NCBI RefSeq assembly: GCF_008245225.1
Contig: NZ_VTAW01000006.1
Span: forward strand, 62,001-126,000
Length of the DNA: 64,000 bases
Reading direction: 5' to 3'
DNA from: Natrialba swarupiae
GTDB taxonomy: Archaea; Halobacteriota; Halobacteria; Halobacteriales; Natrialbaceae
Below are positions 1-64,000 of the stretch, piece by piece. The position numbers were made by a program, and so were the translations under genes. The notes below the pieces were generated by a model. It did not search any database, was not told the origin of the DNA, and was given only the letters and a program-made list of their open reading frames with translations. Position 1 is the stretch's first letter. The number at the start of each line of letters is the position of its first letter.

Positions 1-95
1 TCGGAGACTCCCGCTCCGTCGAGTTCGTTCAACGCTTCCACGATGTCGAACGCTCGATCGACCGCCTGTATCCCGGGTGAGTCGCGTGTTGTCAT
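1..95 (-). CDS. IclR-family transcriptional regulator (5' fragment)
   Basis: Only the first 31 codons lie in the window, read leftwards from an ATG whose complement is at 93-95. After a short polar lead they give GIQAVDRAFDIVEAL, the opening helix of the winged-helix domain of IclR regulators. In this family the N-terminal HTH binds an operator and the C-terminal domain senses a small catabolic effector; that domain is outside the window. A TATA-like box at 121-126 fits a leaderless message from this ATG. The gene sits at the head of an N-heterocycle catabolic island, so control of that island is a fair inference but is not shown by the sequence. Confidence 0.8.
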   Translation of the reverse strand, partial: MTTRDSPGIQAVDRAFDIVEALNELDGAGVS

Positions 96-118
96 ACCAC
101 AGTATACGGACCGAGGGT

Positions 119-127
119 CCATAAGTG
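119..127 (-). promoter_or_regulatory. TATA-like box of the IclR gene
   Basis: The minus strand reads CACTTATGG here, 24-32 bases before the ATG at 95, which is the normal spacing for a haloarchaeal leaderless transcript. The remaining bases up to 313 show no gene I can support. Confidence 0.5.
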
Positions 128-313
128 TTCAGTATCGTGGGACGTTACTCCGATTTGTCACTCCGTCAACTGCCGGGAGTCCACTTCTTCGGTGGTGGTA
201 TCGTTGAATTGTGCCGAAAAACTGGGCGGTTGTTTTCCAAAAACCGAAACTGAACGCTCAAATCGAGTATTTTCGAACCGGGCGAAAACGAACTCGTTCG
301 GGACTGTAGAACG

Positions 314-904
314 TTACTCGCACTCGAGCGACGCGAGGTCGTCGACGGTATCGACGTCGACGTGGATTCCTGGATCCTCGACGGGAAGTCGTCGAACCGC
401 GACGGTCTCGAACAGGGCTCGCCCGCCGGTATCTCCGGAGAGATCAGCCAAATCGTCGAAACAGCTGGCGTCGAACAACACCGGATTCCCCCGTCGGCCG
501 TCGTACACCGGAACGACGGCGTCGACGTCGTCCTCGCGTGACGCCTCGACGATCCGCTGAACCGTTCGCGGATCGACGGTGGGCATATCACCGGGAAGGA
601 AGACCGCGGCGTCGGCGTCGCGCTCGCGTGCTGCTATCGCGCCCGTGCGAACCGACGTGCTCTGTCCGCGCTCGTAGGCTGGATTGTGGACCGTCTCGTC
701 GACGACGCTCGAGACGGCCTCGCGGACGGCGTCGGCCTCGTGGCCGACGACCGCGACGACGTGGTCGACGGCGTCGGGAAACGATCGCGCGGCACGGACC
801 ACTATCGGCTCGTCGCGCTGGCAAACCGGGGCGAGCAGCTTGTTCCCGTCCTCGAACCGGGTTCCAAGTCCGGCCGCGAGCAGGACGCCGACGAGTTCGG
901 ACAT
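314..904 (-). CDS. MobA/MocA-like nucleotidyltransferase
   Basis: 196 residues, the usual length for this family. The N-terminus LLAAGLGTRF followed by NKLL is the nucleotide-binding loop of MobA/MocA-type NTP transferases, and PGDMP near residue 105 is the metal-binding motif. MocA adds CMP to molybdopterin to make the dinucleotide cofactor used by xanthine dehydrogenase-type enzymes. The gene follows the hydantoinase gene after only 3 bases, so they are probably one transcript, and the Mo-hydroxylase subunits are encoded just beyond. A role in maturing that enzyme is therefore likely. Substrate choice between CTP and GTP cannot be read from the sequence. Confidence 0.8.
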   Translation of the reverse strand: MSELVGVLLAAGLGTRFEDGNKLLAPVCQRDEPIVVRAARSFPDAVDHVVAVVGHEADAVREAVSSVVDETVHNPAYERGQSTSVRTGAIAARERDADAAVFLPGDMPTVDPRTVQRIVEASREDDVDAVVPVYDGRRGNPVLFDASCFDDLADLSGDTGGRALFETVAVRRLPVEDPGIHVDVDTVDDLASLECE

Positions 905-907
905 CGG

Positions 908-2338
908 TTACTCGAGTTCGACGCCCTCGGGGCCCCGCGGGAGGTAGTTGCGTCCGCCCGGATCGGTCTGGAGTTCGCCATCCTCGACGACGGTCTCGCC
1001 GCCGACGATGGTGTGGGTCGGCAATCCGGTCAGCTCCTCGCCGTGGAACGTCGAGTACCGCGGTTCCATCGTGTGATAGAAGTCGTCGTCGACGACCGCC
1101 GACTTCTCTAGGTCGACGATCACCATGTCGGCGTCCGAGCCTTCGACGAGCGCGCCTTTGCGGGGGTACAGCCCCCAGCGCTTGGCGTTGTTCTCGGCAC
1201 AGACCTCGACGAGTCGTTCCATGCTGATGCGGTTTTTATTGACGCCCTCGCTCATCATCACGGGGAGGAAGTACTCGATGCCGTTGTTGTCGCCGGGGAT
1301 CGCGTCCCAGATGTCGCCGTGTTTGCCTTCCTCTTTCTCCTTGAACTCGATCTTGTGCGGGCAGTGGTCGGTTCCCATGTAGTCGACGACGCCCGTTCGC
1401 AGTCCTTCCCAGAGGCGTTTCTTGCTCTCCTCGCCGCGTAGCGGCGGGGATATCTTCCCCCAGACGCCAAGATCTTCCTGCTCGTAGGTGTGTGAGAGAA
1501 ACGCCGGGAGCGTCTCGGCGTGGAGGTTGACCCCCTTTTGCTGGTAGCGCTCGCAGATGTCGACGCCCTCGCCCGTACTCATGTGGACGATGTACGCCCG
1601 CGAGTCGGTGTACTCGGTGAGCTGGCCGATCTGTTCGATCTGCATCGCCTCGCAGATGTTCGGCGCGGCCTCACTCCAGGCCTCGAGGTCGTTTCTGCCC
1701 TCTTCTTGGAGTTCCTTTCGTCGTTCGATCGCGAGGTCCTCGTTTTCGGCGTGGAACATCACGACGCCGTCCGGGATCTCCGAGACCTTATCGAGTACCT
1801 TGTAGGTACGACCCGCATCGGAGTGGTCGATCCCGAGTTCCGGCGAGGCGTGTTTGTACCAGTTGAAGAAGATCTTGTACGAACGGATCCCCTCTTCGGC
1901 CAGCTGTTCGATCTCGTCGACGTGGTGGTCCTGGTGGACGATCGCGTGGTAGGCGAAGTCGATGTAGGAGTTCTCCTCGCCCGCCTGCTTGAAGAAGTCC
2001 ATGTCCGGCACGTACGGCTCCTTCTGCAGGAGGAAGTTGACGACCGTCGTCACGCCGCCGTGGACCGCACCCCGCGTTTCGGTCTCGAAGTCGTGCTCGA
2101 GCCCTTCGTGGTACTCGTATTCGTACCGAGAGAGTCCCCAGTGAACGTGGGGATCGATGAAGCCGGGGATCAGGTAGTTGCCCTCTGCGTCGATCTCGCG
2201 TTCCGCGTCGGGGAGGTTCGATTCGGTGCCGACGCCGACGATGATGCCGTCGTCAGCCGCAACGCCGCCGCTCAACGTTCCCTCCGGCGTGACAACTCGT
2301 GCGTTGACCACGCGAAGGTCTACTGTCGATTCGACCAT
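908..2338 (-). CDS. Dihydropyrimidinase/hydantoinase-family cyclic amidohydrolase (first copy)
   Basis: 476 residues from the ATG at 2338. An open frame continues upstream to 2431, but that stretch is not typical of the family. Metal ligands of the amidohydrolase fold are visible: GFIDPHVHWG, the lysine of SYKIFFNW that is carboxylated in this family, FHAENED, YIVHMSTGEG and GTDHCPH. Such enzymes open cyclic amide rings (dihydropyrimidines, hydantoins, allantoin). Divergent from the Mo-hydroxylase operon and co-directional with the MocA-like gene. Compared with the second copy at 16182 the HVH motif continues with WG, not IDD, so the two are diverged paralogues. Allantoinase or hydantoinase are both possible. 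Confidence 0.85.
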   Translation of the reverse strand: MVESTVDLRVVNARVVTPEGTLSGGVAADDGIIVGVGTESNLPDAEREIDAEGNYLIPGFIDPHVHWGLSRYEYEYHEGLEHDFETETRGAVHGGVTTVVNFLLQKEPYVPDMDFFKQAGEENSYIDFAYHAIVHQDHHVDEIEQLAEEGIRSYKIFFNWYKHASPELGIDHSDAGRTYKVLDKVSEIPDGVVMFHAENEDLAIERRKELQEEGRNDLEAWSEAAPNICEAMQIEQIGQLTEYTDSRAYIVHMSTGEGVDICERYQQKGVNLHAETLPAFLSHTYEQEDLGVWGKISPPLRGEESKKRLWEGLRTGVVDYMGTDHCPHKIEFKEKEEGKHGDIWDAIPGDNNGIEYFLPVMMSEGVNKNRISMERLVEVCAENNAKRWGLYPRKGALVEGSDADMVIVDLEKSAVVDDDFYHTMEPRYSTFHGEELTGLPTHTIVGGETVVEDGELQTDPGGRNYLPRGPEGVELE

Positions 2339-2433
2339 ATGACCCCTCTCTCGGCGACCTACTTGAGTGTACCCCGTTTGGCCCTCGACTTGCCCCTCGA
2401 TGACGACCGGATCCACCCCTGTACGGCACAACG

Positions 2434-2440
2434 TTTATAT
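2434..2440 (+). promoter_or_regulatory. TATA box of the Mo-hydroxylase operon
   Basis: TTTATAT lies 28-34 bases before the ATG at 2468 in the 129-base divergent spacer between the hydantoinase and xanthine dehydrogenase-type genes. The spacing fits a short-leader or leaderless mRNA. Confidence 0.6.
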
Positions 2441-2467
2441 CTCGCTCGAGTAACGTACTAGTATTCC

Positions 2468-2980
2468 ATGAGCACGGATAGCACAGGCGATTACGACGGT
2501 CCCGTCACCGAAGAGATCAGCGTGACCGTCAACGGCGAGACCGTCACCGCCGAGGTCGAACCGCGGCTCAAGCTCTCCGATTTCCTCCGCAACGAGTGTG
2601 GACTCCACGGCGTTCGCGTCGGCTGTGAACACGGAGTCTGTGGCGCGTGTACCGTCCAGCAGGAGGGTCGGACGGTCAAGAGCTGTCTCTCCTATGCGGT
2701 TCAGGCGGACGGCATGGAGATCGAGACAGTCGAGGGGCTCGCCGAGGACGGCTCGCTGCACCCGATTCAGGAGGCATTCCACGAGACCCACGCCCTCCAG
2801 TGTGGGTTCTGTACCAGCGGGTTCGTGATGGCGACCAAGGAGTTACTCGAGGAGAATCCCGATCCCTCGCGCGAAGAGATCGAGACGGGACTGGCGGACA
2901 ACATCTGCCGATGTACGGGCTATCAGAACATTTACGAGGCGGTTGAACGTGCAGCCGACCGAATGGAGGGAGGTGAGTAG
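2468..2980 (+). CDS. Mo-hydroxylase small subunit, 2Fe-2S protein (XdhC/CoxS type)
   Basis: 170 residues, family length. The plant-type ferredoxin cluster is visible as CEHGVCGAC plus an upstream CGLHGVRVGC segment. The second, all-helical cluster domain shows CGFCTSGF and CRCTGY. This subunit passes electrons from the molybdenum centre to FAD. The stop is 2 bases before the GTG start of the large subunit, and the SD-like GGAGG for that gene lies inside this gene's last codons, so translation is probably coupled. The FAD subunit is encoded separately at 6236 on the other strand, an unusual split of the S-L-M set. Confidence 0.93.
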   Translation: MSTDSTGDYDGPVTEEISVTVNGETVTAEVEPRLKLSDFLRNECGLHGVRVGCEHGVCGACTVQQEGRTVKSCLSYAVQADGMEIETVEGLAEDGSLHPIQEAFHETHALQCGFCTSGFVMATKELLEENPDPSREEIETGLADNICRCTGYQNIYEAVERAADRMEGGE

Positions 2981-2982
2981 CC

Positions 2983-5481
2983 GTGTCGACCCAGCAACCG
3001 ACGGACGCAGAACCGAACGTCGAGACGGACGCCGACGCCGAGTCGGAGTCCGAGTCGTTCACCGGAACGGGACTCCCCCGGGTCGAAGACCACCGCATCC
3101 TGACCGGCGAAGCCGAGTATATTCACGACGTCACGCCGGAGAGCTGCCTCCATATGGCACTCGTGCGAAGTATGCACGCTCACGCCGAAATCGTCGACAT
3201 CGACACGAGCGAGGCCGAAGACCATCCGGAGTGTGAACTCGTCCTCACCGCCGAGGACGTCAAAGAACAGTACAACCCGATGCCGACCGGCATCCCGGAG
3301 GTCGAAACCGACGACGGCGTCGAACCCCTCGAGGAGTGGTCGCTCGCCGGCGACGTCGCGCGGTTCGTCGGCGAACCCGTCGCCGCCGTGTTCGCGACGA
3401 ACCGGTACGTTGCCGAGGACGCCGCTGACCTGATCGACGTCGAGTACGATACCAAGGAGGCGGTCGCCGACGGGATGGCCGCACGCGAAGACGAGGTCGT
3501 CGTCCATGAATCCGTCGGGACGAACGTCATCGACGGTGAGCGAATCGAGTTCGGCGACCCCGAGACCACCTTCGAAGAGGCCGACCACGTCGTCGAAGGC
3601 GAGTACTCCTGGGGACGCATCTCCGGGGTGCCACTCGAGACGGCGGGGGTCGTCGCGACCTACGACGACGAGACCGACTCGTTCGATATCGACTGTAATA
3701 TCCAGTTGCACACGCTCGTCGACGACACCATCTACGAGACCCTCGGCTACGACGCCGACGACGTCCGGGTGAACGTCCCCGCCGACGTCGGCGGCAGCTA
3801 CGGGACGAAGATCGCGATCCACCGCTATTGCTGTCTGGCCGCGATGGCGAGCAAGGAACTCGACCGCCCGATCAAATTCGTCGAGGACCGGATCGAGAAC
3901 CTCCAGGGCGGCGATATGCACTGTTCGGACCGCGAGTACCGGATGCGGATGGCCGTCGACGACGACGGGACGATGTGCGGGCTCGACGTCTGGTTCGTCG
4001 ACGACTTCGGGGCGTTCCCCCGGTACCCGGTCAACCAGGTTTTGAAGCCACTGTCCGTGGTCACCAACTCCTACGCGATCGACGACGTCGTCTACGAGTA
4101 CGAACTCGCGTTGACGAACAAGACGTCCCAGACCGCCTACCGCGGCTTCGGCGTCGATCCCCACATTTACGCCCTCGAGATGATCGTCGACGAGGCCGCC
4201 CGCGAGGTCGGGATGGACCCGACCGAGTTCCGCCGACGGAACCTGATCGAACCCGACCAGATGCCCTACACCCTCCCCTCGAAGAACATCTACGACTCGG
4301 GGGACTACCCCGCGACGCTCGAGCGAATCCAGGAGATCATCGACGACGAACGCGACGGCGGGCTCCTCGACCCCGAAGTCGTCGGGGCCAAACGCGAGGA
4401 GGGCAAGTACCGGGGCGTCCAGCCGAGTGTCATCATCGAACCCGGCGTCAGCGGCTCCGACTGGACGGACCGTCAGCGTTCGGACCGGGAGGAACTCGAG
4501 GGACGGTCGCGTGAGGAGGTCGCGGAACTGCCCGAACACCTCCGCGCCGAACTCCGTGCGGACGGCACCGTCCGCGCGTCCCTCGCAACCGACTCCTCCG
4601 GCCAGGGCCACCAGACGCTCGTCTCGCAGTTGCTCGCCGACGAACTCGAGATCCTGCCGAGTGACATCGAGGTCGACTACCTCGACAGCGTCGACGCGCC
4701 GACCGAGTACGGAAGCGCCGCCTCCAGGATGGCGGTGATGCTCTCGGGGGCGACCGTCGGCGTCGCCGAGCGTCTCCTCGAGAACGCCGAGGAACTCGCG
4801 GCCGACCACTGGGGCGTCTCGAGTGACGGCGTCCAGTACCGCGATGGCTCCGTCGAGCGGGTCGACGGCGACGACTCGCTCTCGCTTGCCGACCTCGCCG
4901 ACATCGACGCCGACCGCGACGAGCGACTCACCCAGGTCAGCTACAACTACGACCACCCGGCGACCGACCACGAGGAGTTCGACGAGGCGTTCCGACGGAA
5001 GTTCCCGGTCTACCCGACGGCCGCCTTCGGCGCGAACGCGCCCATCGTCGAGGTCGATGTCGAGACCGGCGAGGTCGACATCCTCAAATTCTACACCGTC
5101 CGCGACTGCGGGACGATGCTCAACCCGATGATCGTCGAGGGCCAGGCCCACGGCGGCATCGCTCAAGGCGTCGGCGCTGCGTTACTCGAGGAGTTCGGCT
5201 ACGAGGACGACGGCCAGCCACAGGCGATCACGCTGTTCGACTACCTGTTGCCGTCGATCGAGAACGTTCCCGAGATCGAGATGGAACACACCGTGACGCC
5301 GTCGCCGTACACCGAAACCGGCGCGAAAGGCGTCGGCGAAGGCGGCATGATCGACGCACCCGCGAGCATCGCGACGTCGATCAACGCCGCACTCGACCCT
5401 CTCGAGATCGACGAACCGGCCGATCGCATCCCCGTCGCGCCAGACCACCTCCGAAAGAAGGTCCGCGACGCCGATCAGTAA
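2983..5481 (+). CDS. Mo-hydroxylase large subunit (xanthine dehydrogenase family, molybdopterin-binding)
   Basis: 832 residues from a GTG start preceded by GGAGGGAGGTG. The first ~45 residues are an acidic extension; then GLPRVEDHRILTGEAEYIHDV begins the a/b-hammerhead domain. Later come GGSYGTK, AYRGFGVDPHIYALE and, near the end, GAKGVGEGGM, which carries the conserved active-site glutamate. Enzymes of this family hydroxylate carbon next to nitrogen in heterocycles or aldehydes, or oxidise CO. The CO dehydrogenase active-site cysteine signature (AYRCSFR type) is absent: the corresponding place reads AYRGFG, which favours a heterocycle or aldehyde hydroxylase. The true substrate is unknown; the neighbours point to purines or pyrimidines. 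Confidence 0.92.
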   Translation: MSTQQPTDAEPNVETDADAESESESFTGTGLPRVEDHRILTGEAEYIHDVTPESCLHMALVRSMHAHAEIVDIDTSEAEDHPECELVLTAEDVKEQYNPMPTGIPEVETDDGVEPLEEWSLAGDVARFVGEPVAAVFATNRYVAEDAADLIDVEYDTKEAVADGMAAREDEVVVHESVGTNVIDGERIEFGDPETTFEEADHVVEGEYSWGRISGVPLETAGVVATYDDETDSFDIDCNIQLHTLVDDTIYETLGYDADDVRVNVPADVGGSYGTKIAIHRYCCLAAMASKELDRPIKFVEDRIENLQGGDMHCSDREYRMRMAVDDDGTMCGLDVWFVDDFGAFPRYPVNQVLKPLSVVTNSYAIDDVVYEYELALTNKTSQTAYRGFGVDPHIYALEMIVDEAAREVGMDPTEFRRRNLIEPDQMPYTLPSKNIYDSGDYPATLERIQEIIDDERDGGLLDPEVVGAKREEGKYRGVQPSVIIEPGVSGSDWTDRQRSDREELEGRSREEVAELPEHLRAELRADGTVRASLATDSSGQGHQTLVSQLLADELEILPSDIEVDYLDSVDAPTEYGSAASRMAVMLSGATVGVAERLLENAEELAADHWGVSSDGVQYRDGSVERVDGDDSLSLADLADIDADRDERLTQVSYNYDHPATDHEEFDEAFRRKFPVYPTAAFGANAPIVEVDVETGEVDILKFYTVRDCGTMLNPMIVEGQAHGGIAQGVGAALLEEFGYEDDGQPQAITLFDYLLPSIENVPEIEMEHTVTPSPYTETGAKGVGEGGMIDAPASIATSINAALDPLEIDEPADRIPVAPDHLRKKVRDADQ

Positions 5482-5691
5482 CGTCGCCCGCTCCGGGATT
5501 TTTCGAACGCGCGAGTTGCCGCTGACCGGGGGGTTCGACCATCGCAGCCGGATGCGAGTCTCGGCGCTCCCTGTTGGTTGGATTCGGGTGTCGCCAGTCG
5601 GTGCGCCGTCGATCGCACTCGAGTCTCGACGCTCGCCGGTAATCGAGTATCGCCGGCCACAGCAAATGGGTGTTCGCAGACCGAGTCGCAA

Positions 5692-6207
5692 TCAGTCGTC
5701 GGACTCGAGGGAGATGTCGTCGGCGTCTTCGGGGGCGGCCTCGAGTTGGCTCTCGGCGTCGACGCCCTCGTCGGCTTTCTGTTGCATATCCGCAAAGAAC
5801 TTCTTGACCAGGCGGTTCGTGACGCTTTTCAGCGCACGGCCGCCGAGGCTCGCGATCGTTCCCGAAACGTCTGCGGTCGCAGACCAGGAGACGGTCGTTC
5901 CGCCGTCGTCGGTTTCCAGCAGTTCCATCTCAGCGGTCGTCTCGAACTCGTTTCGTGGGGCGTGGCCCACCGCCGTCATCTCGAGGGCGTCCGGCCGGTC
6001 GGCCCGGGTGACGACGACGTCGACGTCGAACTCGGGTTTGACGCTCCCGACGCCGACGGCGAGTACCGCCTCGATCTCGTGGGGGGATTTGAGCGTCATC
6101 TCCTTACAGCCCGGCGCACACTCCGCGAGCACGTCGGTGTCCGTAAAGTACGGCCAGAGTTCATCTTTCGACTGTTCCATCTCGTTTTCGCCGGTAAATT
6201 CTAACAT
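5692..6207 (-). CDS. CoxG/SRPBCC-family protein
   Basis: 171 residues. The start MLEFTGENEMEQSKDELWPYFTD and the motif ECAPGCKEM are typical of the CoxG branch of the SRPBCC (START-like) fold. CoxG homologues accompany Mo-hydroxylase operons and have been proposed to act in membrane attachment or lipid-quinone handling. The last ~35 residues are a very acidic tail. It follows the FAD-subunit gene after 28 bases on the minus strand and converges with the large-subunit gene across a ~210-base spacer in which I see no gene. Confidence 0.87.
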   Translation of the reverse strand: MLEFTGENEMEQSKDELWPYFTDTDVLAECAPGCKEMTLKSPHEIEAVLAVGVGSVKPEFDVDVVVTRADRPDALEMTAVGHAPRNEFETTAEMELLETDDGGTTVSWSATADVSGTIASLGGRALKSVTNRLVKKFFADMQQKADEGVDAESQLEAAPEDADDISLESDD

Positions 6208-6235
6208 AGGGTGAGTGTGTGATATTCGGTCTCGA

Positions 6236-7126
6236 TTAGCTATCGATCGCGCGTTCGTACGACGTTTCGAGCGAGCGTACCGCGTACTCGCCGGCCACTT
6301 CCTCCTTGTACTCTCGGTCTGCGTGCATCTCCCCTTCGGGATGGACGGCGTCGGTCACCAGTTCGCCGACCTCCTCGAGGCCGCTCTCGCCGAGCGGTTC
6401 GCCCTCGAGGACGGCTTCGGCGTCCTCGACGCGGAGGGGGACGTCGGCGGCGTTCGCCAGCGCGATTCGGGCGTCCTCGACGACCGGCTCGGCGGCGGAC
6501 GGGTCGTCGACGCGGATCGCGCTCGCGGCGCTGACGGTCGGCCAGGTCTGGGCGGCCCGTTTGAGTTCGAGAAACGCCATCCCGGATCGCTCGGGCGGGA
6601 ACGGGTCGGTCGGCACCGAGACCGATTCGATCAGTTCCTCCTCGCGAAGGTCCGTAAACATGTACGCGATGAAGTACTCGTCGGCGGGAACGGTTCGGGT
6701 TTCCTCGAGCGAGCGCAGGTGGAGCGATCCCTCGAGGGCGACCAGTGCCGCGGGATAGTTGCCCGCCGGATCGGCTTCGCCGATGCTCCCGCCGATCGTC
6801 CCCTGGTTGCGAACCGAGGGGCCGGCGATCTGCTCGGCGGCCTCGGGGAGCATCGGAACGAGTTCGGCGAGTCGATCCGAACGCTCGAGCGTTCGGTGAC
6901 TCGTCATCGCGCCGATCCGGATCTCGTCGTCTCGCTCGTCGATGGAGGCGAGTTCGTCGACGCCGTTCAGATCGACGAGGTGGTCCGGCGTCGCGAGCCG
7001 GTTTGCCATCACGATCCCCAGCGACTGGTTGCCCGCGAGGAGTTCGGCATCCTCTAACTCGGCGAGCAACTCGAGGACGTCCTCGACGGTCTCCGGTCGG
7101 TGGTGAGTAAACGGTGCCGGTTTCAT
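6236..7126 (-). CDS. Mo-hydroxylase medium subunit, FAD-binding (CoxM type)
   Basis: 296 residues. LLAGNQSLGIVMANRL near residue 35 and QGTIGGSIGEADPAGN near residue 110 are the two FAD pyrophosphate-binding loops of the CO dehydrogenase flavoprotein family. C-terminal part matches the CoxM C-terminal domain. Together with 2468 and 2983 it completes a three-subunit Mo-hydroxylase, although it is on the opposite strand and paired with the CoxG-like gene. The start is ATG at 7126. No AT-rich box lies immediately upstream; the nearest candidate on this strand is CTTATTAG near 7283-7290, implying a leader of over 100 bases. Confidence 0.9.
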   Translation of the reverse strand: MKPAPFTHHRPETVEDVLELLAELEDAELLAGNQSLGIVMANRLATPDHLVDLNGVDELASIDERDDEIRIGAMTSHRTLERSDRLAELVPMLPEAAEQIAGPSVRNQGTIGGSIGEADPAGNYPAALVALEGSLHLRSLEETRTVPADEYFIAYMFTDLREEELIESVSVPTDPFPPERSGMAFLELKRAAQTWPTVSAASAIRVDDPSAAEPVVEDARIALANAADVPLRVEDAEAVLEGEPLGESGLEEVGELVTDAVHPEGEMHADREYKEEVAGEYAVRSLETSYERAIDS

Positions 7127-7251
7127 AGCTCACCGTGACGGCTCGAGGTGTCGGCTCGTCGCCGGACGGCCGTCGACCTCGATTGGCCGTCGACGGGTGG
7201 GAAGATACTGCGTCGATACTGGGGTGTGGTGCGGGTGTTCATGTGACTATC

Positions 7252-7266
7252 ACACGGACACCGTGT
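7252..7266. promoter_or_regulatory. Short palindrome, possible operator
   Basis: ACACGG-ACA-CCGTGT is a perfect 6-base inverted repeat with a 3-base centre, in the 265-base divergent spacer between the FAD-subunit gene and the cyclase gene. Its place is suitable for a regulator such as the IclR protein encoded at the left edge. No binding is shown. Confidence 0.3.
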
Positions 7267-7361
7267 TGATTACCGTAGCGGACTAATAAGTGTTGGTGCA
7301 CCGTCCCAGCGCGAGACGAGCCGGCGGGATCGAACCGGAAGAACCCGGTCGGTTACTGCAT

Positions 7362-7367
7362 CTTTAA
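7362..7367 (+). promoter_or_regulatory. TATA-like box of the cyclase gene
   Basis: CTTTAA lies 25-30 bases before the ATG at 7392, which supports 7392 over the GTG at 7368 as the translation start, because a start at 7368 would fall upstream of the expected transcription start. Confidence 0.5.
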
Positions 7368-7391
7368 GTGGACAGCCACACATCTTCCGCT

Positions 7392-8153
7392 ATGCTCGAT
7401 GGCTACGAGATGTACGACCTGACACAGCCGTGGTCGCAGGATACGCCGGCGTGGCCTACCTACGACAACCCGAAAGTGTGGTACGAGAAGAGTCTCGACA
7501 CCGAGAAGGTAAATGGACAGAAGATCGAGTTCATGAACCACACGGGGACCCACCTCGACGGCGAGAAACACTTCGTCGCACACGGCCGGGACATCGAATC
7601 CGTCGGTCTCGACGAACTCGTCGGCGACGCAGTCGTCGCGGACATCTCCGACAAGGTCGGCGACTACGACGTCTACACGAGCGAGATGATCGAGGACGTC
7701 TGTGACGTCCAGAAAGGAGACATCCTGTTCGTCCACACCGGCTACCAGGAGTACGCCTGGCACACGGAGAACGCGGATCCACATCGGTTCTTCTGTAAAC
7801 ACCCGGGTCCGAACGCCGAGTTCGCGGAGTGGTGTAAAGAGATGGAGATCAACTATCTCATCCTCGACTGTGGGAGTGCAGATCACCCGATGAACACGGT
7901 CATCCGAGACATTCGACCGGAGCTCGCCGAGGAAGCAACAGACCACCTCGGCGTCGACGACTTAGACGAGATCTTCCCGCCGGAGGGCTACCAGCTGATG
8001 CACACCGAACTCTTCCCGGAGGGGATCATCCACGTCGAGAACGCCCAGGTGCCGGAGGAACTGCTGAACGAACGCGTCCAGATCGGCACGTTCCCGTGGC
8101 GGTTCCGTGGCGGCGAGTCGAGCGTCTGTCGTTGCGTCGCGTTCAAGCAATAA
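7392..8153 (+). CDS. Cyclase / kynurenine formamidase-like hydrolase
   Basis: 253 residues from ATG 7392. The family signature HTGTHLDGEKHF supplies metal-binding histidines and aspartate, and the opening MYDLTQPWSQDTP is the usual N-terminal strand. Known members hydrolyse N-formylkynurenine, isatin or other amides, and several take part in ring-opening steps of N-heterocycle breakdown. It has its own promoter and is followed by the amidohydrolase gene after 68 bases. A hydrolytic step downstream of the Mo-hydroxylase is a reasonable guess. The substrate cannot be deduced. Confidence 0.85.
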   Translation: MLDGYEMYDLTQPWSQDTPAWPTYDNPKVWYEKSLDTEKVNGQKIEFMNHTGTHLDGEKHFVAHGRDIESVGLDELVGDAVVADISDKVGDYDVYTSEMIEDVCDVQKGDILFVHTGYQEYAWHTENADPHRFFCKHPGPNAEFAEWCKEMEINYLILDCGSADHPMNTVIRDIRPELAEEATDHLGVDDLDEIFPPEGYQLMHTELFPEGIIHVENAQVPEELLNERVQIGTFPWRFRGGESSVCRCVAFKQ

Positions 8154-8221
8154 CCTGCGTCGCGTTCACGCACCAGGTCTCGCGGATTAACGTTTTTTAG
8201 TCCGGTCGACGAGGTGGAGCT

Positions 8222-9511
8222 ATGACCCTCGAGTCAGACCTCGTCGTCCGGAACGCGACGGTACCGGATCGACGGGAGCCGACGACTGTCGTCGTCTCCG
8301 ACGGCCGAATCGAATCGATCACAACCGAGAGCGACGACGCCGGCGCGGACGGCGTCCCCGACGTGAACGGCGACGAACTGACGACGATCGACGCCGACGG
8401 CGGCCTGGTCGCCGGCGGGTTCGTCGATCCGCACGTCCACCTCGACAAGGCCTACGTCGCGCCGGATCTCCCACCCAACGAGTCGGGAACGCTCGCGGAA
8501 GCCATCGCGAGCATCCACGAGCGGAAAGCCGACTACACGCGAGAAGACGTCCGCGACCGCGCGATCCGGGCGATCGAGGCCCACGTCCGCAACGGCTGTA
8601 CGCGAATCCGGACCCACGTCGACGTGGACACGATCGGCGGTCTGACGCCGCTCGAGGGCGTCGTCGCCGCCCGCGAGGCCTGCGCCGACGTCGCCGACGT
8701 CGAGATCGTCGCCTTCCCCCAGGAAGGGATCGAACAGGACGAGGGGACCGCCGACTTACTCGAGCGCGCGCTCGCGTCGGGGGCCGACCTGATCGGCGGC
8801 ATGCCGGACAACGAGCGAACCGACGCCGACCGGCGCGCACACGTCGACGTCTGTCTCGACCTCGCCGGGTGCTACGACGTCGGCGTCGATATGCACGTCG
8901 ACGAGACCGACGACCCCGCGGCGCGATCACTCGAGTACCTCGCGGCCGAGGTGATCGATCGGGGGTTCGACCGGTCGGTGACGGCGGGCCACACCTGCGC
9001 GCTGGCCGCCTACGACGATCCCCACGCGGCGCGGGTGATCGACCTCGTCGCCGAGGCCGGCCTGTCGGTGATCACGAACCCGCCGACGAACCTCGTCTTG
9101 CAGGGCCGCCACGACGCCCACCCGAAACGCCGCGGGATCACGCGGGTCGACGAACTGGTCGAGGCGGGCGTCACGGTCGCCGCGGGACAGGACTGTCTGC
9201 TCGACGGCTTTTACCCCTACGGCCGGGCGAGCATGCTCGAGACGGCGTTGCTGACCGCCCACGCGGCACAGCTCACGACCGCGGCAGAGCGTCGGCTCGC
9301 GTGGGCGTTCGTGACCGAGAACGCGGCGTCGATTCTCGGAGTAGAACACGGGATCGAACCCGGGAATCCGGCGACGTTCAACGTCTTCTCGAGTGACGTC
9401 GGGAGTCGCCACGAGGCGCTCAGGCGTGGCGGTCCGCCCCGCTGGGTGGTCCACGAGGGGGTGGTCGTGGCCGAGACCGAGGTCGAGTCGACGGTCGGGC
9501 TGGGCTGCTAG
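8222..9511 (+). CDS. Cytosine deaminase-like amidohydrolase
   Basis: 429 residues, the size of cytosine deaminase-class enzymes. Metal-site motifs: GGFVDPHVHLDKAY, TRIRTHVDVD, DMHVDETDD, GHTCALA and GQDCLLDGFYPYG. The first and last of these are characteristic of the cytosine deaminase/isoguanine deaminase branch. It would remove ammonia from, or hydrolyse, a nucleobase-like ring. A TTTTTTAG box at 8193-8200 and GAGGTGGAG at 8211-8219 precede the ATG. Neighbouring cyclase and two cyclic amidohydrolases support a role in base catabolism. Substrate may be cytosine, isoguanine, creatinine or another cyclic compound. Confidence 0.82.
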   Translation: MTLESDLVVRNATVPDRREPTTVVVSDGRIESITTESDDAGADGVPDVNGDELTTIDADGGLVAGGFVDPHVHLDKAYVAPDLPPNESGTLAEAIASIHERKADYTREDVRDRAIRAIEAHVRNGCTRIRTHVDVDTIGGLTPLEGVVAAREACADVADVEIVAFPQEGIEQDEGTADLLERALASGADLIGGMPDNERTDADRRAHVDVCLDLAGCYDVGVDMHVDETDDPAARSLEYLAAEVIDRGFDRSVTAGHTCALAAYDDPHAARVIDLVAEAGLSVITNPPTNLVLQGRHDAHPKRRGITRVDELVEAGVTVAAGQDCLLDGFYPYGRASMLETALLTAHAAQLTTAAERRLAWAFVTENAASILGVEHGIEPGNPATFNVFSSDVGSRHEALRRGGPPRWVVHEGVVVAETEVESTVGLGC

Positions 9512-9620
9512 TGCTTAGGACGCCACTAGCGATAGTGCTCGGTGACGTTCTCGAGTTACGTTCCAGCCGGTGTCAACTGAGTCTCGCTGTCGGCAGTGGA
9601 CCGATCCGTGTGGTCCGAAG

Positions 9621-10046
9621 CTACCGAACGACGAGAGCCGGAACCGGCGATCGGCGGACGACTTTCTCCGCGACGCTTCCGAGCAACACTCGCGAGACGC
9701 CGTCGCGGCCGTGACTGCCGATGACGACCATGTCGTACTCGCCTTCGTCGGCCAGTTTGACGATCAGCCGGTCGGGGCGACCTCGGCCGCGTTTGGTTTC
9801 GACCACTGTCCCTGTCTCCTCGCCTCGCTGCCGTGCGTCTTCGAGGATCTCCTCGGAGTGTTCGAGTCCGGGTTCGTCGTCCGGAATGTCGCCCGTCATG
9901 CCGGAGAACGTTCCGAGATCCCCCTGTCCGGCTTCGACTGCGTGAAACGCCGTGATCGTCGCGTCCGGAAACGTCTCGATGGCGTACTCGAAGGCCTCCT
10001 CGGATTGCTCCGAGCCGTCGACTGGTACCAGGATGTTGTCTGGCAT
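9621..10046 (-). CDS. Universal stress protein (UspA family)
   Basis: 141 residues. MPDNILVPVDGSEQSEEA is the classic N-terminal strand and loop, and the C-terminal GSHGRDGVSRVLLGS fits the G-x2-G-x9-G(S/T) ATP-binding motif, followed by the terminal strand VPALVV. Usp proteins bind ATP or AMP and help in stress survival. It stands alone, convergent with the amidohydrolase gene and divergent from the alcohol dehydrogenase gene. No specific link to the catabolic island is visible. Confidence 0.93.
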   Translation of the reverse strand: MPDNILVPVDGSEQSEEAFEYAIETFPDATITAFHAVEAGQGDLGTFSGMTGDIPDDEPGLEHSEEILEDARQRGEETGTVVETKRGRGRPDRLIVKLADEGEYDMVVIGSHGRDGVSRVLLGSVAEKVVRRSPVPALVVR

Positions 10047-10183
10047 AGCTACCTGTTAACACTCCAGTAACTTAGCGTTTTGCCGACTTCCGAAACGTCG
10101 GAAACGAGCCCCGGAGCAGTCGAATTTCGACCGGACGGGGAAGCCGATGGTTTAACGTCCCTCGAGTGGGTGTGCGTGAACAT

Positions 10184-11227
10184 ATGACAATGATGAACGC
10201 GTGTGTGCTCGAGGAGTGGAACGGATCGCTCTCGATCGACTCGGTGCCGGAACCGGAGCCGGGCCCCGGCGAGGTCCGCGTCGACGTGCGGGCCTGCGGC
10301 GTCACCCGAACGATCGAGAACGCGATCCGCGGCGGACTCGCCGACGACCCCGACCTCACGCCGCGAATCCCCGGCCACGAGTTCGCCGGCGTCGTCGACG
10401 CGGTGGGTGACGGCGTCGACGGCGTGAGTCCGGGCGATCGCGTGCTGGCGTACTTCTATCTCACCTGTGGCAACTGTGACGCCTGCCGGCGCGGAGACAC
10501 CAACCAGTGTACCAACTTCGGCGGCTGGTACGGGGTCAACTGTGACGGCGCGTACGCCGATCAGGCGGTGATTCCGGCCTCGAACGCCCTCCCACTCCCC
10601 GACGGCGCGAGCTTCCGCGAGGGAGCGATCGCCACCGACGGCCTCGCGACGCCACTCCACGTCTGTCGTAGAACCGACGTCTCCGACGCCGACACCGTGT
10701 TGGTGATCGGCGCGGCCGGCCGCATCGGGATTCACCTCTCGCAGCTGGCGGCGCTCAGGGGTGCCCGCGTGCTGGCCGCCGAAATCGACGACGACCGCCT
10801 CGAGCACGTCGATGCGGTGACGAGCGACGCCGTCCAGCCGATCGACGCCCGTGGCGAGGACGTCGCGGATCGCCTCCGCGAGGCGACGGGCGGCGACGGG
10901 CCGACGGTCGTCGTCGACACGGTCGGCGACACGGCAACGCTCGAGGACGCCTGGAACGCGCTCGCGATGGGCGGCCAGATCGTCACGCTGACCACGCACC
11001 ACGAGCGGTCGTTCGCGCCGCCGCTGAAGGAGTTCGTCGTCAAGGAAGCGTCGATCGTCGGCTCACGACACGCCACGAAAGAGGAGGTCGTCCGCGCCGC
11101 CCGACTGCTCGCCGACGGTCGGATCGATCCCATCGTCACCGACAGCGTGGGTCTCGAGGACGTCCCCGACGTTCACGACCGGATTCGAAACGGTGAGAGC
11201 CACGGGATGGCCGTCCTCGAGCCGTAA
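10184..11227 (+). CDS. Zinc-dependent alcohol dehydrogenase (MDR superfamily)
   Basis: 347 residues from ATG 10184; a GTG at 10166 is in frame, but the TTTAAC box at 10151-10156 puts the expected transcription start near 10180. GHEFAGVVDAVGDGV is the catalytic-zinc region, CGNCDACRRGDTNQC the four-cysteine structural zinc loop, and VIGAAGRIGIHLSQLAA the NAD(P)-binding fold. It would oxidise an alcohol or reduce an aldehyde or enoyl compound in the cytoplasm. Position inside the island, between a stress protein and a permease on the opposite strand, gives only weak functional hints. Confidence 0.88.
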   Translation: MTMMNACVLEEWNGSLSIDSVPEPEPGPGEVRVDVRACGVTRTIENAIRGGLADDPDLTPRIPGHEFAGVVDAVGDGVDGVSPGDRVLAYFYLTCGNCDACRRGDTNQCTNFGGWYGVNCDGAYADQAVIPASNALPLPDGASFREGAIATDGLATPLHVCRRTDVSDADTVLVIGAAGRIGIHLSQLAALRGARVLAAEIDDDRLEHVDAVTSDAVQPIDARGEDVADRLREATGGDGPTVVVDTVGDTATLEDAWNALAMGGQIVTLTTHHERSFAPPLKEFVVKEASIVGSRHATKEEVVRAARLLADGRIDPIVTDSVGLEDVPDVHDRIRNGESHGMAVLEP

Positions 11228-11264
11228 CCGCCTCGGGCGATCGGTCCTCCTCGAGTCGGCGATC

Positions 11265-12635
11265 TCAACCCGATCGTTCCGTCTCCTCGACCTGCGTCGG
11301 CCCCTGTCGGGTACGGCCGTCACCCGGAAGGATCGCGTTCAACACGAGCGCAGTGACCCCGCCGACGAGTAGCCCGGAGCCGAGCAACACCTGGACGTCC
11401 TCGGGGAACTGAACGATCGCATCCGGCCGAACTTCGACGCCGACGCCGAGGACGACCGAGACGGCGACGATCGTCAGGTTCCGACGGTTCAGATCGACCC
11501 GATTGGCGACGATCCGGAGCCCGATCGAGAAGATCATCCCGAACAAGACGACGGCCGCCCCGCCGAGGACGGGATTGGGCATCGCCGCGACGACCTCGGC
11601 GACTTTCGGGATGAGTCCGAGTACCACGAGAAAAACGCCACAGATACCCACCACGAGTTTGCTCGCGACGCCGGTAAAGCCGATCAGTCCGACGTTCTGC
11701 GAGAAGGAGGTGTTCGGAAACGCGTTGAACAGCCCGGCGAACATGCTCATGAAGCCATCGGCGTACAGCGCGCCGCGCATCTCGTCGTTTGTCGCTTGCC
11801 GTCCAACGGTTCCGGTCGTTCCCTCGACGTCGCCGATCGTCTCCATCGACGTGACGACGTACGCGAACGCGGCGATCAGGATCGCACTCGGGTGGAACTC
11901 GACGCCGAACTCGAGGGGCATCGGAACGGCCACCCAGCCGGCCTCGGCGACGCCGGAGAGATCGAGCAGTCCGAGCGGGATCGCCACGATGTAGCCGATC
12001 ACGACCGCGATCAACACGCTCGAGATCGAGAGCAACCCGTCGAAGTACTGGTTGAAGCCGATCGCCGCCGCGAACACCAGTCCCGCGAGGGCGAGGTTCT
12101 CGAGGTTGCCGTACGTTTCGGCGCCGGGTCCGCCGGCCGAGTAGTCGATCGCGGTCGGGATCAGCGTCAGCCCGACGAGCATGACGACGACCCCGGTGAC
12201 GAGCGGCGGGAAGAATCGCCGGAGATCGTCGTAGAAGTAGCCGATGACGATCTCGACGGGTGCGGCGACGATCACTGCACCGAAGATCGCCGCCAGGCCG
12301 AACGCGTTCCCGATATCGATCAGCGGTGCGACGAAGATCGCGCTCGTCCCCATCACGATCGGAAGTCGCGCCCCGATCGGCCCGATCGAGTACACCTGTA
12401 CGATCGTCGCGAGACCGGCGACCAGCAGCGCCATCTGGACGATAAACGCCGTTTCGCCCGGGCTGAGGCCGATCGCGCCGGCGATCACGAGCGGCAACGC
12501 GACCGTCGAGAGGAACATCGCCAGCAGATGTTGAATGCCGAGTGGGATCGCCTCCTGTAGCGGCGGTTCGTCGTCGATGTCGTACTCGATCAACTCCGCT
12601 TTACCATCTTCGTGTGGCTGGGTATCAACACTCAT
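11265..12635 (-). CDS. NCS2/NAT-family nucleobase permease, purine-type signature
   Basis: 456 residues from ATG 12635; an in-frame ATG at 12716 would place a non-hydrophobic extension upstream and is unlikely. An acidic lead ends in EYDIDDEPPLQEAIPLG, followed by about 12-14 membrane segments. PNTSFSQNVGLIGFTG contains the NAT signature Q-N-x-G-x4-T-G and resembles xanthine/urate permeases such as XanQ, not uracil carriers. It would import a purine by ion symport. A TATA-like CTATATG lies around 12663-12670 on this strand. It is divergent from the MFS gene. Confidence 0.9.
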   Translation of the reverse strand: MSVDTQPHEDGKAELIEYDIDDEPPLQEAIPLGIQHLLAMFLSTVALPLVIAGAIGLSPGETAFIVQMALLVAGLATIVQVYSIGPIGARLPIVMGTSAIFVAPLIDIGNAFGLAAIFGAVIVAAPVEIVIGYFYDDLRRFFPPLVTGVVVMLVGLTLIPTAIDYSAGGPGAETYGNLENLALAGLVFAAAIGFNQYFDGLLSISSVLIAVVIGYIVAIPLGLLDLSGVAEAGWVAVPMPLEFGVEFHPSAILIAAFAYVVTSMETIGDVEGTTGTVGRQATNDEMRGALYADGFMSMFAGLFNAFPNTSFSQNVGLIGFTGVASKLVVGICGVFLVVLGLIPKVAEVVAAMPNPVLGGAAVVLFGMIFSIGLRIVANRVDLNRRNLTIVAVSVVLGVGVEVRPDAIVQFPEDVQVLLGSGLLVGGVTALVLNAILPGDGRTRQGPTQVEETERSG

Positions 12636-12672
12636 GACACGACTACGTCTCGAAACAGAACTCTCATATAGC

Positions 12673-12695
12673 TTCCGGAAACTATTTGAACGTTC
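12673..12695. promoter_or_regulatory. Two 8-base palindromes in a divergent promoter region
   Basis: TTCCGGAA at 12673-12680 and GAACGTTC at 12688-12695 lie between the divergent NCS2 permease and MFS genes, between their TATA-like boxes (12663-12670 minus; TTTATC at 12730-12735 plus). They could be operator halves for a shared regulator. This is position-based inference only. Confidence 0.3.
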
Positions 12696-12759
12696 ACACG
12701 TTCTGGGAGGCAACACGGCTCCGCAACGTATTTATCCAAATGATTGCATCAACGTGACG

Positions 12760-13923
12760 ATGGATATGTCGACGGCGACCGCGAGCGAGGGTCGACCGCT
12801 GCCGTGGGTCGCGATCGGCGCGATCGGTGCCGGATTGTTCGGTCTTGGACTCGCCGTCGGCGGCTACGGCGCGTACGTCTCGGTGCTTATCGCCCGCGGC
12901 GTCTCGCCGGACGCGGCCGGCTTTGGCATGACGCTGTTCCTGCTGGGTCAGTTCGTCGCCGTCGTTCCGGCCGACCGGCTGACCCGGCGTGCGTCTGTCG
13001 AGCGCGTTGCCGCCGTCGGATTGCTCGTCGCCGGCGCCGGCATCGCACTCGGCGCGGTCGTCACGCTCGAGGCCACGTACGCCTCTCGGCTCGTGCTCGG
13101 ACTCGGGCAGGGAACGGCGTTCGTCGCCGGTATGAAGTACGTCGGATTACGGACCAGCGGCGCGGACACCGCCACCGCACAGGGAATGCTCGGCGCGTTG
13201 TTTACCCTCGGACTGGCCCTCGGACTGGCAGCCGGCCCGGTCGCCGTTCCCGCTGTGGGCCCGGGTGCCCCCGCAGCCGTCGCAGCGACAATCGCGGTCG
13301 TCGGCGGCGTATTGACGGTACGACTCTCCCCTACCACCGGAACCGGGGGGACGACGCTTCGGTCGTATCTCGAGCCGTTCACCTCGGCCAGCGGGCTCGC
13401 GCTTGGACTCGGCAACATGGCGACGTTCGGCTTTCTGATGGTCGCATCGACGTGGTACGCCGAGGTGCTCACCGGCTCGCCGCTTCCGGGAACCGCAGTG
13501 CTGGTCGGGTTTGCGCTGGCGACGGTCTTCGGGCGCGGCCTCGGCGGCTGGCTGTCGCGTGCCTACGGTGAACGAGCGACCGTCGCGGGGACGTTGCTCG
13601 GACTCGCGGTCGTCCTCGTCGGGCTCGCGTGGGCGATCGCCGCCGACTCGGCCGGCGGAATCGCCGCCGGACTCGTCTTGACCGGCTTCGGGTTCGGCAT
13701 CCCCTTCGGTCCGCTGTTTAGTCTCGCGTTCTCCGAACTCGCGGACGATCCGGGCGTGACACTCTCGGGTATGTTGCTGGTCGGTAACGGGGGCGCGCTC
13801 GCGTATCCGTGGCTCGTCGGCTGGCTGCTCGCTGCGACGGCGAGCTACGCCGCGGGCTTCGCCGCGATGGGGGTAACCGTCGGTGCGATCTGGCTCCTGT
13901 GGATGGGGGCGATCGGACGGTGA
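12760..13923 (+). CDS. MFS transporter
   Basis: 387 residues from the ATG at 12760, about 27 bases after the TATA-like TTTATC at 12730-12735. The open frame extends up to 12535 but that part overlaps the divergent permease gene and is not membrane-like. About 12 hydrophobic segments rich in Gly and Ala follow, with an RLTRRAS loop after segment 2, as in the cyanate/sugar-type MFS branch. It would export or import a small solute. The substrate is unknown; the island context suggests a catabolic intermediate or related acid. Confidence 0.87.
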   Translation: MDMSTATASEGRPLPWVAIGAIGAGLFGLGLAVGGYGAYVSVLIARGVSPDAAGFGMTLFLLGQFVAVVPADRLTRRASVERVAAVGLLVAGAGIALGAVVTLEATYASRLVLGLGQGTAFVAGMKYVGLRTSGADTATAQGMLGALFTLGLALGLAAGPVAVPAVGPGAPAAVAATIAVVGGVLTVRLSPTTGTGGTTLRSYLEPFTSASGLALGLGNMATFGFLMVASTWYAEVLTGSPLPGTAVLVGFALATVFGRGLGGWLSRAYGERATVAGTLLGLAVVLVGLAWAIAADSAGGIAAGLVLTGFGFGIPFGPLFSLAFSELADDPGVTLSGMLLVGNGGALAYPWLVGWLLAATASYAAGFAAMGVTVGAIWLLWMGAIGR

Positions 13924-13954
13924 CGATCCCCCGTCTCGAGCGAGCCTGGGACCG

Positions 13955-15808
13955 TCAGCCCGCGAGTTCGTCGAGGTCGAGGCGCTCGAGCGTCTCGGTC
14001 GTCGGCGTTCCGTCCTCGTCCCAACCCCGGAACGCGTAGTACTCCTCTATCATCGCCTCGAGTTCCTCGGGCGGACAGTGCATGCCGGCGGCCGGCCCGT
14101 CGGGGATCGGTTCGTGCATGACACGGTGGGGAAGCGTGTCCGTCTCGCGGCTCGCGATACCGCGTTCGACGTTGATCGTTCGCTCGAGGGTGTAGATTCG
14201 CTCGCCGATCTCCTCGACGTCCTCGGTGGTGAGTTCCCAGCCGGTCGCGGCCTCGAGGGCGTCCCGGTAGCGCTCGTCGATCCGTTTGCCCCAGCCGCCC
14301 TCGCTGACGAACCGACACTGGGTCAGCGAGTCCCCCAGCGCGGTGAAATGCTGGGAGCGGGCCGCGAATGCTGCGGTCCCGTCCGTCGTCTCGTCGTGTT
14401 CCCCGCTGTACTGGAGTGTCGGCCGCGTGTCGTGGTGGGAGCCGCCGCGAGTCGACGTCGCGTAGCCGATGCTCATCCCTTTGAGCCCGCGCGGCGAGTG
14501 AGCCGCGAACTCGAGACCCTTCGCGCCGTGAAGGTACCGCTCTGATCCGTCCTCGAGTGCCTCCGCGATCCGAAACGAGCCCTCGGCGAGTTGGTCGCCG
14601 ACTCCCTCGCGGGCCGCTGTCCGGCGGGCGAGTTCGACCAGTCCGTCGGCGTCGCCGAACTCGAGGTGCGGGGAGTCGGACTCGAGGAGTCCGTTCTCGG
14701 CGCACTCGCGGGCGAAGGCGACGGTGACGCCCCAGCTAATGGTGTCCATTCCGAGGCGGTCACAGAGATCGTTCGCCTTCATCACGCGCTTGATGTCGTC
14801 GACTTCCTGCATCGTCGCGGTGGCAAAGAGGCTCTCGAACTCCGGAATCTTCGCCTCCGTGATCCCCTCGGATTGGACGGTGACGTGTTTTCCACAGCGG
14901 ACCGCACAGTTGGCGCAGGTCGTGTCCTCGCTGACGTACTCGGCCTCCAGGGTCTCGCCGCTTACCGCCTCCGCGAACTCGTCGTCGGCCTGTTCGTACT
15001 GGTTGTTTCGCATCCCGAGTTTCCCCATCTCGTTGATCGGGTTGACGAGACCGCTCGTACCGTAGTCGGTGAGCATCTGGGTTTCTTCCATCAGCGGGCC
15101 CATTCGGCTCGCCGTGAGTTCGCGAAACGCCGATTCGTCCGCGACGTTGGGTTCGAACGAGCCTTCCCGGATCGCGACGGCCTTGACGTTCTTCGAACCG
15201 AGGACGGCTCCGCTGCCGCCGCGGCCGGCAACCCCCTCCCGGTCGCGACCGCGGTGGACCAGACACGCGTAACGCACCAGGTTCTCGCCGGCGGGGCCGG
15301 CCGCGATCACGTGAACGTCGTCTTCGTCGTCGCCCTCTTCGCGCTCGCGGACTGCCTCGCACGTCTCGTAGGTATCGACCCCCGCCAGACCGTCGGCCGC
15401 CGCGACCGTCGCTCCGTGCTCGTCGACGACCACGGTGGAGAGCTCGGGCGCTTCGCCGTGGAGGACGATCGCTTCGAACCCAGTCGTCTTCTGTGCGCGG
15501 GGGAACGTCCCCCCGAACGTGCTGTCGAAGAAGCCGTTCGTCATCGGGCTGACGAAACCGACGACGCCCCGACTCGTGCTCTGAAACGGCGTCGCGTTCA
15601 TCGGCCCGACCGCGAAGACGACGACGTTCTCCGGATCGAACGGTCCCGCGTCGGTCGGTACGTGCTCGCGTACCTGCGCCGCGGCGAAGCCGTTCCCACC
15701 GAGCAGCGCTCTCGCCTGCTCGGGATCGATCTCTTCGCGTTCACTCTCGCCGGACTCGAGGTCGACGTGGAGGATCTCGCCGCCGTAGACGGACGGGAGT
15801 TCGCTCAC
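13955..15808 (-). CDS. Aldehyde ferredoxin oxidoreductase family protein (tungsten enzyme)
   Basis: 617 residues from a GTG start at 15808, family length. The N-terminal ALLGGNGFAAAQV and GPMNATPFQSTSRG are the tungstopterin-binding region of AOR enzymes. TCANCAVRCGK supplies three cysteines of the 4Fe-4S cluster, and the cysteine of LTQCRF is the likely fourth ligand. Such enzymes oxidise aldehydes to acids with ferredoxin as acceptor. The start codon overlaps the stop of a 55-codon ORF (GTGA), so the two are probably co-translated. It may remove aldehydes produced by the island. The aldehyde is not known. Confidence 0.92.
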   Translation of the reverse strand: MSELPSVYGGEILHVDLESGESEREEIDPEQARALLGGNGFAAAQVREHVPTDAGPFDPENVVVFAVGPMNATPFQSTSRGVVGFVSPMTNGFFDSTFGGTFPRAQKTTGFEAIVLHGEAPELSTVVVDEHGATVAAADGLAGVDTYETCEAVREREEGDDEDDVHVIAAGPAGENLVRYACLVHRGRDREGVAGRGGSGAVLGSKNVKAVAIREGSFEPNVADESAFRELTASRMGPLMEETQMLTDYGTSGLVNPINEMGKLGMRNNQYEQADDEFAEAVSGETLEAEYVSEDTTCANCAVRCGKHVTVQSEGITEAKIPEFESLFATATMQEVDDIKRVMKANDLCDRLGMDTISWGVTVAFARECAENGLLESDSPHLEFGDADGLVELARRTAAREGVGDQLAEGSFRIAEALEDGSERYLHGAKGLEFAAHSPRGLKGMSIGYATSTRGGSHHDTRPTLQYSGEHDETTDGTAAFAARSQHFTALGDSLTQCRFVSEGGWGKRIDERYRDALEAATGWELTTEDVEEIGERIYTLERTINVERGIASRETDTLPHRVMHEPIPDGPAAGMHCPPEELEAMIEEYYAFRGWDEDGTPTTETLERLDLDELAG

Positions 15809-15972
15809 GACGCTACCCCCACGGCGGCCCCGACTCGAGTCGCTCGGCCGCTCGGAGCCCTCGGCCGACCGCCTCCCGTTCCGGTTCCGTCGGTCTCGTC
15901 GACTCGCTCGACGATCGCAGATACGATTGCTCGTTCAGTCAGTCCGCCGAAATCCGTGCCGTCAGTGCCCAT
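15805..15972 (-). CDS. Small ORF coupled to the AOR-family gene
   Basis: 55 codons from ATG 15972, with its stop overlapping the GTG of the AOR gene by four bases. The protein starts MGTDGTDFGGLTERAIVSAI and ends in an Arg/Ala/Gly-rich tail. I do not recognise it; a sulfur-carrier (MoaD-like) protein would end in GlyGly and this one does not. The tight coupling is the only argument that it is real. It could equally be the untranslated leader of the AOR message. Confidence 0.4.
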   Translation of the reverse strand: MGTDGTDFGGLTERAIVSAIVERVDETDGTGTGGGRPRAPSGRATRVGAAVGVAS

Positions 15973-16181
15973 CGTGGTCTGTCTGTTGGTACTCGCACTA
16001 ATCAAGGTTTGGTCCGACGTGGCACGACCGTGATCGGTTCCGTCGACTCGACCCACCGATGTTGTCTATCGATCCGCGCGTGGACGTCCTCACCCGTGTC
16101 CGCTCGTCCATCGATCCGTCGAGGCCTCTCGGCTCCGAAACGGGTACGAACTTTTATCGGCGTCTGATACGTTGTCGGAGT

Positions 16182-17564
16182 ATGGTAGAGACACTCATTC
16201 AGGGCGGAACGGTCGTCACACCGACGGACACGATCGAAGCGGACGTCGCGATCGACGGCGAACGGATCGTCGCCGTCGGCGACAGCGAGTCGATGCCCGA
16301 GCCAGCGCGGACGATCGACGCGACGGGGTCGCTCGTGATGCCGGGCGTGATCGATCCACACGTTCACATCGACGACATGTTCTCGTTCGACACGTACGAG
16401 ACGGCCACGAAAGCGGCGGCGCTGGGCGGGACGACGACCTACATCGACTTCGCCTGGCAGGCCTGGGTCGGCGAGATGACCGACTGGGAGGAGCCGGGAA
16501 CGATACTCGAGGGAATCGAACGAAAGCGGGCGAAAGCCGAGGACGCCGTCGTCGACTACGGCCTCCACGGTGCGATCACCCGCCAGGATCCGGCCGTCTT
16601 CGAGGAACTCGAGGCGGTCGTCGACGCGGGCGTGCCGTCGATCAAGCTCTTTACCGCCTACGAGTTCGGCCTCGAGAACGGTTTCATGGATCGTGTCTTC
16701 GACGCGCTCGCGGATCTGGACGCGTTCGCGGTGTTACACACAGAGGACGCGACGATCTGTGACGAACGGACGGAGCGCTTCCAGGCGGAGGGGAAGGGCG
16801 ATCCGGAGTGGTATCCGAAATCGCGGCCGGATTACGCCGAGGCGATCGCGGCCGACGCCGCCGCGCGGATGGCGATGGAAGCCGGCTGTCGGTACTACGG
16901 CATCCACACGTCCTGTCGCCAGTCCGCCGAAGTGCTCGCGGACTACCGCGAGGAGTACGGTCCGGAGATGCTCCGGGCGGAGACCTGTACCCACTACACG
17001 ACCCTCGACGACTCGATCTTCGAGGAACTCGGAAATCTGCCGATGATCGCGCCGCCGATCCGGAAACCCGACGACATCGAGGCGATGTTCGAACACCTCG
17101 AGGCCGGGACGCTCGACGTGGTCTCGACGGACCACTGTGGCTACACGAAAGAGAGCAAGCAAGTCGACAACTGGTGGGACAGCAAGTTCGGCGCGAACGC
17201 ACTCCAGACGAACCTGCCAGTCTTCCACGACGAGGCGGTCAACCGGCGTGGCTTCTCCTATCCGTTCCTGGTCCGCGCGCTCTCGTACAACCCCGCGCGG
17301 ATCTTCGGCCTGCCGGGGAAGGGGACGCTCGATCCGGGAACCGACGCCGACATCGTGATCTTCGATCCGGACGAAACGTACACGATCACCGCCGAGGACA
17401 ACGCTTCGGTCGCCGACTTCTCGATCTACGAGGGTCGCGAAGTGACCGGCCGCGTCACACAGACGTTCGTTCGCGGTGAACTCGTCGCCGACGACGGCGA
17501 GATCGTCGCCGAGAACGGCCACGGCCAGTTCGTCGAGCGCGAGTCGACCGACTGGGCGTTCTGA
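16182..17564 (+). CDS. Dihydropyrimidinase/hydantoinase-family cyclic amidohydrolase (second copy)
   Basis: 460 residues from ATG 16182, about 27 bases after a TTTTATC box near 16152-16158; the in-frame ATG at 16059 lies before this promoter. Metal-site motifs: GVIDPHVHID, SIKLFTAYEFG with the lysine for carboxylation, LHTEDA, YGIHTSCRQS and STDHCGYTKES. The length and order fit D-hydantoinase/dihydropyrimidinase. It is divergent from the AOR operon and convergent with the M20 carbamoylase gene, its natural pathway partner: ring opening gives an N-carbamoyl acid, which the carbamoylase cleaves. Substrate may be dihydropyrimidine, hydantoin or allantoin. Confidence 0.88.
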   Translation: MVETLIQGGTVVTPTDTIEADVAIDGERIVAVGDSESMPEPARTIDATGSLVMPGVIDPHVHIDDMFSFDTYETATKAAALGGTTTYIDFAWQAWVGEMTDWEEPGTILEGIERKRAKAEDAVVDYGLHGAITRQDPAVFEELEAVVDAGVPSIKLFTAYEFGLENGFMDRVFDALADLDAFAVLHTEDATICDERTERFQAEGKGDPEWYPKSRPDYAEAIAADAAARMAMEAGCRYYGIHTSCRQSAEVLADYREEYGPEMLRAETCTHYTTLDDSIFEELGNLPMIAPPIRKPDDIEAMFEHLEAGTLDVVSTDHCGYTKESKQVDNWWDSKFGANALQTNLPVFHDEAVNRRGFSYPFLVRALSYNPARIFGLPGKGTLDPGTDADIVIFDPDETYTITAEDNASVADFSIYEGREVTGRVTQTFVRGELVADDGEIVAENGHGQFVERESTDWAF

Positions 17565-17618
17565 GACGGATCGTCGTCACGACTCGCTCGCTCCTCGAGT
17601 CCGGCTATCGAGTCGGCG

Positions 17619-18854
17619 TCACTCCTCGAGTCCGGCCACCCGAACCACCGCGTTCGCGAGCGTGTTCGCCGCCGCATAACAGTCGTCCCAGCTGGTGTAC
17701 TCCTCCTCGGAGTGGCTCTTGCCCTCTTCGCTGACCGCGAACACCATGCTCGTGTCCATCACCTTGCTCATGTGGGCGGCGTCGTGGCCCGCCCCGCTGT
17801 ACAGTTGCATGCTGTCGTAGCCGAGGTCGTCCGCACTCGTCTGGACGGCCTCGATACACCGATCGGCGAAGTCGACGCTCTCTGATCGCATGCGTTTCTC
17901 GGACTCGTAGCCGACGCCCTCGCGCTCGGCGGCGGTTTCGACCTCCGCGAGCGCCCGGGCTTTCGCTTCGTCGACGATCTCGTCGGAGGGATCGCGAAAG
18001 CCCCAGGTGATCGTCACCTCGTCGGGGACGATGTTGATCGAGTTCGGCTCGACGTCGACGTAGCCGACGGTTCCGACCGTTCGATCCCCCAGCGAGCCGG
18101 GAATCCGGCGGACGCCGGTGATCACGTCCGCCGCGGCGACCAGCGCGTCAGATCGGTAGTGCATCGGCGTCGGTCCCGAGTGGTCGGCCTCGCCGAAAAA
18201 GGTCGTCGCACCCCAGTAGAAGCCGACGACGCCCGTGACGACGCCGACGTCTGCCCCCTCGAGTTCGAGGTACGGCCCCTGCTCGATGTGTAACTCGAAG
18301 TAGGCTTCGTACTCGCCGGGTTCGGCTGGTTCCTCGCCCAGATAGCCGATCCGCTCGAGTTCCTCGCGGACCGTGACGCCGTTCTCGTCGGTCGTCTCGT
18401 ACTCCGTCTCGAGGTCGAGTTCGTCGATCCAGACGCCGCTTCCCTGCATCGCGGGCTGGAAGCGCGATCCCTCCTCGTTCGTCCAGTTGACGATCTCGAT
18501 CGGGTGGCGGGTCTCGAGGCCCTCCTCCTCCAGGGTGCGGAGCAATTCGAGTGGGGCGATCATGCCGAGTGCGCCGTCGTAGATGCCGCCGTAGGGTTGG
18601 GAATCCAGGTGCGACCCGACGAGGACGGGATCCGCATCGGGGTCGATCCCCTCACGCCGGCCGAACATGTTTCCGAACTCGTCGATCCGAACCTCGAGAC
18701 CGAGGGCGTCCAGTTGCGCTCGGAACCAGTCTCGTATCTCCTTGTCTTCGTCGGAGAGCGCGAGGCGGTGGAGTCCACCGCCTTCGGTCGCGCCGATCTC
18801 GGCTTGCTCGCGCATCGTTTCGACGAACCGCTCTCGCTCGAGTGACAGTGTCAT
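17619..18854 (-). CDS. M20-family N-carbamoyl amino acid hydrolase / allantoate amidohydrolase
   Basis: 411 residues from ATG 18854, the family length; the frame runs back to 19010 but a TATA-like CTTATGA at 18877-18883 supports 18854. Metal and substrate motifs: GSHLDSQPYGGIYDGALG, WTNEEGSRF, ELHIEQGPYLE, GEADHSGPTPM and YSGAGHDAAHM. These are shared by L-N-carbamoylase, beta-ureidopropionase and allantoate amidohydrolase. It releases ammonia and CO2 from a carbamoyl group. With the two ring-opening hydrolases it makes a plausible two-step ureide pathway. Which ureide is used cannot be told. Confidence 0.9.
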   Translation of the reverse strand: MTLSLERERFVETMREQAEIGATEGGGLHRLALSDEDKEIRDWFRAQLDALGLEVRIDEFGNMFGRREGIDPDADPVLVGSHLDSQPYGGIYDGALGMIAPLELLRTLEEEGLETRHPIEIVNWTNEEGSRFQPAMQGSGVWIDELDLETEYETTDENGVTVREELERIGYLGEEPAEPGEYEAYFELHIEQGPYLELEGADVGVVTGVVGFYWGATTFFGEADHSGPTPMHYRSDALVAAADVITGVRRIPGSLGDRTVGTVGYVDVEPNSINIVPDEVTITWGFRDPSDEIVDEAKARALAEVETAAEREGVGYESEKRMRSESVDFADRCIEAVQTSADDLGYDSMQLYSGAGHDAAHMSKVMDTSMVFAVSEEGKSHSEEEYTSWDDCYAAANTLANAVVRVAGLEE

Positions 18855-19070
18855 ACGATACCATCGAACAGAAATATCATAAGTGTTGTCTCGGATCGGG
18901 ACGCCCCGCCAGGCGGCGACGACGGGGACAGACCATCGGACTGGCGTACGCCGTTCGGTCGTACGAGCGGTTCTCGAGCGGCCATCCGGGCCTGTGCGAG
19001 CGAGATCCAACGAACTGTTTGGATAATCACCGGCGAACAGATTTAAGGTGTTTTACAGATCGTGATACGT

Positions 19071-20825
19071 ATGCGCTATTGGATGTCGTCCGCGTTCGGG
19101 AGTACGGATCCGCCGGAGGAAAGCGGGTCCGACACTGATTCGATATCCGCCGAAAGCGGTACCCCCGAGACCCCATCTCAGGAGAGGAGTGCGGACGGTG
19201 CCACCACGGTCGACGTCTCCGACTGGGATACCGTCGGTAACGGGCTGGTGGATCCCGGCGGCGACGTCGAACGGCCAGCCGAGGGCTCTCCGTTCGGGCA
19301 CGCGACGGCCGAGTCGATCATCGTCAGCTACCTGCGGGGCTCCACTGACCCCATTTTCGTCGTCGACGCCGAGGGCAACTTCACACACTCGAACCGGGAG
19401 TGTCGCGACCTGTTCGGTCGCGTTCCCGGCGAACTGATCGGGACGAACCTGTTCGAGTACGACGAAGCCGACAACTCCGTCATGCGCGAGGTACTCGACA
19501 CCGGCGAGGCGATTCAGAACCTCGAGGGCGTCGTCGAGGTCGACGACGAGACCGTCCACGTCAGCCGCACGTTTTTCCCGCTGTTCGACGCGGCGGGTGA
19601 ACTCGCCGGCGCGATCGAGATCAATCGGGACGTCTCCGAGCGCGTGGCGGCACTCGATCGACAGGATACCTTAGAGGAGTACCGAGCGTACCAGAACGAG
19701 GTGATTGCAGCCTTCGAGCGGTGGACCGACCGACTCAGTCGGGGCGATTTTACCGTCGAACCCGAGATCCCCGAACCCGACGCCGACCACGAGGAGATCC
19801 GAGAGGCATACGACCGCTTCTCGCGGATGGCCGCGGATCTGAGCGGGGCAATCGAAGACGTCAACGACGCGCTGGTCGATACACGACACACCGCCGAACG
19901 GTTGGCCGAGATCAGCGACGATCTCGTCGACGCGGGCGAGGAGACGACGACCGCGACCGCCGAGATCGACGACGCCAGCGACGCCGTCGACGAGATGGCG
20001 AGCGAACAGGCTGAACAGGCGACCGTCGCCAAAGAGGACGTCGCCACCCTCGCGACCGCCGTCGAACAAATTTCTCGGAACGCGACCCGCATCGAAGAAC
20101 ACGCCGCGACGGCGAGTAACCGAACGGAGGAAGGCGTCGAGGACGCTGAAACCGCCCTCGAGCGGATCCGTGAGGCGATGGCTGCCTCCGAGTCGAACGT
20201 CGAACACGTTCGCGGGCTCGAAGCGCGGATGGACGCGATCGGCGAGATGGCCGACCTGATCGCAGATATCGCTGACCAGACCAACTTACTCGCGTTGAAC
20301 GCCAACATTCAGGCCGCCCACGCCGACGAATCCGGCGACGGCTTCGGCGTCGTCGCCGACGAGATCAAGGGACTGGCCGACGAGTCCAAAGCGTCCGTTG
20401 CCGAGATCGCCGACGACCTCGAGGATCTCCGATCCGGGATCGAGGAGACGATGACCGCGATCGAGCGAAGCAATCGAACGGTCGAAACCGGTGCCGATGC
20501 CGTCGACGGGGTCGTCGACCACATCGAGGAGATCGAGACGGCAGTCGGGAAAACTGACGAGGAGATCCGAACGATTTCCCAGGCGGCGAGCGAACAGGCG
20601 GCGACCACCGAGACCGTCGAGGAGATCGTTCGCGACCTCTCGGAGCGCAGTGACGAGATCGAAACGCAGATGGCGTCGGTCTCGACGAGCATCGACCGGC
20701 AGATCGACACGATCGAGCGCGTCGTCGACGTCTCCGAGACGGTAGACGACATGGCCGCGGAGATGGAAGCGACGCTCGCCGCGTTCGAACTCGAGACGGA
20801 GGAACAGGGAGATATCGGGAGCTGA
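19071..20825 (+). CDS. Soluble PAS-domain methyl-accepting chemotaxis transducer
   Basis: 584 residues from ATG 19071, about 27 bases after ATTTAAGG at 19041-19048. No membrane segment. Residues ~1-75 are a polar lead, ~80-190 a PAS domain (DPIFVVDAEGNF, NRECRDLFG, ELIGTNLFEY), then a HAMP-like helical linker and a long coiled coil. The signalling tip at about residue 400 reads IADQTNLLALNANIQAAHA, followed by GFGVVADEIKGLADESK, which binds CheA/CheW. It would sense a cytoplasmic signal (metabolite, redox or light) and steer swimming. It lies alone inside the catabolic island with no che genes nearby. Confidence 0.93.
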   Translation: MRYWMSSAFGSTDPPEESGSDTDSISAESGTPETPSQERSADGATTVDVSDWDTVGNGLVDPGGDVERPAEGSPFGHATAESIIVSYLRGSTDPIFVVDAEGNFTHSNRECRDLFGRVPGELIGTNLFEYDEADNSVMREVLDTGEAIQNLEGVVEVDDETVHVSRTFFPLFDAAGELAGAIEINRDVSERVAALDRQDTLEEYRAYQNEVIAAFERWTDRLSRGDFTVEPEIPEPDADHEEIREAYDRFSRMAADLSGAIEDVNDALVDTRHTAERLAEISDDLVDAGEETTTATAEIDDASDAVDEMASEQAEQATVAKEDVATLATAVEQISRNATRIEEHAATASNRTEEGVEDAETALERIREAMAASESNVEHVRGLEARMDAIGEMADLIADIADQTNLLALNANIQAAHADESGDGFGVVADEIKGLADESKASVAEIADDLEDLRSGIEETMTAIERSNRTVETGADAVDGVVDHIEEIETAVGKTDEEIRTISQAASEQAATTETVEEIVRDLSERSDEIETQMASVSTSIDRQIDTIERVVDVSETVDDMAAEMEATLAAFELETEEQGDIGS

Positions 20826-20842
20826 GCGGGATATTCCGGGAG

Positions 20843-22732
20843 TTAACGGGGCTGAATGGGCAACTCGACGTGCGTCGCGAACTCGGCGTCGTGGTGGACG
20901 GTGTTCGTCGCAGTGCGATACTCGCGGTCGCCGTACAGCGGTCCGCCGGTGTTGTGGTTGACGTCGTAGCGCGGATAGTTCGACGAGGAGATGTCGAGGC
21001 GGATGCGGTGGCCCTCCTTGAACACGTTCGCCGTCGGATACGGCTCCATCTCGAACTCGTAGACCTCGCCGGGCTCGAGGAGATCGGGTTCGTCGCGGTA
21101 GCCCCGGTAGCGGCCGCGACAGATCGAATCACAGAGGTTGATCGCCGCGCCGTTCGGGAACTCCTCGCTTGGCGGGTGTTCGTCGATCAGTTTCGCCGTG
21201 AAGTCCGTATCGGGGCCGTCGGTCGATCCGTAGACGCGAACGCGGATTGGCCCGGCGATCTCGAGGTCCTCCTCGAGAGGTTCGCTCCGGTAGACGAGCA
21301 CGTCGTCGCGCTCCTCGAGCGGTCCGTACGGCGCCTCGGCGCCGAGCGTGTCGGGCCGAGTTCGCTGGTCGAAGCCGCCGCGGCCGGTGAGATCCACCAT
21401 CTTGCGTTCGGAGAGTGGGTACTCGAGGATGTTCTCCTCGCGTTGCTCGTAGGTGATGTACGACGAGCAGTTGCCGCCGACCGTCGGAACGGGATCGCGC
21501 GGATCGAACGTGTAGGTCGTCGACGCGTCGTCGACGGTCGGTTTCTCCGTCGAGAGACGCCCGTCGGCGTGGACGTAGTAGCTCTCGAACTCGGTGTCCG
21601 GAAGTGGCCACTCCTCGCCCGATCGCCACTCGCCGCCGTGGAAGAGCCGCCCGTCGCGGCTCCGAGAGCCGTCGCCGGTCCCCATCTGGAAGTACTCGAC
21701 GGTCGGCTGGTCGCTCCAGGTGTCCTCCTCTTTGAGGTAGTGGTCGAAAAAGCGAAGCCGCGTCTCCTGGTACTCCCTGAGCGCTTCCTCGCCGAACTCG
21801 AGTTCCCCGGAGTACGATTTGTTCCACGACGGGAGCGGGTAGGTGTTCCAGCCGTGGGTCCACGGCCCCATCAGCAGATAGTGATCGCTGTCCTTTCGCT
21901 CGGCCAGCGCCTCGAAGTTGTCACAGGTCGCCTTCGTGTAGGAGTCGTACCACGCGCCGGCGTAGACGGTCGGGACGTCCGCCGACTCCTGGTAGTAGGC
22001 CTCGAAGTTGACGCCAGGCTCCTGCCAGAGTTCGTCGCTGGCCGATCCCTGGGTCATGATGTCGAACGCCCACTCCTCGTAGTCGGGGATGTGCCGAAGC
22101 GGTGACTCGCCCTGGTGGAGGGGGCCGTCCTCGAGAAGCGCCCTGACGTCGGTGTTTGCGAGCCGTTGTTGGATGTCGGAATCCTCAAGGGCCCGTTTTG
22201 CGAATCCGCCACCGAGCGTGAGCGCCCAGCACAGCCAGCGAAGTTCGAACGTCCCGTTGTGCCGAAACGTCGCCTTCCGACCGTTCGCGGCACCCTGATT
22301 GACGAACATCGCCTCTAAGTGGGGTGGATCCTGGGTCGCGAGTGCGGACTGGACCCATGCACCGTAGGAGGTGCCGATCGTGCCGACCTGGCCGTCACAG
22401 TAGGCCTGGTCTGCGAGCCACTCGACTGTGTCGTAGCCGTCCTCGGGTTCGTTGACGAAGATGTAGTACTCCCCCTCGCTGTCGAAGCGCCCGCGACAGT
22501 CCTGGATCGCGACGACGTACCCTCGTTTCGCGTACCACTCGCCGTGGCGCTCCATCCGGCCGCGTTTGCCGTACGGCGTCCGGTCGAGCAGGGCGGGTTT
22601 GGGCTCTTCGATCGGTTCGCCGGTGTCGGGATCCGCCGGACGATACACGTCTGTCGCCAGTTCGACGCCGTCACGGGTTTCGACCGTGACGTTCAGTTCG
22701 GCCGCTACCGCATACTCGGGCTGAGATACCAT
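20843..22732 (-). CDS. CocE/NonD-family hydrolase (X-Pro dipeptidyl-peptidase S15-like)
   Basis: 629 residues from ATG 22732; an AATAAAC box around 22763-22770 on this strand fits a short leader, against an in-frame ATG at 22861. The N-terminal DGVELATDVYRP and the nucleophile elbow GTIGTSYGAWVQS near residue 120 are diagnostic of the S15/CocE alpha/beta-hydrolase family; the C-terminal half matches its jelly-roll domain. Family members cleave esters and amides such as cocaine, acylated beta-lactams or Xaa-Pro peptides. In this setting it may release a base or acyl group from a larger compound. No signal peptide is seen. Confidence 0.9.
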   Translation of the reverse strand: MVSQPEYAVAAELNVTVETRDGVELATDVYRPADPDTGEPIEEPKPALLDRTPYGKRGRMERHGEWYAKRGYVVAIQDCRGRFDSEGEYYIFVNEPEDGYDTVEWLADQAYCDGQVGTIGTSYGAWVQSALATQDPPHLEAMFVNQGAANGRKATFRHNGTFELRWLCWALTLGGGFAKRALEDSDIQQRLANTDVRALLEDGPLHQGESPLRHIPDYEEWAFDIMTQGSASDELWQEPGVNFEAYYQESADVPTVYAGAWYDSYTKATCDNFEALAERKDSDHYLLMGPWTHGWNTYPLPSWNKSYSGELEFGEEALREYQETRLRFFDHYLKEEDTWSDQPTVEYFQMGTGDGSRSRDGRLFHGGEWRSGEEWPLPDTEFESYYVHADGRLSTEKPTVDDASTTYTFDPRDPVPTVGGNCSSYITYEQREENILEYPLSERKMVDLTGRGGFDQRTRPDTLGAEAPYGPLEERDDVLVYRSEPLEEDLEIAGPIRVRVYGSTDGPDTDFTAKLIDEHPPSEEFPNGAAINLCDSICRGRYRGYRDEPDLLEPGEVYEFEMEPYPTANVFKEGHRIRLDISSSNYPRYDVNHNTGGPLYGDREYRTATNTVHHDAEFATHVELPIQPR

Positions 22733-23015
22733 CAGCCGTACCGTCGTAGTCGAACTGTAATAGTTTATTCCTCTGGTTCTCCTCGAGTCCCGCGACTCGT
22801 TCCGCGTTCGATGTCGTCTCCCGCCCATTTCGTTCGAAATCCCGGTTCTGAGTGAACGCAACCTATTAAATAGGGGTATCGGATTACCGATTTGAGGGTG
22901 CGTGTGGTGATTCGACCGTCGGTATCTTTATGTATGCGCCGTTGGGTTTTACTTCGTATACCGGGTGTGGGTGTGAACACTCGCCACGGTAACGGTACAT
23001 TCAGAGAGGGAATCC

Positions 23016-24590
23016 ATGACAGAGAAACCTGATACAACTGACGAACTGAGAACGGACGGCGGCGAGCCCTCACGCGAAGAGGCGTCGTTCGTCGAGTACG
23101 GAATCGAAGACAAACCACCACTGGGAGAATCGGTCCTCTTGGGCGTCCAACACTACCTGACGATGATCGGCGCAACCGTTGCGATTCCGCTGATCCTCGC
23201 AGGTGCGATGGAGATGCCCGCCGCGGAGACCGCACGACTCGTCGGCACGTTCTTCGTCGTGTCAGGTGTCGCGACGCTACTCCAGACGACGGTCGGGAAC
23301 CGGTACCCGATCGTCCAGGGGGGGACCTTCGCGCTGCTTGCACCGGCGCTGGCGATTATCGGTGCGCTTGGTGCACAGGGCGTCGGCTGGGAAGTGACGA
23401 TACTCGAGTTGCAAGGTGCGATCATCGCCGCTGCAGCGGTACAGATCGCGCTCGGATATATCGGTGCGCTCGGGAAACTCAAGTACTATCTCTCGCCGGT
23501 CGTGATCGCGCCGGTGATCGTTCTGATCGGTCTTTCGTTGATCGGCGTCCAGGACGTAACGAGACCGGATCAGAACTGGTGGCTGCTGGGGCTGACCCTG
23601 TTCCTGATCGTGCTGTTCTCGCAGTACCTCAATCAGTACAGCCGCTACGCGAAACTGTTCCCGGTACTGCTGGGAATCGTCGTTGCCTGGGTCCTCGCCG
23701 CAGTGCTCTCCGTGACCGGCGTCTACAGCCCGGAAACGGTCGGCTACGTGGACTTCAACGCGATCGCAGACGCGTCTGCGATCCAGGTCATCTACCCGCT
23801 CCAGTGGGGTATGCCGCAGTTCACCGTCGCGTTCTTCGTCGGCATATTCGCCGGCATCGTCGCCTCGATGATCGAGAGTCTCGGCGATTACTACGCCGTC
23901 GCCCGGATCGCCGGCGTCGGTGCGCCGAGCGAGAAACGCATCAATCACGGTATCGGAATGGAGGGAGTCGGTAACGTGATCGCCGGTATCATGGGAACCG
24001 GGAACGGATCGACCTCCTACGGTGAGAACATCGGTGCGATCGGTATCACCGGCGTCGCCTCGCGGTACGTCGTCCAGATCGGTGCGATCGTCATGTTGAT
24101 TGTCGGATTCGTCGGCTACTTCGGTGCCGCGATCACTACGATTCCGTCACCGATCGTCGGCGCACTTTACATCGCCATGTTCGGACAGATCGCCGCAGTC
24201 GGTCTGTCGAACCTGAAGTACGTCGATCTGGACGCCTCGCGTAACGTCTTCATCATCGGTCTCGCACTCTTCGTCGGACTCTCGATCCCGGAGTACATGG
24301 CGAACGTCGGCGGCGCGGCCGAGTTCCAGGAGATTACCTCGGGCGCGACGCTCATCGGACCGATCCTCGGTCAAGAGATCATCTCCGACACGATCTTCGT
24401 GTTCGGTTCGACCACGATGGCCATCGGTGGTATCGTCGCGTTCATCCTCGACAACACGGTCAAAGGAACCAAAGAGGAACGCGGGCTCGCACAGTGGGAG
24501 CAACTCGCGGAGGACGAAGACGAGTTCGTCACCTTCTTCGAGGAACTCCGCTCTTCCGACGACCAGCAACCGGTCGATAGCGCGGACTAA
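23016..24590 (+). CDS. NCS2/NAT-family nucleobase permease, uracil-type signature
   Basis: 524 residues. After a ~40-residue acidic lead with EYGIEDKPPLGESVLLG come about 14 membrane segments. SYGENIGAIGITGVAS is the NAT signature with Glu in first place, as in the uracil carrier UraA, whereas the paralogue at 11265 has Gln as in xanthine carriers. It would import a pyrimidine (or related base). An AGAGAGGG motif precedes the ATG and a TATA-like TCTTTATG lies near 22923-22930, giving an mRNA leader of about 60 bases. A C-terminal acidic tail ends in the cytoplasm. Confidence 0.92.
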   Translation: MTEKPDTTDELRTDGGEPSREEASFVEYGIEDKPPLGESVLLGVQHYLTMIGATVAIPLILAGAMEMPAAETARLVGTFFVVSGVATLLQTTVGNRYPIVQGGTFALLAPALAIIGALGAQGVGWEVTILELQGAIIAAAAVQIALGYIGALGKLKYYLSPVVIAPVIVLIGLSLIGVQDVTRPDQNWWLLGLTLFLIVLFSQYLNQYSRYAKLFPVLLGIVVAWVLAAVLSVTGVYSPETVGYVDFNAIADASAIQVIYPLQWGMPQFTVAFFVGIFAGIVASMIESLGDYYAVARIAGVGAPSEKRINHGIGMEGVGNVIAGIMGTGNGSTSYGENIGAIGITGVASRYVVQIGAIVMLIVGFVGYFGAAITTIPSPIVGALYIAMFGQIAAVGLSNLKYVDLDASRNVFIIGLALFVGLSIPEYMANVGGAAEFQEITSGATLIGPILGQEIISDTIFVFGSTTMAIGGIVAFILDNTVKGTKEERGLAQWEQLAEDEDEFVTFFEELRSSDDQQPVDSAD

Positions 24591-24657
24591 CCGCACGGTT
24601 CGCCATCCCCGTTTTCGGTGGCCCAGGGAAAGTTTGATGACCGGCGCTCGTCGAGTG

Positions 24658-25182
24658 ATGGTAATGCCGAGCCGAACCGGTCTCGATCTCGATACGGGCG
24701 AACACCTCCACTATCGCGGGGATCTCCGTTCGGGTGACGAGATCGCAGTGACCGATCGACGCCTTCTCGTCCGGCGATCCGACGAGTTCGTGAGCGTTCC
24801 GTACACCAACGTCAGCGAAGTCGCCCACGAGTCGTTCAACTGGTTTCTCACCCTGATGAGCCTCTCGCTTGCTGTATTTGGGTTCTACTCGATCTCGGAG
24901 AACGCCTTCGTCGGGGTCGGCCTGGCCGCGTTCGGTCTCTGGAGCGTCTACCGAACCTACCGTCACCGCGATCGCGTCCGCATTCACACCCACAGCCAGG
25001 CGAAGCCGGTCGAAGTGTTTCCCGAGGACGTCGACGCCCTCTACGACGAACTCGAGCCGGCGATCGAGGCGGTTAGAGCCGAGCAAGAAACACAACGAGA
25101 GGGCGAAGAGAGTCGTCGAAATCGGGATCAGGAACGGCCGAACGAAGAGCAAAGCCGAGAAGAGATACACGAACCCGGATAA
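24658..25182 (+). CDS. PH-like domain membrane protein
   Basis: 174 residues from ATG 24658; ATGs at 24637 and 24664 are also in frame and cannot be excluded. Residues ~10-55 (GLDLDTGEHLHYRGDLRSG, VTDRRLLVRR) look like the short bacterial PH domain found in YdbT-type proteins. Two hydrophobic segments follow (FLTLMSLSLAVFGFYSI and FVGVGLAAFGLWSVY), then a domain ending in a highly charged Glu/Arg tail of about 35 residues. Function unknown. It follows the permease gene after 67 bases on the same strand. Confidence 0.65.
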   Translation: MVMPSRTGLDLDTGEHLHYRGDLRSGDEIAVTDRRLLVRRSDEFVSVPYTNVSEVAHESFNWFLTLMSLSLAVFGFYSISENAFVGVGLAAFGLWSVYRTYRHRDRVRIHTHSQAKPVEVFPEDVDALYDELEPAIEAVRAEQETQREGEESRRNRDQERPNEEQSREEIHEPG

Positions 25183-25566
25183 CAGTCGTTCCCGCGTCAC
25201 AGACACGTTTCTCGTTCTTCTCAACTGGCTATCCGATCGAATCAAGACGGCCTACTTCGTCATCTCTGCTCACGATCCACTTCGACGTCTCCGATAACGA
25301 CGACCCACTCCCGCTCCAGGACGACGCGCCACGCAACCCTGTCCCGTCGCTCGTCGCCCGTCGTTCGCCGGTGTCGGCCTCCGAGACGACGGTTGACCCG
25401 AAGTCGACTCCTCGAGTACTCGTGGAGTAACCGTCGCCGAGTTCGTTCTCACCGACTTCGAGCTGTTTCCGACCGAGACGCCCAACGCGGGAACGGCCCG
25501 GAAATGGCTCAACGACGGTTCGAACCGAAGGTTTTTCTCTTGGCGGACCAATCCCCCTGTCAGTAC
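25183..25566. other. Spacer of 384 bases without a supported gene
   Basis: Open frames here are short and Arg/Ser-rich, as expected from shadow reading of high-GC DNA. The only signal I see is GTTTTTC at 25531-25537, a TATA-like box 30 bases before the CoA transferase ATG at 25567. Confidence 0.5.
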
Positions 25567-26781
25567 ATGACTACCGACGAGCGTATTCTCGAGGACATAA
25601 ACGTCGTCGATCTGACGACGTTCGTCACCGGCGGATTCTGTTCGCTGATGCTCGCCAACCAGGGCGCTAACGTCGTCAAGATCGAACGACCGAGTGCGGG
25701 AGACGACAACCGCCACTCCGGGCCGCCGTTTATCGACGGCGAATCACCGTACTTCTGGACGGTCAACTACGGCAAGAAGAGCGTCGAACTCGATCTCAAG
25801 ACCGAAGCCGGACGCGAAGCGCTCTACGACCTCGTGAGCGAGGCGGACGTCTTCCTCCAGAACTACCGTCCCGGAACCGCAGAACGTCTCGACGTCGACG
25901 AGGAGACGATCCGCTCGCACAACGACGAGATCGTCTACTGTGCGATCTCGGCGTTCGGACAGACCGGCCCCTGGCGCGAACGGCCCGGTTACGATCTGAT
26001 GATCCAGGGGATGAGCGGCGTGATGAGCGTCACCGGCGAAGCCGACGGCCGACCGGTGAAAGTCGGCCTCCCAATGACCGACCTCATCACGGCGATGTGG
26101 GCCGCCTTCGGTATCTCGAACGCCCTCTACCGGCGCGAACGAACGGGCGAAGGCGAGTACATCGACCTCGGGATGCTCGACGCCGTCTTACCCTGGCTCA
26201 CCAAACAGGCTGGGAAAGTGTTCGCCGACGAGTCGCCGTCCCGGATGGGAACCAAAGATCCCGTCCTCGCACCCTACCAGACGTTCGAGACCGAAGACGG
26301 CTATCTCAACGTCGCCTGTCTGAACCAGAAACTTTGGCGACAGCTTTGTGAGGCCATCGACCGGCCCGAACTGGCCGAGGACGACCGTTTCGAAACCAAC
26401 GGCGATCGCGTCGAACACATGTCCGAACTCGAGGCCGAACTCGAGGAGACGTTCCGCGAGCGGACGACCGACGAGTGGATGTCGATCCTCGTCGAGGATG
26501 CCGGGGTTCCGGCGGGCCCCGTCCTCGAGGTGGAGGATGCGCTGTACAACGAACAGACCGAGGCCCGCGGCGCAACGACGACGGTCGAGGATCCCGAACG
26601 CGGTGAGATTCCGGTCGTCGAACACCCGCTCAACTACGGTCGTGCCGAGAGCGGATTCGAGTCGCCACCGCCACGACTCGGCGAGCACAACCGCGCGGTC
26701 TTCGAGGACCTCGGCTACGACGAGGACGAACTCGACGCCCTCGAGGAGCGGGGTGCGTTCGGCGACGACGAATCGAAATAG
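25567..26781 (+). CDS. Family III CoA transferase (CaiB/BaiF type)
   Basis: 404 residues from ATG 25567, family length. LTTFVTGGFCSLMLANQGANVVKIE and the later NYGKKSVELDLK, FGQTGPW and QGMSGVMSVTGEADG are standard family III motifs. The aspartate of the active site lies in the DAVLPW region (LGMLDAV). These enzymes move CoA between short organic acids (formyl-, succinyl-, carnitinyl-CoA). It is the last gene of the island before an AT-rich spacer and could activate the acid left after ring breakdown. The acid is unknown. Confidence 0.9.
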   Translation: MTTDERILEDINVVDLTTFVTGGFCSLMLANQGANVVKIERPSAGDDNRHSGPPFIDGESPYFWTVNYGKKSVELDLKTEAGREALYDLVSEADVFLQNYRPGTAERLDVDEETIRSHNDEIVYCAISAFGQTGPWRERPGYDLMIQGMSGVMSVTGEADGRPVKVGLPMTDLITAMWAAFGISNALYRRERTGEGEYIDLGMLDAVLPWLTKQAGKVFADESPSRMGTKDPVLAPYQTFETEDGYLNVACLNQKLWRQLCEAIDRPELAEDDRFETNGDRVEHMSELEAELEETFRERTTDEWMSILVEDAGVPAGPVLEVEDALYNEQTEARGATTTVEDPERGEIPVVEHPLNYGRAESGFESPPPRLGEHNRAVFEDLGYDEDELDALEERGAFGDDESK

Positions 26782-27229
26782 AGTTTCACGGAACCTGGCC
26801 CCGTTTTCGAGGCCTCTCGCAGACTCGAGGTCGATCCGGATCAGTGACGACCACGTTCCGTTCGGCGACAGACGGTATACCAGAAATACACATATATAGA
26901 AAATAGTAGTTATCGGATCAATTACTCGTAGCTCGACTTAGATATTCGCTCGAGACGGCGAACAGACGAGTTCGAATTCGTCGTCAGCACGCACTCCTCG
27001 AATCGACCCCAATCTTCCAGGTTGTAACCGTACCCTCGACGAAAGTCAAATGAGAATATCGATCGATTCGGTATCGGTCTTCGACCAGTGTAGTTACTCG
27101 AGACCTACATCATCCTACAATTATCTCCTTTGAATTGTCATAGTGTGGGTAAACGTGCTTTCCTACCCTCCTGTTCGGTAATAGCCAACCGAAATATTAT
27201 TTATTCGACGGATAGTCGTTGTAGATAAT
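26782..27229. other. AT-rich spacer of 448 bases
   Basis: No coding sequence is supported. A run of A/T around 26885-26920 and again at 27100-27220 is well below the local GC level. ATTATTTATT at 27196-27205 is a TATA-like box for the propeller gene starting at 27230. The spacer separates the catabolic island from the next region. Confidence 0.5.
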
Positions 27230-28426
27230 ATGGGCGATAACCGACCCCGTTCACGCCGGGAGTGGCTCGGCGTCTGTACTGGAACAGCGGGGATTGCGAT
27301 GCTCGCAGGCTGTGCGAGCGACGACGAAACCGACGACGAGAGCGAAACTACCGACGACGGACTGCTCGACCTCGGCGACGACTCGAGCGGGGACTGGCCG
27401 ATGTTCGGCGCCGACCTCCAGAACACCGGGTACCAGCCCGACGACGACGGCCCAGTAGACGACGTGGAAGTTCGATGGCGACTCGAGGGGGGCGATAGTT
27501 TCGTCTCGAGTCCTGCAGTCGTCGACGGAACCGTATACGCCGGATGCCGCGACGGGTACCTGTACGCAGTTGACGCTGAAAGCGGGCAAACCAAGTGGGC
27601 TGTCGAGTTGAATATGCGTGCATCGCCCTCACCAACCGTACTCGACGGGATCGTCTACGCCTCGAGTCACGGCGTCCCCGACAAGATGCACGCGCTCGAG
27701 GCCGGTTCCGGCGAACAGTTGTGGGAAGAGGAACTCGACAACTCGACACACAGCCCGGCTCCGTACGGCAGTGAGATTTACACGTATCACTCAGGGAGGC
27801 TCATCGGTCTCGATCGAGAATCCGGATCGTCATCGGTTCTATTCGAAGGGTATCGTCAAACGCCAGACGCACCTGCTATTAAAGATAATATCTTATTTGG
27901 CGGAGGCAGGCGCTCTATCGTTGCACATGATCTTGACCAAGACGAAATAAGATGGGAATTCGAAAGTGAGGGATATATGTCAATAGGTAGTCCCACTGTC
28001 CTTGATGGAACAGTATATGCCGGTAGTGGTGACACAAATCTATATGCTATCAATGCCGATACTGCTGATGAAGAATGGTCATTCGAAACTGAGAGGCCAA
28101 TTTCGGCTGGACCATCTGTAGCTGATGACACTGTATATTTGGCTGCTCGAGATGGACATGTATATGCAATCGACTCCTCTGCTGGGAAAGAGAAATGGTC
28201 TGTTGACTACGAACTGCAACTCCAGCAAAAGCCAGCCGTAACAGATAGTATGGTATATTTTGTTGATGGTAAAACACTACATGGTCTTGATAGGAATGAT
28301 GGGGATCAGCGATGGTCGTTTACTCCTGACGAGGATGAAACGATCGGAGGCACTGTTACCATTTCGGATGGGGTCGCATATCTCCCTTCCCGAGACAACC
28401 ATCTTTATGCGCTAGAAGATGCCTGA
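27230..28426 (+). CDS. PQQ-type beta-propeller lipoprotein (Tat signal)
   Basis: 398 residues. RSRREWLGVCTGTAG plus the lipobox LAGC (residues ~8-25) is a twin-arginine lipoprotein signal, so the protein is anchored outside the membrane after an acidic linker. From residue ~65 there are about seven repeats of the form V-x-A-x2-G-x-L-Y-A-x-D-x2-G-x2-W, the PQQ-like/WD-type blades; the usual role is a protein-binding or quinone-binding scaffold. The first ~630 bases have normal high GC, but from about 27870 to the stop codon use is AT-rich (ata, aat, gat, tta), which suggests a recombined 3' half. Confidence 0.88.
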   Translation: MGDNRPRSRREWLGVCTGTAGIAMLAGCASDDETDDESETTDDGLLDLGDDSSGDWPMFGADLQNTGYQPDDDGPVDDVEVRWRLEGGDSFVSSPAVVDGTVYAGCRDGYLYAVDAESGQTKWAVELNMRASPSPTVLDGIVYASSHGVPDKMHALEAGSGEQLWEEELDNSTHSPAPYGSEIYTYHSGRLIGLDRESGSSSVLFEGYRQTPDAPAIKDNILFGGGRRSIVAHDLDQDEIRWEFESEGYMSIGSPTVLDGTVYAGSGDTNLYAINADTADEEWSFETERPISAGPSVADDTVYLAARDGHVYAIDSSAGKEKWSVDYELQLQQKPAVTDSMVYFVDGKTLHGLDRNDGDQRWSFTPDEDETIGGTVTISDGVAYLPSRDNHLYALEDA

Positions 28427-28451
28427 AGCCCATCGAAACTAATCTCTACAA

Positions 28452-31400
28452 TCAACTTGAGGTGCCCGCCTCTGGCCATCCCTCCGACTCCTCGGCCCAA
28501 TCGCCAGTCCGATCACCAACGCCGAGACGCTGTGGCGGTACCAGAACGATGACGACTGATCGCGATTCGAACGATATCGATCGTGTCGATCCAACGGGCT
28601 CGCCTTCGAATACGACGGATCCGTCTTCGCGAACGTAATTTTCACCCTGTATATTCGACGGCGTTCCCGTGTTCGACTCGAGTTCGAACCTGGCGTACTC
28701 GCCTCTGACTTTCACGTCCCAGACGTTCGTCGTCGCGACCCACCCGCTTGGCAACGGAACGATCGGCAATCCAGCCGGGACACGGTTCGGTGAGAGGTTG
28801 AACTCCCCGTCCTCGTCCATGATTCCGGTCTCGTTGTTTCGCAACCAGTCGTGCTCGAGGTCGTGTTCGTCTATCGTCTCGTTCATCCGCTGGGCGACGA
28901 TCTCCTCCGTTCGTTCCTCGAGTTCGTCACGTACGCTTTCATTTAAATAATCCACGTTAAATGAATCGAAGTCATCGACCACAGTTTGATTAACTGCTTC
29001 AGTCAATGCGTAGCTGACACTCGCTCCCGCGTGCTGTTTGAATATTTCGTCACTTTCGTACGGATTTTTGCCGTGATTGTCGACATCAATTTCTTCACGA
29101 ACGTGCTGTTCGACGTGACCGACGCCTTCGCCGCCACCGAGCATTGCAGCCTGCTGGCCGGGTGTTCCATCTCCGATATCGTCGATACCTTCGCCGACGA
29201 GTTCTTCGATCCTAGCGTTATCCAGATTAAGGCCATTCTCCAGCCCATCTAATTCTTCGACTGTCCTCGTGTCCAGTTGCTCAATTTCGCTGTTTACTGC
29301 CTTCTCTAAATCATCATAGACTGCTTCATCATCGATCAGCTTCTCGTCTTCTTCCTCGAGTAGTACGTCCGCCAATCTCGCGGCCTCGAGAAGCTCGCCC
29401 GCCATTCGCAGCGTCAGAACATCATCTGTGCTGGAATCGAGCAACCAGCCGAGCACCCGATCGAGCACACCGATATTGACTTCGTTGTACGGAATCGCGA
29501 ACCAGTTGTTGTTTCGCGCCGCCATCGGCGTATGGGTCGCGTTTCCGGTCGCCGGCACCTCCTCGGCTTCGACCTGCTCGAGCGAGAGATACGTCGGCGA
29601 ACCGGTCGGCGTATACTCTATCTCGTCGCTGTAGGGCGAGTCGATCGTCGCTGGCTCGTACTCGGCTTCGCCGCCGGCGACGCCGCGGGAGAACTCGGTG
29701 AGACCCTCGAGGACGTCGTCTCCGGCGTCGAGTTCGTCGCCGAGTCTGTCGTCGAGTTCGTTCTGTACCTGTTGGTTGGCCTCGCTGGTCGTCTCGATCT
29801 GGCCTTTGACGTTGTCGATGTAGTTCTGGCGGGCCTCGACGCGGGCTTTGTCCGCCGCGGTTGGGTATCGATCGGGGACACGGTGGTAGACGAGCTGTTC
29901 GTCCACCTCGTCGTTTAACTCGCCGAACGGATCGCCCGTCAGGAGCTCACCGTTTTCGAAGGTGACGGTATCTGCGTCCTTGCGAAGCTGTGTACGAATG
30001 TAGTAGATATCGAGTGCAATGGCCACCGCGATCAGCTCGTTCGGCGGATCCGTCTCGAGGATCTCCTCGTCTCCGTCTTCGACCTCGAGACGAGTGCGAA
30101 GCGCTTCCTCGCTTCGAATCTGGTCGGCTTCGACGACCTGGCGCTCGAGTTGTGCCTCGACGTTGCCGCTTCGATTGACGCTCAGCAGTCGTTCGGTGCT
30201 CTCGTTCGGGAACGCCGCGTAGTTGTCGAGGGTGACGTTTTCGGCGAGGTCGGTCTGCCACCCGCCGTCGTCCTCGAAGAACTCCTCGGGTAAGCTGTTG
30301 GGCCACTCCTCATCGACGGTTTCGTTGTAGCCGCCGTCGATTCCGCGGTAGTCGATCGCATCCCTCTCGGCGTGGTGGGCGAGTACTTCTATCTCGGTTT
30401 CGTACACCGACGTCGACCGGCGCGTTGCACTGGTGGTCGGTCCTGCGTTCTCCGGGCCGTCGTAGCTCCACGTGAGTTCGCGTACGTGATCCTGTCGAAC
30501 GGTGACGATGGCAGTCGCGTACGTCGTCTCTTCTTCCGCGGTGTCGGGATCACCCTCCTCGAACGTGACCGTCACGTTCGCATCCGTCGAGAGGTCGTTG
30601 TTCGATTTCGTCCAGTTGCTCGAGTCGGTGAGACTGTCCGGTTTGCTACTACTCGGGAGGTTGCGTCTGTCTGTCGCGGTCTCGAGATCGGCTCGCGTCT
30701 CGACGCTGTGGACGTCGTCGATCGCGTCGTGGACGCCCATCTCGACGAGCGTCTGTGCGTACGCGAGGTCGGCGAACAGGTTGACGTCGATCGTCTGCTC
30801 GGAGTCGACTCTCGTCTGCTCGCCAGCGGCGTTTGCCGTCGATTCCATCACGTCCCTCGAGTCGATCGGATCGTCCAGATTCGCGTTCTGGTCGCCGTAG
30901 AGATACTCCAGGCCGGCACAGAAGTCCTCGGCGTCCGCGACTGCGGGTTCGTCACCGGTGTGTCCCTCGTAGAGTTCTTCGGCGTCCTGTGCGGCGAGAC
31001 AGCCCCAGGCGTTTCGCATCACCGCCTCTCGATTCGGATCGGTGGTGCCGAACGTCGACTCCTGGATGTCGAACGTGGCGTCGTTTGCCATCAACTCGAC
31101 GTGGCGATTCGCCATCACTTCCGAAATCGGCGCACCGCCCCACTGGGCGAGGCCACGTGCCCAGGTGAGTGGGTAGAGTCGTGCCGCGATGTGTTGTCCG
31201 AAGCCGTTGAGGCTGGTCGGATCGCCGAGTCCGCCCTCGACGACGCCCATGTTCAGCTGGTGTTCGTACTCGCGGGTTTTCTGGTGGAGGACGAAGACGT
31301 TCGTTCCGACCACGACGGAGACGTCTTCGACCCGATGTGCGACTCGCTGTCCGTCGCGTTCGACCGTTATTTCGACGCCCTCGATCGTCACCTCGAGCTG

Positions 31401-31985
31401 TCCGGGCTCTAAGTCGTTGCCCGAATCGATTCCTGGATCGAGTTTCACCCGATCGATCGCGTCTACGGCCGAACTCCGGTTGTCCTCGAGCGGCGGAACC
31501 GAGACGTTCGTCGTGGTGTCACCTCGAAACTCGCCGTCGAGATGGTCGAGGTCGCGTTCGACTTCGTTGTAGATTCGGAGTTTGAGATACCGCTCGAACG
31601 CGTGATCGGGATCGACGTCGGATCGGCCATCCTGGTACTCGCCTGGCATCTCGTCGATCCATTCCGGCGGATTGTGGGAGTCTGTCGCTGCAATCGCCTG
31701 ACCCCACGAGTGACTCTCGTTCGGGTGCATCAACGGCCCCTGGGCCGACTGCTCGGCGGCGTTGGCGGCGGCGTTTCGGACGACGGTCTGGGCCGTCGCC
31801 GAACTGCGATCCATCGCCAGCGAGGCGTCGACGGTCGGTTCCGGTGAGACACGGGACTGGAGGACTGCAACGGACATGACGCTGGTAACCAGCAACAACA
31901 CGCCGATGATAGCGAATGGAATACGCGCACGTTCGTCGAGCGTGATCGACACCGTCGACGGCCTGGATTCGCTCGTCCGTTTCAT
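28452..31985 (-). CDS. Very large envelope protein of the pilus-like locus
   Basis: 1177 residues from ATG 31985, which overlaps the stop of the previous gene (ATGA). One membrane segment at residues ~20-45 (IPFAIIGVLLLVTSVMSVAVLQ) follows a basic lead, so the rest should be outside the cell. The body is acidic, with long helical stretches (for example around LLEEEDEKLIDDEAVYDDLEK) and a C-terminal part with LPIVPLPSGWVATTNVWDVKVRGEY. I know no enzyme motif; it looks like a haloarchaeal-specific family that travels with TadA/TadC-like genes. Codons between ~28930 and 29340 are AT-richer than the rest. Inference: surface part or scaffold of the appendage. Confidence 0.75.
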   Translation of the reverse strand: MKRTSESRPSTVSITLDERARIPFAIIGVLLLVTSVMSVAVLQSRVSPEPTVDASLAMDRSSATAQTVVRNAAANAAEQSAQGPLMHPNESHSWGQAIAATDSHNPPEWIDEMPGEYQDGRSDVDPDHAFERYLKLRIYNEVERDLDHLDGEFRGDTTTNVSVPPLEDNRSSAVDAIDRVKLDPGIDSGNDLEPGQLEVTIEGVEITVERDGQRVAHRVEDVSVVVGTNVFVLHQKTREYEHQLNMGVVEGGLGDPTSLNGFGQHIAARLYPLTWARGLAQWGGAPISEVMANRHVELMANDATFDIQESTFGTTDPNREAVMRNAWGCLAAQDAEELYEGHTGDEPAVADAEDFCAGLEYLYGDQNANLDDPIDSRDVMESTANAAGEQTRVDSEQTIDVNLFADLAYAQTLVEMGVHDAIDDVHSVETRADLETATDRRNLPSSSKPDSLTDSSNWTKSNNDLSTDANVTVTFEEGDPDTAEEETTYATAIVTVRQDHVRELTWSYDGPENAGPTTSATRRSTSVYETEIEVLAHHAERDAIDYRGIDGGYNETVDEEWPNSLPEEFFEDDGGWQTDLAENVTLDNYAAFPNESTERLLSVNRSGNVEAQLERQVVEADQIRSEEALRTRLEVEDGDEEILETDPPNELIAVAIALDIYYIRTQLRKDADTVTFENGELLTGDPFGELNDEVDEQLVYHRVPDRYPTAADKARVEARQNYIDNVKGQIETTSEANQQVQNELDDRLGDELDAGDDVLEGLTEFSRGVAGGEAEYEPATIDSPYSDEIEYTPTGSPTYLSLEQVEAEEVPATGNATHTPMAARNNNWFAIPYNEVNIGVLDRVLGWLLDSSTDDVLTLRMAGELLEAARLADVLLEEEDEKLIDDEAVYDDLEKAVNSEIEQLDTRTVEELDGLENGLNLDNARIEELVGEGIDDIGDGTPGQQAAMLGGGEGVGHVEQHVREEIDVDNHGKNPYESDEIFKQHAGASVSYALTEAVNQTVVDDFDSFNVDYLNESVRDELEERTEEIVAQRMNETIDEHDLEHDWLRNNETGIMDEDGEFNLSPNRVPAGLPIVPLPSGWVATTNVWDVKVRGEYARFELESNTGTPSNIQGENYVREDGSVVFEGEPVGSTRSISFESRSVVIVLVPPQRLGVGDRTGDWAEESEGWPEAGTSS

Positions 31986-32992
31986 TCGTCCCACACCCGC
32001 ACGGTGATCGTCACTTCGTCGGTTGCGACGCTCGGTGCGACGAGGTCGTCGACCTCGTCCGTCACCGCCTCCTCGTCTTCGGGATACGTCGCGTCGAGTT
32101 CGGCTTCGATCTCGTCGATATCGTCGCCGTACGTCCGCTCGAGATCGTTCGCGATCGTTTCCGTAAGGTTCTCCGCCAGTCGTTCGTTGGCGGCGGAGAC
32201 GTTGACGTCAGTCCGGCTGAGGGTTCCGTTCTCGGGGTCGTACTCGACGTCGAGTGCGTCGCCGGCTCGGTGGTACTCGTACAGCGCGAGATCGCGATCG
32301 AGGTCGTTCCCCTGGAGTGCGATCGTCGTCGATTCGTTCGGGAACAACCCGGAGACGATAGCGTCGGCGATCGGCTCTGCAGTTTCGTCGAAACTTCGGT
32401 TTTCCGCGTCGTAGGTTCCCTCGAGTTCGTCCTCGCGAACCGGCGGAAGGTCGCTCGCGACGGTGAACGTCGCGGTGCTGACGTCGGCGTCCCCTGGTGG
32501 ACGGTCGCCGGCGACGGTCTCCCCACGGGTCGACGCATCCTCGTAGGGTTCCCAGGTCGCGAGGACGTGAACGTCGTCGTTCGCGCCAATCAACTCGCTT
32601 CCGAGGTTGGCGTCGACCGCCTCGCGAAACTCCCCACCGGCGTGGGAGAGGCGCTCTCCGTCGAGGTGGAGGTTCGCGATGGCCGCCGCGGCGAGCAACT
32701 GGGCCAGCGGTCCGTGTCTCGCTCGTTCGTATCGATCGGCCTCGTACTCCGCGCCGTCGAAGACGCCGGTGTCGTCGTGGCGTTCGACCGACTGGATCGA
32801 GTATTCGACCGTCGTCGTCGACGTCGCGATCGTCTGTGCCGTTTCGTCGGCGATCTGTGGATCGTGACGATCGACGTCTTCGGCGAGAAAGACCGCGATG
32901 ATCCCGATCGAGGCGGTAATACAGAGCAGACAGAGCGAGACGTCGACGACCGTGCTGACCGCACGATCGCTCCGGCGAGCGTCGGTGGACAT
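31982..32992 (-). CDS. Pilus-locus membrane-anchored protein, pilin-like N-terminus
   Basis: 336 residues from ATG 32992, which shares one base with the stop of the preceding gene (TGATG); a GTG at 33001 is less likely. RAVSTVVDVSLCLLCITASIGII at residues ~10-32 resembles the processed N-terminus of archaeal pilins (charged residue, then a hydrophobic helix). The rest is acidic and carries threonine-rich strands, expected outside the cell. Placed third of four overlapping genes, hence co-translated. It may be a minor pilin. No cleavage-site motif as strict as in major pilins is visible. Confidence 0.72.
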   Translation of the reverse strand: MSTDARRSDRAVSTVVDVSLCLLCITASIGIIAVFLAEDVDRHDPQIADETAQTIATSTTTVEYSIQSVERHDDTGVFDGAEYEADRYERARHGPLAQLLAAAAIANLHLDGERLSHAGGEFREAVDANLGSELIGANDDVHVLATWEPYEDASTRGETVAGDRPPGDADVSTATFTVASDLPPVREDELEGTYDAENRSFDETAEPIADAIVSGLFPNESTTIALQGNDLDRDLALYEYHRAGDALDVEYDPENGTLSRTDVNVSAANERLAENLTETIANDLERTYGDDIDEIEAELDATYPEDEEAVTDEVDDLVAPSVATDEVTITVRVWDE

Positions 32993-33462
32993 CAGCGCCA
33001 CACCTCCACGTGAAGCGTTCCACCGCGGACGTCGCCAGCCGGATCACGCTCGAGGTGGACGCCGACCGATCGACGTGCAGTCCCGGTCGTTTCCGGTCGG
33101 TCGACGTCAGTTTGTCCGTACCGGATGGTGCCGTCTTCCCGGACGACAGCGCTATCGACGGTGATGTTCCGCCCCGCATCGGTGACGGCCGTCACTTCGA
33201 TGAGGACCGTGTAGCCGTCCGGGAGTTCCACTCCCTCGTGGAGATCGTTTCGATCGGTCGTCTCGTGGTAGACGCCGTCGGAGCCGACGCCGTTCCAGAC
33301 CTGTTCGAGGGTTGCGTCGGCCGGGTCTCGCGCGGTCGTTCCCGGATAGAGGGTGGCAAGGACGCCGGTGTAGAGGACGACGCCCGCACAGACGAGCCCG
33401 ATCGCCACCAGGGCGGCGAGCGGTTCCGTCTGCCCGCTATTCCGCGACGACGAGCGTAACAC
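32992..33462 (-). CDS. Pilus-locus small protein, pseudopilin-like
   Basis: 156 residues from a GTG at 33462, inside the last codons of the upstream gene; the frame is open further upstream but that part is an Arg/Ser-rich shadow of the neighbour. After VLRSSSRNSGQTEPLAAL comes one membrane helix (VAIGLVCAGVVLYTGVLATL), then a compact beta-rich domain of about 110 residues. The QTEPLAAL lead before a hydrophobic helix is like a prepilin peptidase site region. It overlaps genes on both sides, so is certainly in the operon. Function inferred only from place and topology. Confidence 0.7.
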   Translation of the reverse strand: MLRSSSRNSGQTEPLAALVAIGLVCAGVVLYTGVLATLYPGTTARDPADATLEQVWNGVGSDGVYHETTDRNDLHEGVELPDGYTVLIEVTAVTDAGRNITVDSAVVREDGTIRYGQTDVDRPETTGTARRSVGVHLERDPAGDVRGGTLHVEVWR

Positions 33463-34354
33463 GGTACTCCCCCGCCGATTCGTCGACGGTGATTTGGGTC
33501 GTTTCGTTGGCGATCTGGTCGGCATCCTCCGGATCGGTTCCCTCACAGAGGACGACTTCCTCCCCGAATTCGGAGACGTCTCCCGCCTCACACGTACCGT
33601 CGTCGACGTCGACGGTCAGATCCAGCGGCTCTGAGACCGAGCTGGTGTTCTCGAGACTGAACATCGTCGAGTCGGCCCCGTCACGGAACCACGTCGATTC
33701 ACGTCGTTGGACGTCTTCTTCTTCGCCGTAGCCTTGCCCTACTACAGAGATGTCGGCCCGCTCGCTCCCGTCGCCGTCGTACTCGAATCGAATATCGGTC
33801 GCGAAACCCGTATTCGGTTCTCCGAGGCCGTCGACCACTTCCGCGGTGATCCGCGGCCTCGCGGTCACGTCGTCGGGCTGGACGGTCACCGTTCGAACGA
33901 CGACCCGGTCGCCGGCCGGATACCACTCGTCGTCGGTCGTTTCGTGGGATTCGTTGATCCGTCCGAGAAACTCGGCGGTCGCGTCGATGTCGTCTCGCTC
34001 GAGTTCGGCTTCGAACTCGTCGCCGAAGGAGTCCCCGTAGGTGACGTTCTCGAGGCGTTCGTCGCCCGTCACCAGCACGACGTTCCCGTACGCGAGACTC
34101 GAGTGTGCCCGTCCGTGTTCGTTTCGTAACTCGAGGGTAGTCCCCTCCTGGAGACGCAACTCGTCCGCGTCGTGTTCGTGGACGGTACTGGCACTGTAGG
34201 GACTTCCCGCGATTCTGTCGATCGAGTTTCCGACGCCATTTGCGTCGGGTGGCGGCCCCGTCGGGAGTCCGAGGACGACGCCGGCGATAACGACGCTCGC
34301 CGCCGAGACGCCGAACCAGACGTACCACGCGTCGACGGGTGCTTCCAGATCCAT
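33437..34354 (-). CDS. Pilus-locus membrane-anchored protein
   Basis: 305 residues from ATG 34354. A membrane segment at residues ~8-32 (WYVWFGVSAASVVIAGVVLGLP) follows a short lead; the remainder is an acidic extracellular domain rich in Asp, Glu and Thr, with RPRITAEVVDGLGEPNTGF in the middle. It has its own TATA box at 34378-34385 and a GGAGG at 34364-34368, so it probably heads a four-gene transcript in addition to read-through from the membrane-protein gene upstream. I recognise no catalytic motif. Confidence 0.72.
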   Translation of the reverse strand: MDLEAPVDAWYVWFGVSAASVVIAGVVLGLPTGPPPDANGVGNSIDRIAGSPYSASTVHEHDADELRLQEGTTLELRNEHGRAHSSLAYGNVVLVTGDERLENVTYGDSFGDEFEAELERDDIDATAEFLGRINESHETTDDEWYPAGDRVVVRTVTVQPDDVTARPRITAEVVDGLGEPNTGFATDIRFEYDGDGSERADISVVGQGYGEEEDVQRRESTWFRDGADSTMFSLENTSSVSEPLDLTVDVDDGTCEAGDVSEFGEEVVLCEGTDPEDADQIANETTQITVDESAGEYRVTLVVAE

Positions 34355-34377
34355 GGCCGGCGTTTCCTCCGTGATCG

Positions 34378-34385
34378 TATTTAAA
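34378..34385 (-). promoter_or_regulatory. TATA box for the four-gene envelope operon
   Basis: The minus strand reads TTTAAATA, 24-31 bases before the ATG at 34354. Almost the same box (TTTAAATA at 38079-38086) precedes the ATPase gene and TTTATATA at 39495-39502 precedes the coiled-coil gene. The locus thus appears to have three parallel promoters. Confidence 0.65.
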
Positions 34386-34417
34386 CGGTAGCCGGCTGGA
34401 CCGATGCCGTCGTCCCC

Positions 34418-36121
34418 TCAGATCAGCCCGACGAGTGTGATCGTCAACACGTACAGAACCACACTCGAGAGGAGTGCACGGCCGACGTGGTATCCGAACA
34501 GTGCGCGGTCGATCCCGTGTTTGAGCGCGATCGAGAGCGGAACGAGAATAAAACACAGGACCACGACGTAGAGGCCGACGACGATCCCCAGTTGTTCGGT
34601 CGGTAACGCCGTCGTATCGGCAAACTCGAGTAAATCGCCGGTCATCATTCCCGCCAGTCCGACCGTCGCTCCCGCCACCAGCGGTCCGAAGTACGCGGCG
34701 GTGCTGTCGAGCGTATCCGTCACCGCCGCCAGTTCGCGTTTAGTCTCGGCCTCGACCTCCTCGAGTTCCTCTAAGTGGTCGGCCATCGCGACGATCGCGC
34801 GACCAGCGGGTCGTCCCTCGCTGGCGGCGATGGCGAGCAGTGCCGCGGTCCCGCGGGCACGATCACTTGGGACGTCCGTGAGCGCACCGTACTCGCCGAG
34901 AAACGACTCTTCGACGCTGACAGCGAGTCGACGCTGGAGGGCGGCCGCGTCTGTAAAGACGGTCCCGGTTTCGCCGGGGATTCGATCGGCAGCCAGGTCG
35001 ATCGCCGACTCGACCGACTCTCCTTCCGACACCTGTCGACCCACGAGATAGAGCGCGTCGGTGAGGTGTTCTTCGACGTCTCGAACGTAGTGTCTGACGT
35101 CGAGGATCGGCCGATAGACGGCGAGCAGGGCGACTCCAATGCCGACTCCCGCAGCCGCGATCGAGGCGAGATACGCCGGGCCGAACCGAGAGATGAGTAC
35201 GTACGTGAGGAGACCGGCGACGATTCCCCATATCCCTCGGAGCCACAGCCGGTCGGGAACCATTGGGTGGTCACGGCTGACTGTGGGCGGTGGAAAGGCG
35301 ACGGGCCGACGGACCAGTAACCGGACGCTCGCGGCGACGAGCACGATCGGCAACACGAGGTTGTAGAGGACGACGAGCATCCAGATGTTGACGGAAAACC
35401 CCGCCATCGGAACCGCCGGGACGAGTGCGACGAGCGCGAGCGGGAGCATGACGCCGAACGCGAACAGCGCCGTCGTTGGGTTACGGATCGCTGACGTGAA
35501 GTCGGCCATCCGATTTCTCGTCCCGTTGAGGATCGCAGTGAGCGATCTGTCGAGTGTCCGTACACGCTCCGCCTCCGGTGCCTCCTGTGCCGTCGCGAGC
35601 AGATGGGCCGATCGTCGAAGCGCTGGGAACTGATCTGACCACTCGTCGGCGAACGTCAACAGACCGGTCCGCGGCGTTCCCATCGATCGATCGACGTGTG
35701 CCGAGAGACTCGCCGACAGCGGCCCGTGGCCGGTCTCTGCTGCGAATCTGACGGCGCTTTCGAGCGACGGTTGGACCTGCATCCGCAGGACTGCCCGACC
35801 GATGAGATTTGGTGTGTCGCCAAGTGCCTCGGTGCGACGGAAGGCGGCGGCGAGGTGGGGTGCGGTGTGGATTCCGTGGACGACGCTCACCGCGAGACAG
35901 ATCACGATGCCGATCACGACCACCTCGGGCAGCGGCGTCAGCACCAGCGGCACCGACAGGATACCGACCGCTACCCCGCCACCGTAGCCGGCCCGAACGA
36001 CGGTCTCCGCCTCGAGTGCGTCGTCGGCAAACGCCAGCGATTCGGCGAGGTCTTCGCTCGGCTCGACGTCCCACGGGTAGACCGACGCGAGCGCCCGAAG
36101 TAAGCCGATCGTCACCCCCAT
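34418..36121 (-). CDS. Type II secretion F-family membrane protein (TadC/ArlJ-like)
   Basis: 567 residues, starting 3 bases after the ATPase stop. Two copies of the GspF domain are visible (VRFAAETGHGPLSASLSAH in the first; AIDLAADRIPGETG with LLAIAASEGRPAGRAIVAMADHL in the second), each followed by membrane helices, about nine in total. This is the double-domain architecture of archaeal pilus/archaellum platform proteins. It forms the membrane base on which the ATPase acts to assemble pilins. Gene order ATPase then platform is the normal one. Confidence 0.92.
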   Translation of the reverse strand: MGVTIGLLRALASVYPWDVEPSEDLAESLAFADDALEAETVVRAGYGGGVAVGILSVPLVLTPLPEVVVIGIVICLAVSVVHGIHTAPHLAAAFRRTEALGDTPNLIGRAVLRMQVQPSLESAVRFAAETGHGPLSASLSAHVDRSMGTPRTGLLTFADEWSDQFPALRRSAHLLATAQEAPEAERVRTLDRSLTAILNGTRNRMADFTSAIRNPTTALFAFGVMLPLALVALVPAVPMAGFSVNIWMLVVLYNLVLPIVLVAASVRLLVRRPVAFPPPTVSRDHPMVPDRLWLRGIWGIVAGLLTYVLISRFGPAYLASIAAAGVGIGVALLAVYRPILDVRHYVRDVEEHLTDALYLVGRQVSEGESVESAIDLAADRIPGETGTVFTDAAALQRRLAVSVEESFLGEYGALTDVPSDRARGTAALLAIAASEGRPAGRAIVAMADHLEELEEVEAETKRELAAVTDTLDSTAAYFGPLVAGATVGLAGMMTGDLLEFADTTALPTEQLGIVVGLYVVVLCFILVPLSIALKHGIDRALFGYHVGRALLSSVVLYVLTITLVGLI

Positions 36122-36124
36122 CGG

Positions 36125-38056
36125 TTACTCGAGGCCTCGGGTGGCGTACGCCGACGCCACGTCCCGTGGGTTGATTCGTCCGTCGTCGGCCAGTCGTGCG
36201 AGTTCGTCGGTCCGTTCCTGGATCGCCCGGCGAACGTCGGCGTACGTCTCCGTCGGATCGGCCAGTTGCTCCACGAGGCGACTTTCGCCGCGGTCGATCC
36301 TGCCCGTGGGAACCGCCCGTTCACCCTCGAGAGCGTACAGCGGCTCGAATCGGACGTCGTCTCCGGAGCCGATCACCTCTTCGATCCGTGCGACGCGCCT
36401 GCCGTTCCCGTCGGCCGTTCGGTAGGACTGGACGGTGACGACGAGGTCGGTCGCGGCGAACGACGACGGCTCGACGCCGAGGTCGGAGACGACGCGCTCG
36501 TAGACCTCTTCGGCCCCGTCGCCGTGAATCGTCCCGAGGACGGCGTTCGAGTTGGCACCGACGCGCATCGCTTCGTAGAGGACGCGGGCCTCCTCACCGC
36601 GGATCTCGCCGACGACGAGCGCCCCGTCGCCGAGACGGAGCGCGGTCCGCAGCGACTTCGCGGGGGAAATCTCCGGGCCGTCTCCCGTTCCGGTTCGGAG
36701 TGCCTGGACGTCCCTGTCGACCGTCTGTAGGACCGGGACCGGAAGCTCCGGCGTATCTTCGATGACGACGGTCCGCGTATCCGGCGTCAGTTCGTACAAC
36801 AGCGTTCCGAGCAGCGTCGTCTTTCCGGAGCCACGCGTTCCCGCGATGAGCCCGGCGGCGTTGCGTTCGACCGCGACCGAGAGAAAGCCCCCCACTGCCG
36901 GGGACATCGTTCCGTTGGCGACGAGTCCGGGAAGCGTAAACCGATCGTCGACTCGCTCCCTGAACGCGAACGCGACCCCCTCCGCGACCGGATCCGTGAC
37001 GCCCGCGATTCGGACACCCGTGCCGTTGATCAGATCTGCCGTCGCGTCGACCGTCGGGGCCGCACGGGAGAACGCCCGCCCGCTCGTCCTGCGAACGCGA
37101 GACGCCAGCGCGTCGACACCCGTCGGGGTCAGCCGAACGTTCGTCGTCGCGGACTCCCCGTCGACGACGACCCGGAGTGGGTTCCGGGAGACGGGCGAGG
37201 TGGCGTATACGTCGCTGATACGCGGATCCGCGAACAGATCCTCGAGAACGCCGTACCCTGCCGTGTGTTTCGACAGGATCGACGTCAGTTGCGGATCGAC
37301 CGGTCCGTCGTCCACCCGTTCGATCGCCCTCGAAGCGGCACGATCCCCCTCGACGAGCCCGTTGGCGATCGCTTCGTATCCGTCGATGAGCGTCTGGCGC
37401 TTTGGCGCTGACAGCGAGAGATCGACGGTGTCGAGTGCGTACAACGGGACGCTGTCTGCCCGCTCGTACAGGCGGGCGACGCTTCCCGTCTCGAGTTCGG
37501 TCACGTCGACGAGCGTCGCCCCGTCCGGAATCGAACGCTCGAGGTAGTAGTACGCGATGCTCGGGCCCACGGTCGGCTGGAACACGCTCTCGGGGTCGTC
37601 TACGTCTCGGGCGACTCGGACCAGCCCGGACTCCACTCCGACGTCTGCGACCGGTCCGACGCGCTGGTCGACCTCCGTTGCGACTGCGAGCGGATCGTCC
37701 GCGACGTCGGTCGCGAGCCGCTCGTTACGGTCGCCGAGGAGTTCGAGGAATCGGCCAGCAGCCGAGAGGAGCGTCACTCCGTGGCCATCGTAGCGGCGCT
37801 CGATCCCGTCCGATCGGACGCAGATTCGCTTGGCGTCGCGTTCGGCGAGTCGATGTACGACTGCCCGTCGGCACGGACCGGGTTCGGCGATGGTTCCCTT
37901 CCCGTCACAGTTGCTCGCCCGAAGAATCAGCGTATCGCCGTCGAATTCGGACCGACACCGACAGGCGTCGTCGGCGGATCCGAGCGGATCGACGTCGAAC
38001 ACTCCATCGATGCCGGCGACGATCGATCGAAGCCTCGATTCGCCCTTCGTAGACAT
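36125..38056 (-). CDS. Type II/IV secretion system ATPase (TadA/ArlI-like)
   Basis: 643 residues from ATG 38056. Walker A is AGTRGSGKTTLLG near residue 405; the Asp-box ALVVGEIRGEEARVLYEAM and the His box ANSNAVLGTIHGDGAEEVYERV follow. The N-terminal ~250 residues include several cysteines (CRCRSEF, NCDGKGTIAEPGPC) and look like the zinc-binding, DUF-type lead found in haloarchaeal pilus ATPases. It powers assembly of a type IV pilus-like appendage. The gene has its own promoter at 38079-38086. Distinct from archaellum FlaI because no fla/arl genes are nearby. Confidence 0.93.
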   Translation of the reverse strand: MSTKGESRLRSIVAGIDGVFDVDPLGSADDACRCRSEFDGDTLILRASNCDGKGTIAEPGPCRRAVVHRLAERDAKRICVRSDGIERRYDGHGVTLLSAAGRFLELLGDRNERLATDVADDPLAVATEVDQRVGPVADVGVESGLVRVARDVDDPESVFQPTVGPSIAYYYLERSIPDGATLVDVTELETGSVARLYERADSVPLYALDTVDLSLSAPKRQTLIDGYEAIANGLVEGDRAASRAIERVDDGPVDPQLTSILSKHTAGYGVLEDLFADPRISDVYATSPVSRNPLRVVVDGESATTNVRLTPTGVDALASRVRRTSGRAFSRAAPTVDATADLINGTGVRIAGVTDPVAEGVAFAFRERVDDRFTLPGLVANGTMSPAVGGFLSVAVERNAAGLIAGTRGSGKTTLLGTLLYELTPDTRTVVIEDTPELPVPVLQTVDRDVQALRTGTGDGPEISPAKSLRTALRLGDGALVVGEIRGEEARVLYEAMRVGANSNAVLGTIHGDGAEEVYERVVSDLGVEPSSFAATDLVVTVQSYRTADGNGRRVARIEEVIGSGDDVRFEPLYALEGERAVPTGRIDRGESRLVEQLADPTETYADVRRAIQERTDELARLADDGRINPRDVASAYATRGLE

Positions 38057-38078
38057 AGGGGTCGTACCTGCCCGTTCG

Positions 38079-38086
38079 TATTTAAA
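38079..38086 (-). promoter_or_regulatory. TATA box of the secretion ATPase gene
   Basis: TTTAAATA on the minus strand, 23-30 bases before ATG 38056, supports a leaderless ATPase transcript. The first inverted-repeat copy (38148-38204) lies about 60 bases further upstream. Confidence 0.65.
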
Positions 38087-38147
38087 CTCGAACCCGGCCC
38101 GACGCCAGGGAGGATCCGTTCATCAGGGTGTGAGTAGCCACTCCTGG

Positions 38148-38204
38148 AGTAGCCAATACACGTCACTGCACACCTGGTCGCCAGGCAGATCGGCGATCAG
38201 TGTG
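38148..38204. repeat. Inverted repeat, left copy (partner at 40667-40723)
   Basis: Reverse complement of 40667-40723: 46 consecutive identical bases (38159-38204 side) and 55 of 57 overall. It contains CCTGG-TCG-CCAGG and GATCGGCGATC, both small palindromes. Next to it a 9-base direct repeat GAGTAGCCA occurs at 38132 and 38147. The copy lies between the small membrane-protein gene and the ATPase promoter. Together the pair brackets 2462 bases with three genes. Confidence 0.9.
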
Positions 38205-38228
38205 GGCGTCGTTGCAGTTGTGGCTACG

Positions 38229-38693
38229 TCACACACGAGTAACGACGACGACGTTCGTCCCGGAGGGATCCGTCTCGAGTCGCAAGAGCAGTTCGGTCTT
38301 CGTGGCGGTTCCGCCGAGTTCGACGGATCGGTTCTCCGTCGGCGTCGCGTACACGATCGGCGCGTCGATCACGGTCGTTCGTGGATTCTCCCCCTCGAGT
38401 GCGACGACGACGGCGCTCGTCTGGTCGCTCGTCCGGTCGATGCTGAACCGATCGACCGGCGTCGACGTCAGCGAATCGGAGGGCAGCGATACTGTAACGA
38501 CTCGCTGGGGTGGTGGATGTCCGTCCGGCGGGAGATCCTCGTGGTCGACGAGGGTGGTCGCGGCGCGGTCGATCTCGTCGACGTCGTGATCGATCTGGCG
38601 CTCGCTCGATACGGTGGCTCCGTGTTCGATCGCCGGTACCGACAGCGCGAGCAGCGCAACGGCGAGCAAGACGGCCAGAACGTAGCGTATCAT
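38229..38693 (-). CDS. Small membrane-anchored protein of the pilus locus
   Basis: 154 residues. One N-terminal membrane helix (YVLAVLLAVALLALSVPAIEHG) and a ~130-residue acidic domain. The ATG overlaps the stop of the coiled-coil gene (ATGA), so they are translated together. From memory this pair matches families that NCBI lists as DUF7311 and DUF7310 and that occur next to haloarchaeal pilus ATPase genes; I could not check this. Function unknown; a small accessory or minor pilin-like protein is likely. Confidence 0.7.
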   Translation of the reverse strand: MIRYVLAVLLAVALLALSVPAIEHGATVSSERQIDHDVDEIDRAATTLVDHEDLPPDGHPPPQRVVTVSLPSDSLTSTPVDRFSIDRTSDQTSAVVVALEGENPRTTVIDAPIVYATPTENRSVELGGTATKTELLLRLETDPSGTNVVVVTRV

Positions 38694-39472
38694 CGAACCC
38701 AGGAGAGAATCGAGGGGACGAATCCCGACGACGTCTCATCACAGTTTGGCTGTCGACCTCGAGCGTCCGCTGGTGCCGTGTCGCCACCCTCGGCCGACGA
38801 GACGCGTCGTGCGACGGTTCGCTGATCGGTCGTCCGGGTCGACGGTTCGGGCCGACCGTCGTCACCGTCGACTCCGTCGGTACGTCGTCGATCGCCTCCG
38901 ACCGGCTGTTCCGTCGCGTCGGTCGAACACCGACTTTCGGGCCGTCGCTCATCCGACGCCGACCGCAGTGGGTCGTCGCCCGAGGACGGGCCGCCGGTGG
39001 TGGGAATTTGCTGTTCGGTGCCGTCGGAAGTTTCACCGACGACGTCGGCGATCGTTCGCTCGATACGATCGTCCGTTCTGTCCCCGGTCGTCGGCTCACA
39101 GTCACTCTCCTCGTCGGTCGGATCGGCCGTTTCCCCCGCGTCAGCCGGCGCCGACGCGGAGACGTCCTCGAGACGCCTCTCGAGGTCGGCCACCCTGCGT
39201 TCGAGGCGATCGACGACCGCGAGTGCCGTCGTCGCCTCGGTTTCGACCGCGTCGTTGACGGCGTCGATTCGGCCGACGTACCCTTCGATCGACTCCGTCC
39301 GTCCCTCGAGCGTCGCGAGCCGGGTCTCGTGGCCCTCGAGTTGCGTCTCGAGTCGGTCGAGATCCGCTCCGAGTGCCGCCAGCTCCGGTATCTCGTCTAG
39401 CGCGGACTCGCCGTCGACGACGGTTCGCTCGACGGCCGACAGTCGCTGCTCGAGTCGGTCGAGATCGGTCAC
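38690..39472 (-). CDS. Coiled-coil protein of the pilus locus
   Basis: 260 residues. Residues ~1-105 are heptad-rich (DLDRLEQRLSAVERTVV, LDRLETQLEGHETRLATLEG, VVDRLERRVADLERRLEDV) and should form a coiled coil. The rest is a low-complexity tail rich in Asp, Thr, Arg and Ser with no fold I know; it ends with a short hydrophobic FVPSILSWVR. No membrane helix. A TTTATATA box at 39495-39502 gives a leaderless start at 39472. Likely a cytoplasmic regulator or assembly factor for the ATPase encoded downstream. Confidence 0.75.
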   Translation of the reverse strand: MTDLDRLEQRLSAVERTVVDGESALDEIPELAALGADLDRLETQLEGHETRLATLEGRTESIEGYVGRIDAVNDAVETEATTALAVVDRLERRVADLERRLEDVSASAPADAGETADPTDEESDCEPTTGDRTDDRIERTIADVVGETSDGTEQQIPTTGGPSSGDDPLRSASDERRPESRCSTDATEQPVGGDRRRTDGVDGDDGRPEPSTRTTDQRTVARRVSSAEGGDTAPADARGRQPNCDETSSGFVPSILSWVR

Positions 39473-39876
39473 ACGCCCACTGGCCCCCCGTTCGTATATA
39501 AACTCACGGCAGCCATCGCTCGGCGTCGGCGACTGCTCGAACCGAACTCTCGCTCACGACGTGCCGGTCGTTCGCGGGCGTGTCGTTTTACTACGTCGGC
39601 CGTTCGCGGGCGTGCAGCCGACCACTCGCACGGATACGACTTTGTGTTCGCGGCGTCGAGATTGCGTTAACGCGTCGAGAACCCCAGTCGTCTCACGGAG
39701 AGGGCCGCGTCGCCGTCGGTGACCGCGAGGGCGACTGGGACCGATCGATCGACCGCCACACGACACATGTACGTACCTGTCCGAGATACCCTGCCCGCTC
39801 TCGTTACCGGTCGGACGGCCGAACCAACGCGCTTTCTCCCGCGACCCCTATCGTGGGCTCCCGCGCTGAGGATCCT
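39473..39876. other. Divergent spacer of 404 bases
   Basis: Contains the coiled-coil gene promoter at 39495-39502 on the minus strand. Open frames that cross it are basic, Arg/Ser-rich shadow reading and I support none. I see no clear TATA box for the CcdA-like gene at 39877. Confidence 0.45.
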
Positions 39877-40557
39877 ATGACGCTTTCGGGGCTCGTCGAG
39901 CACTTTCTTCTCGGCGTCGCGACGCCGCTGACCGCAGCCTGCGTGATCCCGCTGTATCCGACGTTTCTCGCCTACCTGGCCAGCGCCGACGCCGGCGATC
40001 GTCGCCGGCCCGTGGCGCTACTCGGCCTCTTGGTGGTGGCCGGGGTGCTCGTGTTCATGGCCGCCGTCGGCGTCGTGTTCACGTACCTCCTCCAGGAGTC
40101 GGTCAACAGAGTCGTCGCGGACGTCTCGCCGGTCGCGTTCGCCGTCCTCGCGGTCGTCGGCGCGGTCTTGCTCGTCGACCCGAGCGGGTTCTCGAGGGTT
40201 CCCACGCTCGAGCCGCCTCAATCGCGTTATCCCGCGCTTTCGGCGTTCAGCTACGGCTTCTTCTTCGGGGCGATCGTCATCCCCTGTAATCCGGCGACTA
40301 TCTCGCTGTTTTTCGCGCGGACGCCGGTGCTGTACGACACCCACGCGGAGAGTATGCTCGGTTTTCTCGCGTTCGGCCTGGGCATCGGCGCGCCACTGCT
40401 TGCGTTCGCGCTCCTCTCCGAACCGTTCGGCCGGCAGGTCACGCGGACGCTCGCCCGCTACAGCAGTCAGATCAACCGGGCGACCGGTGCGATTCTGCTC
40501 GTGGTCGCGGCCTACTATCTCCTGTTCGTCTTCGACGTGGTTCCCTGGATGGGCTAA
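39877..40557 (+). CDS. CcdA/DsbD-like thiol transport protein
   Basis: 226 residues from ATG 39877; the longer frame upstream lacks coding character. Six membrane segments. Two conserved redox cysteines are present in the typical places: AACVIPLYPTFLAYL in segment 1 and VIPCNPATISLFF in segment 4. CcdA carries electrons from the cytoplasm across the membrane to extracellular thioredoxin-like proteins for disulfide reduction and cytochrome c maturation. No cytochrome c genes are adjacent. It lies next to the pilus locus, inside the inverted-repeat pair. Confidence 0.9.
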   Translation: MTLSGLVEHFLLGVATPLTAACVIPLYPTFLAYLASADAGDRRRPVALLGLLVVAGVLVFMAAVGVVFTYLLQESVNRVVADVSPVAFAVLAVVGAVLLVDPSGFSRVPTLEPPQSRYPALSAFSYGFFFGAIVIPCNPATISLFFARTPVLYDTHAESMLGFLAFGLGIGAPLLAFALLSEPFGRQVTRTLARYSSQINRATGAILLVVAAYYLLFVFDVVPWMG

Positions 40558-40573
40558 ACTATAGTAACGACTG

Positions 40574-40655
40574 ATACGGATTCCTGTACCGATGTACCGG
40601 CGCAACCGCCGCCTGGGTCGCGGCTGCGCCGAAAATAACTTACAGTAAACCGTAT
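40574..40655 (-). repeat. 82-base palindromic element, copy A
   Basis: On the minus strand it opens ATACGGTTTACTGTAA and closes with TTCCTGTATC-like complement (ATACGGA on the plus strand). A GC-rich inner stem pairs CGGCGCAACCGC with GCGGCTGCGCCG. The length and layout match the copy at 52508-52589 exactly and the partial copy at 52433. It lies 11 bases before the right inverted-repeat copy at 40667. Confidence 0.75.
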
Positions 40656-40666
40656 GAAACGATTCA

Positions 40667-40723
40667 CACACTGATCGCCGATCTGCCTGGCGACCAGGTG
40701 TGCAGTGACGTGCAGTGGCTACT
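40667..40723. repeat. Inverted repeat, right copy (partner at 38148-38204)
   Basis: See 38148-38204: 46 exact bases then 2 mismatches within 11 more, in opposite orientation, 2462 bases apart. This copy lies between the CcdA-like gene and cofE, just after the 82-base palindrome at 40574. No recombinase gene is in the window. Confidence 0.9.
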
Positions 40724-40807
40724 ACAACGTGATCAGTACTGACGCTCTCCGTCGCCACCGTTGTTCGGTGACGGTGCGCTTTTCACGGCGCTTTCCCACT
40801 CTCCGGT

Positions 40808-41578
40808 ATGGAACTCGAGCCAGTGAGGGATCTCCCCGAGATCCGCGCCGGCGACGACCTCGCCGACCTGATCGCGGACCGGACTACTCTCGAACCCGGC
40901 GACGTGGTGACCGTCGCGAGCACGGTCGTCTCGAAGGCTGAAGGACGGACGGCGGATCTGGACGACTATCCGGTCAGCGGCCGCGCGCGGGAAATCGCGG
41001 ACAAGATCGGCGAGTTGACCGCCGAGGAGAAGGACCCGCGGTTCGCCCAGGCCGTCCTCGAGGAGAGTACCGAACTGTTGATCGACGCGCCGTTTTTGCT
41101 CACCGAGACGCGCTTCGGGCACATCTCCGTCAATGCTGGGATCGACCGATCGAACGTCCCGGGTCACGACCTGCTTTTGTTGCCGAAGCGACCGGGGAAA
41201 AGCGCCGAACGGATCCGTGCGGGACTCGAGGAGCGCGGCGTCGACGACGTCGCCGTGATCGTCACGGACACCTGTGGGCGGCCGTTCCGACACGGCCAAC
41301 GCGGCGTCGCACTCGGCTGGGCCGGCATCTCCGCGAGCCGCGACTGGCGTGGCGAACCCGACCGCGACGGGCGCGAACTCGGCGTCACCGTCCAGTCGGT
41401 GGTCGACGAACTCTCCTCGGCCGCCAACCTCGTCGCCGGTGAGGGTGCCGGCGGAACGCCCGCGGTCGTCGTCCGCGACTGGGCGTTCGGAGACCTCGAG
41501 GGCAGCGACGAACTGTTCCGGTCCGTCGAGGACGACCTCGTCCGGCAGGCGCTGCGGGAGTGGGAGTTCGACGGCTGA
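40808..41578 (+). CDS. cofE: Coenzyme F420-0:L-glutamate ligase
   Basis: 256 residues, standard length. TVVSKAEGRTADLDD is the N-terminal substrate loop, HISVNAGIDRSN and VIVTDTCGRPFRHGQRGVALG are the CofE signature motifs for metal and GTP binding. It adds the first glutamates to F420-0 with GTP. The gene downstream encodes an F420-dependent reductase, so cofactor synthesis and use are neighbours. The ATG at 40808 follows a 250-base spacer that holds two repeat elements. Confidence 0.96.
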   Translation: MELEPVRDLPEIRAGDDLADLIADRTTLEPGDVVTVASTVVSKAEGRTADLDDYPVSGRAREIADKIGELTAEEKDPRFAQAVLEESTELLIDAPFLLTETRFGHISVNAGIDRSNVPGHDLLLLPKRPGKSAERIRAGLEERGVDDVAVIVTDTCGRPFRHGQRGVALGWAGISASRDWRGEPDRDGRELGVTVQSVVDELSSAANLVAGEGAGGTPAVVVRDWAFGDLEGSDELFRSVEDDLVRQALREWEFDG

Positions 41579-41633
41579 CCGCCGGATCTCCGGTGACGGT
41601 GGGCTTTTTAGGCCGCTGCCCGACCCTGCGAGT

Positions 41634-41699
41634 ATGAACCGACACGCGGCTCGCGATCGCTTCGAGTGCCGACTCGAGGACGGAGGGAACGACCGATGA
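41634..41699 (+). CDS. 21-residue upstream ORF coupled to the F420 reductase gene
   Basis: ATG at 41634, 24-29 bases after the TATA-like TTTTTA at 41605-41610, the spacing for a leaderless start. The product is MNRHAARDRFECRLEDGGND with a final Arg. Its TGA overlaps the ATG of the reductase gene (ATGA at 41696-41699). The reductase ATG is 62 bases further than the expected transcription start, so the short ORF is probably translated first and passes ribosomes on. Function as a peptide is not implied. Confidence 0.55.
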   Translation: MNRHAARDRFECRLEDGGNDR

Positions 41700-42691
41700 C
41701 CGGTGGCGGACCGACCTGGGGGATCGAACTCACTCCCGAACACGACCTCGAGCGGATCGCGGGGCTGGCGGCGCTCGCAGAGGACGAGGCGTTCGACGTC
41801 GCGTTCGCGAGCAGTCACTACTTCAACCGGGATCCGTTCGTGGCGCTCTCGCGGATGGCCGACGCGACCGACGAGATCCGGCTCGGACCGGGGATCGTCA
41901 ACCCCTACGAGACCCATCCGGTGAAACTCGCCGCGCAGACGGCGACGGTCGACGAGGTAAGCGACGGTCGAGCCGTCTTCGGCGTCGGGGCGGGCGACCG
42001 CTCTACGCTCGCGACCCTTGGCGTCGATCAGGATCGGCCGCTTCGACGCGTCCTCGAGACGGTCGACGTCGCACGCGACCTCTGGGCCGGTGAGACGGTC
42101 ACCCACGAGGGGACCTTCACTGCGCGAGACGCCTCGCTCAACCTCGAGCCGAGCGAGATTCCGGTCTACGTCGGCGCACAGGGACCACACATGCTCCGAA
42201 TGAGCGCGAAACACGCCGACGGCGTCCTGATCAACGCCGCTCACCCTCGGGACCTCGAGTGGTCCGCCGGGCAGATCGAGCAGGGGCTGGCCGATCGGCC
42301 CGACGACCGTGGAGAGTTCGAGTCGCTGGCGTTCGCGAGCGTCAGCGTCGCGGGCGACGAGGAGGCGGCCCGCGAGGCCGCGCGACCGCCAGTTGCGTTC
42401 ATCGTCGGCGGCGCGGCCGAACCGGTCCTCGAGCGCCACGAGATCGACCGCGAGGCCGCGAGTGCGGTGAGCGACGCCTTAGAGCGCGGGGAGCTCTCCG
42501 AGGCGTTTGGGCTGGTGACGCCCGCGATGATCGACGCCTTCTGTGTCGCGGGGACGACCGAGTCGGTGACGGACCGGTTCGAGGCGATCCTCGAGCACGT
42601 CGACGGAATCGTCGTCGGTTCGCCGCTGGGCCCCGATCTCGAGGACGCCGTCGAACGCGCGAGCGAAGCGCTCACGCGGGCGACGAACTGA
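41696..42691 (+). CDS. mer: F420-dependent methylenetetrahydromethanopterin reductase-like (LLM family)
   Basis: 331 residues. WGIELTPEHDLERIAGLAALAE, LGPGIVNPYETHPVKLA, FGVGAGDRSTLATLG and IPVYVGAQGPHMLRMSAKHADGVLINA are typical of Mer within the bacterial luciferase-like F420 enzymes. Mer reduces methylene- to methyl-tetrahydromethanopterin (or a related C1 carrier) with F420H2; in halophiles the pathway probably serves C1 supply using a folate-like carrier. It is adjacent to cofE. Start chosen for the ATGA overlap with the upstream short ORF. Confidence 0.88.
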   Translation: MTGGGPTWGIELTPEHDLERIAGLAALAEDEAFDVAFASSHYFNRDPFVALSRMADATDEIRLGPGIVNPYETHPVKLAAQTATVDEVSDGRAVFGVGAGDRSTLATLGVDQDRPLRRVLETVDVARDLWAGETVTHEGTFTARDASLNLEPSEIPVYVGAQGPHMLRMSAKHADGVLINAAHPRDLEWSAGQIEQGLADRPDDRGEFESLAFASVSVAGDEEAAREAARPPVAFIVGGAAEPVLERHEIDREAASAVSDALERGELSEAFGLVTPAMIDAFCVAGTTESVTDRFEAILEHVDGIVVGSPLGPDLEDAVERASEALTRATN

Positions 42692-42728
42692 CGGGAGAAG
42701 GCGGTGTACTGACGGGAGAAGACGGCGT
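42687..42728. repeat. Tandem 21-base duplication at the end of the reductase gene
   Basis: ACTGACGGGAGAAGGCGGTGT (42687-42707) is repeated as ACTGACGGGAGAAGACGGCG plus T (42708-42728) with two changes. The first copy contains the stop codon of the reductase gene, the second ends at the stop of the convergent small gene. Confidence 0.8.
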
Positions 42729-42922
42729 TAGTTCGGGGTGACGAGACTGCCGATCGCGCCGAGAGTGAGCGCGCCGAAGACGCCGAGGGAGAAGACGACG
42801 AGGATCGTGCCGACGAGGACGAGCAACGGGGCGAGCCCGTCGCCCATCGCGACGTCGGTGAAGAGTTCGTTCATCTCGACGATGTTGTCCACGATGACGT
42901 TCAACGCTGCGGCGGATTCCAT
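42728..42922 (-). CDS. Small two-helix membrane protein
   Basis: 64 residues. An amphipathic lead (ALNVIVDNIVEMNELFTDVA) is followed by two hydrophobic stretches, LAPLLVLVGTILVVFSLGVF and ALTLGAIGSLV. Typical of small haloarchaeal membrane proteins with no known function. Convergent with the reductase gene and divergent from the zinc-ribbon gene at 43037. Confidence 0.65.
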   Translation of the reverse strand: MESAAALNVIVDNIVEMNELFTDVAMGDGLAPLLVLVGTILVVFSLGVFGALTLGAIGSLVTPN

Positions 42923-42967
42923 AAACGGAGGTTGTCGTCGGTGGTACTTGGCCGTGCCGGTCTCGGT

Positions 42968-43023
42968 CAGTCGAACTGTACAAACCGTCCTCGTACAGTC
43001 GAATCGTATAAACCGCCTTCGTG
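42968..43023 (+). repeat. 28-base tandem duplication carrying the promoter of the zinc-ribbon gene
   Basis: Two copies of CAGTCGAA-x2-GTA-x-AAACCG-x-C-x-TCGT (42968-42995 and 42996-43023), differing at about six positions. Only the second has a good TATA box (TATAAA at 43007-43012), 25-30 bases before the GTG start at 43037. The first has TACAAA in the same place. Confidence 0.7.
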
Positions 43024-43036
43024 CGTATCCTCGTGT

Positions 43037-43312
43037 GTGACCGAGGACGCGACGCTCTCGGAGTTCGGAGTCGACTCGGACGAGTGCGACGACTCGAGTT
43101 CCAACGATTCGGAATCCGACACACGGGACATCGACGAGTCAGCGTCGGTGATGACCGACCCCGCTTCCCCAGCATCGACAGACGACGGGGCGCCGACGTC
43201 GCTGTCGACGTACGCCTGGGGATCACACGTCTGTCGGCGTTGTGACGCCGAAAGCTCGCGAGTCTGGCGGGACGGCGACGGGTTCGTCTGTCCCGATTGC
43301 AAGGAGTGGTAG
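43037..43312 (+). CDS. Small C-terminal zinc-ribbon protein
   Basis: 91 residues from the GTG at 43037, leaderless after the TATAAA at 43007-43012. The first ~55 residues are acidic and Ser-rich without structure. The C-terminal HVCRRCDAESSRVWRDGDGF plus CPDCKEW gives two CxxC pairs, a zinc ribbon. This type of haloarchaeal small zinc protein has no established role; a nucleic-acid or protein interaction is likely. Confidence 0.75.
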   Translation: MTEDATLSEFGVDSDECDDSSSNDSESDTRDIDESASVMTDPASPASTDDGAPTSLSTYAWGSHVCRRCDAESSRVWRDGDGFVCPDCKEW

Positions 43313-43420
43313 TTTACGATCGGAAGACTACAAGGAGCGATAGTCCGCGTCGAACGTATTCCGGATGGCGACACGAAGCGGACCGGACTCGAGGGGAAAC
43401 GCGTGGCAACCTCCCGAACA

Positions 43421-43427
43421 TTTATAT
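43421..43427 (+). promoter_or_regulatory. TATA box of the cold shock gene
   Basis: TTTATAT is 27-33 bases before the ATG at 43454 and confirms the choice of 43454 over in-frame upstream ATGs at 43403. Confidence 0.65.
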
Positions 43428-43453
43428 CTTTGTCGTGGGTCTATTCACGTGCA

Positions 43454-43648
43454 ATGGCGAAAGGTACGGTCGCATTCTTCAACGACACTGGCGGTTACGG
43501 GTTCATCGAGAGCGAGGATTCGGACGAGGACGTGTTCTTCCACATGGAAGACGTCGGCGGTCCCGACCTGGAGGAGGGTCAGGAAGTCGAGTTCGACATC
43601 GAGCAGGCCGACAAAGGCCCGCGTGCAACCAACGTCGAACGGCTCTGA
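43454..43648 (+). CDS. cspA: Cold shock domain protein
   Basis: 64 residues, the full cold-shock beta-barrel. RNP1 is GYGFIES and RNP2 is DVFFHME; MAKGTVAFFNDTGGYG is the usual N-terminus. It binds single-stranded RNA or DNA and keeps mRNA unfolded. Single-gene unit with a strong promoter. Confidence 0.97.
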   Translation: MAKGTVAFFNDTGGYGFIESEDSDEDVFFHMEDVGGPDLEEGQEVEFDIEQADKGPRATNVERL

Positions 43649-43873
43649 GCGCCCGGTAAGTAGTATCGTTTTCCGATCGTCGCTCCGATAGCGGCTGCGT
43701 TGCCGTGTGCCGGGAGTATTCTTTTCACTATCCCGATCTTACTGAGAACGAATCGACGTAATCTGGAACACCAGTACGCATTCGTATCGGTGACACAACG
43801 CATATGTTTGCCAGCGCCTGAGAACGGATGACTGACGATGAACCGCAGCCCGGATACACTCTCCCCGTGATCG

Positions 43874-44848
43874 ATGACCGACGTCGACCCGACACCCAAC
43901 ACGACCGACGAACCGCCCGTCGACCCGCTTCCCGTCGCGAGCGTCGCGACCCTCTGTGAGGAACTCGCGGCGAACGTCGCCCGCGTCATCGTCGGCCACG
44001 ACGACGTCGTCGAACACGTCGTCACCGCCATCCTCGGACGCGGACACGTGCTACTCGAGGACGTCCCCGGCGTCGGCAAGACGATGCTCGCCCGATCGAT
44101 CGCGACGTCGATCGATTGCTCGTTTCGTCGCGTCCAGTTTACGCCCGACCTTCTCCCGTCGGACGTGACCGGCGTCAACGTCTTCGATCAGCGCAACCGG
44201 GAGTTCGAATTCCAGCACGGCCCCGTCTTCGGCAACATCGTTCTCGGCGACGAGATCAATCGCGCACCGCCGAAGACCCAGACGGCGTTACTCGAAGCCA
44301 TGGAGGAAAATCAGGTCACCGTCGACGGCGAGACCCGCGACCTCCCCGATCCGTTCACGGTGATCGCAACCCAAAACGCCGTCGAGCCCAACCGCACCTA
44401 CGACCTCCCGCTCGCGGAACTCGACCGATTTATGAAGAAACTCCGGCTGGGGTATCCCGACCCCGAGGAGGAACACGAGATCTTGGCGCGGACCGTCGGC
44501 CACCACCCGATCGAGTCCCTCGAGGCCGTCACAGACCGCGAGACGGTCGTCCGCGCCAGAGAGACGGTCACTGGGATTCGCGTCGAGGATCCGATTCGGG
44601 CATACGCGACCCGCCTCGCCGGATACACCCGGGAGAACGCGGAAGTCGGCGCGAGCCCCAGGGGAACGATCTCGCTCCTTCGAGCTGCCCAGGCGCGAGC
44701 CGTCGCCGACGGCCGCGAGTACGTCATCCCCGACGACGTCAAGGTGGAGGCGCCGGTCGCGTTGGGCCACCGGATCCGGACGGTCGACCGCGAGCGCGAC
44801 GGCCGTGCCGTCGTCGAAAACGCCCTCGAACGGGTCCCGATCGAGTGA
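43874..44848 (+). CDS. MoxR-family AAA+ ATPase
   Basis: 324 residues. Walker A EDVPGVGKTMLARS, Walker B ILGDEINRAPPKTQTALLEAMEE, sensor ATQNAVEPNRTYDLP and the C-terminal lid (GASPRGTISLLRAAQARA) are those of the MoxR branch. MoxR ATPases act as chaperones for metal or cofactor insertion or complex assembly. First gene of a tight three-gene operon with a DUF58 protein (8-base gap) and a transglutaminase-like membrane protein (GTGA overlap), a layout found widely in bacteria and archaea. Confidence 0.95.
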   Translation: MTDVDPTPNTTDEPPVDPLPVASVATLCEELAANVARVIVGHDDVVEHVVTAILGRGHVLLEDVPGVGKTMLARSIATSIDCSFRRVQFTPDLLPSDVTGVNVFDQRNREFEFQHGPVFGNIVLGDEINRAPPKTQTALLEAMEENQVTVDGETRDLPDPFTVIATQNAVEPNRTYDLPLAELDRFMKKLRLGYPDPEEEHEILARTVGHHPIESLEAVTDRETVVRARETVTGIRVEDPIRAYATRLAGYTRENAEVGASPRGTISLLRAAQARAVADGREYVIPDDVKVEAPVALGHRIRTVDRERDGRAVVENALERVPIE

Positions 44849-44855
44849 TCGAGCC

Positions 44856-45935
44856 ATGAGACTCACGATCCGCGGCTGGACCGCCGTCGCCGTCGTCGCG
44901 TTCGCGCTCGCGATGAGCTGGCAGTACGGTCCCCGGTCGCTGAACGCCGTCGTCGTTCCGGTTGCCATCGTGACCGTCGCGGCGCTGTTCACGACCGCCC
45001 GAATCGACCCGCCAACCGTCGAGGGAGCCGCCGTCGACGACGGCTTCGTCGGCGAGACGCGCACGGTCGAACGAACGATCGAGAGTCCACGGACCGCCTC
45101 GGGGACGATCCACGCGACCGTGGGCGACGGGCTCTCCGTCCAGGCACGGGCCCGACTCGAGACGACCCTCGAGGGAGACGCCGAGACCCGATTCACCTAC
45201 GAGCTCTCCCTCGAGGCCCGCGGTGAGCACGACGTCGGGGGACTCGAGATCACGGTTACCGACGTGCTCGGACTGGTCGAACGCCGCTTCGAGTACGAGT
45301 CGACCGACACCGTCGTCGTCTATCCGCGGGTGTACGGACTCGAGGGCCGCGACGCCGGTCGGTTGACTGCTACGGCCGTGGCCGCGAGCCGGACCGACCG
45401 CGGCGAGTTCGACGGCCTTCGGGAGTATCGGCGCGGCGACTCGCTTCGGGACGTCCACTGGAAGTCCGCCGCGAAACGGCCCGACGAGGAGCTGTTCGTG
45501 ATGGAGTACGCCGATCACGGCGACGACAGTTCGATCACGGTCGCCGCGTCGGCACCGTCGGGTCGCGAGGACGAGCTGGCGAGTGCCGCCGCGAGCGTCG
45601 TCGTCCACCTGCTCGAGGCGGGTCTCGACGTCGGCCTCGAGCTACCGAACGCGGCTCGACCCGCCGGATCTGGGTGGGGACACCGACGAACGCTGCTCGC
45701 CGCGCTGGCCGTTGCCGACGCTGGCGACCTCGAGGATCGGGTTCGGGCGGATGCCGACGTGGTGGTCGACGCCGCCGGCGTGGAGCCGACCGTCGTCGTC
45801 GATGGTACGGAGATACCCTTCGACCGACTGCGGGGCGAGGGGAACTCCGGCGGCCCCGTCGACGCGTCCGGGCGAGGTGGCGGTGACGAACGCTCCGAAC
45901 GCCGCGACGATGGTTCGCGGGGGGTGGCCGCGTGA
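44856..45935 (+). CDS. DUF58-domain protein
   Basis: 359 residues from ATG 44856. Two membrane helices at the N-terminus (TAVAVVAFALAMSWQYGP, LNAVVVPVAIVTVAALF) and a beta-sandwich are followed by the DUF58 signature YRRGDSLRDVHWKSAAKR near residue 205, then a vWA-like domain. It is the usual partner of MoxR and probably receives its action. The stop overlaps the GTG of the next gene. Biochemical role unknown. Confidence 0.92.
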   Translation: MRLTIRGWTAVAVVAFALAMSWQYGPRSLNAVVVPVAIVTVAALFTTARIDPPTVEGAAVDDGFVGETRTVERTIESPRTASGTIHATVGDGLSVQARARLETTLEGDAETRFTYELSLEARGEHDVGGLEITVTDVLGLVERRFEYESTDTVVVYPRVYGLEGRDAGRLTATAVAASRTDRGEFDGLREYRRGDSLRDVHWKSAAKRPDEELFVMEYADHGDDSSITVAASAPSGREDELASAAASVVVHLLEAGLDVGLELPNAARPAGSGWGHRRTLLAALAVADAGDLEDRVRADADVVVDAAGVEPTVVVDGTEIPFDRLRGEGNSGGPVDASGRGGGDERSERRDDGSRGVAA

Positions 45936-48253
45936 GCACCGATCACGGCTCCGGATCGGGGAATCGGACGATGCGTCTGGACGTCGACGGAACGATCGGA
46001 CCCACCGTGTTCCGCCTCCTCGCGGTCGGGTGTGTCCTGATTCTGACGGCGTCGTACGTGAGCGTGTTGCTCGACGTGACACGCGTCGTCGGCGGGACGC
46101 GCACGCTGTTTGCACTCGTCGGATCGATGCTGGTCGCGGCGACGATCCTGGCGAGAGTGATCCGTCCGCGAACCGCGACGGTCGCAGCGCTCGTCGCCGG
46201 TGTCGTCGGCTTCGCGTACTACCTCGAGACCAGCGGGCTGGGGGTCGGCGTGGTCGCTTCGGGGACCGGCGCGCTCCTCGAGGACGTGTTGACGCTCGTG
46301 ACCGGGATGCCGTTGCTCCGGATGATCGAGGCAGGCGTCTGGACGCTCGCGTTCGCGCCCGCTCCCATCTTCCTCTCGTGGTATCTCGCCGTCCGAGGCC
46401 GGTACGCCTCGAGTGTCGTTCCCGGCGGCGCGGCGTTGCTGTTTCTCGTCCTGACCGGCGACGCGGGGACGGCGGTCACGCTCATCGGCACGCTCGGCGC
46501 GATCGGTGCGATCGGGTTCGGCGAACTCGAGCGCCGCGGCGGATCGATCGCACAGGCGGATCTGATCGCCGTCCTCTTCGCGCTCATCGTCGCGCTCTCG
46601 CTGTCGGTGACGTTCGTCCCCGCCGGACCGGCGACCCCGACGACTGCGGGCGGGGCGAGCGACGGCACGCTCGAGGGGACGATCGACTCGGCCTCCGAGC
46701 GATCGGGAATCTCGGGCCAGGTCGATCTCTCCCCCGAGGTGCGGTTTACGGTCGAGTCGGATCGGCCCTCCTACTGGCGGACGGGCATCTACGACCGGTT
46801 TACCGGAGACGAGTGGGTTCGAACCGGAACGGAGCGTCCGCTCGAGGACGGCGACGAGCTCGCCGGCCCGCCGGGGCCGACCCACCAGCACCGCCAGGTC
46901 GTCACGGCGGAGACGGAACTCGGCGTCATGCCTGCCGCCCCCGAGCCGGTGTCGGTCGAGGGAGACGTCGCCGAGCACACGGAGGTGTCGAGACACGGCC
47001 ACGTCCACCCGACGACGACGCTGATCGAAGGCGACACGTACGCCGTCGAGAGTGCGGTCGTCACCCCGCAGCCGGACGAACTCCGGGAGGCGGGAACCGA
47101 CTACCCCGACGAGATCCGCGACCACTACCTCCAGCGCCCGGAGGAGACCTCAAGCGAGTTCGAGGACCGAACCGCCGAAATAACGGCCGACGCGGAGACG
47201 CCCTACGAGAAAGCGGTCGCGATCGAACGCCACCTGCGGAGCTCCAAGGAGTACTCACTCGACGTCGAACGACCGCAGGGTAACGTCGCCGAGGAGTTCC
47301 TCCTCGAGATGGACGAAGGCTACTGCGTCTACTTCGCGACGGCGATGACCCAGATGTTACGGGCGGAGGACGTCCCCACGCGGTACGTGACCGGCTACAC
47401 GAGCGGTGAACAGGTCGACGACGACGAGTACGTCGTCCGCGGTCTGGACGCCCACGCCTGGGTCGAAGTCTACTTCCCGGAGACGGGGTGGGTCGCGTTC
47501 GAACCGACACCGAGCAGCGAACGGGATTCGGTTCACGAGGAACACCTCGAGGAGGCACAGGACGAAGACGACCTCACCGACGAGACGGACGACGAACCCG
47601 ACGAGGAATCAGATGCCGACGAGGCGGACGACGAACCCGACGACGCGACCGACGAGGAAGGGGACGATGCGGCGGACGACTCGGTCCCCGACGTGGACGA
47701 CGAACCGCCAACGACCGACTCCGAAGCGGACCCGAGAGACGACCCATCGCCGCCGGGTGGCCCACAGGGTCCGATCGACACGTCGACCGACGACGGCGAC
47801 GACGACCGAGAGCTATCGCCGCCGGTTGTGATCACGCGCGAACTCTTGACGATCACGGCCGTCCTGTTCGTCGGTCTGGTCGCCGGCGTCCATCGGGCCG
47901 GGGCAATCGCGAGCGCCCGCCGCACGGTCGGGCTGTTCTGGCACGGACGCCGCCGTGACCCCACGAGCGACGCCGAGCGAGCATATCGCCGACTCGAGGC
48001 GCTTCTCGCCCGCGAGTACCGCCCGCGTCGTGACGACGAGTCCGCGCGTGAGTATCTCTCGGCGCTCGAGACCCGGCCCGGTGACGGCGTTGCAAGCGAC
48101 TCGGAGGTCCGGACGGTCCTCGAGCGTTACGAACGCGCGGCCTATGGCGGCGGCGTCGACCGCGAGGACGCCGACGAGGCGATCGAGATCGTCGATCGAC
48201 TGACCCGCGAGCGTCTCCCGGTGGTCGGTCGGTCGGCCGCGACCGGTCGCTGA
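45932..48253 (+). CDS. Multi-pass membrane protein with transglutaminase-like domain
   Basis: 773 residues from GTG 45932. Residues ~25-240 have about seven membrane helices (DUF3488-like). The extracytoplasmic transglutaminase core follows: catalytic Cys in EGYCVYFATAMTQMLRAEDV, His in LDAHAWVEVYFP and the Asp-like position in TGWVAFEPTPSS (about residues 460-530). Next is a very acidic linker of ~80 residues rich in Asp, Glu and Pro, one more membrane helix (LLTITAVLFVGLVAGV) and a cytoplasmic DUF4129-like tail. Likely a cell-surface cysteine protease or crosslinker controlled by the MoxR/DUF58 pair. Confidence 0.92.
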   Translation: MSTDHGSGSGNRTMRLDVDGTIGPTVFRLLAVGCVLILTASYVSVLLDVTRVVGGTRTLFALVGSMLVAATILARVIRPRTATVAALVAGVVGFAYYLETSGLGVGVVASGTGALLEDVLTLVTGMPLLRMIEAGVWTLAFAPAPIFLSWYLAVRGRYASSVVPGGAALLFLVLTGDAGTAVTLIGTLGAIGAIGFGELERRGGSIAQADLIAVLFALIVALSLSVTFVPAGPATPTTAGGASDGTLEGTIDSASERSGISGQVDLSPEVRFTVESDRPSYWRTGIYDRFTGDEWVRTGTERPLEDGDELAGPPGPTHQHRQVVTAETELGVMPAAPEPVSVEGDVAEHTEVSRHGHVHPTTTLIEGDTYAVESAVVTPQPDELREAGTDYPDEIRDHYLQRPEETSSEFEDRTAEITADAETPYEKAVAIERHLRSSKEYSLDVERPQGNVAEEFLLEMDEGYCVYFATAMTQMLRAEDVPTRYVTGYTSGEQVDDDEYVVRGLDAHAWVEVYFPETGWVAFEPTPSSERDSVHEEHLEEAQDEDDLTDETDDEPDEESDADEADDEPDDATDEEGDDAADDSVPDVDDEPPTTDSEADPRDDPSPPGGPQGPIDTSTDDGDDDRELSPPVVITRELLTITAVLFVGLVAGVHRAGAIASARRTVGLFWHGRRRDPTSDAERAYRRLEALLAREYRPRRDDESAREYLSALETRPGDGVASDSEVRTVLERYERAAYGGGVDREDADEAIEIVDRLTRERLPVVGRSAATGR

Positions 48254-48357
48254 CGGCGTCGATTTCCGCGTGTTTGGTCCCACGGACTGCCGACGACCGC
48301 GAGCACGTCAACGTTCGTTCAAAAAGAACCGCACGACGGCGCGTAGGTCCCGATAGT

Positions 48358-48366
48358 GTTTAATAT
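48358..48366 (+). promoter_or_regulatory. TATA box of the eIF1-like gene
   Basis: GTTTAATAT lies 25-33 bases before the ATG at 48391, the spacing for a leaderless transcript. Confidence 0.6.
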
Positions 48367-48390
48367 GGTCATTTCGTACGGACGAACGTA

Positions 48391-48684
48391 ATGTCGGAAG
48401 TCTGCTCGACGTGCGGGCTGCCCGAGGAACTCTGCGTCTGCGAAGACGTGGCCAAGGGTCAACAGCAACTCACCATCCGCATTGACGAGCGCAGATACGG
48501 AAAAGAGGTAACGATTATCGAAGGATTCGATCCGAAGGACGTCGATCTCGACAGTCTCTCGTCGGATCTCAAGTCCAAGTTCGCCTGTGGTGGGACGGTC
48601 GAGGACAGCCACATCGAACTTCAGGGCAATCACACCGGCCGCATCGAAGATTTCCTTCGGGATCGCGGCTTCAACGTCGCATGA
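48391..48684 (+). CDS. Translation initiation factor eIF1 / SUI1 family
   Basis: 97 residues. [15 protein letters not shown] is the short N-terminal zinc knuckle of archaeal SUI1 proteins; [20 protein letters not shown]-like strands and [20 protein letters not shown] form the SUI1 core that binds the small ribosomal subunit and checks start-codon choice. Monocistronic. Housekeeping gene of expected size. Confidence 0.95.
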
Positions 48685-48779
48685 GCCCGCGATGATCTGA
48701 AACGACTTCCGAACCCGACTTCGCGAACCGACACCACCACCGTTTCTTCGACGACCCGATCGACCAGCGCCGGCACCGA

Positions 48780-49145
48780 TCAGAACGGAGAGTCCGAACG
48801 CGCGGCCTCGTCTACCGGCGATTCCTCGCGAACCAGCCCGTATTGCATTCCGTACTCCTCGAGTCCGCCGGCCATGCTCTCGACACGCGCGTCGGCGCTT
48901 CCCTCGTAGGAGCCGATGAGTTTCGCCGCCTGAACGCTCGCCTTCCCGTGCGGGCAGACGGTGACGATCCGATCCGCGTCCTCGAACTCGTCGATCCGAG
49001 CCGTGAGTTCGTTGAACGGGACGTTTTCGCTTTCGGGGATGTGACTGCGCTCGAAGCTTCGTTCGTCCCGGATGTCGACGATCCGTACGTCCGTGTCGCC
49101 CTCGAGAAGTTCCTTGACCTCCGCCGTCGAGATTTCGCCGTCCAT
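48780..49145 (-). CDS. Rhodanese-like domain protein
   Basis: 121 residues from ATG 49145; a CTTATTC box at 49169-49175 on this strand supports this start against 49181. DVRIVDIRDERSFERSHIP is the rhodanese substrate-side motif, and VTVCPHGKASVQAAK the active-site loop with its cysteine. A single-domain sulfurtransferase of this kind transfers sulfane sulfur to thiols or serves as a sulfur carrier partner. The loop (CPHGKAS) is 6-7 residues, as for sulfur, not phosphate, substrates. Confidence 0.9.
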   Translation of the reverse strand: MDGEISTAEVKELLEGDTDVRIVDIRDERSFERSHIPESENVPFNELTARIDEFEDADRIVTVCPHGKASVQAAKLIGSYEGSADARVESMAGGLEEYGMQYGLVREESPVDEAARSDSPF

Positions 49146-49487
49146 TATCGGCGCTTTCGGACTCGGACGGAATAAGGACACGGGTCGGACTCGAGCTGGA
49201 GAGGGTGGGACCTCGAGGTGTAAGGAGGTGGGCTCGAGCGGAACTGCTGGTTGGACCGTCCGCGATCGAGTCGACGGCGTACTGAAAACGAATCGAGGGA
49301 GTTGATCGTCTGGCAGTACCGATCAGCGTACCCTTACCAGTTGTTGCAAATACAATTTCTTTATTCAACAACCGGCGTACATATTTCGCGAAAGTATATC
49401 AAAAAAGAAGGTTGGCCGGCCATTGGTGTGGTCGGCGACCGGGGAATGAGCGACAATTCATTCAGTACCACCCACGTACCACGTTGC
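49146..49487. other. Spacer of 342 bases before the toxin-antitoxin pair
   Basis: The right half (49340-49415) is AT-rich, with AGTATATCAAAAAAG at about 49394-49408, a likely promoter of the antitoxin gene. An ATG at 49446 is in frame with the antitoxin and could be an alternative start. No other gene is seen. Confidence 0.5.
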
Positions 49488-49763
49488 ATGAGTACGAACG
49501 CGGGAGACAACGGCGACGGGGACATGGTGAAGTTGAACGTGAAGGTCCCGAAGCGGCTTCTCGAAGAGGTCGACGAATTAGCCGAGGAACTGGAGTACAC
49601 CAACCGCTCGGAGTTCGTCCGTGAAGTGCTTCGCGACACCACGGAGCCGATTCTGACGCCCGGCGCACAGGAGGGCGTCTCGGAGGGCTACTCGGACGTG
49701 CCAGCGGGACGTACGATGTCCACGGACGAGGCCCGCGAACGCCTCGGCATCGATCAGGACTGA
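49488..49763 (+). CDS. Ribbon-helix-helix antitoxin (CopG family)
   Basis: 91 residues from ATG 49488; in-frame starts at 49446 and at the MVKLN methionine are possible. MVKLNVKVPKRLLEEVDELA is the ribbon strand and first helix and NRSEFVREVLRD the second helix of an RHH DNA-binding domain. The remaining ~45 residues (TPGAQEGVSEGYSDVPAGRT) are likely the toxin-wrapping part. The toxin gene starts 10 bases later. It should repress the pair's own promoter and neutralise the toxin. Confidence 0.85.
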   Translation: MSTNAGDNGDGDMVKLNVKVPKRLLEEVDELAEELEYTNRSEFVREVLRDTTEPILTPGAQEGVSEGYSDVPAGRTMSTDEARERLGIDQD

Positions 49764-49773
49764 GGGCCGAACA

Positions 49774-50070
49774 GTGGCTCACGAGGTCGTTCTGACGGAG
49801 ACGTTGGTCAAAACGTTGGAACAGTTCGAGACGGAGGACGCCGAGCGGATCATCACCAAGCTGGAGGAGATCGGCGACTTCCCGGACCATTTCCTCGACC
49901 GGTTGAAGAACCATCCCGGCTACAAGCGTCGAGTCGGTGACTTCCGCGTGCTGATCGATTGGGACAAGGACAACGAAGTGATCTACGCCATCGACGCCTT
50001 CGAGCGGAAGAAGGAGTACCGCGAACTCGGTAAGTGTCGGGAGGTATGGGGGTCGTGGCGAGATGAGTAG
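49774..50070 (+). CDS. RelE/ParE-family toxin
   Basis: 98 residues from a GTG start. VVLTETLVKTLEQFETEDAERI is the N-terminal helical hairpin, and LKNHPGYKRRVGDFRVLIDWDKDN with IYAIDAFERKKEYREL the beta-sheet core typical of RelE-like ribonucleases. Basic residues on KRR and R-K-K are in the places used for mRNA cleavage on the ribosome. Paired with the RHH antitoxin, an unusual but known partner exchange. Confidence 0.87.
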   Translation: MAHEVVLTETLVKTLEQFETEDAERIITKLEEIGDFPDHFLDRLKNHPGYKRRVGDFRVLIDWDKDNEVIYAIDAFERKKEYRELGKCREVWGSWRDE

Positions 50071-50159
50071 CAGGTGACAAACTGTGGCGAAGGTGAAAGA
50101 CGAGCCGACCGAATCTCGGTCGGTGTTGCTGAATAAAATCGGCGTGTTTTCAACTACTG

Positions 50160-50378
50160 TTACTCGTTCTCCCCGATCACCGCCGCCTCGAGCGACCCGG
50201 ATTCGATCACAACCGTATACCCCTCGTACTCGAAGCGGACGGTGACGTCGGCGGGAGACTCGAGTAGCGAGACGAGTGCCTCCGTATCCCCCGTCTCGTA
50301 CAGCGGTGGGAGCGCCGTCCGCTCACAGCCCTCACGGGCCGCGATTCGAGCGAGTGCCGTAGCGAGTGCTGGGTGCAT
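50160..50378 (-). CDS. HalOD1 output-domain protein
   Basis: 72 residues from ATG 50378. The sequence ALPPLYETGDTEALVSLLE and VTVRFEYEGYTVVIES matches the HalOD1 domain, a ~70-residue unit common in haloarchaeal signalling proteins and in stand-alone form. The first 47 bases overlap the 3' end of the zinc-ribbon gene at 50332-50511 in another frame. Function unknown; an output or adaptor role is assumed for the family. Confidence 0.75.
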   Translation of the reverse strand: MHPALATALARIAAREGCERTALPPLYETGDTEALVSLLESPADVTVRFEYEGYTVVIESGSLEAAVIGENE

Positions 50379-50511
50379 CGTGATCGGGGACGAATTCGAT
50401 GATCGTCGTCTCGAACGCCGATTCGCAGTCGGGACAGGCGACGCTGCCGTCAGTGGTCTCCGTTCGAACGTCGGTACCACAGTCGCAGTGGATGGTGAGT
50501 TTCGTGACCAT
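50332..50511 (-). CDS. 59-residue zinc-ribbon protein overlapping the HalOD1 gene
   Basis: ATG at 50511, stop at 50332. Product starts MVTKLTIHCDCGTDVRTETT and contains CPDC about 17 residues later, giving two metal-binding pairs (HCDC and CPDC); then ESAFETTIIEFVPDHD and a polar tail. It is too short for most ORF filters. It overlaps the HalOD1 gene by 47 bases, so the two are probably translated in series. Small zinc ribbons next to HalOD1 genes are a repeated theme in haloarchaea as I remember it. Role unknown. Confidence 0.65.
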   Translation of the reverse strand: MVTKLTIHCDCGTDVRTETTDGSVACPDCESAFETTIIEFVPDHDAPSTRYGTRSNRGP

Positions 50512-50625
50512 GTGTCTTCGTATGGCCCGACGTAGCGGCGAGCATCCCAGCTAGCAAACCAGAACGCGTGAAACTGATCCGACCGAACGGACGCGGGGCT
50601 CTGGTTCGGCGAAACGTCGGCACAT

Positions 50626-50785
50626 CTTTATTTCACCGACGTGAAGCATGGTTTGCTCCCGCGACGCGGGGGCGTGTGTGAGCCGGAGTGCTTTGCTTGG
50701 TCGCTGGACTCCGGCTCAGCGCACTTTCGTGCGCATCCGTTCGATACGCAACCAAGCGTAAAGAACGTTAGGATGCTAACCAGTT
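50626..50785 (+). ncRNA. Candidate transcribed hairpin array
   Basis: A TATA-like CTTTATTT at 50626-50633 is followed by consecutive hairpins: CCCGC-GAC-GCGGG (50658-50670), an 11-base perfect stem TGAGCCGGAGT/ACTCCGGCTCA (50679-50689 with 50708-50718), GCGCAC-TTTC-GTGCGC (50719-50734), TACGC/GCGTA around 50745-50760 and GTTAG-GATG-CTAAC near 50768-50781. No coding frame is convincing. The order promoter-then-hairpins suggests a small structured RNA. I do not recognise it as RNase P, SRP or a known riboswitch. Confidence 0.5.
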
Positions 50786-50828
50786 GAGGGGCTCAGATTC
50801 GTTCTGCGGTCGGCAATGGCGAAAGAGA

Positions 50829-51010
50829 ACACTACGAAAGCCCCTGTCCGCGTCCAGTCGAAGGACTCGCTGTGCGCGTTCCCTTCGGTCACGTGCTTGC
50901 TTCGTCCGTCTTCCCGGACGCGGACAGCCCCTTTCATTCCCACCCCGCGGTGGTCTGACCGGCCAGCCGAAACGGGTGGGAATGAAATGGATCGGGGGCT
51001 TTCGTGGTGT
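50829..51010. repeat. 182-base element with three-way-junction palindromes
   Basis: A 16-base closing stem (50829-50844 with 50995-51010, one G-U pair) encloses two arms: TGTCCGCGTCC/GGACGCGGACA (50845-50855 with 50916-50926) and TTTCATTCCCACCC/GGGTGGGAATGAAA (50932-50945 with 50974-50987). Inside the first arm AGTC-GAAG-GACT makes a further small hairpin. The arms sit almost directly against each other. This may be a structured RNA, or a cruciform DNA element such as a miniature transposon. Confidence 0.7.
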
Positions 51011-51070
51011 GTAAAATCCCCGAGACGTCCGCGACGTGTAATCCGAACACACCGCTGTCTGCCCGACTGC

Positions 51071-51667
51071 TCAGAACCCGTCCAGCCGCGTCTGCCCGCT
51101 CCCGTCGTCGCCGACGTCGGCCAGGTCCGCGGCTCGCTCGAGCGCGTCGGCGAACGTCTCCTCCTGGCTCCGATCGTACAGCGTCGCCGCCGGATGGACG
51201 CAGATCAACAGCCGCCGGGGGGTTCCTTCGATGCGGACGTCCTCGAGCGTGCCCGCCTCTTTCGTGACCGCGACCGATCGCTCGAGGAGGTGTTCGCTCG
51301 GAACCTTGCCGAGGGTGACGATGACCTCCGGGTCGAGACGGTCGAGTTCGGCCTCGAGGTAGCCCCGACAGTTCGCGAGTTCGTCTTTGGTCGGGTCGCG
51401 ATTCTCCGGCGGGCGACACCGAACGCAGTTGGTGATTCGAACGCGGTCGCGCTCGAGGCCGACGATCCGGAGTTGGTCGTCGAGGACGGTACCGCTTCGG
51501 CCGACGAACGGCTCGCCCTCGGCGTCCTCGTTCGCACCTGGCCCTTCGCCGACGAACACCACGTCGGCGTCCTCGGGGCCGGTTCCGTTGACGATCTGGC
51601 TCCGCGAGTCGACCAGGGCCGGACAGCGGGTGCACTCGGTGACACGGAGGTCTTCCATCGATCCCAT
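51071..51667 (-). CDS. Uracil-DNA glycosylase, family 4
   Basis: 198 residues. Four cysteines for the 4Fe-4S cluster are seen in TECTRCPAL and RITNCVRCRPPENRD; the catalytic and uracil-binding motifs are VGEGPGANEDAEGEPFVGRSG and the C-terminal HPAATLYD. It removes uracil from DNA, mainly after cytosine deamination. It stands after the structured intergenic region with no operon partner. Length is normal for the family. Confidence 0.95.
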   Translation of the reverse strand: MGSMEDLRVTECTRCPALVDSRSQIVNGTGPEDADVVFVGEGPGANEDAEGEPFVGRSGTVLDDQLRIVGLERDRVRITNCVRCRPPENRDPTKDELANCRGYLEAELDRLDPEVIVTLGKVPSEHLLERSVAVTKEAGTLEDVRIEGTPRRLLICVHPAATLYDRSQEETFADALERAADLADVGDDGSGQTRLDGF

Positions 51668-51827
51668 ACCGGTGGGTCAGGTGGGCGACTACTACGTCTT
51701 TCGGGTCGAGATCACGGAGCCAATCGTGGGGAGACCGCGCCCGCGGTCGTCGAGCAACGACGGGGGGGTAGATCGCATCGGCGTAATCCGAAACTATGGG
51801 CGTTCAGCCTGCACCTGCCAGGAGTAG

Positions 51828-52274
51828 TCAGTGCTTGAGGCGGGCCACGTTCTCGCGAATCTGGCTGAAAAAACCATCACCGGACTCGGTCTCGAGTGCG
51901 GCGTGAAGCCGCGAGTTCTCGGGTTCGTCGCGGATGACGATGCGGAGATACGGCTCGAGTTGCTCGTAGTTGTCCGCGAGCACGACCGTGTGGTTGTTCT
52001 CGTCGTGGTCGACGACGCCGGCATCTGCCAGTTTCGGAACGTGGCACTGGACTGACGAGACGTACACACTCTTGTACTCGTTTTTTGCGACCTCCTCGGG
52101 CGGAACGTCGTGTTCCCAGCCGGCGATTCGCTCGGCGAGTTTCGATAGTTCGATCGGTCCATCCTGTCCGCGAAGCGCGTAAAGCAGGTACCGTCGACGC
52201 CGATTCGCCAGCAACTCGAGGATAGTATCCGCCGAGAGCTCACGGCCGTCCTGACTCGTGGTAAGGGCACCCAT
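51828..52274 (-). CDS. Haloarchaeal winged-helix regulator (DUF7344-like)
   Basis: 148 residues. SADTILELLANRRRRYLLYALRG begins a winged helix; PIELSKLAERIAGWEHDVPPE and YVSSVQCHVPKLADAGVVDHDEN complete it, a pattern very common in haloarchaeal one-domain transcription regulators. A C-terminal ~50-residue part has no clear ligand motif. The target is unknown. A spacer of 364 bases with repeat elements lies upstream. Confidence 0.85.
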   Translation of the reverse strand: MGALTTSQDGRELSADTILELLANRRRRYLLYALRGQDGPIELSKLAERIAGWEHDVPPEEVAKNEYKSVYVSSVQCHVPKLADAGVVDHDENNHTVVLADNYEQLEPYLRIVIRDEPENSRLHAALETESGDGFFSQIRENVARLKH

Positions 52275-52432
52275 AACAGAGTATTACCCGCCGACGCGGA
52301 AAAGGGTGTCTTGAATATCCGAATATCCAACAGGCGGCGGTTACACCACCTGTACCGGGCGTGTAGTCCGAGCGTTACTAATCAGATATTGGGTTTTCGA
52401 ACGTCCGACATTCGTATTCGTACGAACTGCTA

Positions 52433-52502
52433 TCGGACGGTCTACTGGAAGTCGTTTTCGGTGGAGCCGCGACAATCCGGCGGCCGACCGGTAGATCGGT
52501 CC
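52433..52502 (+). repeat. 82-base palindromic element, partial copy B1
   Basis: Opens GGACGGTCTACTGGAAGTCG and keeps the inner stem GCCGCGAC/CGGCCGACC and the GGTAGATCG segment, but lacks the closing TTACAG...CCGTAT arm. Same orientation as copy B2, from which it is separated by 5 bases. Confidence 0.65.
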
Positions 52503-52507
52503 CTCTC

Positions 52508-52589
52508 ATACGGTCTACTGTAAGCCATTTCCGGTGCGACCGCGACCAATCCTGCGGTCGTACCGGTAAATCGTTACAGCAAACCGTAT
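52508..52589 (+). repeat. 82-base palindromic element, full copy B2
   Basis: Terminal arms ATACGGTCTACTGTAA (52508-52523) and TTACAGCAAACCGTAT (52574-52589) pair at 14 of 16 positions; inside, CCGGT-x-CGACCGC pairs with GCGGTCG-x-ACCGG around a ~10-base loop. Copy A at 40574-40655 has the same length and order on the minus strand. Confidence 0.8.
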
Positions 52590-52638
52590 CAGTCCACCGT
52601 CGATTCGAAACTGGCGGGCGACCGATGACCGATGTCGA

Positions 52639-53550
52639 TCAACTCGTCCAGTAGGTCATCGACGGATCCGGTCGCCCGACGAAACAGATACTGGTGAACC
52701 CGTAGTGTTCGATGACTTCAGCGGCGTTCTCGGCGTTTTCCTTCTCGTCGAATACGAGGAGCCCAGCGCGTCCCGAACTGATCCGCCAGCGGTTGCCGCT
52801 GACCTCGTCGATCTGTATGTTCGAGGGATCGACATTGATGCAGTCTTCGCCTCCGTCGACGGATCCTGGAGCGGACGGTGCGTCTCCGTCTGTGAGCCAG
52901 TAGGTCATCGACGGATCCGGCCGCCCGACGAAACAAATACTGGTGAATCCGTAGTGTTCGATGATTTCGGTGGCGTTCTCGGCGTTTTCCTTCTCGTCGA
53001 ATACGAGGAGCCCAGCGCGTCCCGAACTGACCCGCCAGCGGTTACCGCTGATCTCGTCGATCTGCACGTTCGAGGGATCGACACCGATGCAGTCCTCGCT
53101 GAACGACGGCTCGAGATGCTTACTCTCGTCGTCGTCTTCACCCGCGTCGTCCTCGTCATCCGTGTCGTCGTCTTCACCCGCGTCGTCCTCGTCACCAGCG
53201 CCATCTTCGTCATCCGCGTCGTCATCCTCACTCGGGTCATCTGCATCGTCCTTGCTCCCCGCGTCGCCCCCGTCGTCAGCGCCATCTTCGTCGGTTGGAT
53301 CCTCGACGTCACCGTCGTCAGTGAAATCCGGATCATCGCTGGAATCGTCGGGAGAATCAGAACTACCACCGGAATCGGTGCTGGGACCAGCGTCGCCACT
53401 TACCTCTGTATCGTCCGAGTCGCTGGAGATCGTAATTTCGATATCCTCGTCGAGACAGCCGGCCAGCGCGGTCGCCCCCGAAGCCGCGACCGCCGTCCGG
53501 AGGACCGAGCGACGAGTCGGCTCACGATCGGATTCGTCGCCGTCAGACAT
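52639..53550 (-). CDS. Tat lipoprotein with acidic linker and duplicated C-terminal domain
   Basis: 303 residues. TRRSVLRTAVAASGATALAGC is a twin-arginine signal with lipobox. Residues ~35-150 are an Asp/Glu/Ser linker, then two copies of a ~65-residue domain with the pattern IDE-x-SGNRWR-x-SSGRAG, EKENAEN and HYGFTSICFVGRPDPSMTYW. The conserved end (CFVGRPDPSMTYW) is familiar from bacterial secreted proteins, where its function is unknown. The two DNA copies (52649-52852 and 52898-53101) differ at about 15 positions, all transitions, so the duplication is recent or kept uniform. Probably a surface-exposed binding protein. Confidence 0.85.
   Translation of the reverse strand: MSDGDESDREPTRRSVLRTAVAASGATALAGCLDEDIEITISSDSDDTEVSGDAGPSTDSGGSSDSPDDSSDDPDFTDDGDVEDPTDEDGADDGGDAGSKDDADDPSEDDDADDEDGAGDEDDAGEDDDTDDEDDAGEDDDESKHLEPSFSEDCIGVDPSNVQIDEISGNRWRVSSGRAGLLVFDEKENAENATEIIEHYGFTSICFVGRPDPSMTYWLTDGDAPSAPGSVDGGEDCINVDPSNIQIDEVSGNRWRISSGRAGLLVFDEKENAENAAEVIEHYGFTSICFVGRPDPSMTYWTS
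52649..53101 (-). repeat. Direct 204-base duplication within the lipoprotein gene
   Basis: Two in-frame units, 52649-52852 and 52898-53101, period 249 bases, about 15 differences, mostly silent. Each encodes one domain; the 45 bases between them encode a Gly/Ser/Pro/Asp linker. Confidence 0.85.
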
Positions 53551-53782
53551 GACACGTCCCTCGCGCGTCTGCTGTCACCGCCTCGCTCGAGTGACGTTCC
53601 AGTGTGGCCTCCGACACCTCGGATTGCGTATCGCTTGCGACATCGGTCGCTCCATCGTCGCTTTCGCCCGAACTGCCCCAATTGATTGCCTCCTCCGCAC
53701 CCCCCGTACGCCCGGCAATACCGACCAACGTCTCCGCAGAGGAGGGTCCGAAACACTGCCGTCGTCGAATCCGTGAATCCAT
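53543..53782 (-). CDS. 79-residue ORF ahead of the lipoprotein gene
   Basis: ATG at 53782 lies 23-31 bases after an AATTTATGT box (53805-53813), the spacing for a leaderless start, and its stop at 53543 overlaps the lipoprotein ATG at 53550 by 8 bases. The product begins MDSRIRRRQCFGPSSAETLV and becomes Ser/Asp/Glu/Thr-rich with a final CHV. I do not recognise it. The lipoprotein lacks its own TATA box, so this ORF is at least the first translated part of the transcript. Confidence 0.5.
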   Translation of the reverse strand: MDSRIRRRQCFGPSSAETLVGIAGRTGGAEEAINWGSSGESDDGATDVASDTQSEVSEATLERHSSEAVTADARGTCHV

Positions 53783-54086
53783 GGGAGACTACTGGTGAGA
53801 TGTTACATAAATTGAGAGTTACCTCGAACACAGTTGCGAGATTATATCGAAGTGACCCACATTGTGTCGATCACGTAACTGTTCGGCTCGCTCGAGGCGG
53901 TGGACTCGATCATAATCGACAGTATGCAAATCGGTGAAACGTTTCGCTCCGATCGCACTCGAGCGACATGGAGGATGACGGCGGAAAACGACTACGCTAT
54001 GACGACTTTTCGTACGTGTGTGAACGAGTCGGATGCCGCCCTCGATTCGAAATCCTTTTTTAGACGATCGACCGAGATAGAGATGC
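53783..54086. other. Spacer of 304 bases before tRNA-Phe
   Basis: Holds the minus-strand promoter at 53805-53813 and, on the other side, the tRNA promoter at 54056-54062. GAAACGTTTC near 53938 is a perfect 10-base palindrome. No gene is supported. Confidence 0.5.
54056..54062 (+). promoter_or_regulatory. TATA-like box of tRNA-Phe
   Basis: TTTTTTA lies 25-31 bases before the tRNA 5' end at 54087. Confidence 0.55.
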
Positions 54087-54160
54087 GCCGCCTTAGCTCA
54101 GACTGGGAGAGCACTCGACTGAAGATCGAGCTGTCCCCGGTTCAAATCCGGGAGGCGGCA
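54087..54160 (+). tRNA. tRNA-Phe (GAA)
   Basis: 74 bases. Acceptor stem GCCGCCT pairs with AGGCGGC, discriminator A; D arm GCTC/GAGC; anticodon stem CTCGA/TCGAG with loop CTGAAGA, anticodon GAA; T arm CCCGG-TTCAAAT-CCGGG. CCA is not encoded and there is no intron. A hairpin follows directly. Confidence 0.97.
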
Positions 54161-54192
54161 TTTCTCTCGCGAACAATCCGTGAGCGAGAGAA
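54161..54192 (+). terminator. Hairpin directly after tRNA-Phe
   Basis: TTTCTCTCGC and GCGAGAGAAA form a 10-base perfect stem with a 12-base loop. A TTTT stretch follows at about 54205-54208. It may stop transcription or guide 3' processing of the tRNA. Confidence 0.5.
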
Positions 54193-54701
54193 ATCCATCC
54201 GAATTTTACGCGATTTCCTTTCGAGAGGCTTACGCACTCGGTCGCCGCGTTGCAGCCGCAATAAGCCGTGGATCGGTTCTGTTCGGGGAGCCGTACCCGT
54301 CGGAGACGGTTGACCGTCGTGTCGTGTTCGACTTCCCGAAAGACGCCGACGATCAGTACGCACGGACCGTGATGAGTCGTCACCGGCCGATCGCGAAACG
54401 ACGGGCGAGCGGAACGGCTCGGTCGGATGGAACCCGGACGGAACGGACCCCAGCCTCGGGGAGTGTCAGTTCCAACTGATAGGGATGATCGTCGCAGTTC
54501 GGAGCGTCGGAACAGGGGACCAAGCGCCGTGGACGAGTCGAGGACCACGAAACACGCGGTCGGCGACGATAATCCCTTGAACGATCGAGACGAAACGATC
54601 ACCGATAAACCGACCGTGATCCACGACACTCGTTGGCCACCTCCACCTTCGACGCCAGTCGATCGACGTTGTCAAACGGCACCAACGACTACCCTGTCAC
54701 G
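54193..54701. other. Spacer of 509 bases between tRNA-Phe and the beta-CASP gene
   Basis: Open frames on both strands are short or Arg/Ser-rich. I looked for the remains of an integrase, or a repeat of the tRNA 3' end that would mark an inserted element, and saw neither. It appears to be non-coding. Confidence 0.5.
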
Positions 54702-55943
54702 ATGGATATTCGGTTTCTCGGCGGCGCTCGAGAGATCGGTCGGAGTGCGATCGTCGTCGACGACCGGCTGTTGCTCGATTTCGGGATGGACTCGGGCAAC
54801 CCACCGTCGTTTCCGATCGACGACGTCGATCCCGAGGCGGTGGTGGTGAGCCACGGCCACCTGGATCACGTTGGCTCGATCCCCTCGTTGCTGTCCGGCG
54901 AGGCCCGCCCGCCGGTTCACTGGACGCCGCCGACGCGCGATCTCACGATGCTGCTGGCTCGAGACACGCTGAAACTCCACGGCGGGACCTACGACTGTCC
55001 GTTCACGGAGGCCGAACTCGCCCGGCTGACCCAGGTTTCGGAGATCCACGGCTACCGCGAGTCCTTCGAGGCCGCGGGCTACGAGATCACGTTCTTCGAC
55101 GCCGGCCACGTCCCCGGGAGCGCCCACGTCCTGATCGACGACGGCGACACCCGCCTGCTCTACACCGGCGACTTTCACACCGAAGACCAGCGTCTGCTGT
55201 CGGGCACGACGGCCAGACCCGACGCCGACGTCGTGATCTGTGAGAGCACGTACGCCGACACGACGCGCGAGCCCCGTCCGGAGATCGAACGCGCGTTCGT
55301 CGACCTGCTCGAGCGAACGATCTGGGAGGGCGGCACCGTCGTCGTCCCCGCGTTCGCGATCGGACGCACCCAAGAGGTGCTGTGCATCTGCGAACGCCAC
55401 GACCTCGAGTGCTACGTCGACGGGATGGGAACCCGCGTCGCGAAACTCCTCCTGCGCGAGGAAAACCGGGAGTTCCTGCGTGATTCCGACCTCCTCCGGC
55501 GTGCGAAGGGCAACGCCCGGTTCGTCGACGGCCGCGACGGCCAAAGAGAGCGGATCGCCGAACAGAACACCGTCATCGTCACCACGAGCGGGATGCTCCA
55601 CGGCGGACCCGCGATGACGTACGTTCCCGCGGTTCGGGACCACCCGGCGAATACGATCGCGATGACCGGTTACCAGGTCGAGGGAACGCCCGGCCGGGAC
55701 CTCCTCGAGACCGGGAGCGCCGAGATCGACGGCCGGATGATGCGCGTCAGTGCCCGCGTCGAACAGTTCGACTTCTCCGCGCACGCGGACAGCGAGGGAC
55801 TGCGCTCGTTCCTCGAGTCCTACCGCGAGTCGACAGTGCTGGTCAACCACGGCGACCGTTGTGAGACGTTCGCCGACGAACTCCGTGTGGAGGGGTACGA
55901 CGCGAGCGCGCCCGAACTCGGGGAGCGACTCGAGCTCGGTTGA
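54702..55943 (+). CDS. Beta-CASP metallo-beta-lactamase nuclease (archaeal CPSF/RNase J-like)
   Basis: 413 residues from ATG 54702. Metallo-beta-lactamase motif 2 is SHGHLDHVG; motif 3 is DAGHVPGS and motif 4 TGDFHTED. Beta-CASP motifs A, B and C are visible as CESTYAD, VPAFAIGRTQEVL / TSGMLHGGP and FSAHADSEGL. There is no N-terminal KH domain, so it belongs with aCPSF2-like proteins, not aCPSF1. It would cut or trim RNA. The gene is 540 bases past tRNA-Phe and not in an operon. Confidence 0.92.
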   Translation: MDIRFLGGAREIGRSAIVVDDRLLLDFGMDSGNPPSFPIDDVDPEAVVVSHGHLDHVGSIPSLLSGEARPPVHWTPPTRDLTMLLARDTLKLHGGTYDCPFTEAELARLTQVSEIHGYRESFEAAGYEITFFDAGHVPGSAHVLIDDGDTRLLYTGDFHTEDQRLLSGTTARPDADVVICESTYADTTREPRPEIERAFVDLLERTIWEGGTVVVPAFAIGRTQEVLCICERHDLECYVDGMGTRVAKLLLREENREFLRDSDLLRRAKGNARFVDGRDGQRERIAEQNTVIVTTSGMLHGGPAMTYVPAVRDHPANTIAMTGYQVEGTPGRDLLETGSAEIDGRMMRVSARVEQFDFSAHADSEGLRSFLESYRESTVLVNHGDRCETFADELRVEGYDASAPELGERLELG

Positions 55944-55968
55944 CCCCTCGAGGGCCGCTGACGTGGGT

Positions 55969-56034
55969 TCGAGGTCGGCTGACGACGGCTCGAGGTCTGC
56001 GACTAACTCGAGGTCGGCTGACGACGGCTCGAGG
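55969..56034. repeat. Direct repeat of 27 bases
   Basis: TCGAGGTCGGCTGACGACGG plus CTCGAGG occurs at 55969-55995 and, identical, at 56008-56034 (period 39). Shorter related pieces (CGAGGGCCGCTGACG, CGAGGCCGACCGA) flank them. It lies in the 218-base spacer after the nuclease gene. Confidence 0.75.
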
Positions 56035-56161
56035 CAAGTGACCGACTCGAGGCCGACCGATAGTCACCGTCGATAGCCGTCGCCAGGACCGCCGTCGATA
56101 GCCCCCCGTCGGTCGCCGCCGTTCGAAATACTGATACTGGACTGGCATCTCGAGGGCAACC

Positions 56162-56584
56162 ATGAATATCTTCTTCAGCGGCTCGATCCGCGGCGGTCGA
56201 GACGACCGCGACCTGTACGTCGACCTCATCGAGCACCTTGAGGACCACGGCACCGTCCTCACCGAACACGTCGGGACCGAGAACGTCGAGGAGATGGAAG
56301 CGGAGGCGGGGCTCACCGACGACGAGATCCACGACCAAGACGTCGAGTGGCTCCAGCAAGCCGATATCGTCGTCGCCGAAGTGACCACGCCCAGCCTCGG
56401 CGTCGGCTACGAACTCGGCCGCGTGGTCGCCTGGGAGAAACCGGTACTCTGTCTGTACCGTCCCGGCGCGGCACACGAACTGTCGGCGATGATCCGTGGA
56501 AACGACGCAGTCGAGGTCCTCGAGTACCGCGACCTCGAGACGGCGACCTCGAGAATCGATACCTTTGCCCGGAAACACAGCTGA
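56162..56584 (+). CDS. Nucleoside 2-deoxyribosyltransferase-fold protein (DNPH1-like N-hydrolase)
   Basis: 140 residues. MNIFFSGSIRGGRDD is the nucleotide-binding start; DVEWLQQADIVVAEVTTPSLGVGYELGRVV holds the conserved Asp and the catalytic Glu of this family. Members split the glycosidic bond of 2'-deoxynucleoside 5'-monophosphates, cleaning the nucleotide pool. No operon partner. Transferase versus hydrolase activity cannot be told from the sequence, but the SIRGG motif favours DNPH1/Rcl. Confidence 0.87.
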   Translation: MNIFFSGSIRGGRDDRDLYVDLIEHLEDHGTVLTEHVGTENVEEMEAEAGLTDDEIHDQDVEWLQQADIVVAEVTTPSLGVGYELGRVVAWEKPVLCLYRPGAAHELSAMIRGNDAVEVLEYRDLETATSRIDTFARKHS

Positions 56585-56642
56585 GTTCTCCACCCGATTC
56601 CGGCGATCCCGTTCTCGCGTGCAAAATCTCTGCTCCCTGCCC

Positions 56643-57302
56643 TCACTCCGCCGTCGACCGCTCGCCGGTCGGCTGGAGTTCCTCGTCGACCAGCGTCTCG
56701 TAAGCCCGCCTGAATCGTTCGGAGAGCGCCTGATGGGAGATACCGAGTTCGGCCGCGAGTTCCTCCATGGAGATGCGCCGGGGGATCTCGAAGTAGCCGT
56801 ACTCGAGGGCGGCCTCGAGGGCCTCCCGCTGTTCCGGCGTCAGCCGGGTCTCGGGTTCGGCCGTCTCACTCACGTCGGTCACCCGGCGGAGGTCGGCGTT
56901 GATGTCGCGCTCGACCAGTCGGTCGTAGGCGTTACACAGCGCATCCCGGTCCGGAAACCGGATCCGTACCTGCCACCAGCCGTCGGTCGCCCACGCCTCG
57001 AGCAAGGAGCCGCCGTCGGCGAGAAGTGGGTCACAGAGGCGATCGATTCCGGACCCATTCGTGAAACTCACGTCGAACAGTAGCCGGGAGCGCGTCTCGA
57101 CGAGGAGGTCGTATCCGTCTACGGAGGGATCCGCGTCGAACGCCGACTCGACCCGCTCGTGGTCGACCCCCGAAACCCAGAGGCAGGGCCGGGTCTTCGA
57201 CACTGACGACTCGAGTTCGAACGTCGCATCTGGCGCGTGCTCGAACGCAGTCTCGAGCGTCGTGTCCGGGACTGGGAACCGGAGCTCGGCTATCGTCGAC
57301 AT
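56643..57302 (-). CDS. Bacterio-opsin activator-type HTH regulator
   Basis: 219 residues from ATG 57302 (a GTG lies directly before it). The C-terminal LTPEQREALEAALEYGYFEIPRRISMEELAAELGISHQALSERFRRAYETLV is kept here in parts: LTPEQREALEAALEYGYFEI opens the HTH_10 domain, and ISHQALSERFRRA is its recognition helix. The N-terminal ~155 residues form the usual ligand-sensing part without known motifs. Such regulators respond to light, oxygen or metabolites in halophiles. The target is unknown. Confidence 0.9.
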   Translation of the reverse strand: MSTIAELRFPVPDTTLETAFEHAPDATFELESSVSKTRPCLWVSGVDHERVESAFDADPSVDGYDLLVETRSRLLFDVSFTNGSGIDRLCDPLLADGGSLLEAWATDGWWQVRIRFPDRDALCNAYDRLVERDINADLRRVTDVSETAEPETRLTPEQREALEAALEYGYFEIPRRISMEELAAELGISHQALSERFRRAYETLVDEELQPTGERSTAE

Positions 57303-57374
57303 CACGCTCCGTACATCGTGGGGACGTAAAAATCGCTGTTCACGACACGTTGAGAGTCTCTACTGCGTATAATT

Positions 57375-59342
57375 TCACTCGAGGCCGGCGCTCTCGATCG
57401 CCTCCTGGAGGTCGGAGACGCCGGCTTTCGCCGTCCGATCCGGGTTCGCGAGGACGCGAATCCGTTGCTCGCCGAGCGGGACGAACTCGAGATCTAGCCG
57501 GTCGGCCGTGTCGGCGAGTCCGAGACCGGCGTCGGCGTCGCCGGAGATAACCTTTCGTGCGGGGCTCTCGTGGGCGCGCAGTCCGAGGTCGAAGCCATCG
57601 ATCGCGTCGGCGAGCTCCCGTTGGCTCGCCTCGCGGTCGTCGGCCAGGTCCTCGAGCGCCCGCTCGACGCTCATCCGGAGGCCGGAGTCGACCGTCCGGT
57701 TGATGAATCGGAGATCACTATCGATCAAGTCGGCCAGCCCTTCGATTTCCTCGGGGTTGCCGGGCCGGACGACCAGTCCCCACTCGCGGTGCCAGCCGCC
57801 GATCGCTTCGGCGTCGACTTCGCGGTCGAGCGGTCCGGCGACGACGGCGATGTCGGGGACGCCCTCGCGGAGCTGCCGGAGGGCGGGCCGGCTCCCGACC
57901 GAGAGATATCGCGGGCGCTCGAGTCGGTCGAGCAGTTGGTTCAACGTCGGATCGTCCTCGCCCACGCCGAGCAGCGTCGGCGGCCGGACGTCCGGCGAGA
58001 AGAGTTGGACGTCGACGGCTTCGCCCGCCTCGAGGTAGTCGGTGTCGGCGTCGACCGAAACGACGCCGTCGGCCTCGGCGAGGCTGGTCGTCGCGCCGCT
58101 TCCCTTGTCGACGGGGTAGACCAGGAGATCGGTTTCCTGGTCCACCCCGGGACTCCCTCCGCCGTCACCACTCACGGGAGCGACTTCGTCGGGTCCGGTT
58201 TCGACCAGCCCGACGGGCATCAGGCGGAGTCGTCCCTCCCCGTAGCGTTCCCGGCGAGCCAGCCGTCCCGTGACGGTTGCGGATTCAGGTTCCGGAAGCC
58301 CGGCGGCCTCGCGGATTGCGGGCGCGACGAACGTCCGAAAGACCATCATCGCGGAGACGGGGTAGCCGGGGAGACCGACGTACGCCGAGTCGGCCAGCCG
58401 ACCGACGAGCATCGGCTTTCCCGGCTTGACGGCGACGCCGTGGACCAGCAGTTCGCCCTCCTCCTCGATCACCCGGTAGATGACGTCGACGGCGCTCGCA
58501 CTCGTCGATCCCGAGGAGAGCACCAGATCGCACTCGTCGGCGGCCTCGCGGAGGACGCGTTCCATCTCCTCGCGGTCGTCGCCCGCGTGGGGGTAGAGCA
58601 CCGCCTCGCCGCCGGCGTCCTCGACACCCGCGGCGATCGTGTAGCTGTTGACGTCGTAGATCTCGCCGCGGTCGCTCGCCGGATCGTCGCCCGGCCGAAC
58701 GAGTTCGTCGCCCGTCGAGACGATCCCGACTCGAGGCCGGGCCCGGACCGGCACCTCGTCGATCCCGAGCGCCGACAGCAATCCGATATCGCGGGGCGTA
58801 ACCTGTGTCCTGGGGCCGAGCGCTCGTTCGCCTGCCGCGACGTCCGCGCCGGCGAACATCACGTTGTCGCCGGGGGCGACGGCGGTCCGAATCAGCACTG
58901 CTTCGCCGTCCGTCTCGTCGGTTCGTCCCCCCGTATCCACTTCGTCGGTTCGCTCTACCGCGCCCGCGTCGTCGGTTTGCTCCACCGGGACCATCGCGTC
59001 CGCACCCGAGGGCATCACCGCTCCCGTCGAGATTTCGACGGCCTCTCCCTCCGCGACCGCCACGTCGGGTTTCTCACCGGCGTGGACCTCGCCGACGACC
59101 TCGAGGCGTGCGGGGTCGGCCTCGTCCGCGCCGAACGTCTCTCGGGCCCGAAGGGCGTAGCCGTCCAGGCTGGCCCGGTCGAAGCCAGGAACGTCGAGTT
59201 CGGCGTCGAGCCGTGCGACGAGCACCCGGCTGCGGGCCTCCTCGAGCGGGACGCGGTCGATCCCGCCCTCGAGCGACAGCGATTCGATCGCCTCGTGGGC
59301 CGCCTCGGGTGAGACGAGGTCGCGAAACTCCTTTCGATCCAT
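57375..59342 (-). CDS. moeA: MoeA molybdopterin molybdotransferase fused to a periplasmic-binding-like domain
   Basis: 655 residues. Residues ~1-400 are MoeA: VPGFDRASLDGYAL, GAVMPSGADAMVPVEQTD, VGIVSTGDELV, SSGSTSASAVD (nucleotide loop) and VGLPGYPVSAMM. Residues ~440-655 are a LysR-substrate/periplasmic-binding-like domain (IAVVAGPLDREV, WGLVVRPGNPEEI, SPARKVISGDADAGLG). MoeA puts molybdate or tungstate into molybdopterin; the extra domain may bind the oxyanion. Divergent from a Tfx regulator. It serves the Mo and W enzymes of the island among others. Confidence 0.93.
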   Translation of the reverse strand: MDRKEFRDLVSPEAAHEAIESLSLEGGIDRVPLEEARSRVLVARLDAELDVPGFDRASLDGYALRARETFGADEADPARLEVVGEVHAGEKPDVAVAEGEAVEISTGAVMPSGADAMVPVEQTDDAGAVERTDEVDTGGRTDETDGEAVLIRTAVAPGDNVMFAGADVAAGERALGPRTQVTPRDIGLLSALGIDEVPVRARPRVGIVSTGDELVRPGDDPASDRGEIYDVNSYTIAAGVEDAGGEAVLYPHAGDDREEMERVLREAADECDLVLSSGSTSASAVDVIYRVIEEEGELLVHGVAVKPGKPMLVGRLADSAYVGLPGYPVSAMMVFRTFVAPAIREAAGLPEPESATVTGRLARRERYGEGRLRLMPVGLVETGPDEVAPVSGDGGGSPGVDQETDLLVYPVDKGSGATTSLAEADGVVSVDADTDYLEAGEAVDVQLFSPDVRPPTLLGVGEDDPTLNQLLDRLERPRYLSVGSRPALRQLREGVPDIAVVAGPLDREVDAEAIGGWHREWGLVVRPGNPEEIEGLADLIDSDLRFINRTVDSGLRMSVERALEDLADDREASQRELADAIDGFDLGLRAHESPARKVISGDADAGLGLADTADRLDLEFVPLGEQRIRVLANPDRTAKAGVSDLQEAIESAGLE

Positions 59343-59517
59343 ACCTGCCCTTCGGGTGGCGACGCTAAAAACGTCGGTCGTCGCCGTCCCATATTCGATC
59401 CGGCGATCGAGGATCGGTTCGCCGAACCGCTACACTCACTTACGGCCGGACGCATAGTTGACATATGCTTTCGCGAACCCGACCCGGTCGGATCGGCACG
59501 CGCCGGAGGCGGTCGCC

Positions 59518-59976
59518 GTGATCGACGAGACGGAGGAACTCCTCACGGAGATCGGTTTCGACGCCGAGACGAGCATACTGACCCGCAGACAGGCGCAGGT
59601 ACTCGCGTTACGCGAGCGCGGCATCTCCCAGGCAGACATCGCCGACGAACTCGGGACCTCCCGGGCGAACGTCTCCTCGGTCGAGTCGAGCGCTCGCGAG
59701 AACGTCGAGAAGGCCCGCGAGACGGTCGCGTTCGCCGAAGCGCTCCGGGCACCCGTCCGCGTCCGCGTCCCAGAGGGGACGGACCTCTACGACGTTCCCG
59801 AACTCGTCTACGAGGCCTGTGACGAAGCCGGCGTCAAGGTCGATTACACGGCCCCGGATCTGATGAAGGTCGTCAGCGACGCCGCCGGCTCGGCTGTCTC
59901 CGGTCGACAGATCACGACGCCGTTGATCGTCGGCGTCACGTCCGATGGGATGGTCCGCGTTCGACACAGGGAGTGA
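59518..59976 (+). CDS. tfx: Tfx-family DNA-binding protein
   Basis: 152 residues from a GTG at 59518, with GGAGG at 59505-59509. LTRRQAQVLALRERGISQADIADELGTSRANVSSVE is present as the N-terminal HTH (LTRRQAQVLALRERG, then TSRANVSSVE), and the C-terminal ~90 residues form the Tfx effector part. In Methanothermobacter, Tfx binds next to the molybdenum formylmethanofuran dehydrogenase operon. Here it is divergent from moeA with 175 bases between, which supports control by molybdenum or tungsten supply. Confidence 0.9.
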   Translation: MIDETEELLTEIGFDAETSILTRRQAQVLALRERGISQADIADELGTSRANVSSVESSARENVEKARETVAFAEALRAPVRVRVPEGTDLYDVPELVYEACDEAGVKVDYTAPDLMKVVSDAAGSAVSGRQITTPLIVGVTSDGMVRVRHRE

Positions 59977-60049
59977 TCGGCGTTCTCGAGGCCGGGTTCC
60001 ACACAGACACCGGCTTCGCGCACAGTCACGGCTCTCGGTCAGGACGCGA

Positions 60050-61294
60050 TCATCCGCCGAGTGCGGTGACGTCGCCGCCGTGTGACGCCACGTAGACGAC
60101 ACCATCGGAAACGACAGGGGGTGTCTGGGTCCCCCCGAAGACCATGTCGTCGATCACGCGCTCGTCGAACTCGTACGTCCACCGTCTCTGGCCGTCCTCG
60201 CCGAGACATATCGCAGTCGAGTGATCGGTGACGACGACCACATCCCCGACGACCGAGGGCGCGTTCACCCGCGACCGGCCGTCGAGCGACCACGCCTCCG
60301 TTCCGTCGGTGTCGAGTGCCACCAGGCCGTCCGCCGTGGGTACGTAGAGGCGTTCGTCGGTCGCTGCGATCGACTCGTGGACGTCGTCCCCGACGGACGC
60401 GATCCACTGCGTCTCCCCGTCCGCTGGCTCGAGTGCGTACACCGTCCCGCCTCTCGAGCCGACGTAGACGATGTCGTCGACGACCGTCGGCGCGCCCCAC
60501 ACGCGGCCGTCGGTTTCGACCCGCCAGCGCTCCTCGCCGGTGGCAGCCTCGAGCGCGTACGCGGCGTGTTCGCTGCCGCCGCCGACGTAGGCGGTTCCGT
60601 CGGCGACCGCGGGCGTCGTCGCGTACTGGCCAACCCGAACGCGCCAGCGTTCGGAGCCGTCCGTCGCGTCGAGGGCGACGACGGCTTCGCTGTTCAGGGA
60701 GCCGCCGACGTAGACGACGCCGTCGGCCAGCGTCGGCGCGGAGGAGACGTCGACGTCCGTGATCGCTCGCCACCGCAGGCTCCCGTCCTCGAGGTCGACC
60801 GCCGCGACCCCGCGGTCGGTGTCGGGTCCGCCGTTCCAGGCCGCTACGTACGCGGTGTCCGACGTTACCGCCGGCGGCGCGTCGTGACTGTGGCCGACGT
60901 CGGCTTCCCACCGTTTCGATCCGTCGTCGGCGTCGAGGGCGACCAGGTCGCCGGCGGTGACGAGCACCTGCCCGTCGGCGACCGAGAGTCCGCCCTCAGT
61001 CGGGGATAGCCGCGTCTGCCACTGGACGGTGTCATCGGCCGGAGCGGGGCCGTCTGCGGTACCCGCGTTCGCCGCGGTGTACTGGAACTGCGTCGTCGCG
61101 GTCGTGTCCTCGGGCGGGCCCGCACTGTCGTCTCCGCCGGAATCGTCGCGAGTTCTGCCCGAATCGTCGTCACTGGCACCGTCGTCCGATTCGCCGGCGT
61201 CACTCGAGGGGGCGTCGCGCCGGCAGAGACACCCCATCAGGGTCGCCGGGAGCGTCACCGCTGTCGTCGAGAGGAACGTTCGTCTGGAGGGCAC
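60050..61294 (-). CDS. PQQ-type beta-propeller lipoprotein (Tat signal), second copy
   Basis: 414 residues. SRRTFLSTTAVTLPATLMGC is a twin-arginine signal with lipobox; an acidic linker (~residues 25-75) follows. About eight blades of the form TVYALEPADGETQW, DGTAYVGGGSEHAAYALEAATGEERW and so on make up the rest. The same architecture as the gene at 27230 but uniform high GC. Probable outer-surface scaffold. Divergent from the membrane protein gene at 61557. Confidence 0.9.
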   Translation of the reverse strand: MPSRRTFLSTTAVTLPATLMGCLCRRDAPSSDAGESDDGASDDDSGRTRDDSGGDDSAGPPEDTTATTQFQYTAANAGTADGPAPADDTVQWQTRLSPTEGGLSVADGQVLVTAGDLVALDADDGSKRWEADVGHSHDAPPAVTSDTAYVAAWNGGPDTDRGVAAVDLEDGSLRWRAITDVDVSSAPTLADGVVYVGGSLNSEAVVALDATDGSERWRVRVGQYATTPAVADGTAYVGGGSEHAAYALEAATGEERWRVETDGRVWGAPTVVDDIVYVGSRGGTVYALEPADGETQWIASVGDDVHESIAATDERLYVPTADGLVALDTDGTEAWSLDGRSRVNAPSVVGDVVVVTDHSTAICLGEDGQRRWTYEFDERVIDDMVFGGTQTPPVVSDGVVYVASHGGDVTALGG

Positions 61295-61392
61295 GTTCGT
61301 CGAACACTGGACTCGGCGTACACTTTTATTTACGGATCAGCCCGACTCCGTCGGTGCCGGGAAGCCGTCACGCCGAACCGACGACCGAGGCG

Positions 61393-61476
61393 AACAGATC
61401 GGTGTCGAGACCGGAGCGGGGTATCGCAGTGTCGAGACCGGGGAGCGGGTATCGCAGTGTCAAGACCGTGGCAAAG
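61393..61476. repeat. Three tandem 28-base repeats
   Basis: Units at about 61393-61420, 61421-61448 and 61449-61476, each containing GTATCGCAGTGTC-AAGACCG-like sequence (the first has GATCGGTGTCGAGACCGGAG). They lie upstream of the membrane protein gene, before an AAATACG box near 61488. Confidence 0.7.
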
Positions 61477-61556
61477 GTATCGACATCAAATACGATCGGG
61501 CGGCTGGCTGGTCGCGAATCGTAACTCTCTCGACCCCCCTCGAGCGACTGTGGCGT

Positions 61557-62561
61557 GTGTACGGCCCAGTCCAGATCGCGGGATACGCCGCCCTGGTGGT
61601 GACGCCCGTGGCGTTGGTTCTCAGCGCGCTTGCCGGGCTTCCGGAGGTGCAGGTCGGGACGGTCGGCGTCCAGGCGGGAATCGTCCTCGTCGGTGGCGTC
61701 GCCGCCGTCCTCGAGCGACGACGCGCGTTCGGTGGCTCGTCCGTCGACGCGTCGGGACTCGAGGAGACGGGGTTCGACGAGACGGACGCGATCGACGCGC
61801 TCGCGGTCGTCGTGGGTGCGGTCGTCACCTTCCTCGCGAGCGTCTCCCTCGGTCTGGGACCGGTGGTCGCCTCCGCGCTGGTCGGGGTGCTCGCCGGGGT
61901 GTTCGTCCCGCGAGTCGCCGTTCCTGCCTACTGTGGCTCGTTCGTCGGCATGGCCTCGCCGTCGGCGTTTCCGTCACTCGAGTACGTGGCGGCTGCGGGC
62001 GTGATTTCCGGGATTGCGTACGTGGCCACGACGGAGTCGTTCGACGGCGTCGGCGGAAAACTCGGCACGATCGCGCTCTGTGGCTGTCTGGCCACGGTCG
62101 TACTCACGGGCCTCGAGTACGGAACGCCGACTGCGCCCCAGTGGGGAATCGCCGCGGTGGTCGTGGCGGTCGCGGTCGTCGCCGCGGTCGCGACGCTACT
62201 CGCAAGCGTTCGACTCGAACTCGGGGCGGTGGTCGCCTCCGGCCTGGTGGGTGTTGTCGCCGGCGTCGCGTTTCCCGCCGCAGGAATCGGCGTATCCGCC
62301 CTCGCTCCGGAGACGGCGTCGACGCTCGCGGCGGTCGCGTTCTGTGCCTCGTTCGTCGGCATGTCGAGCGTCGATCGGCTGTCGACGGCGGGCGTCGCGG
62401 GGGCCGGCGGGCTCTCCGGGTTGGTCTTTCTCGCGGTCACGCCGGCGGTCACCGGCGCGGGCGGAAAACTCGGAACGATCGCGTTCGTCTCCTGTCTCGC
62501 CGTTCTCGGCGCGCTCGAGCTGTCTCGAGTGGCGGATCCGCGACGAAACGGCTCGACCTAG
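61557..62561 (+). CDS. Glycine/alanine-rich multi-pass membrane protein
   Basis: 334 residues from a GTG at 61557; no ATG is available in frame, and the codons LERLWR just before it may also belong to the protein if translation begins at a less usual codon. About ten membrane helices in two similar halves: each has GAVVxFLASVxLxLGxVVASxLVGVxAGV and later FCASFVGMSS / YCGSFVGMAS and GGKLGTIA. This internal repeat suggests a two-fold transporter or channel. The family is unknown to me. Its TAG overlaps the stop of ubaA on the other strand by 4 bases. Confidence 0.75.
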   Translation: MYGPVQIAGYAALVVTPVALVLSALAGLPEVQVGTVGVQAGIVLVGGVAAVLERRRAFGGSSVDASGLEETGFDETDAIDALAVVVGAVVTFLASVSLGLGPVVASALVGVLAGVFVPRVAVPAYCGSFVGMASPSAFPSLEYVAAAGVISGIAYVATTESFDGVGGKLGTIALCGCLATVVLTGLEYGTPTAPQWGIAAVVVAVAVVAAVATLLASVRLELGAVVASGLVGVVAGVAFPAAGIGVSALAPETASTLAAVAFCASFVGMSSVDRLSTAGVAGAGGLSGLVFLAVTPAVTGAGGKLGTIAFVSCLAVLGALELSRVADPRRNGST

Positions 62562-63460
62562 TCGGCCGAAATTTCGCAGGTACCCTCGTAGGCGACGTCC
62601 TCGACCGACTCGATCTCCGGGTCCTCGCCACAGACCGGACAGGCCGGATTCGATCGGTACTCGACCGTCTCGAAGCTCATCTCCATCGCGTCGTACATGA
62701 GGAGTCGCCCCTCGAGGAGTTCGCCTTTCCCGAGGAGGTACTTGACGACCTCGGTGGCCTGGATGCAGCCGACGGTGCCCGGGAGGACACCGAGGACGCC
62801 AGTGGTCGCACAGTCGGGGACGGTGCCGGGTTCGGGCGCTTCGGGAAAGAGACACCGGTAACATGGCGATTCGTTCGGCTCGCTGTCTCCGTTGCCGGAA
62901 CGCCCGCTGCTGTCGGCCCCGTCGTCACTCCCGTCGCCGTCCGCACTCGAGCGGTCGTTGGCAAACGTCGTGATCTGGCCCTCGAAACGATAGATCGCGC
63001 CGTGAGAGAGCGGCGTCTCCGTGAGGACGCAGTGGTCGTTGAGCAGGTACCGCGTGGCGAAGTTGTCGCTGGCGTCGAGGACGACGTCGTAGTCGTCGAC
63101 GAGGCCGGCGACGTTCGCCGTCGTGAGCCGCGTCTCGTGGGGTTCGACGTCGACGTCGGGATTGAGCGCTGTAACGTAGTCGGCCGCGCTCTCGACTTTC
63201 GGCCGGCCGACGTCGGCGTCACCGTGGACGATCTGGCGCTGAAGGTTCGATCGCTCGACGACGTCGTCGTCGACGATCCCCAGTCGCCCGATGCCGGCGG
63301 CCGCGAGATACTGGATCGCGGGCGATCCGAGCCCACCAGCGCCGACGACCAGCACGCTCCCCTCGAGCAGGCGTTTTTGTCCCTCGGGGCCGATCTCGTC
63401 CATGATGACGTGTCTCGAGTACCGATCGAGTTGGGTCGCATCGAGGCGTAGGTCGCTCAT
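62558..63460 (-). CDS. ubaA: E1-like ubiquitin-activating homologue for SAMP proteins (UbaA/MoeB/ThiF family)
   Basis: 300 residues. GAGGLGSPAIQYLAAAG is the ATP-binding loop and DDDVVERSNLQRQ follows; zinc cysteines are in CYRCLFPEAPE and CPVCG, and the catalytic cysteine is in DCATTGVLGVLPGTVG. UbaA adenylates SAMP1/2 in Haloferax, for protein modification, for MoCo sulfur transfer and for tRNA thiolation. An acidic Ser/Asp/Gly insert near residue 170 is a halophile feature. It lacks a C-terminal rhodanese domain; a separate rhodanese is at 48780. Confidence 0.93.
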   Translation of the reverse strand: MSDLRLDATQLDRYSRHVIMDEIGPEGQKRLLEGSVLVVGAGGLGSPAIQYLAAAGIGRLGIVDDDVVERSNLQRQIVHGDADVGRPKVESAADYVTALNPDVDVEPHETRLTTANVAGLVDDYDVVLDASDNFATRYLLNDHCVLTETPLSHGAIYRFEGQITTFANDRSSADGDGSDDGADSSGRSGNGDSEPNESPCYRCLFPEAPEPGTVPDCATTGVLGVLPGTVGCIQATEVVKYLLGKGELLEGRLLMYDAMEMSFETVEYRSNPACPVCGEDPEIESVEDVAYEGTCEISAD

Positions 63461-63595
63461 ATGCCGACCTTGGGCCGAGAGGGAGAAAAGACCGCGGGTC
63501 GGTTCGTCTGGTGAGGGGACGACAGGGAACTCCTGGCTCCCAAATCCATGTCAGCTTCTCACACGATTCCGGCAGCGTTTCGGTCGACCCAACGA

Positions 63596-63602
63596 TTTAA
63601 TA
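63596..63602 (+). promoter_or_regulatory. TATA box of the zinc-finger gene
   Basis: TTTAATA, 24-30 bases before ATG 63626, favours this start over the ATG at 63620 or 63548. Confidence 0.55.
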
Positions 63603-63625
63603 CCGTGGTGTGCGATACCATGACT

Positions 63626-63808
63626 ATGGCATCCTCACCCAACGGTGCCGGCGACGTGTTTGACCAGTACCTTACCGACCGCGGTCACGCTGTCGAACGA
63701 GTAGGGTGGGACCAGGAGTATAACAAGAAACAGTGTCCGGAGTGTGGCGGACTCCACGATACCTCCGCGACCACGTGTACCGTCTGTGGGTGGGAGCCGA
63801 CACGGTAA
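63626..63808 (+). CDS. Small zinc-finger protein (HVO_0649-like)
   Basis: 60 residues. VFDQYLTDRGHAVERVGWDQ is followed by CPECGGLHDTSATTCTVCGW, two CxxC pairs. From memory it matches the small haloarchaeal family named after HVO_0649; I could not verify it. Such proteins often act as regulators in biofilm formation and stress. Own TATA box. Next gene is also a small zinc protein. Confidence 0.82.
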   Translation: MASSPNGAGDVFDQYLTDRGHAVERVGWDQEYNKKQCPECGGLHDTSATTCTVCGWEPTR

Positions 63809-63907
63809 CTCAGACGGTCATCGGTTCGTCTTCTGACGTGTTTTTCATCGCCACTGTTCGGTACAATTATTATAGAGCACCAATCACTGTCCCAACGAAG
63901 AAGGACA

Positions 63908-64000
63908 ATGCCGAAATGCCAGAACTGCGGCGCGTTCGTGACGGACGCTTACGCCCGCGTGTTTACCCCCCGCAACGTTGACGACCCCCGCGTCTGTCCG
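63908..64000 (+). CDS. Small zinc-binding protein (5' part, cut by window edge)
   Basis: 31 codons from ATG 63908 are present; the frame is open to the last base. MPKCQNCGAFVTDAYARVF is typical of the DUF7563 family of haloarchaeal small zinc proteins, and a further Cys is seen in VCP at the edge. The remaining CxxC pair would lie beyond the window. An AATTATTATA stretch at 63864-63873 may be its promoter. Confidence 0.75.
   Translation, partial: MPKCQNCGAFVTDAYARVFTPRNVDDPRVCP

Follow-up and report, generated by a model that had tools for sequence, protein, structure and literature searches.

The element at positions 50785–51054 of the window (the 64,000-nucleotide stretch of Natrialba swarupiae DNA analysed here) is very likely a non-autonomous IS6-type MITE of a haloarchaeal kind, now present as an immobile relic. 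It is assigned to this type because the terminal repeats and 8-bp target duplications of its family are the same as those found in 697-bp IS6-family insertion sequences; the family has IS6-matching repeats, duplications (in relatives of the window copy), no transposase inside and dispersed copies. The copy in the window is an old one, with one arm lost and its ends degraded.

Fold and extent of the window copy

The core of the element (50829–51010) is predicted to form a three-way junction, with an RNA MFE of -106.9 kcal/mol on the + strand (z -8.9) and -105.2 kcal/mol on the - strand (z -8.0). None of 200 dinucleotide shuffles folded as well on either strand, which bears out the view of an earlier note on this DNA that the fold is far from random. 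In the predicted fold ACACTACGAAAGCCCC (50829–50844, + strand) pairs with GGGGCTTTCGTGGTGT (50995–51010, + strand) to give an inner closing stem of 16 bp, one of which is a U-G pair. Arm B (50845–50926, + strand), which follows, is a hairpin of 82 nt whose basal stem, TGTCCGCGTCC/GGACGCGGACA, has 11 bp; it contains inner hairpins and belongs to an arm family of which 100 copies were compared. The second arm of the window copy, TTTCATTCCCACCC/GGGTGGGAATGAAA, has 14 bp. The central hairpin, CCCTTTCATTCCCACCC...GGGTGGGAATGAAATGG (50929–50990, + strand), has a stem that is near-invariant in the family and a loop whose orientation flips among copies. The closing stem, the two arms and the small hairpin in the first arm thus all lie where the earlier note had placed them. 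A scar at 50991–50994 marks the position that arm A (~80 nt) takes in two-armed copies; of 75 cores, 37 are two-armed and 29 one-armed.

The range 50829–51010, which had been taken for the whole element, folds as described but constitutes only its core, the ends at around 50785 and 51054 having been missed. These ends are approximate to a few bp, and the outer repeats lie 41 bp from the closing stem. The left outer terminal repeat, TGAGGGGCTCAGATTC (50785–50800, + strand), and the right one, read as the reverse complement CGGTGTGTTCGGATTA (51039–51054, - strand), each agree with the consensus GGCCGTGTTCAGATAC at 10/16 positions of the full repeat and with GTGTTCAGATAC at 9/12. The element is flanked by genes for a uracil-DNA glycosylase (51071–51667, - strand) and a HalOD1 protein (50160–50480, - strand). 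Several open frames cross 50829–51010, so that the absence of a coding frame claimed earlier does not hold literally; these look like chance frames of GC-rich DNA, and in the biological sense, that no real gene is present, the claim stands. In this region Rfam gave no family at gathering score, and the microRNA matches obtained were sub-threshold and attributable only to chance.

Dispersal, ends and a probable IS6-family partner

A homology search with a structure model, as the earlier note had proposed, recovered an element family: a covariance model made from 17 copies detects members in 90 of 121 genomes of the Natrialbaceae and in 23 of the 29 genera, with up to 24 matches per genome (a two-armed, near-symmetrical copy can count twice), and by BLASTN 73 of 149 relatives carry copies. 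The genome that contains the window has two copies, the second being two-armed (G000:C60:81322-81579). Carriers include Halopiger goleimassiliensis, Natronococcus pandeyae, Haloterrigena salina and one Haloterrigena salifodinae plasmid. On rough gene calls, copies are intergenic, typically ~70 bp from each neighbour gene, and their neighbours show neither a fixed arrangement nor a strong preference for convergent pairs; a terminator role was set aside, convergent neighbours not being in excess on the same calls. Also set aside were viral carriers, suggested by three pattern matches that were all weak with the model (bits 12.9–16.2), and an Elusimicrobia pattern match (L213) with a model score of only 25.7 bits.

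Cores range from 180 to 320 bp across copies, with no coding gene inside. The full core of ~260 bp is a four-way junction with the order inner closing stem CACCACGAAAGCCCC, arm B, central hairpin, arm A and GGGGCTTTCGTGGTG; of the two arms, only B is present in the window copy. In complete copies arm A is bordered on both sides by GCCCC, and the sequence AAAGCCCCTTTCA found in several one-armed copies is what slippage across the arm hairpin would be expected to leave. Arms are probably lost in this way, when replication slips from one flanking GCCCC repeat to the other and skips the hairpin, which would give three-way forms like the window copy. Loss can be seen at a single site, where the arm of G149 is absent in G063. 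Two further kinds of variant were observed. Minimal inner palindromes occur at G045:C1:277158-277225 and 802333-802401, where the closing-stem halves span only ~67–69 bp, too short to hold the arms and the centre; and some arms (L190, L092, L031 at the rpsO site, and L176) carry extra nested loop hairpins, AAGACGCTTCGCGTCTT and GAGAGAGCGAAGCTCTCTC among them, which look like palindromes inserted into the loops or grown within them.

The inner stem is the wrong boundary: no target duplications were found there when it was taken as one, and a search of 12 genomes for the inner stem as the end of an autonomous element gave no pairs at transposon spacing. Copies in Natronococcus pandeyae have a conserved stretch of flank outside the stem, which terminates in GTGTTCAGATAC. 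The outer repeat lies exactly 41 bp from the stem at 26 of 150 ends, as against ~0.7 per distance in shuffles; in the window copy it is found at this distance on both sides, degraded as described above, and in most old copies it is unrecognisable. Among 22 clear-ended copies, 7 have an 8-bp duplication matching at 7/8 positions or better, whilst re-paired flanks give on average 0.4 such copies and at most 3. At the predicted position the exact duplications are GCACACAC (L166), CTCGCGGT (L167) and TTCGACCT (L184, from Halopiger goleimassiliensis); by-eye reading gave duplications that are near-exact or shifted by one base at L145, L165, L168, L169 and L204. No target duplication is visible in the window copy. 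Comparisons of orthologous loci gave only remnants or unalignable intergenic DNA and no clean empty site, so it is dispersal, the ends and the duplications that make the case for mobility. Some sites (rpsO and pcm) hold a copy in more than one genus, and decay has reduced some copies to short remnants (L090 and further sites).

An outer-repeat scan of nine genomes identified a putative partner. L252/L269 is 697 bp long and encodes a 211-aa protein of the IS6 family (NF033587, E 1.4e-56); its ends, GGCGGTGTTCAGATAAG and GGTAGTGTTCAGATAAG, lie between AAATTAAG duplications. Exact 8-bp duplications are present too in the IS6 relatives L271, L272, L275, L283 and L289, the end of L283 being GGCGGTGTTCAGATAC. 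The MITE repeat GGCCGTGTTCAGATAC matches the IS6 ends GGCGGTGTTCAGATAA/C in L252, L270 and L283. Generation of 8-bp duplications is a feature of the IS6 family (PMC7986276), and the archaeal IS6 elements ISH14, ISH29 and ISHarch12 (696–698 bp, 211 aa, 8-bp duplications; PMC6807381) resemble L252/L269 in length, transposase size, duplication length and in ends that start with GG (PMC6807381). Archaeal IS6 insertion sequences and the element have outer repeats in common, but the element has no transposase and its interior is unrelated to that of the insertion sequences. The genome that contains the window has no relative of the L252 transposase at E 1e-20, and the window copy is therefore probably stranded.

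Dispersed copies, outer inverted repeats shared with IS6 elements and 8-bp duplications in several relatives all favour one of the two origins suggested by the earlier note, the remnant of a hairpin-ended mobile element. The element would owe its spread to an IS6-type transposase that acted in trans and recognised its outer repeats, with the inner 180–260 bp of hairpins as passive cargo; a complete copy reads outer repeat, closing stem, arm B, central hairpin, arm A, closing stem, outer repeat. Many 'structured' intergenic regions of haloarchaea may thereby be explained as one transposon family with a probable mover. The nearest described system is MITEHarch3 (ISfinder), an IS6-family MITE without a transposase (mentioned in PMC6807381 and PMC7986276), which is haloarchaeal by name, gene-less and IS6-assigned like the element; the likeness is one of description. 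The two IS6 MITEs in ISfinder measure 227 and 336 bp (PMC6807381, PMC7986276); in the literature on MITEHarch3 and IS6-family MITEs we found no account of nested co-varying hairpin arms or of spread.

Other short repeats of haloarchaea were compared. The SMRs and PATEs of Haloquadratum walsbyi are, like the element, short, gene-less, palindrome-rich and dispersed (PMC3119063). SMRs, unlike the element, have no target duplications and no known transposon partner (PMC3119063); the 8-bp duplications and the IS6 transposon partner contradict an SMR identity. That the element is a PATE derived from IS605, or a scaffold for TnpB guide RNA, is extremely unlikely. Haloarchaeal PATEs do typically have palindromes close to their ends (PMC3119063), yet they are without terminal inverted repeats (PMC3119063) and lack 8-bp duplications, both of which the element has and which contradict a PATE/IS605 identity; a crude motif scan of the fetched copy flanks found no TnpB.

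Maintenance of arm pairing

Pairing in the arms is retained in spite of extensive sequence change. The 100 arms have 66 distinct basal-stem 8-mers, and 91.5% of their pairs are Watson-Crick, versus 52.4% with shuffled partners. In a 17-sequence alignment 13 of 42 pairs show two-sided change, a level reached by 0 of 500 shuffles; compensatory changes among homologues, which the earlier note had taken as a test of the RNA reading, are thus present. RNA under selection should tolerate G-U pairs. At arm positions 2–9 the mismatches are 14 G-T, 20 A-C and 33 other. Between copies at the same site, central loops are more alike when one is inverted: identity is 0.93 inverted and 0.70 direct for G034 versus G156 at the rpsO site, and at the L195 site 0.90 and 0.59 for G149 versus G051 and 0.83 and 0.59 for G149 versus G063. 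A paired C-G to G-C swap separates G074 from G149 at the rpsO site.

Since G-T mismatches do not exceed A-C mismatches and loops are inverted between orthologues, these data point to DNA template switching and not to a functional RNA. We consider it probable that template switching maintains the arm pairing. A replication fork that changes template from one side of a hairpin to the other would carry a mutation across and would sometimes invert the loop, a course of events that we regard as likely, if by no means certain. Template switching during replication homogenises repeat arms and inverts spacers, which in combination constitute its signature (PMC8604942), and can create paired or compensatory changes (PMC8794818). 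For a MITE shaped in this manner a host function is unnecessary.

The alternative origin in the earlier note, a new structured RNA, fares less well. A structured RNA used by the host, or an RNA element within flanking transcripts, that arose from the repeat and was kept by selection on its RNA fold, would account for the very stable fold, the strong two-sided covariation and the same-site copies across genera (for example at the rpsO site in G034, G156, G074, G149 and G084). We nevertheless judge it very unlikely: the abundant covariation comes without a wobble preference on either strand and includes exchanges of G-C pairs for C-G, between orthologues loops and arms are inverted or lost, orthologous sites decay to remnants (L090), neighbour genes have no fixed arrangement, and there is no Rfam match. 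Templated correction at the DNA level fits the compensatory changes better than does selection on RNA.

The arms could instead be paired through selection for a DNA cruciform or hairpin, as a protein site or an aid to transposition, in an element that would still be an IS6-type MITE. Wobble-free Watson-Crick pairing suits a DNA constraint equally well, and the sequence of the central stem is almost invariant; however, arms are freely lost (the 29 one-armed copies), and template switching is known to produce loop inversion and arm replacement as side effects (PMC8604942). This reading has in our estimation a minor but real chance of being correct. Somewhat more doubtful still is the broader proposition that the arms are selected as DNA hairpins (or RNA) for a role in the host or in transposition, such that a mini-transposon is kept for its fold in most of the archaeal family. 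Template switching, which we prefer, would make the family a warning case, in which the customary proof of RNA function, strong two-sided covariation, seems to be the product of a replication process. With hundreds of copies and many orthologous sites, the family also offers a natural test bed in which template switching, inversion of loops and loss of hairpins could be measured in archaea.

Adjoining loci

To the left of the region, at 49473–50070 (+ strand), a ribbon-helix-helix protein is followed by a 98-aa protein that resembles RelE-type toxins and has no Pfam match; the two form a probable toxin-antitoxin pair. Abutting the left end of the element, at 50609–50787 (+ strand), is a member of a different multi-copy family (copies L041–L058 and L299–L318), carried by 23 of 149 relatives from 11 genera, with up to 9 copies per genome and 3 in the genome that contains the window. 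A conserved promoter-like box (ACGTCGGCA..TCTTTATTTC) precedes ~150 nt with three conserved hairpins, one of which encloses a variable loop of 17–19 nt; matches of these loops to flanking DNA are not in excess, and the family has no Rfam match. Its pairs change by G-U on one side, as in RNA, and by its sequence features it is probably a multi-copy small RNA.
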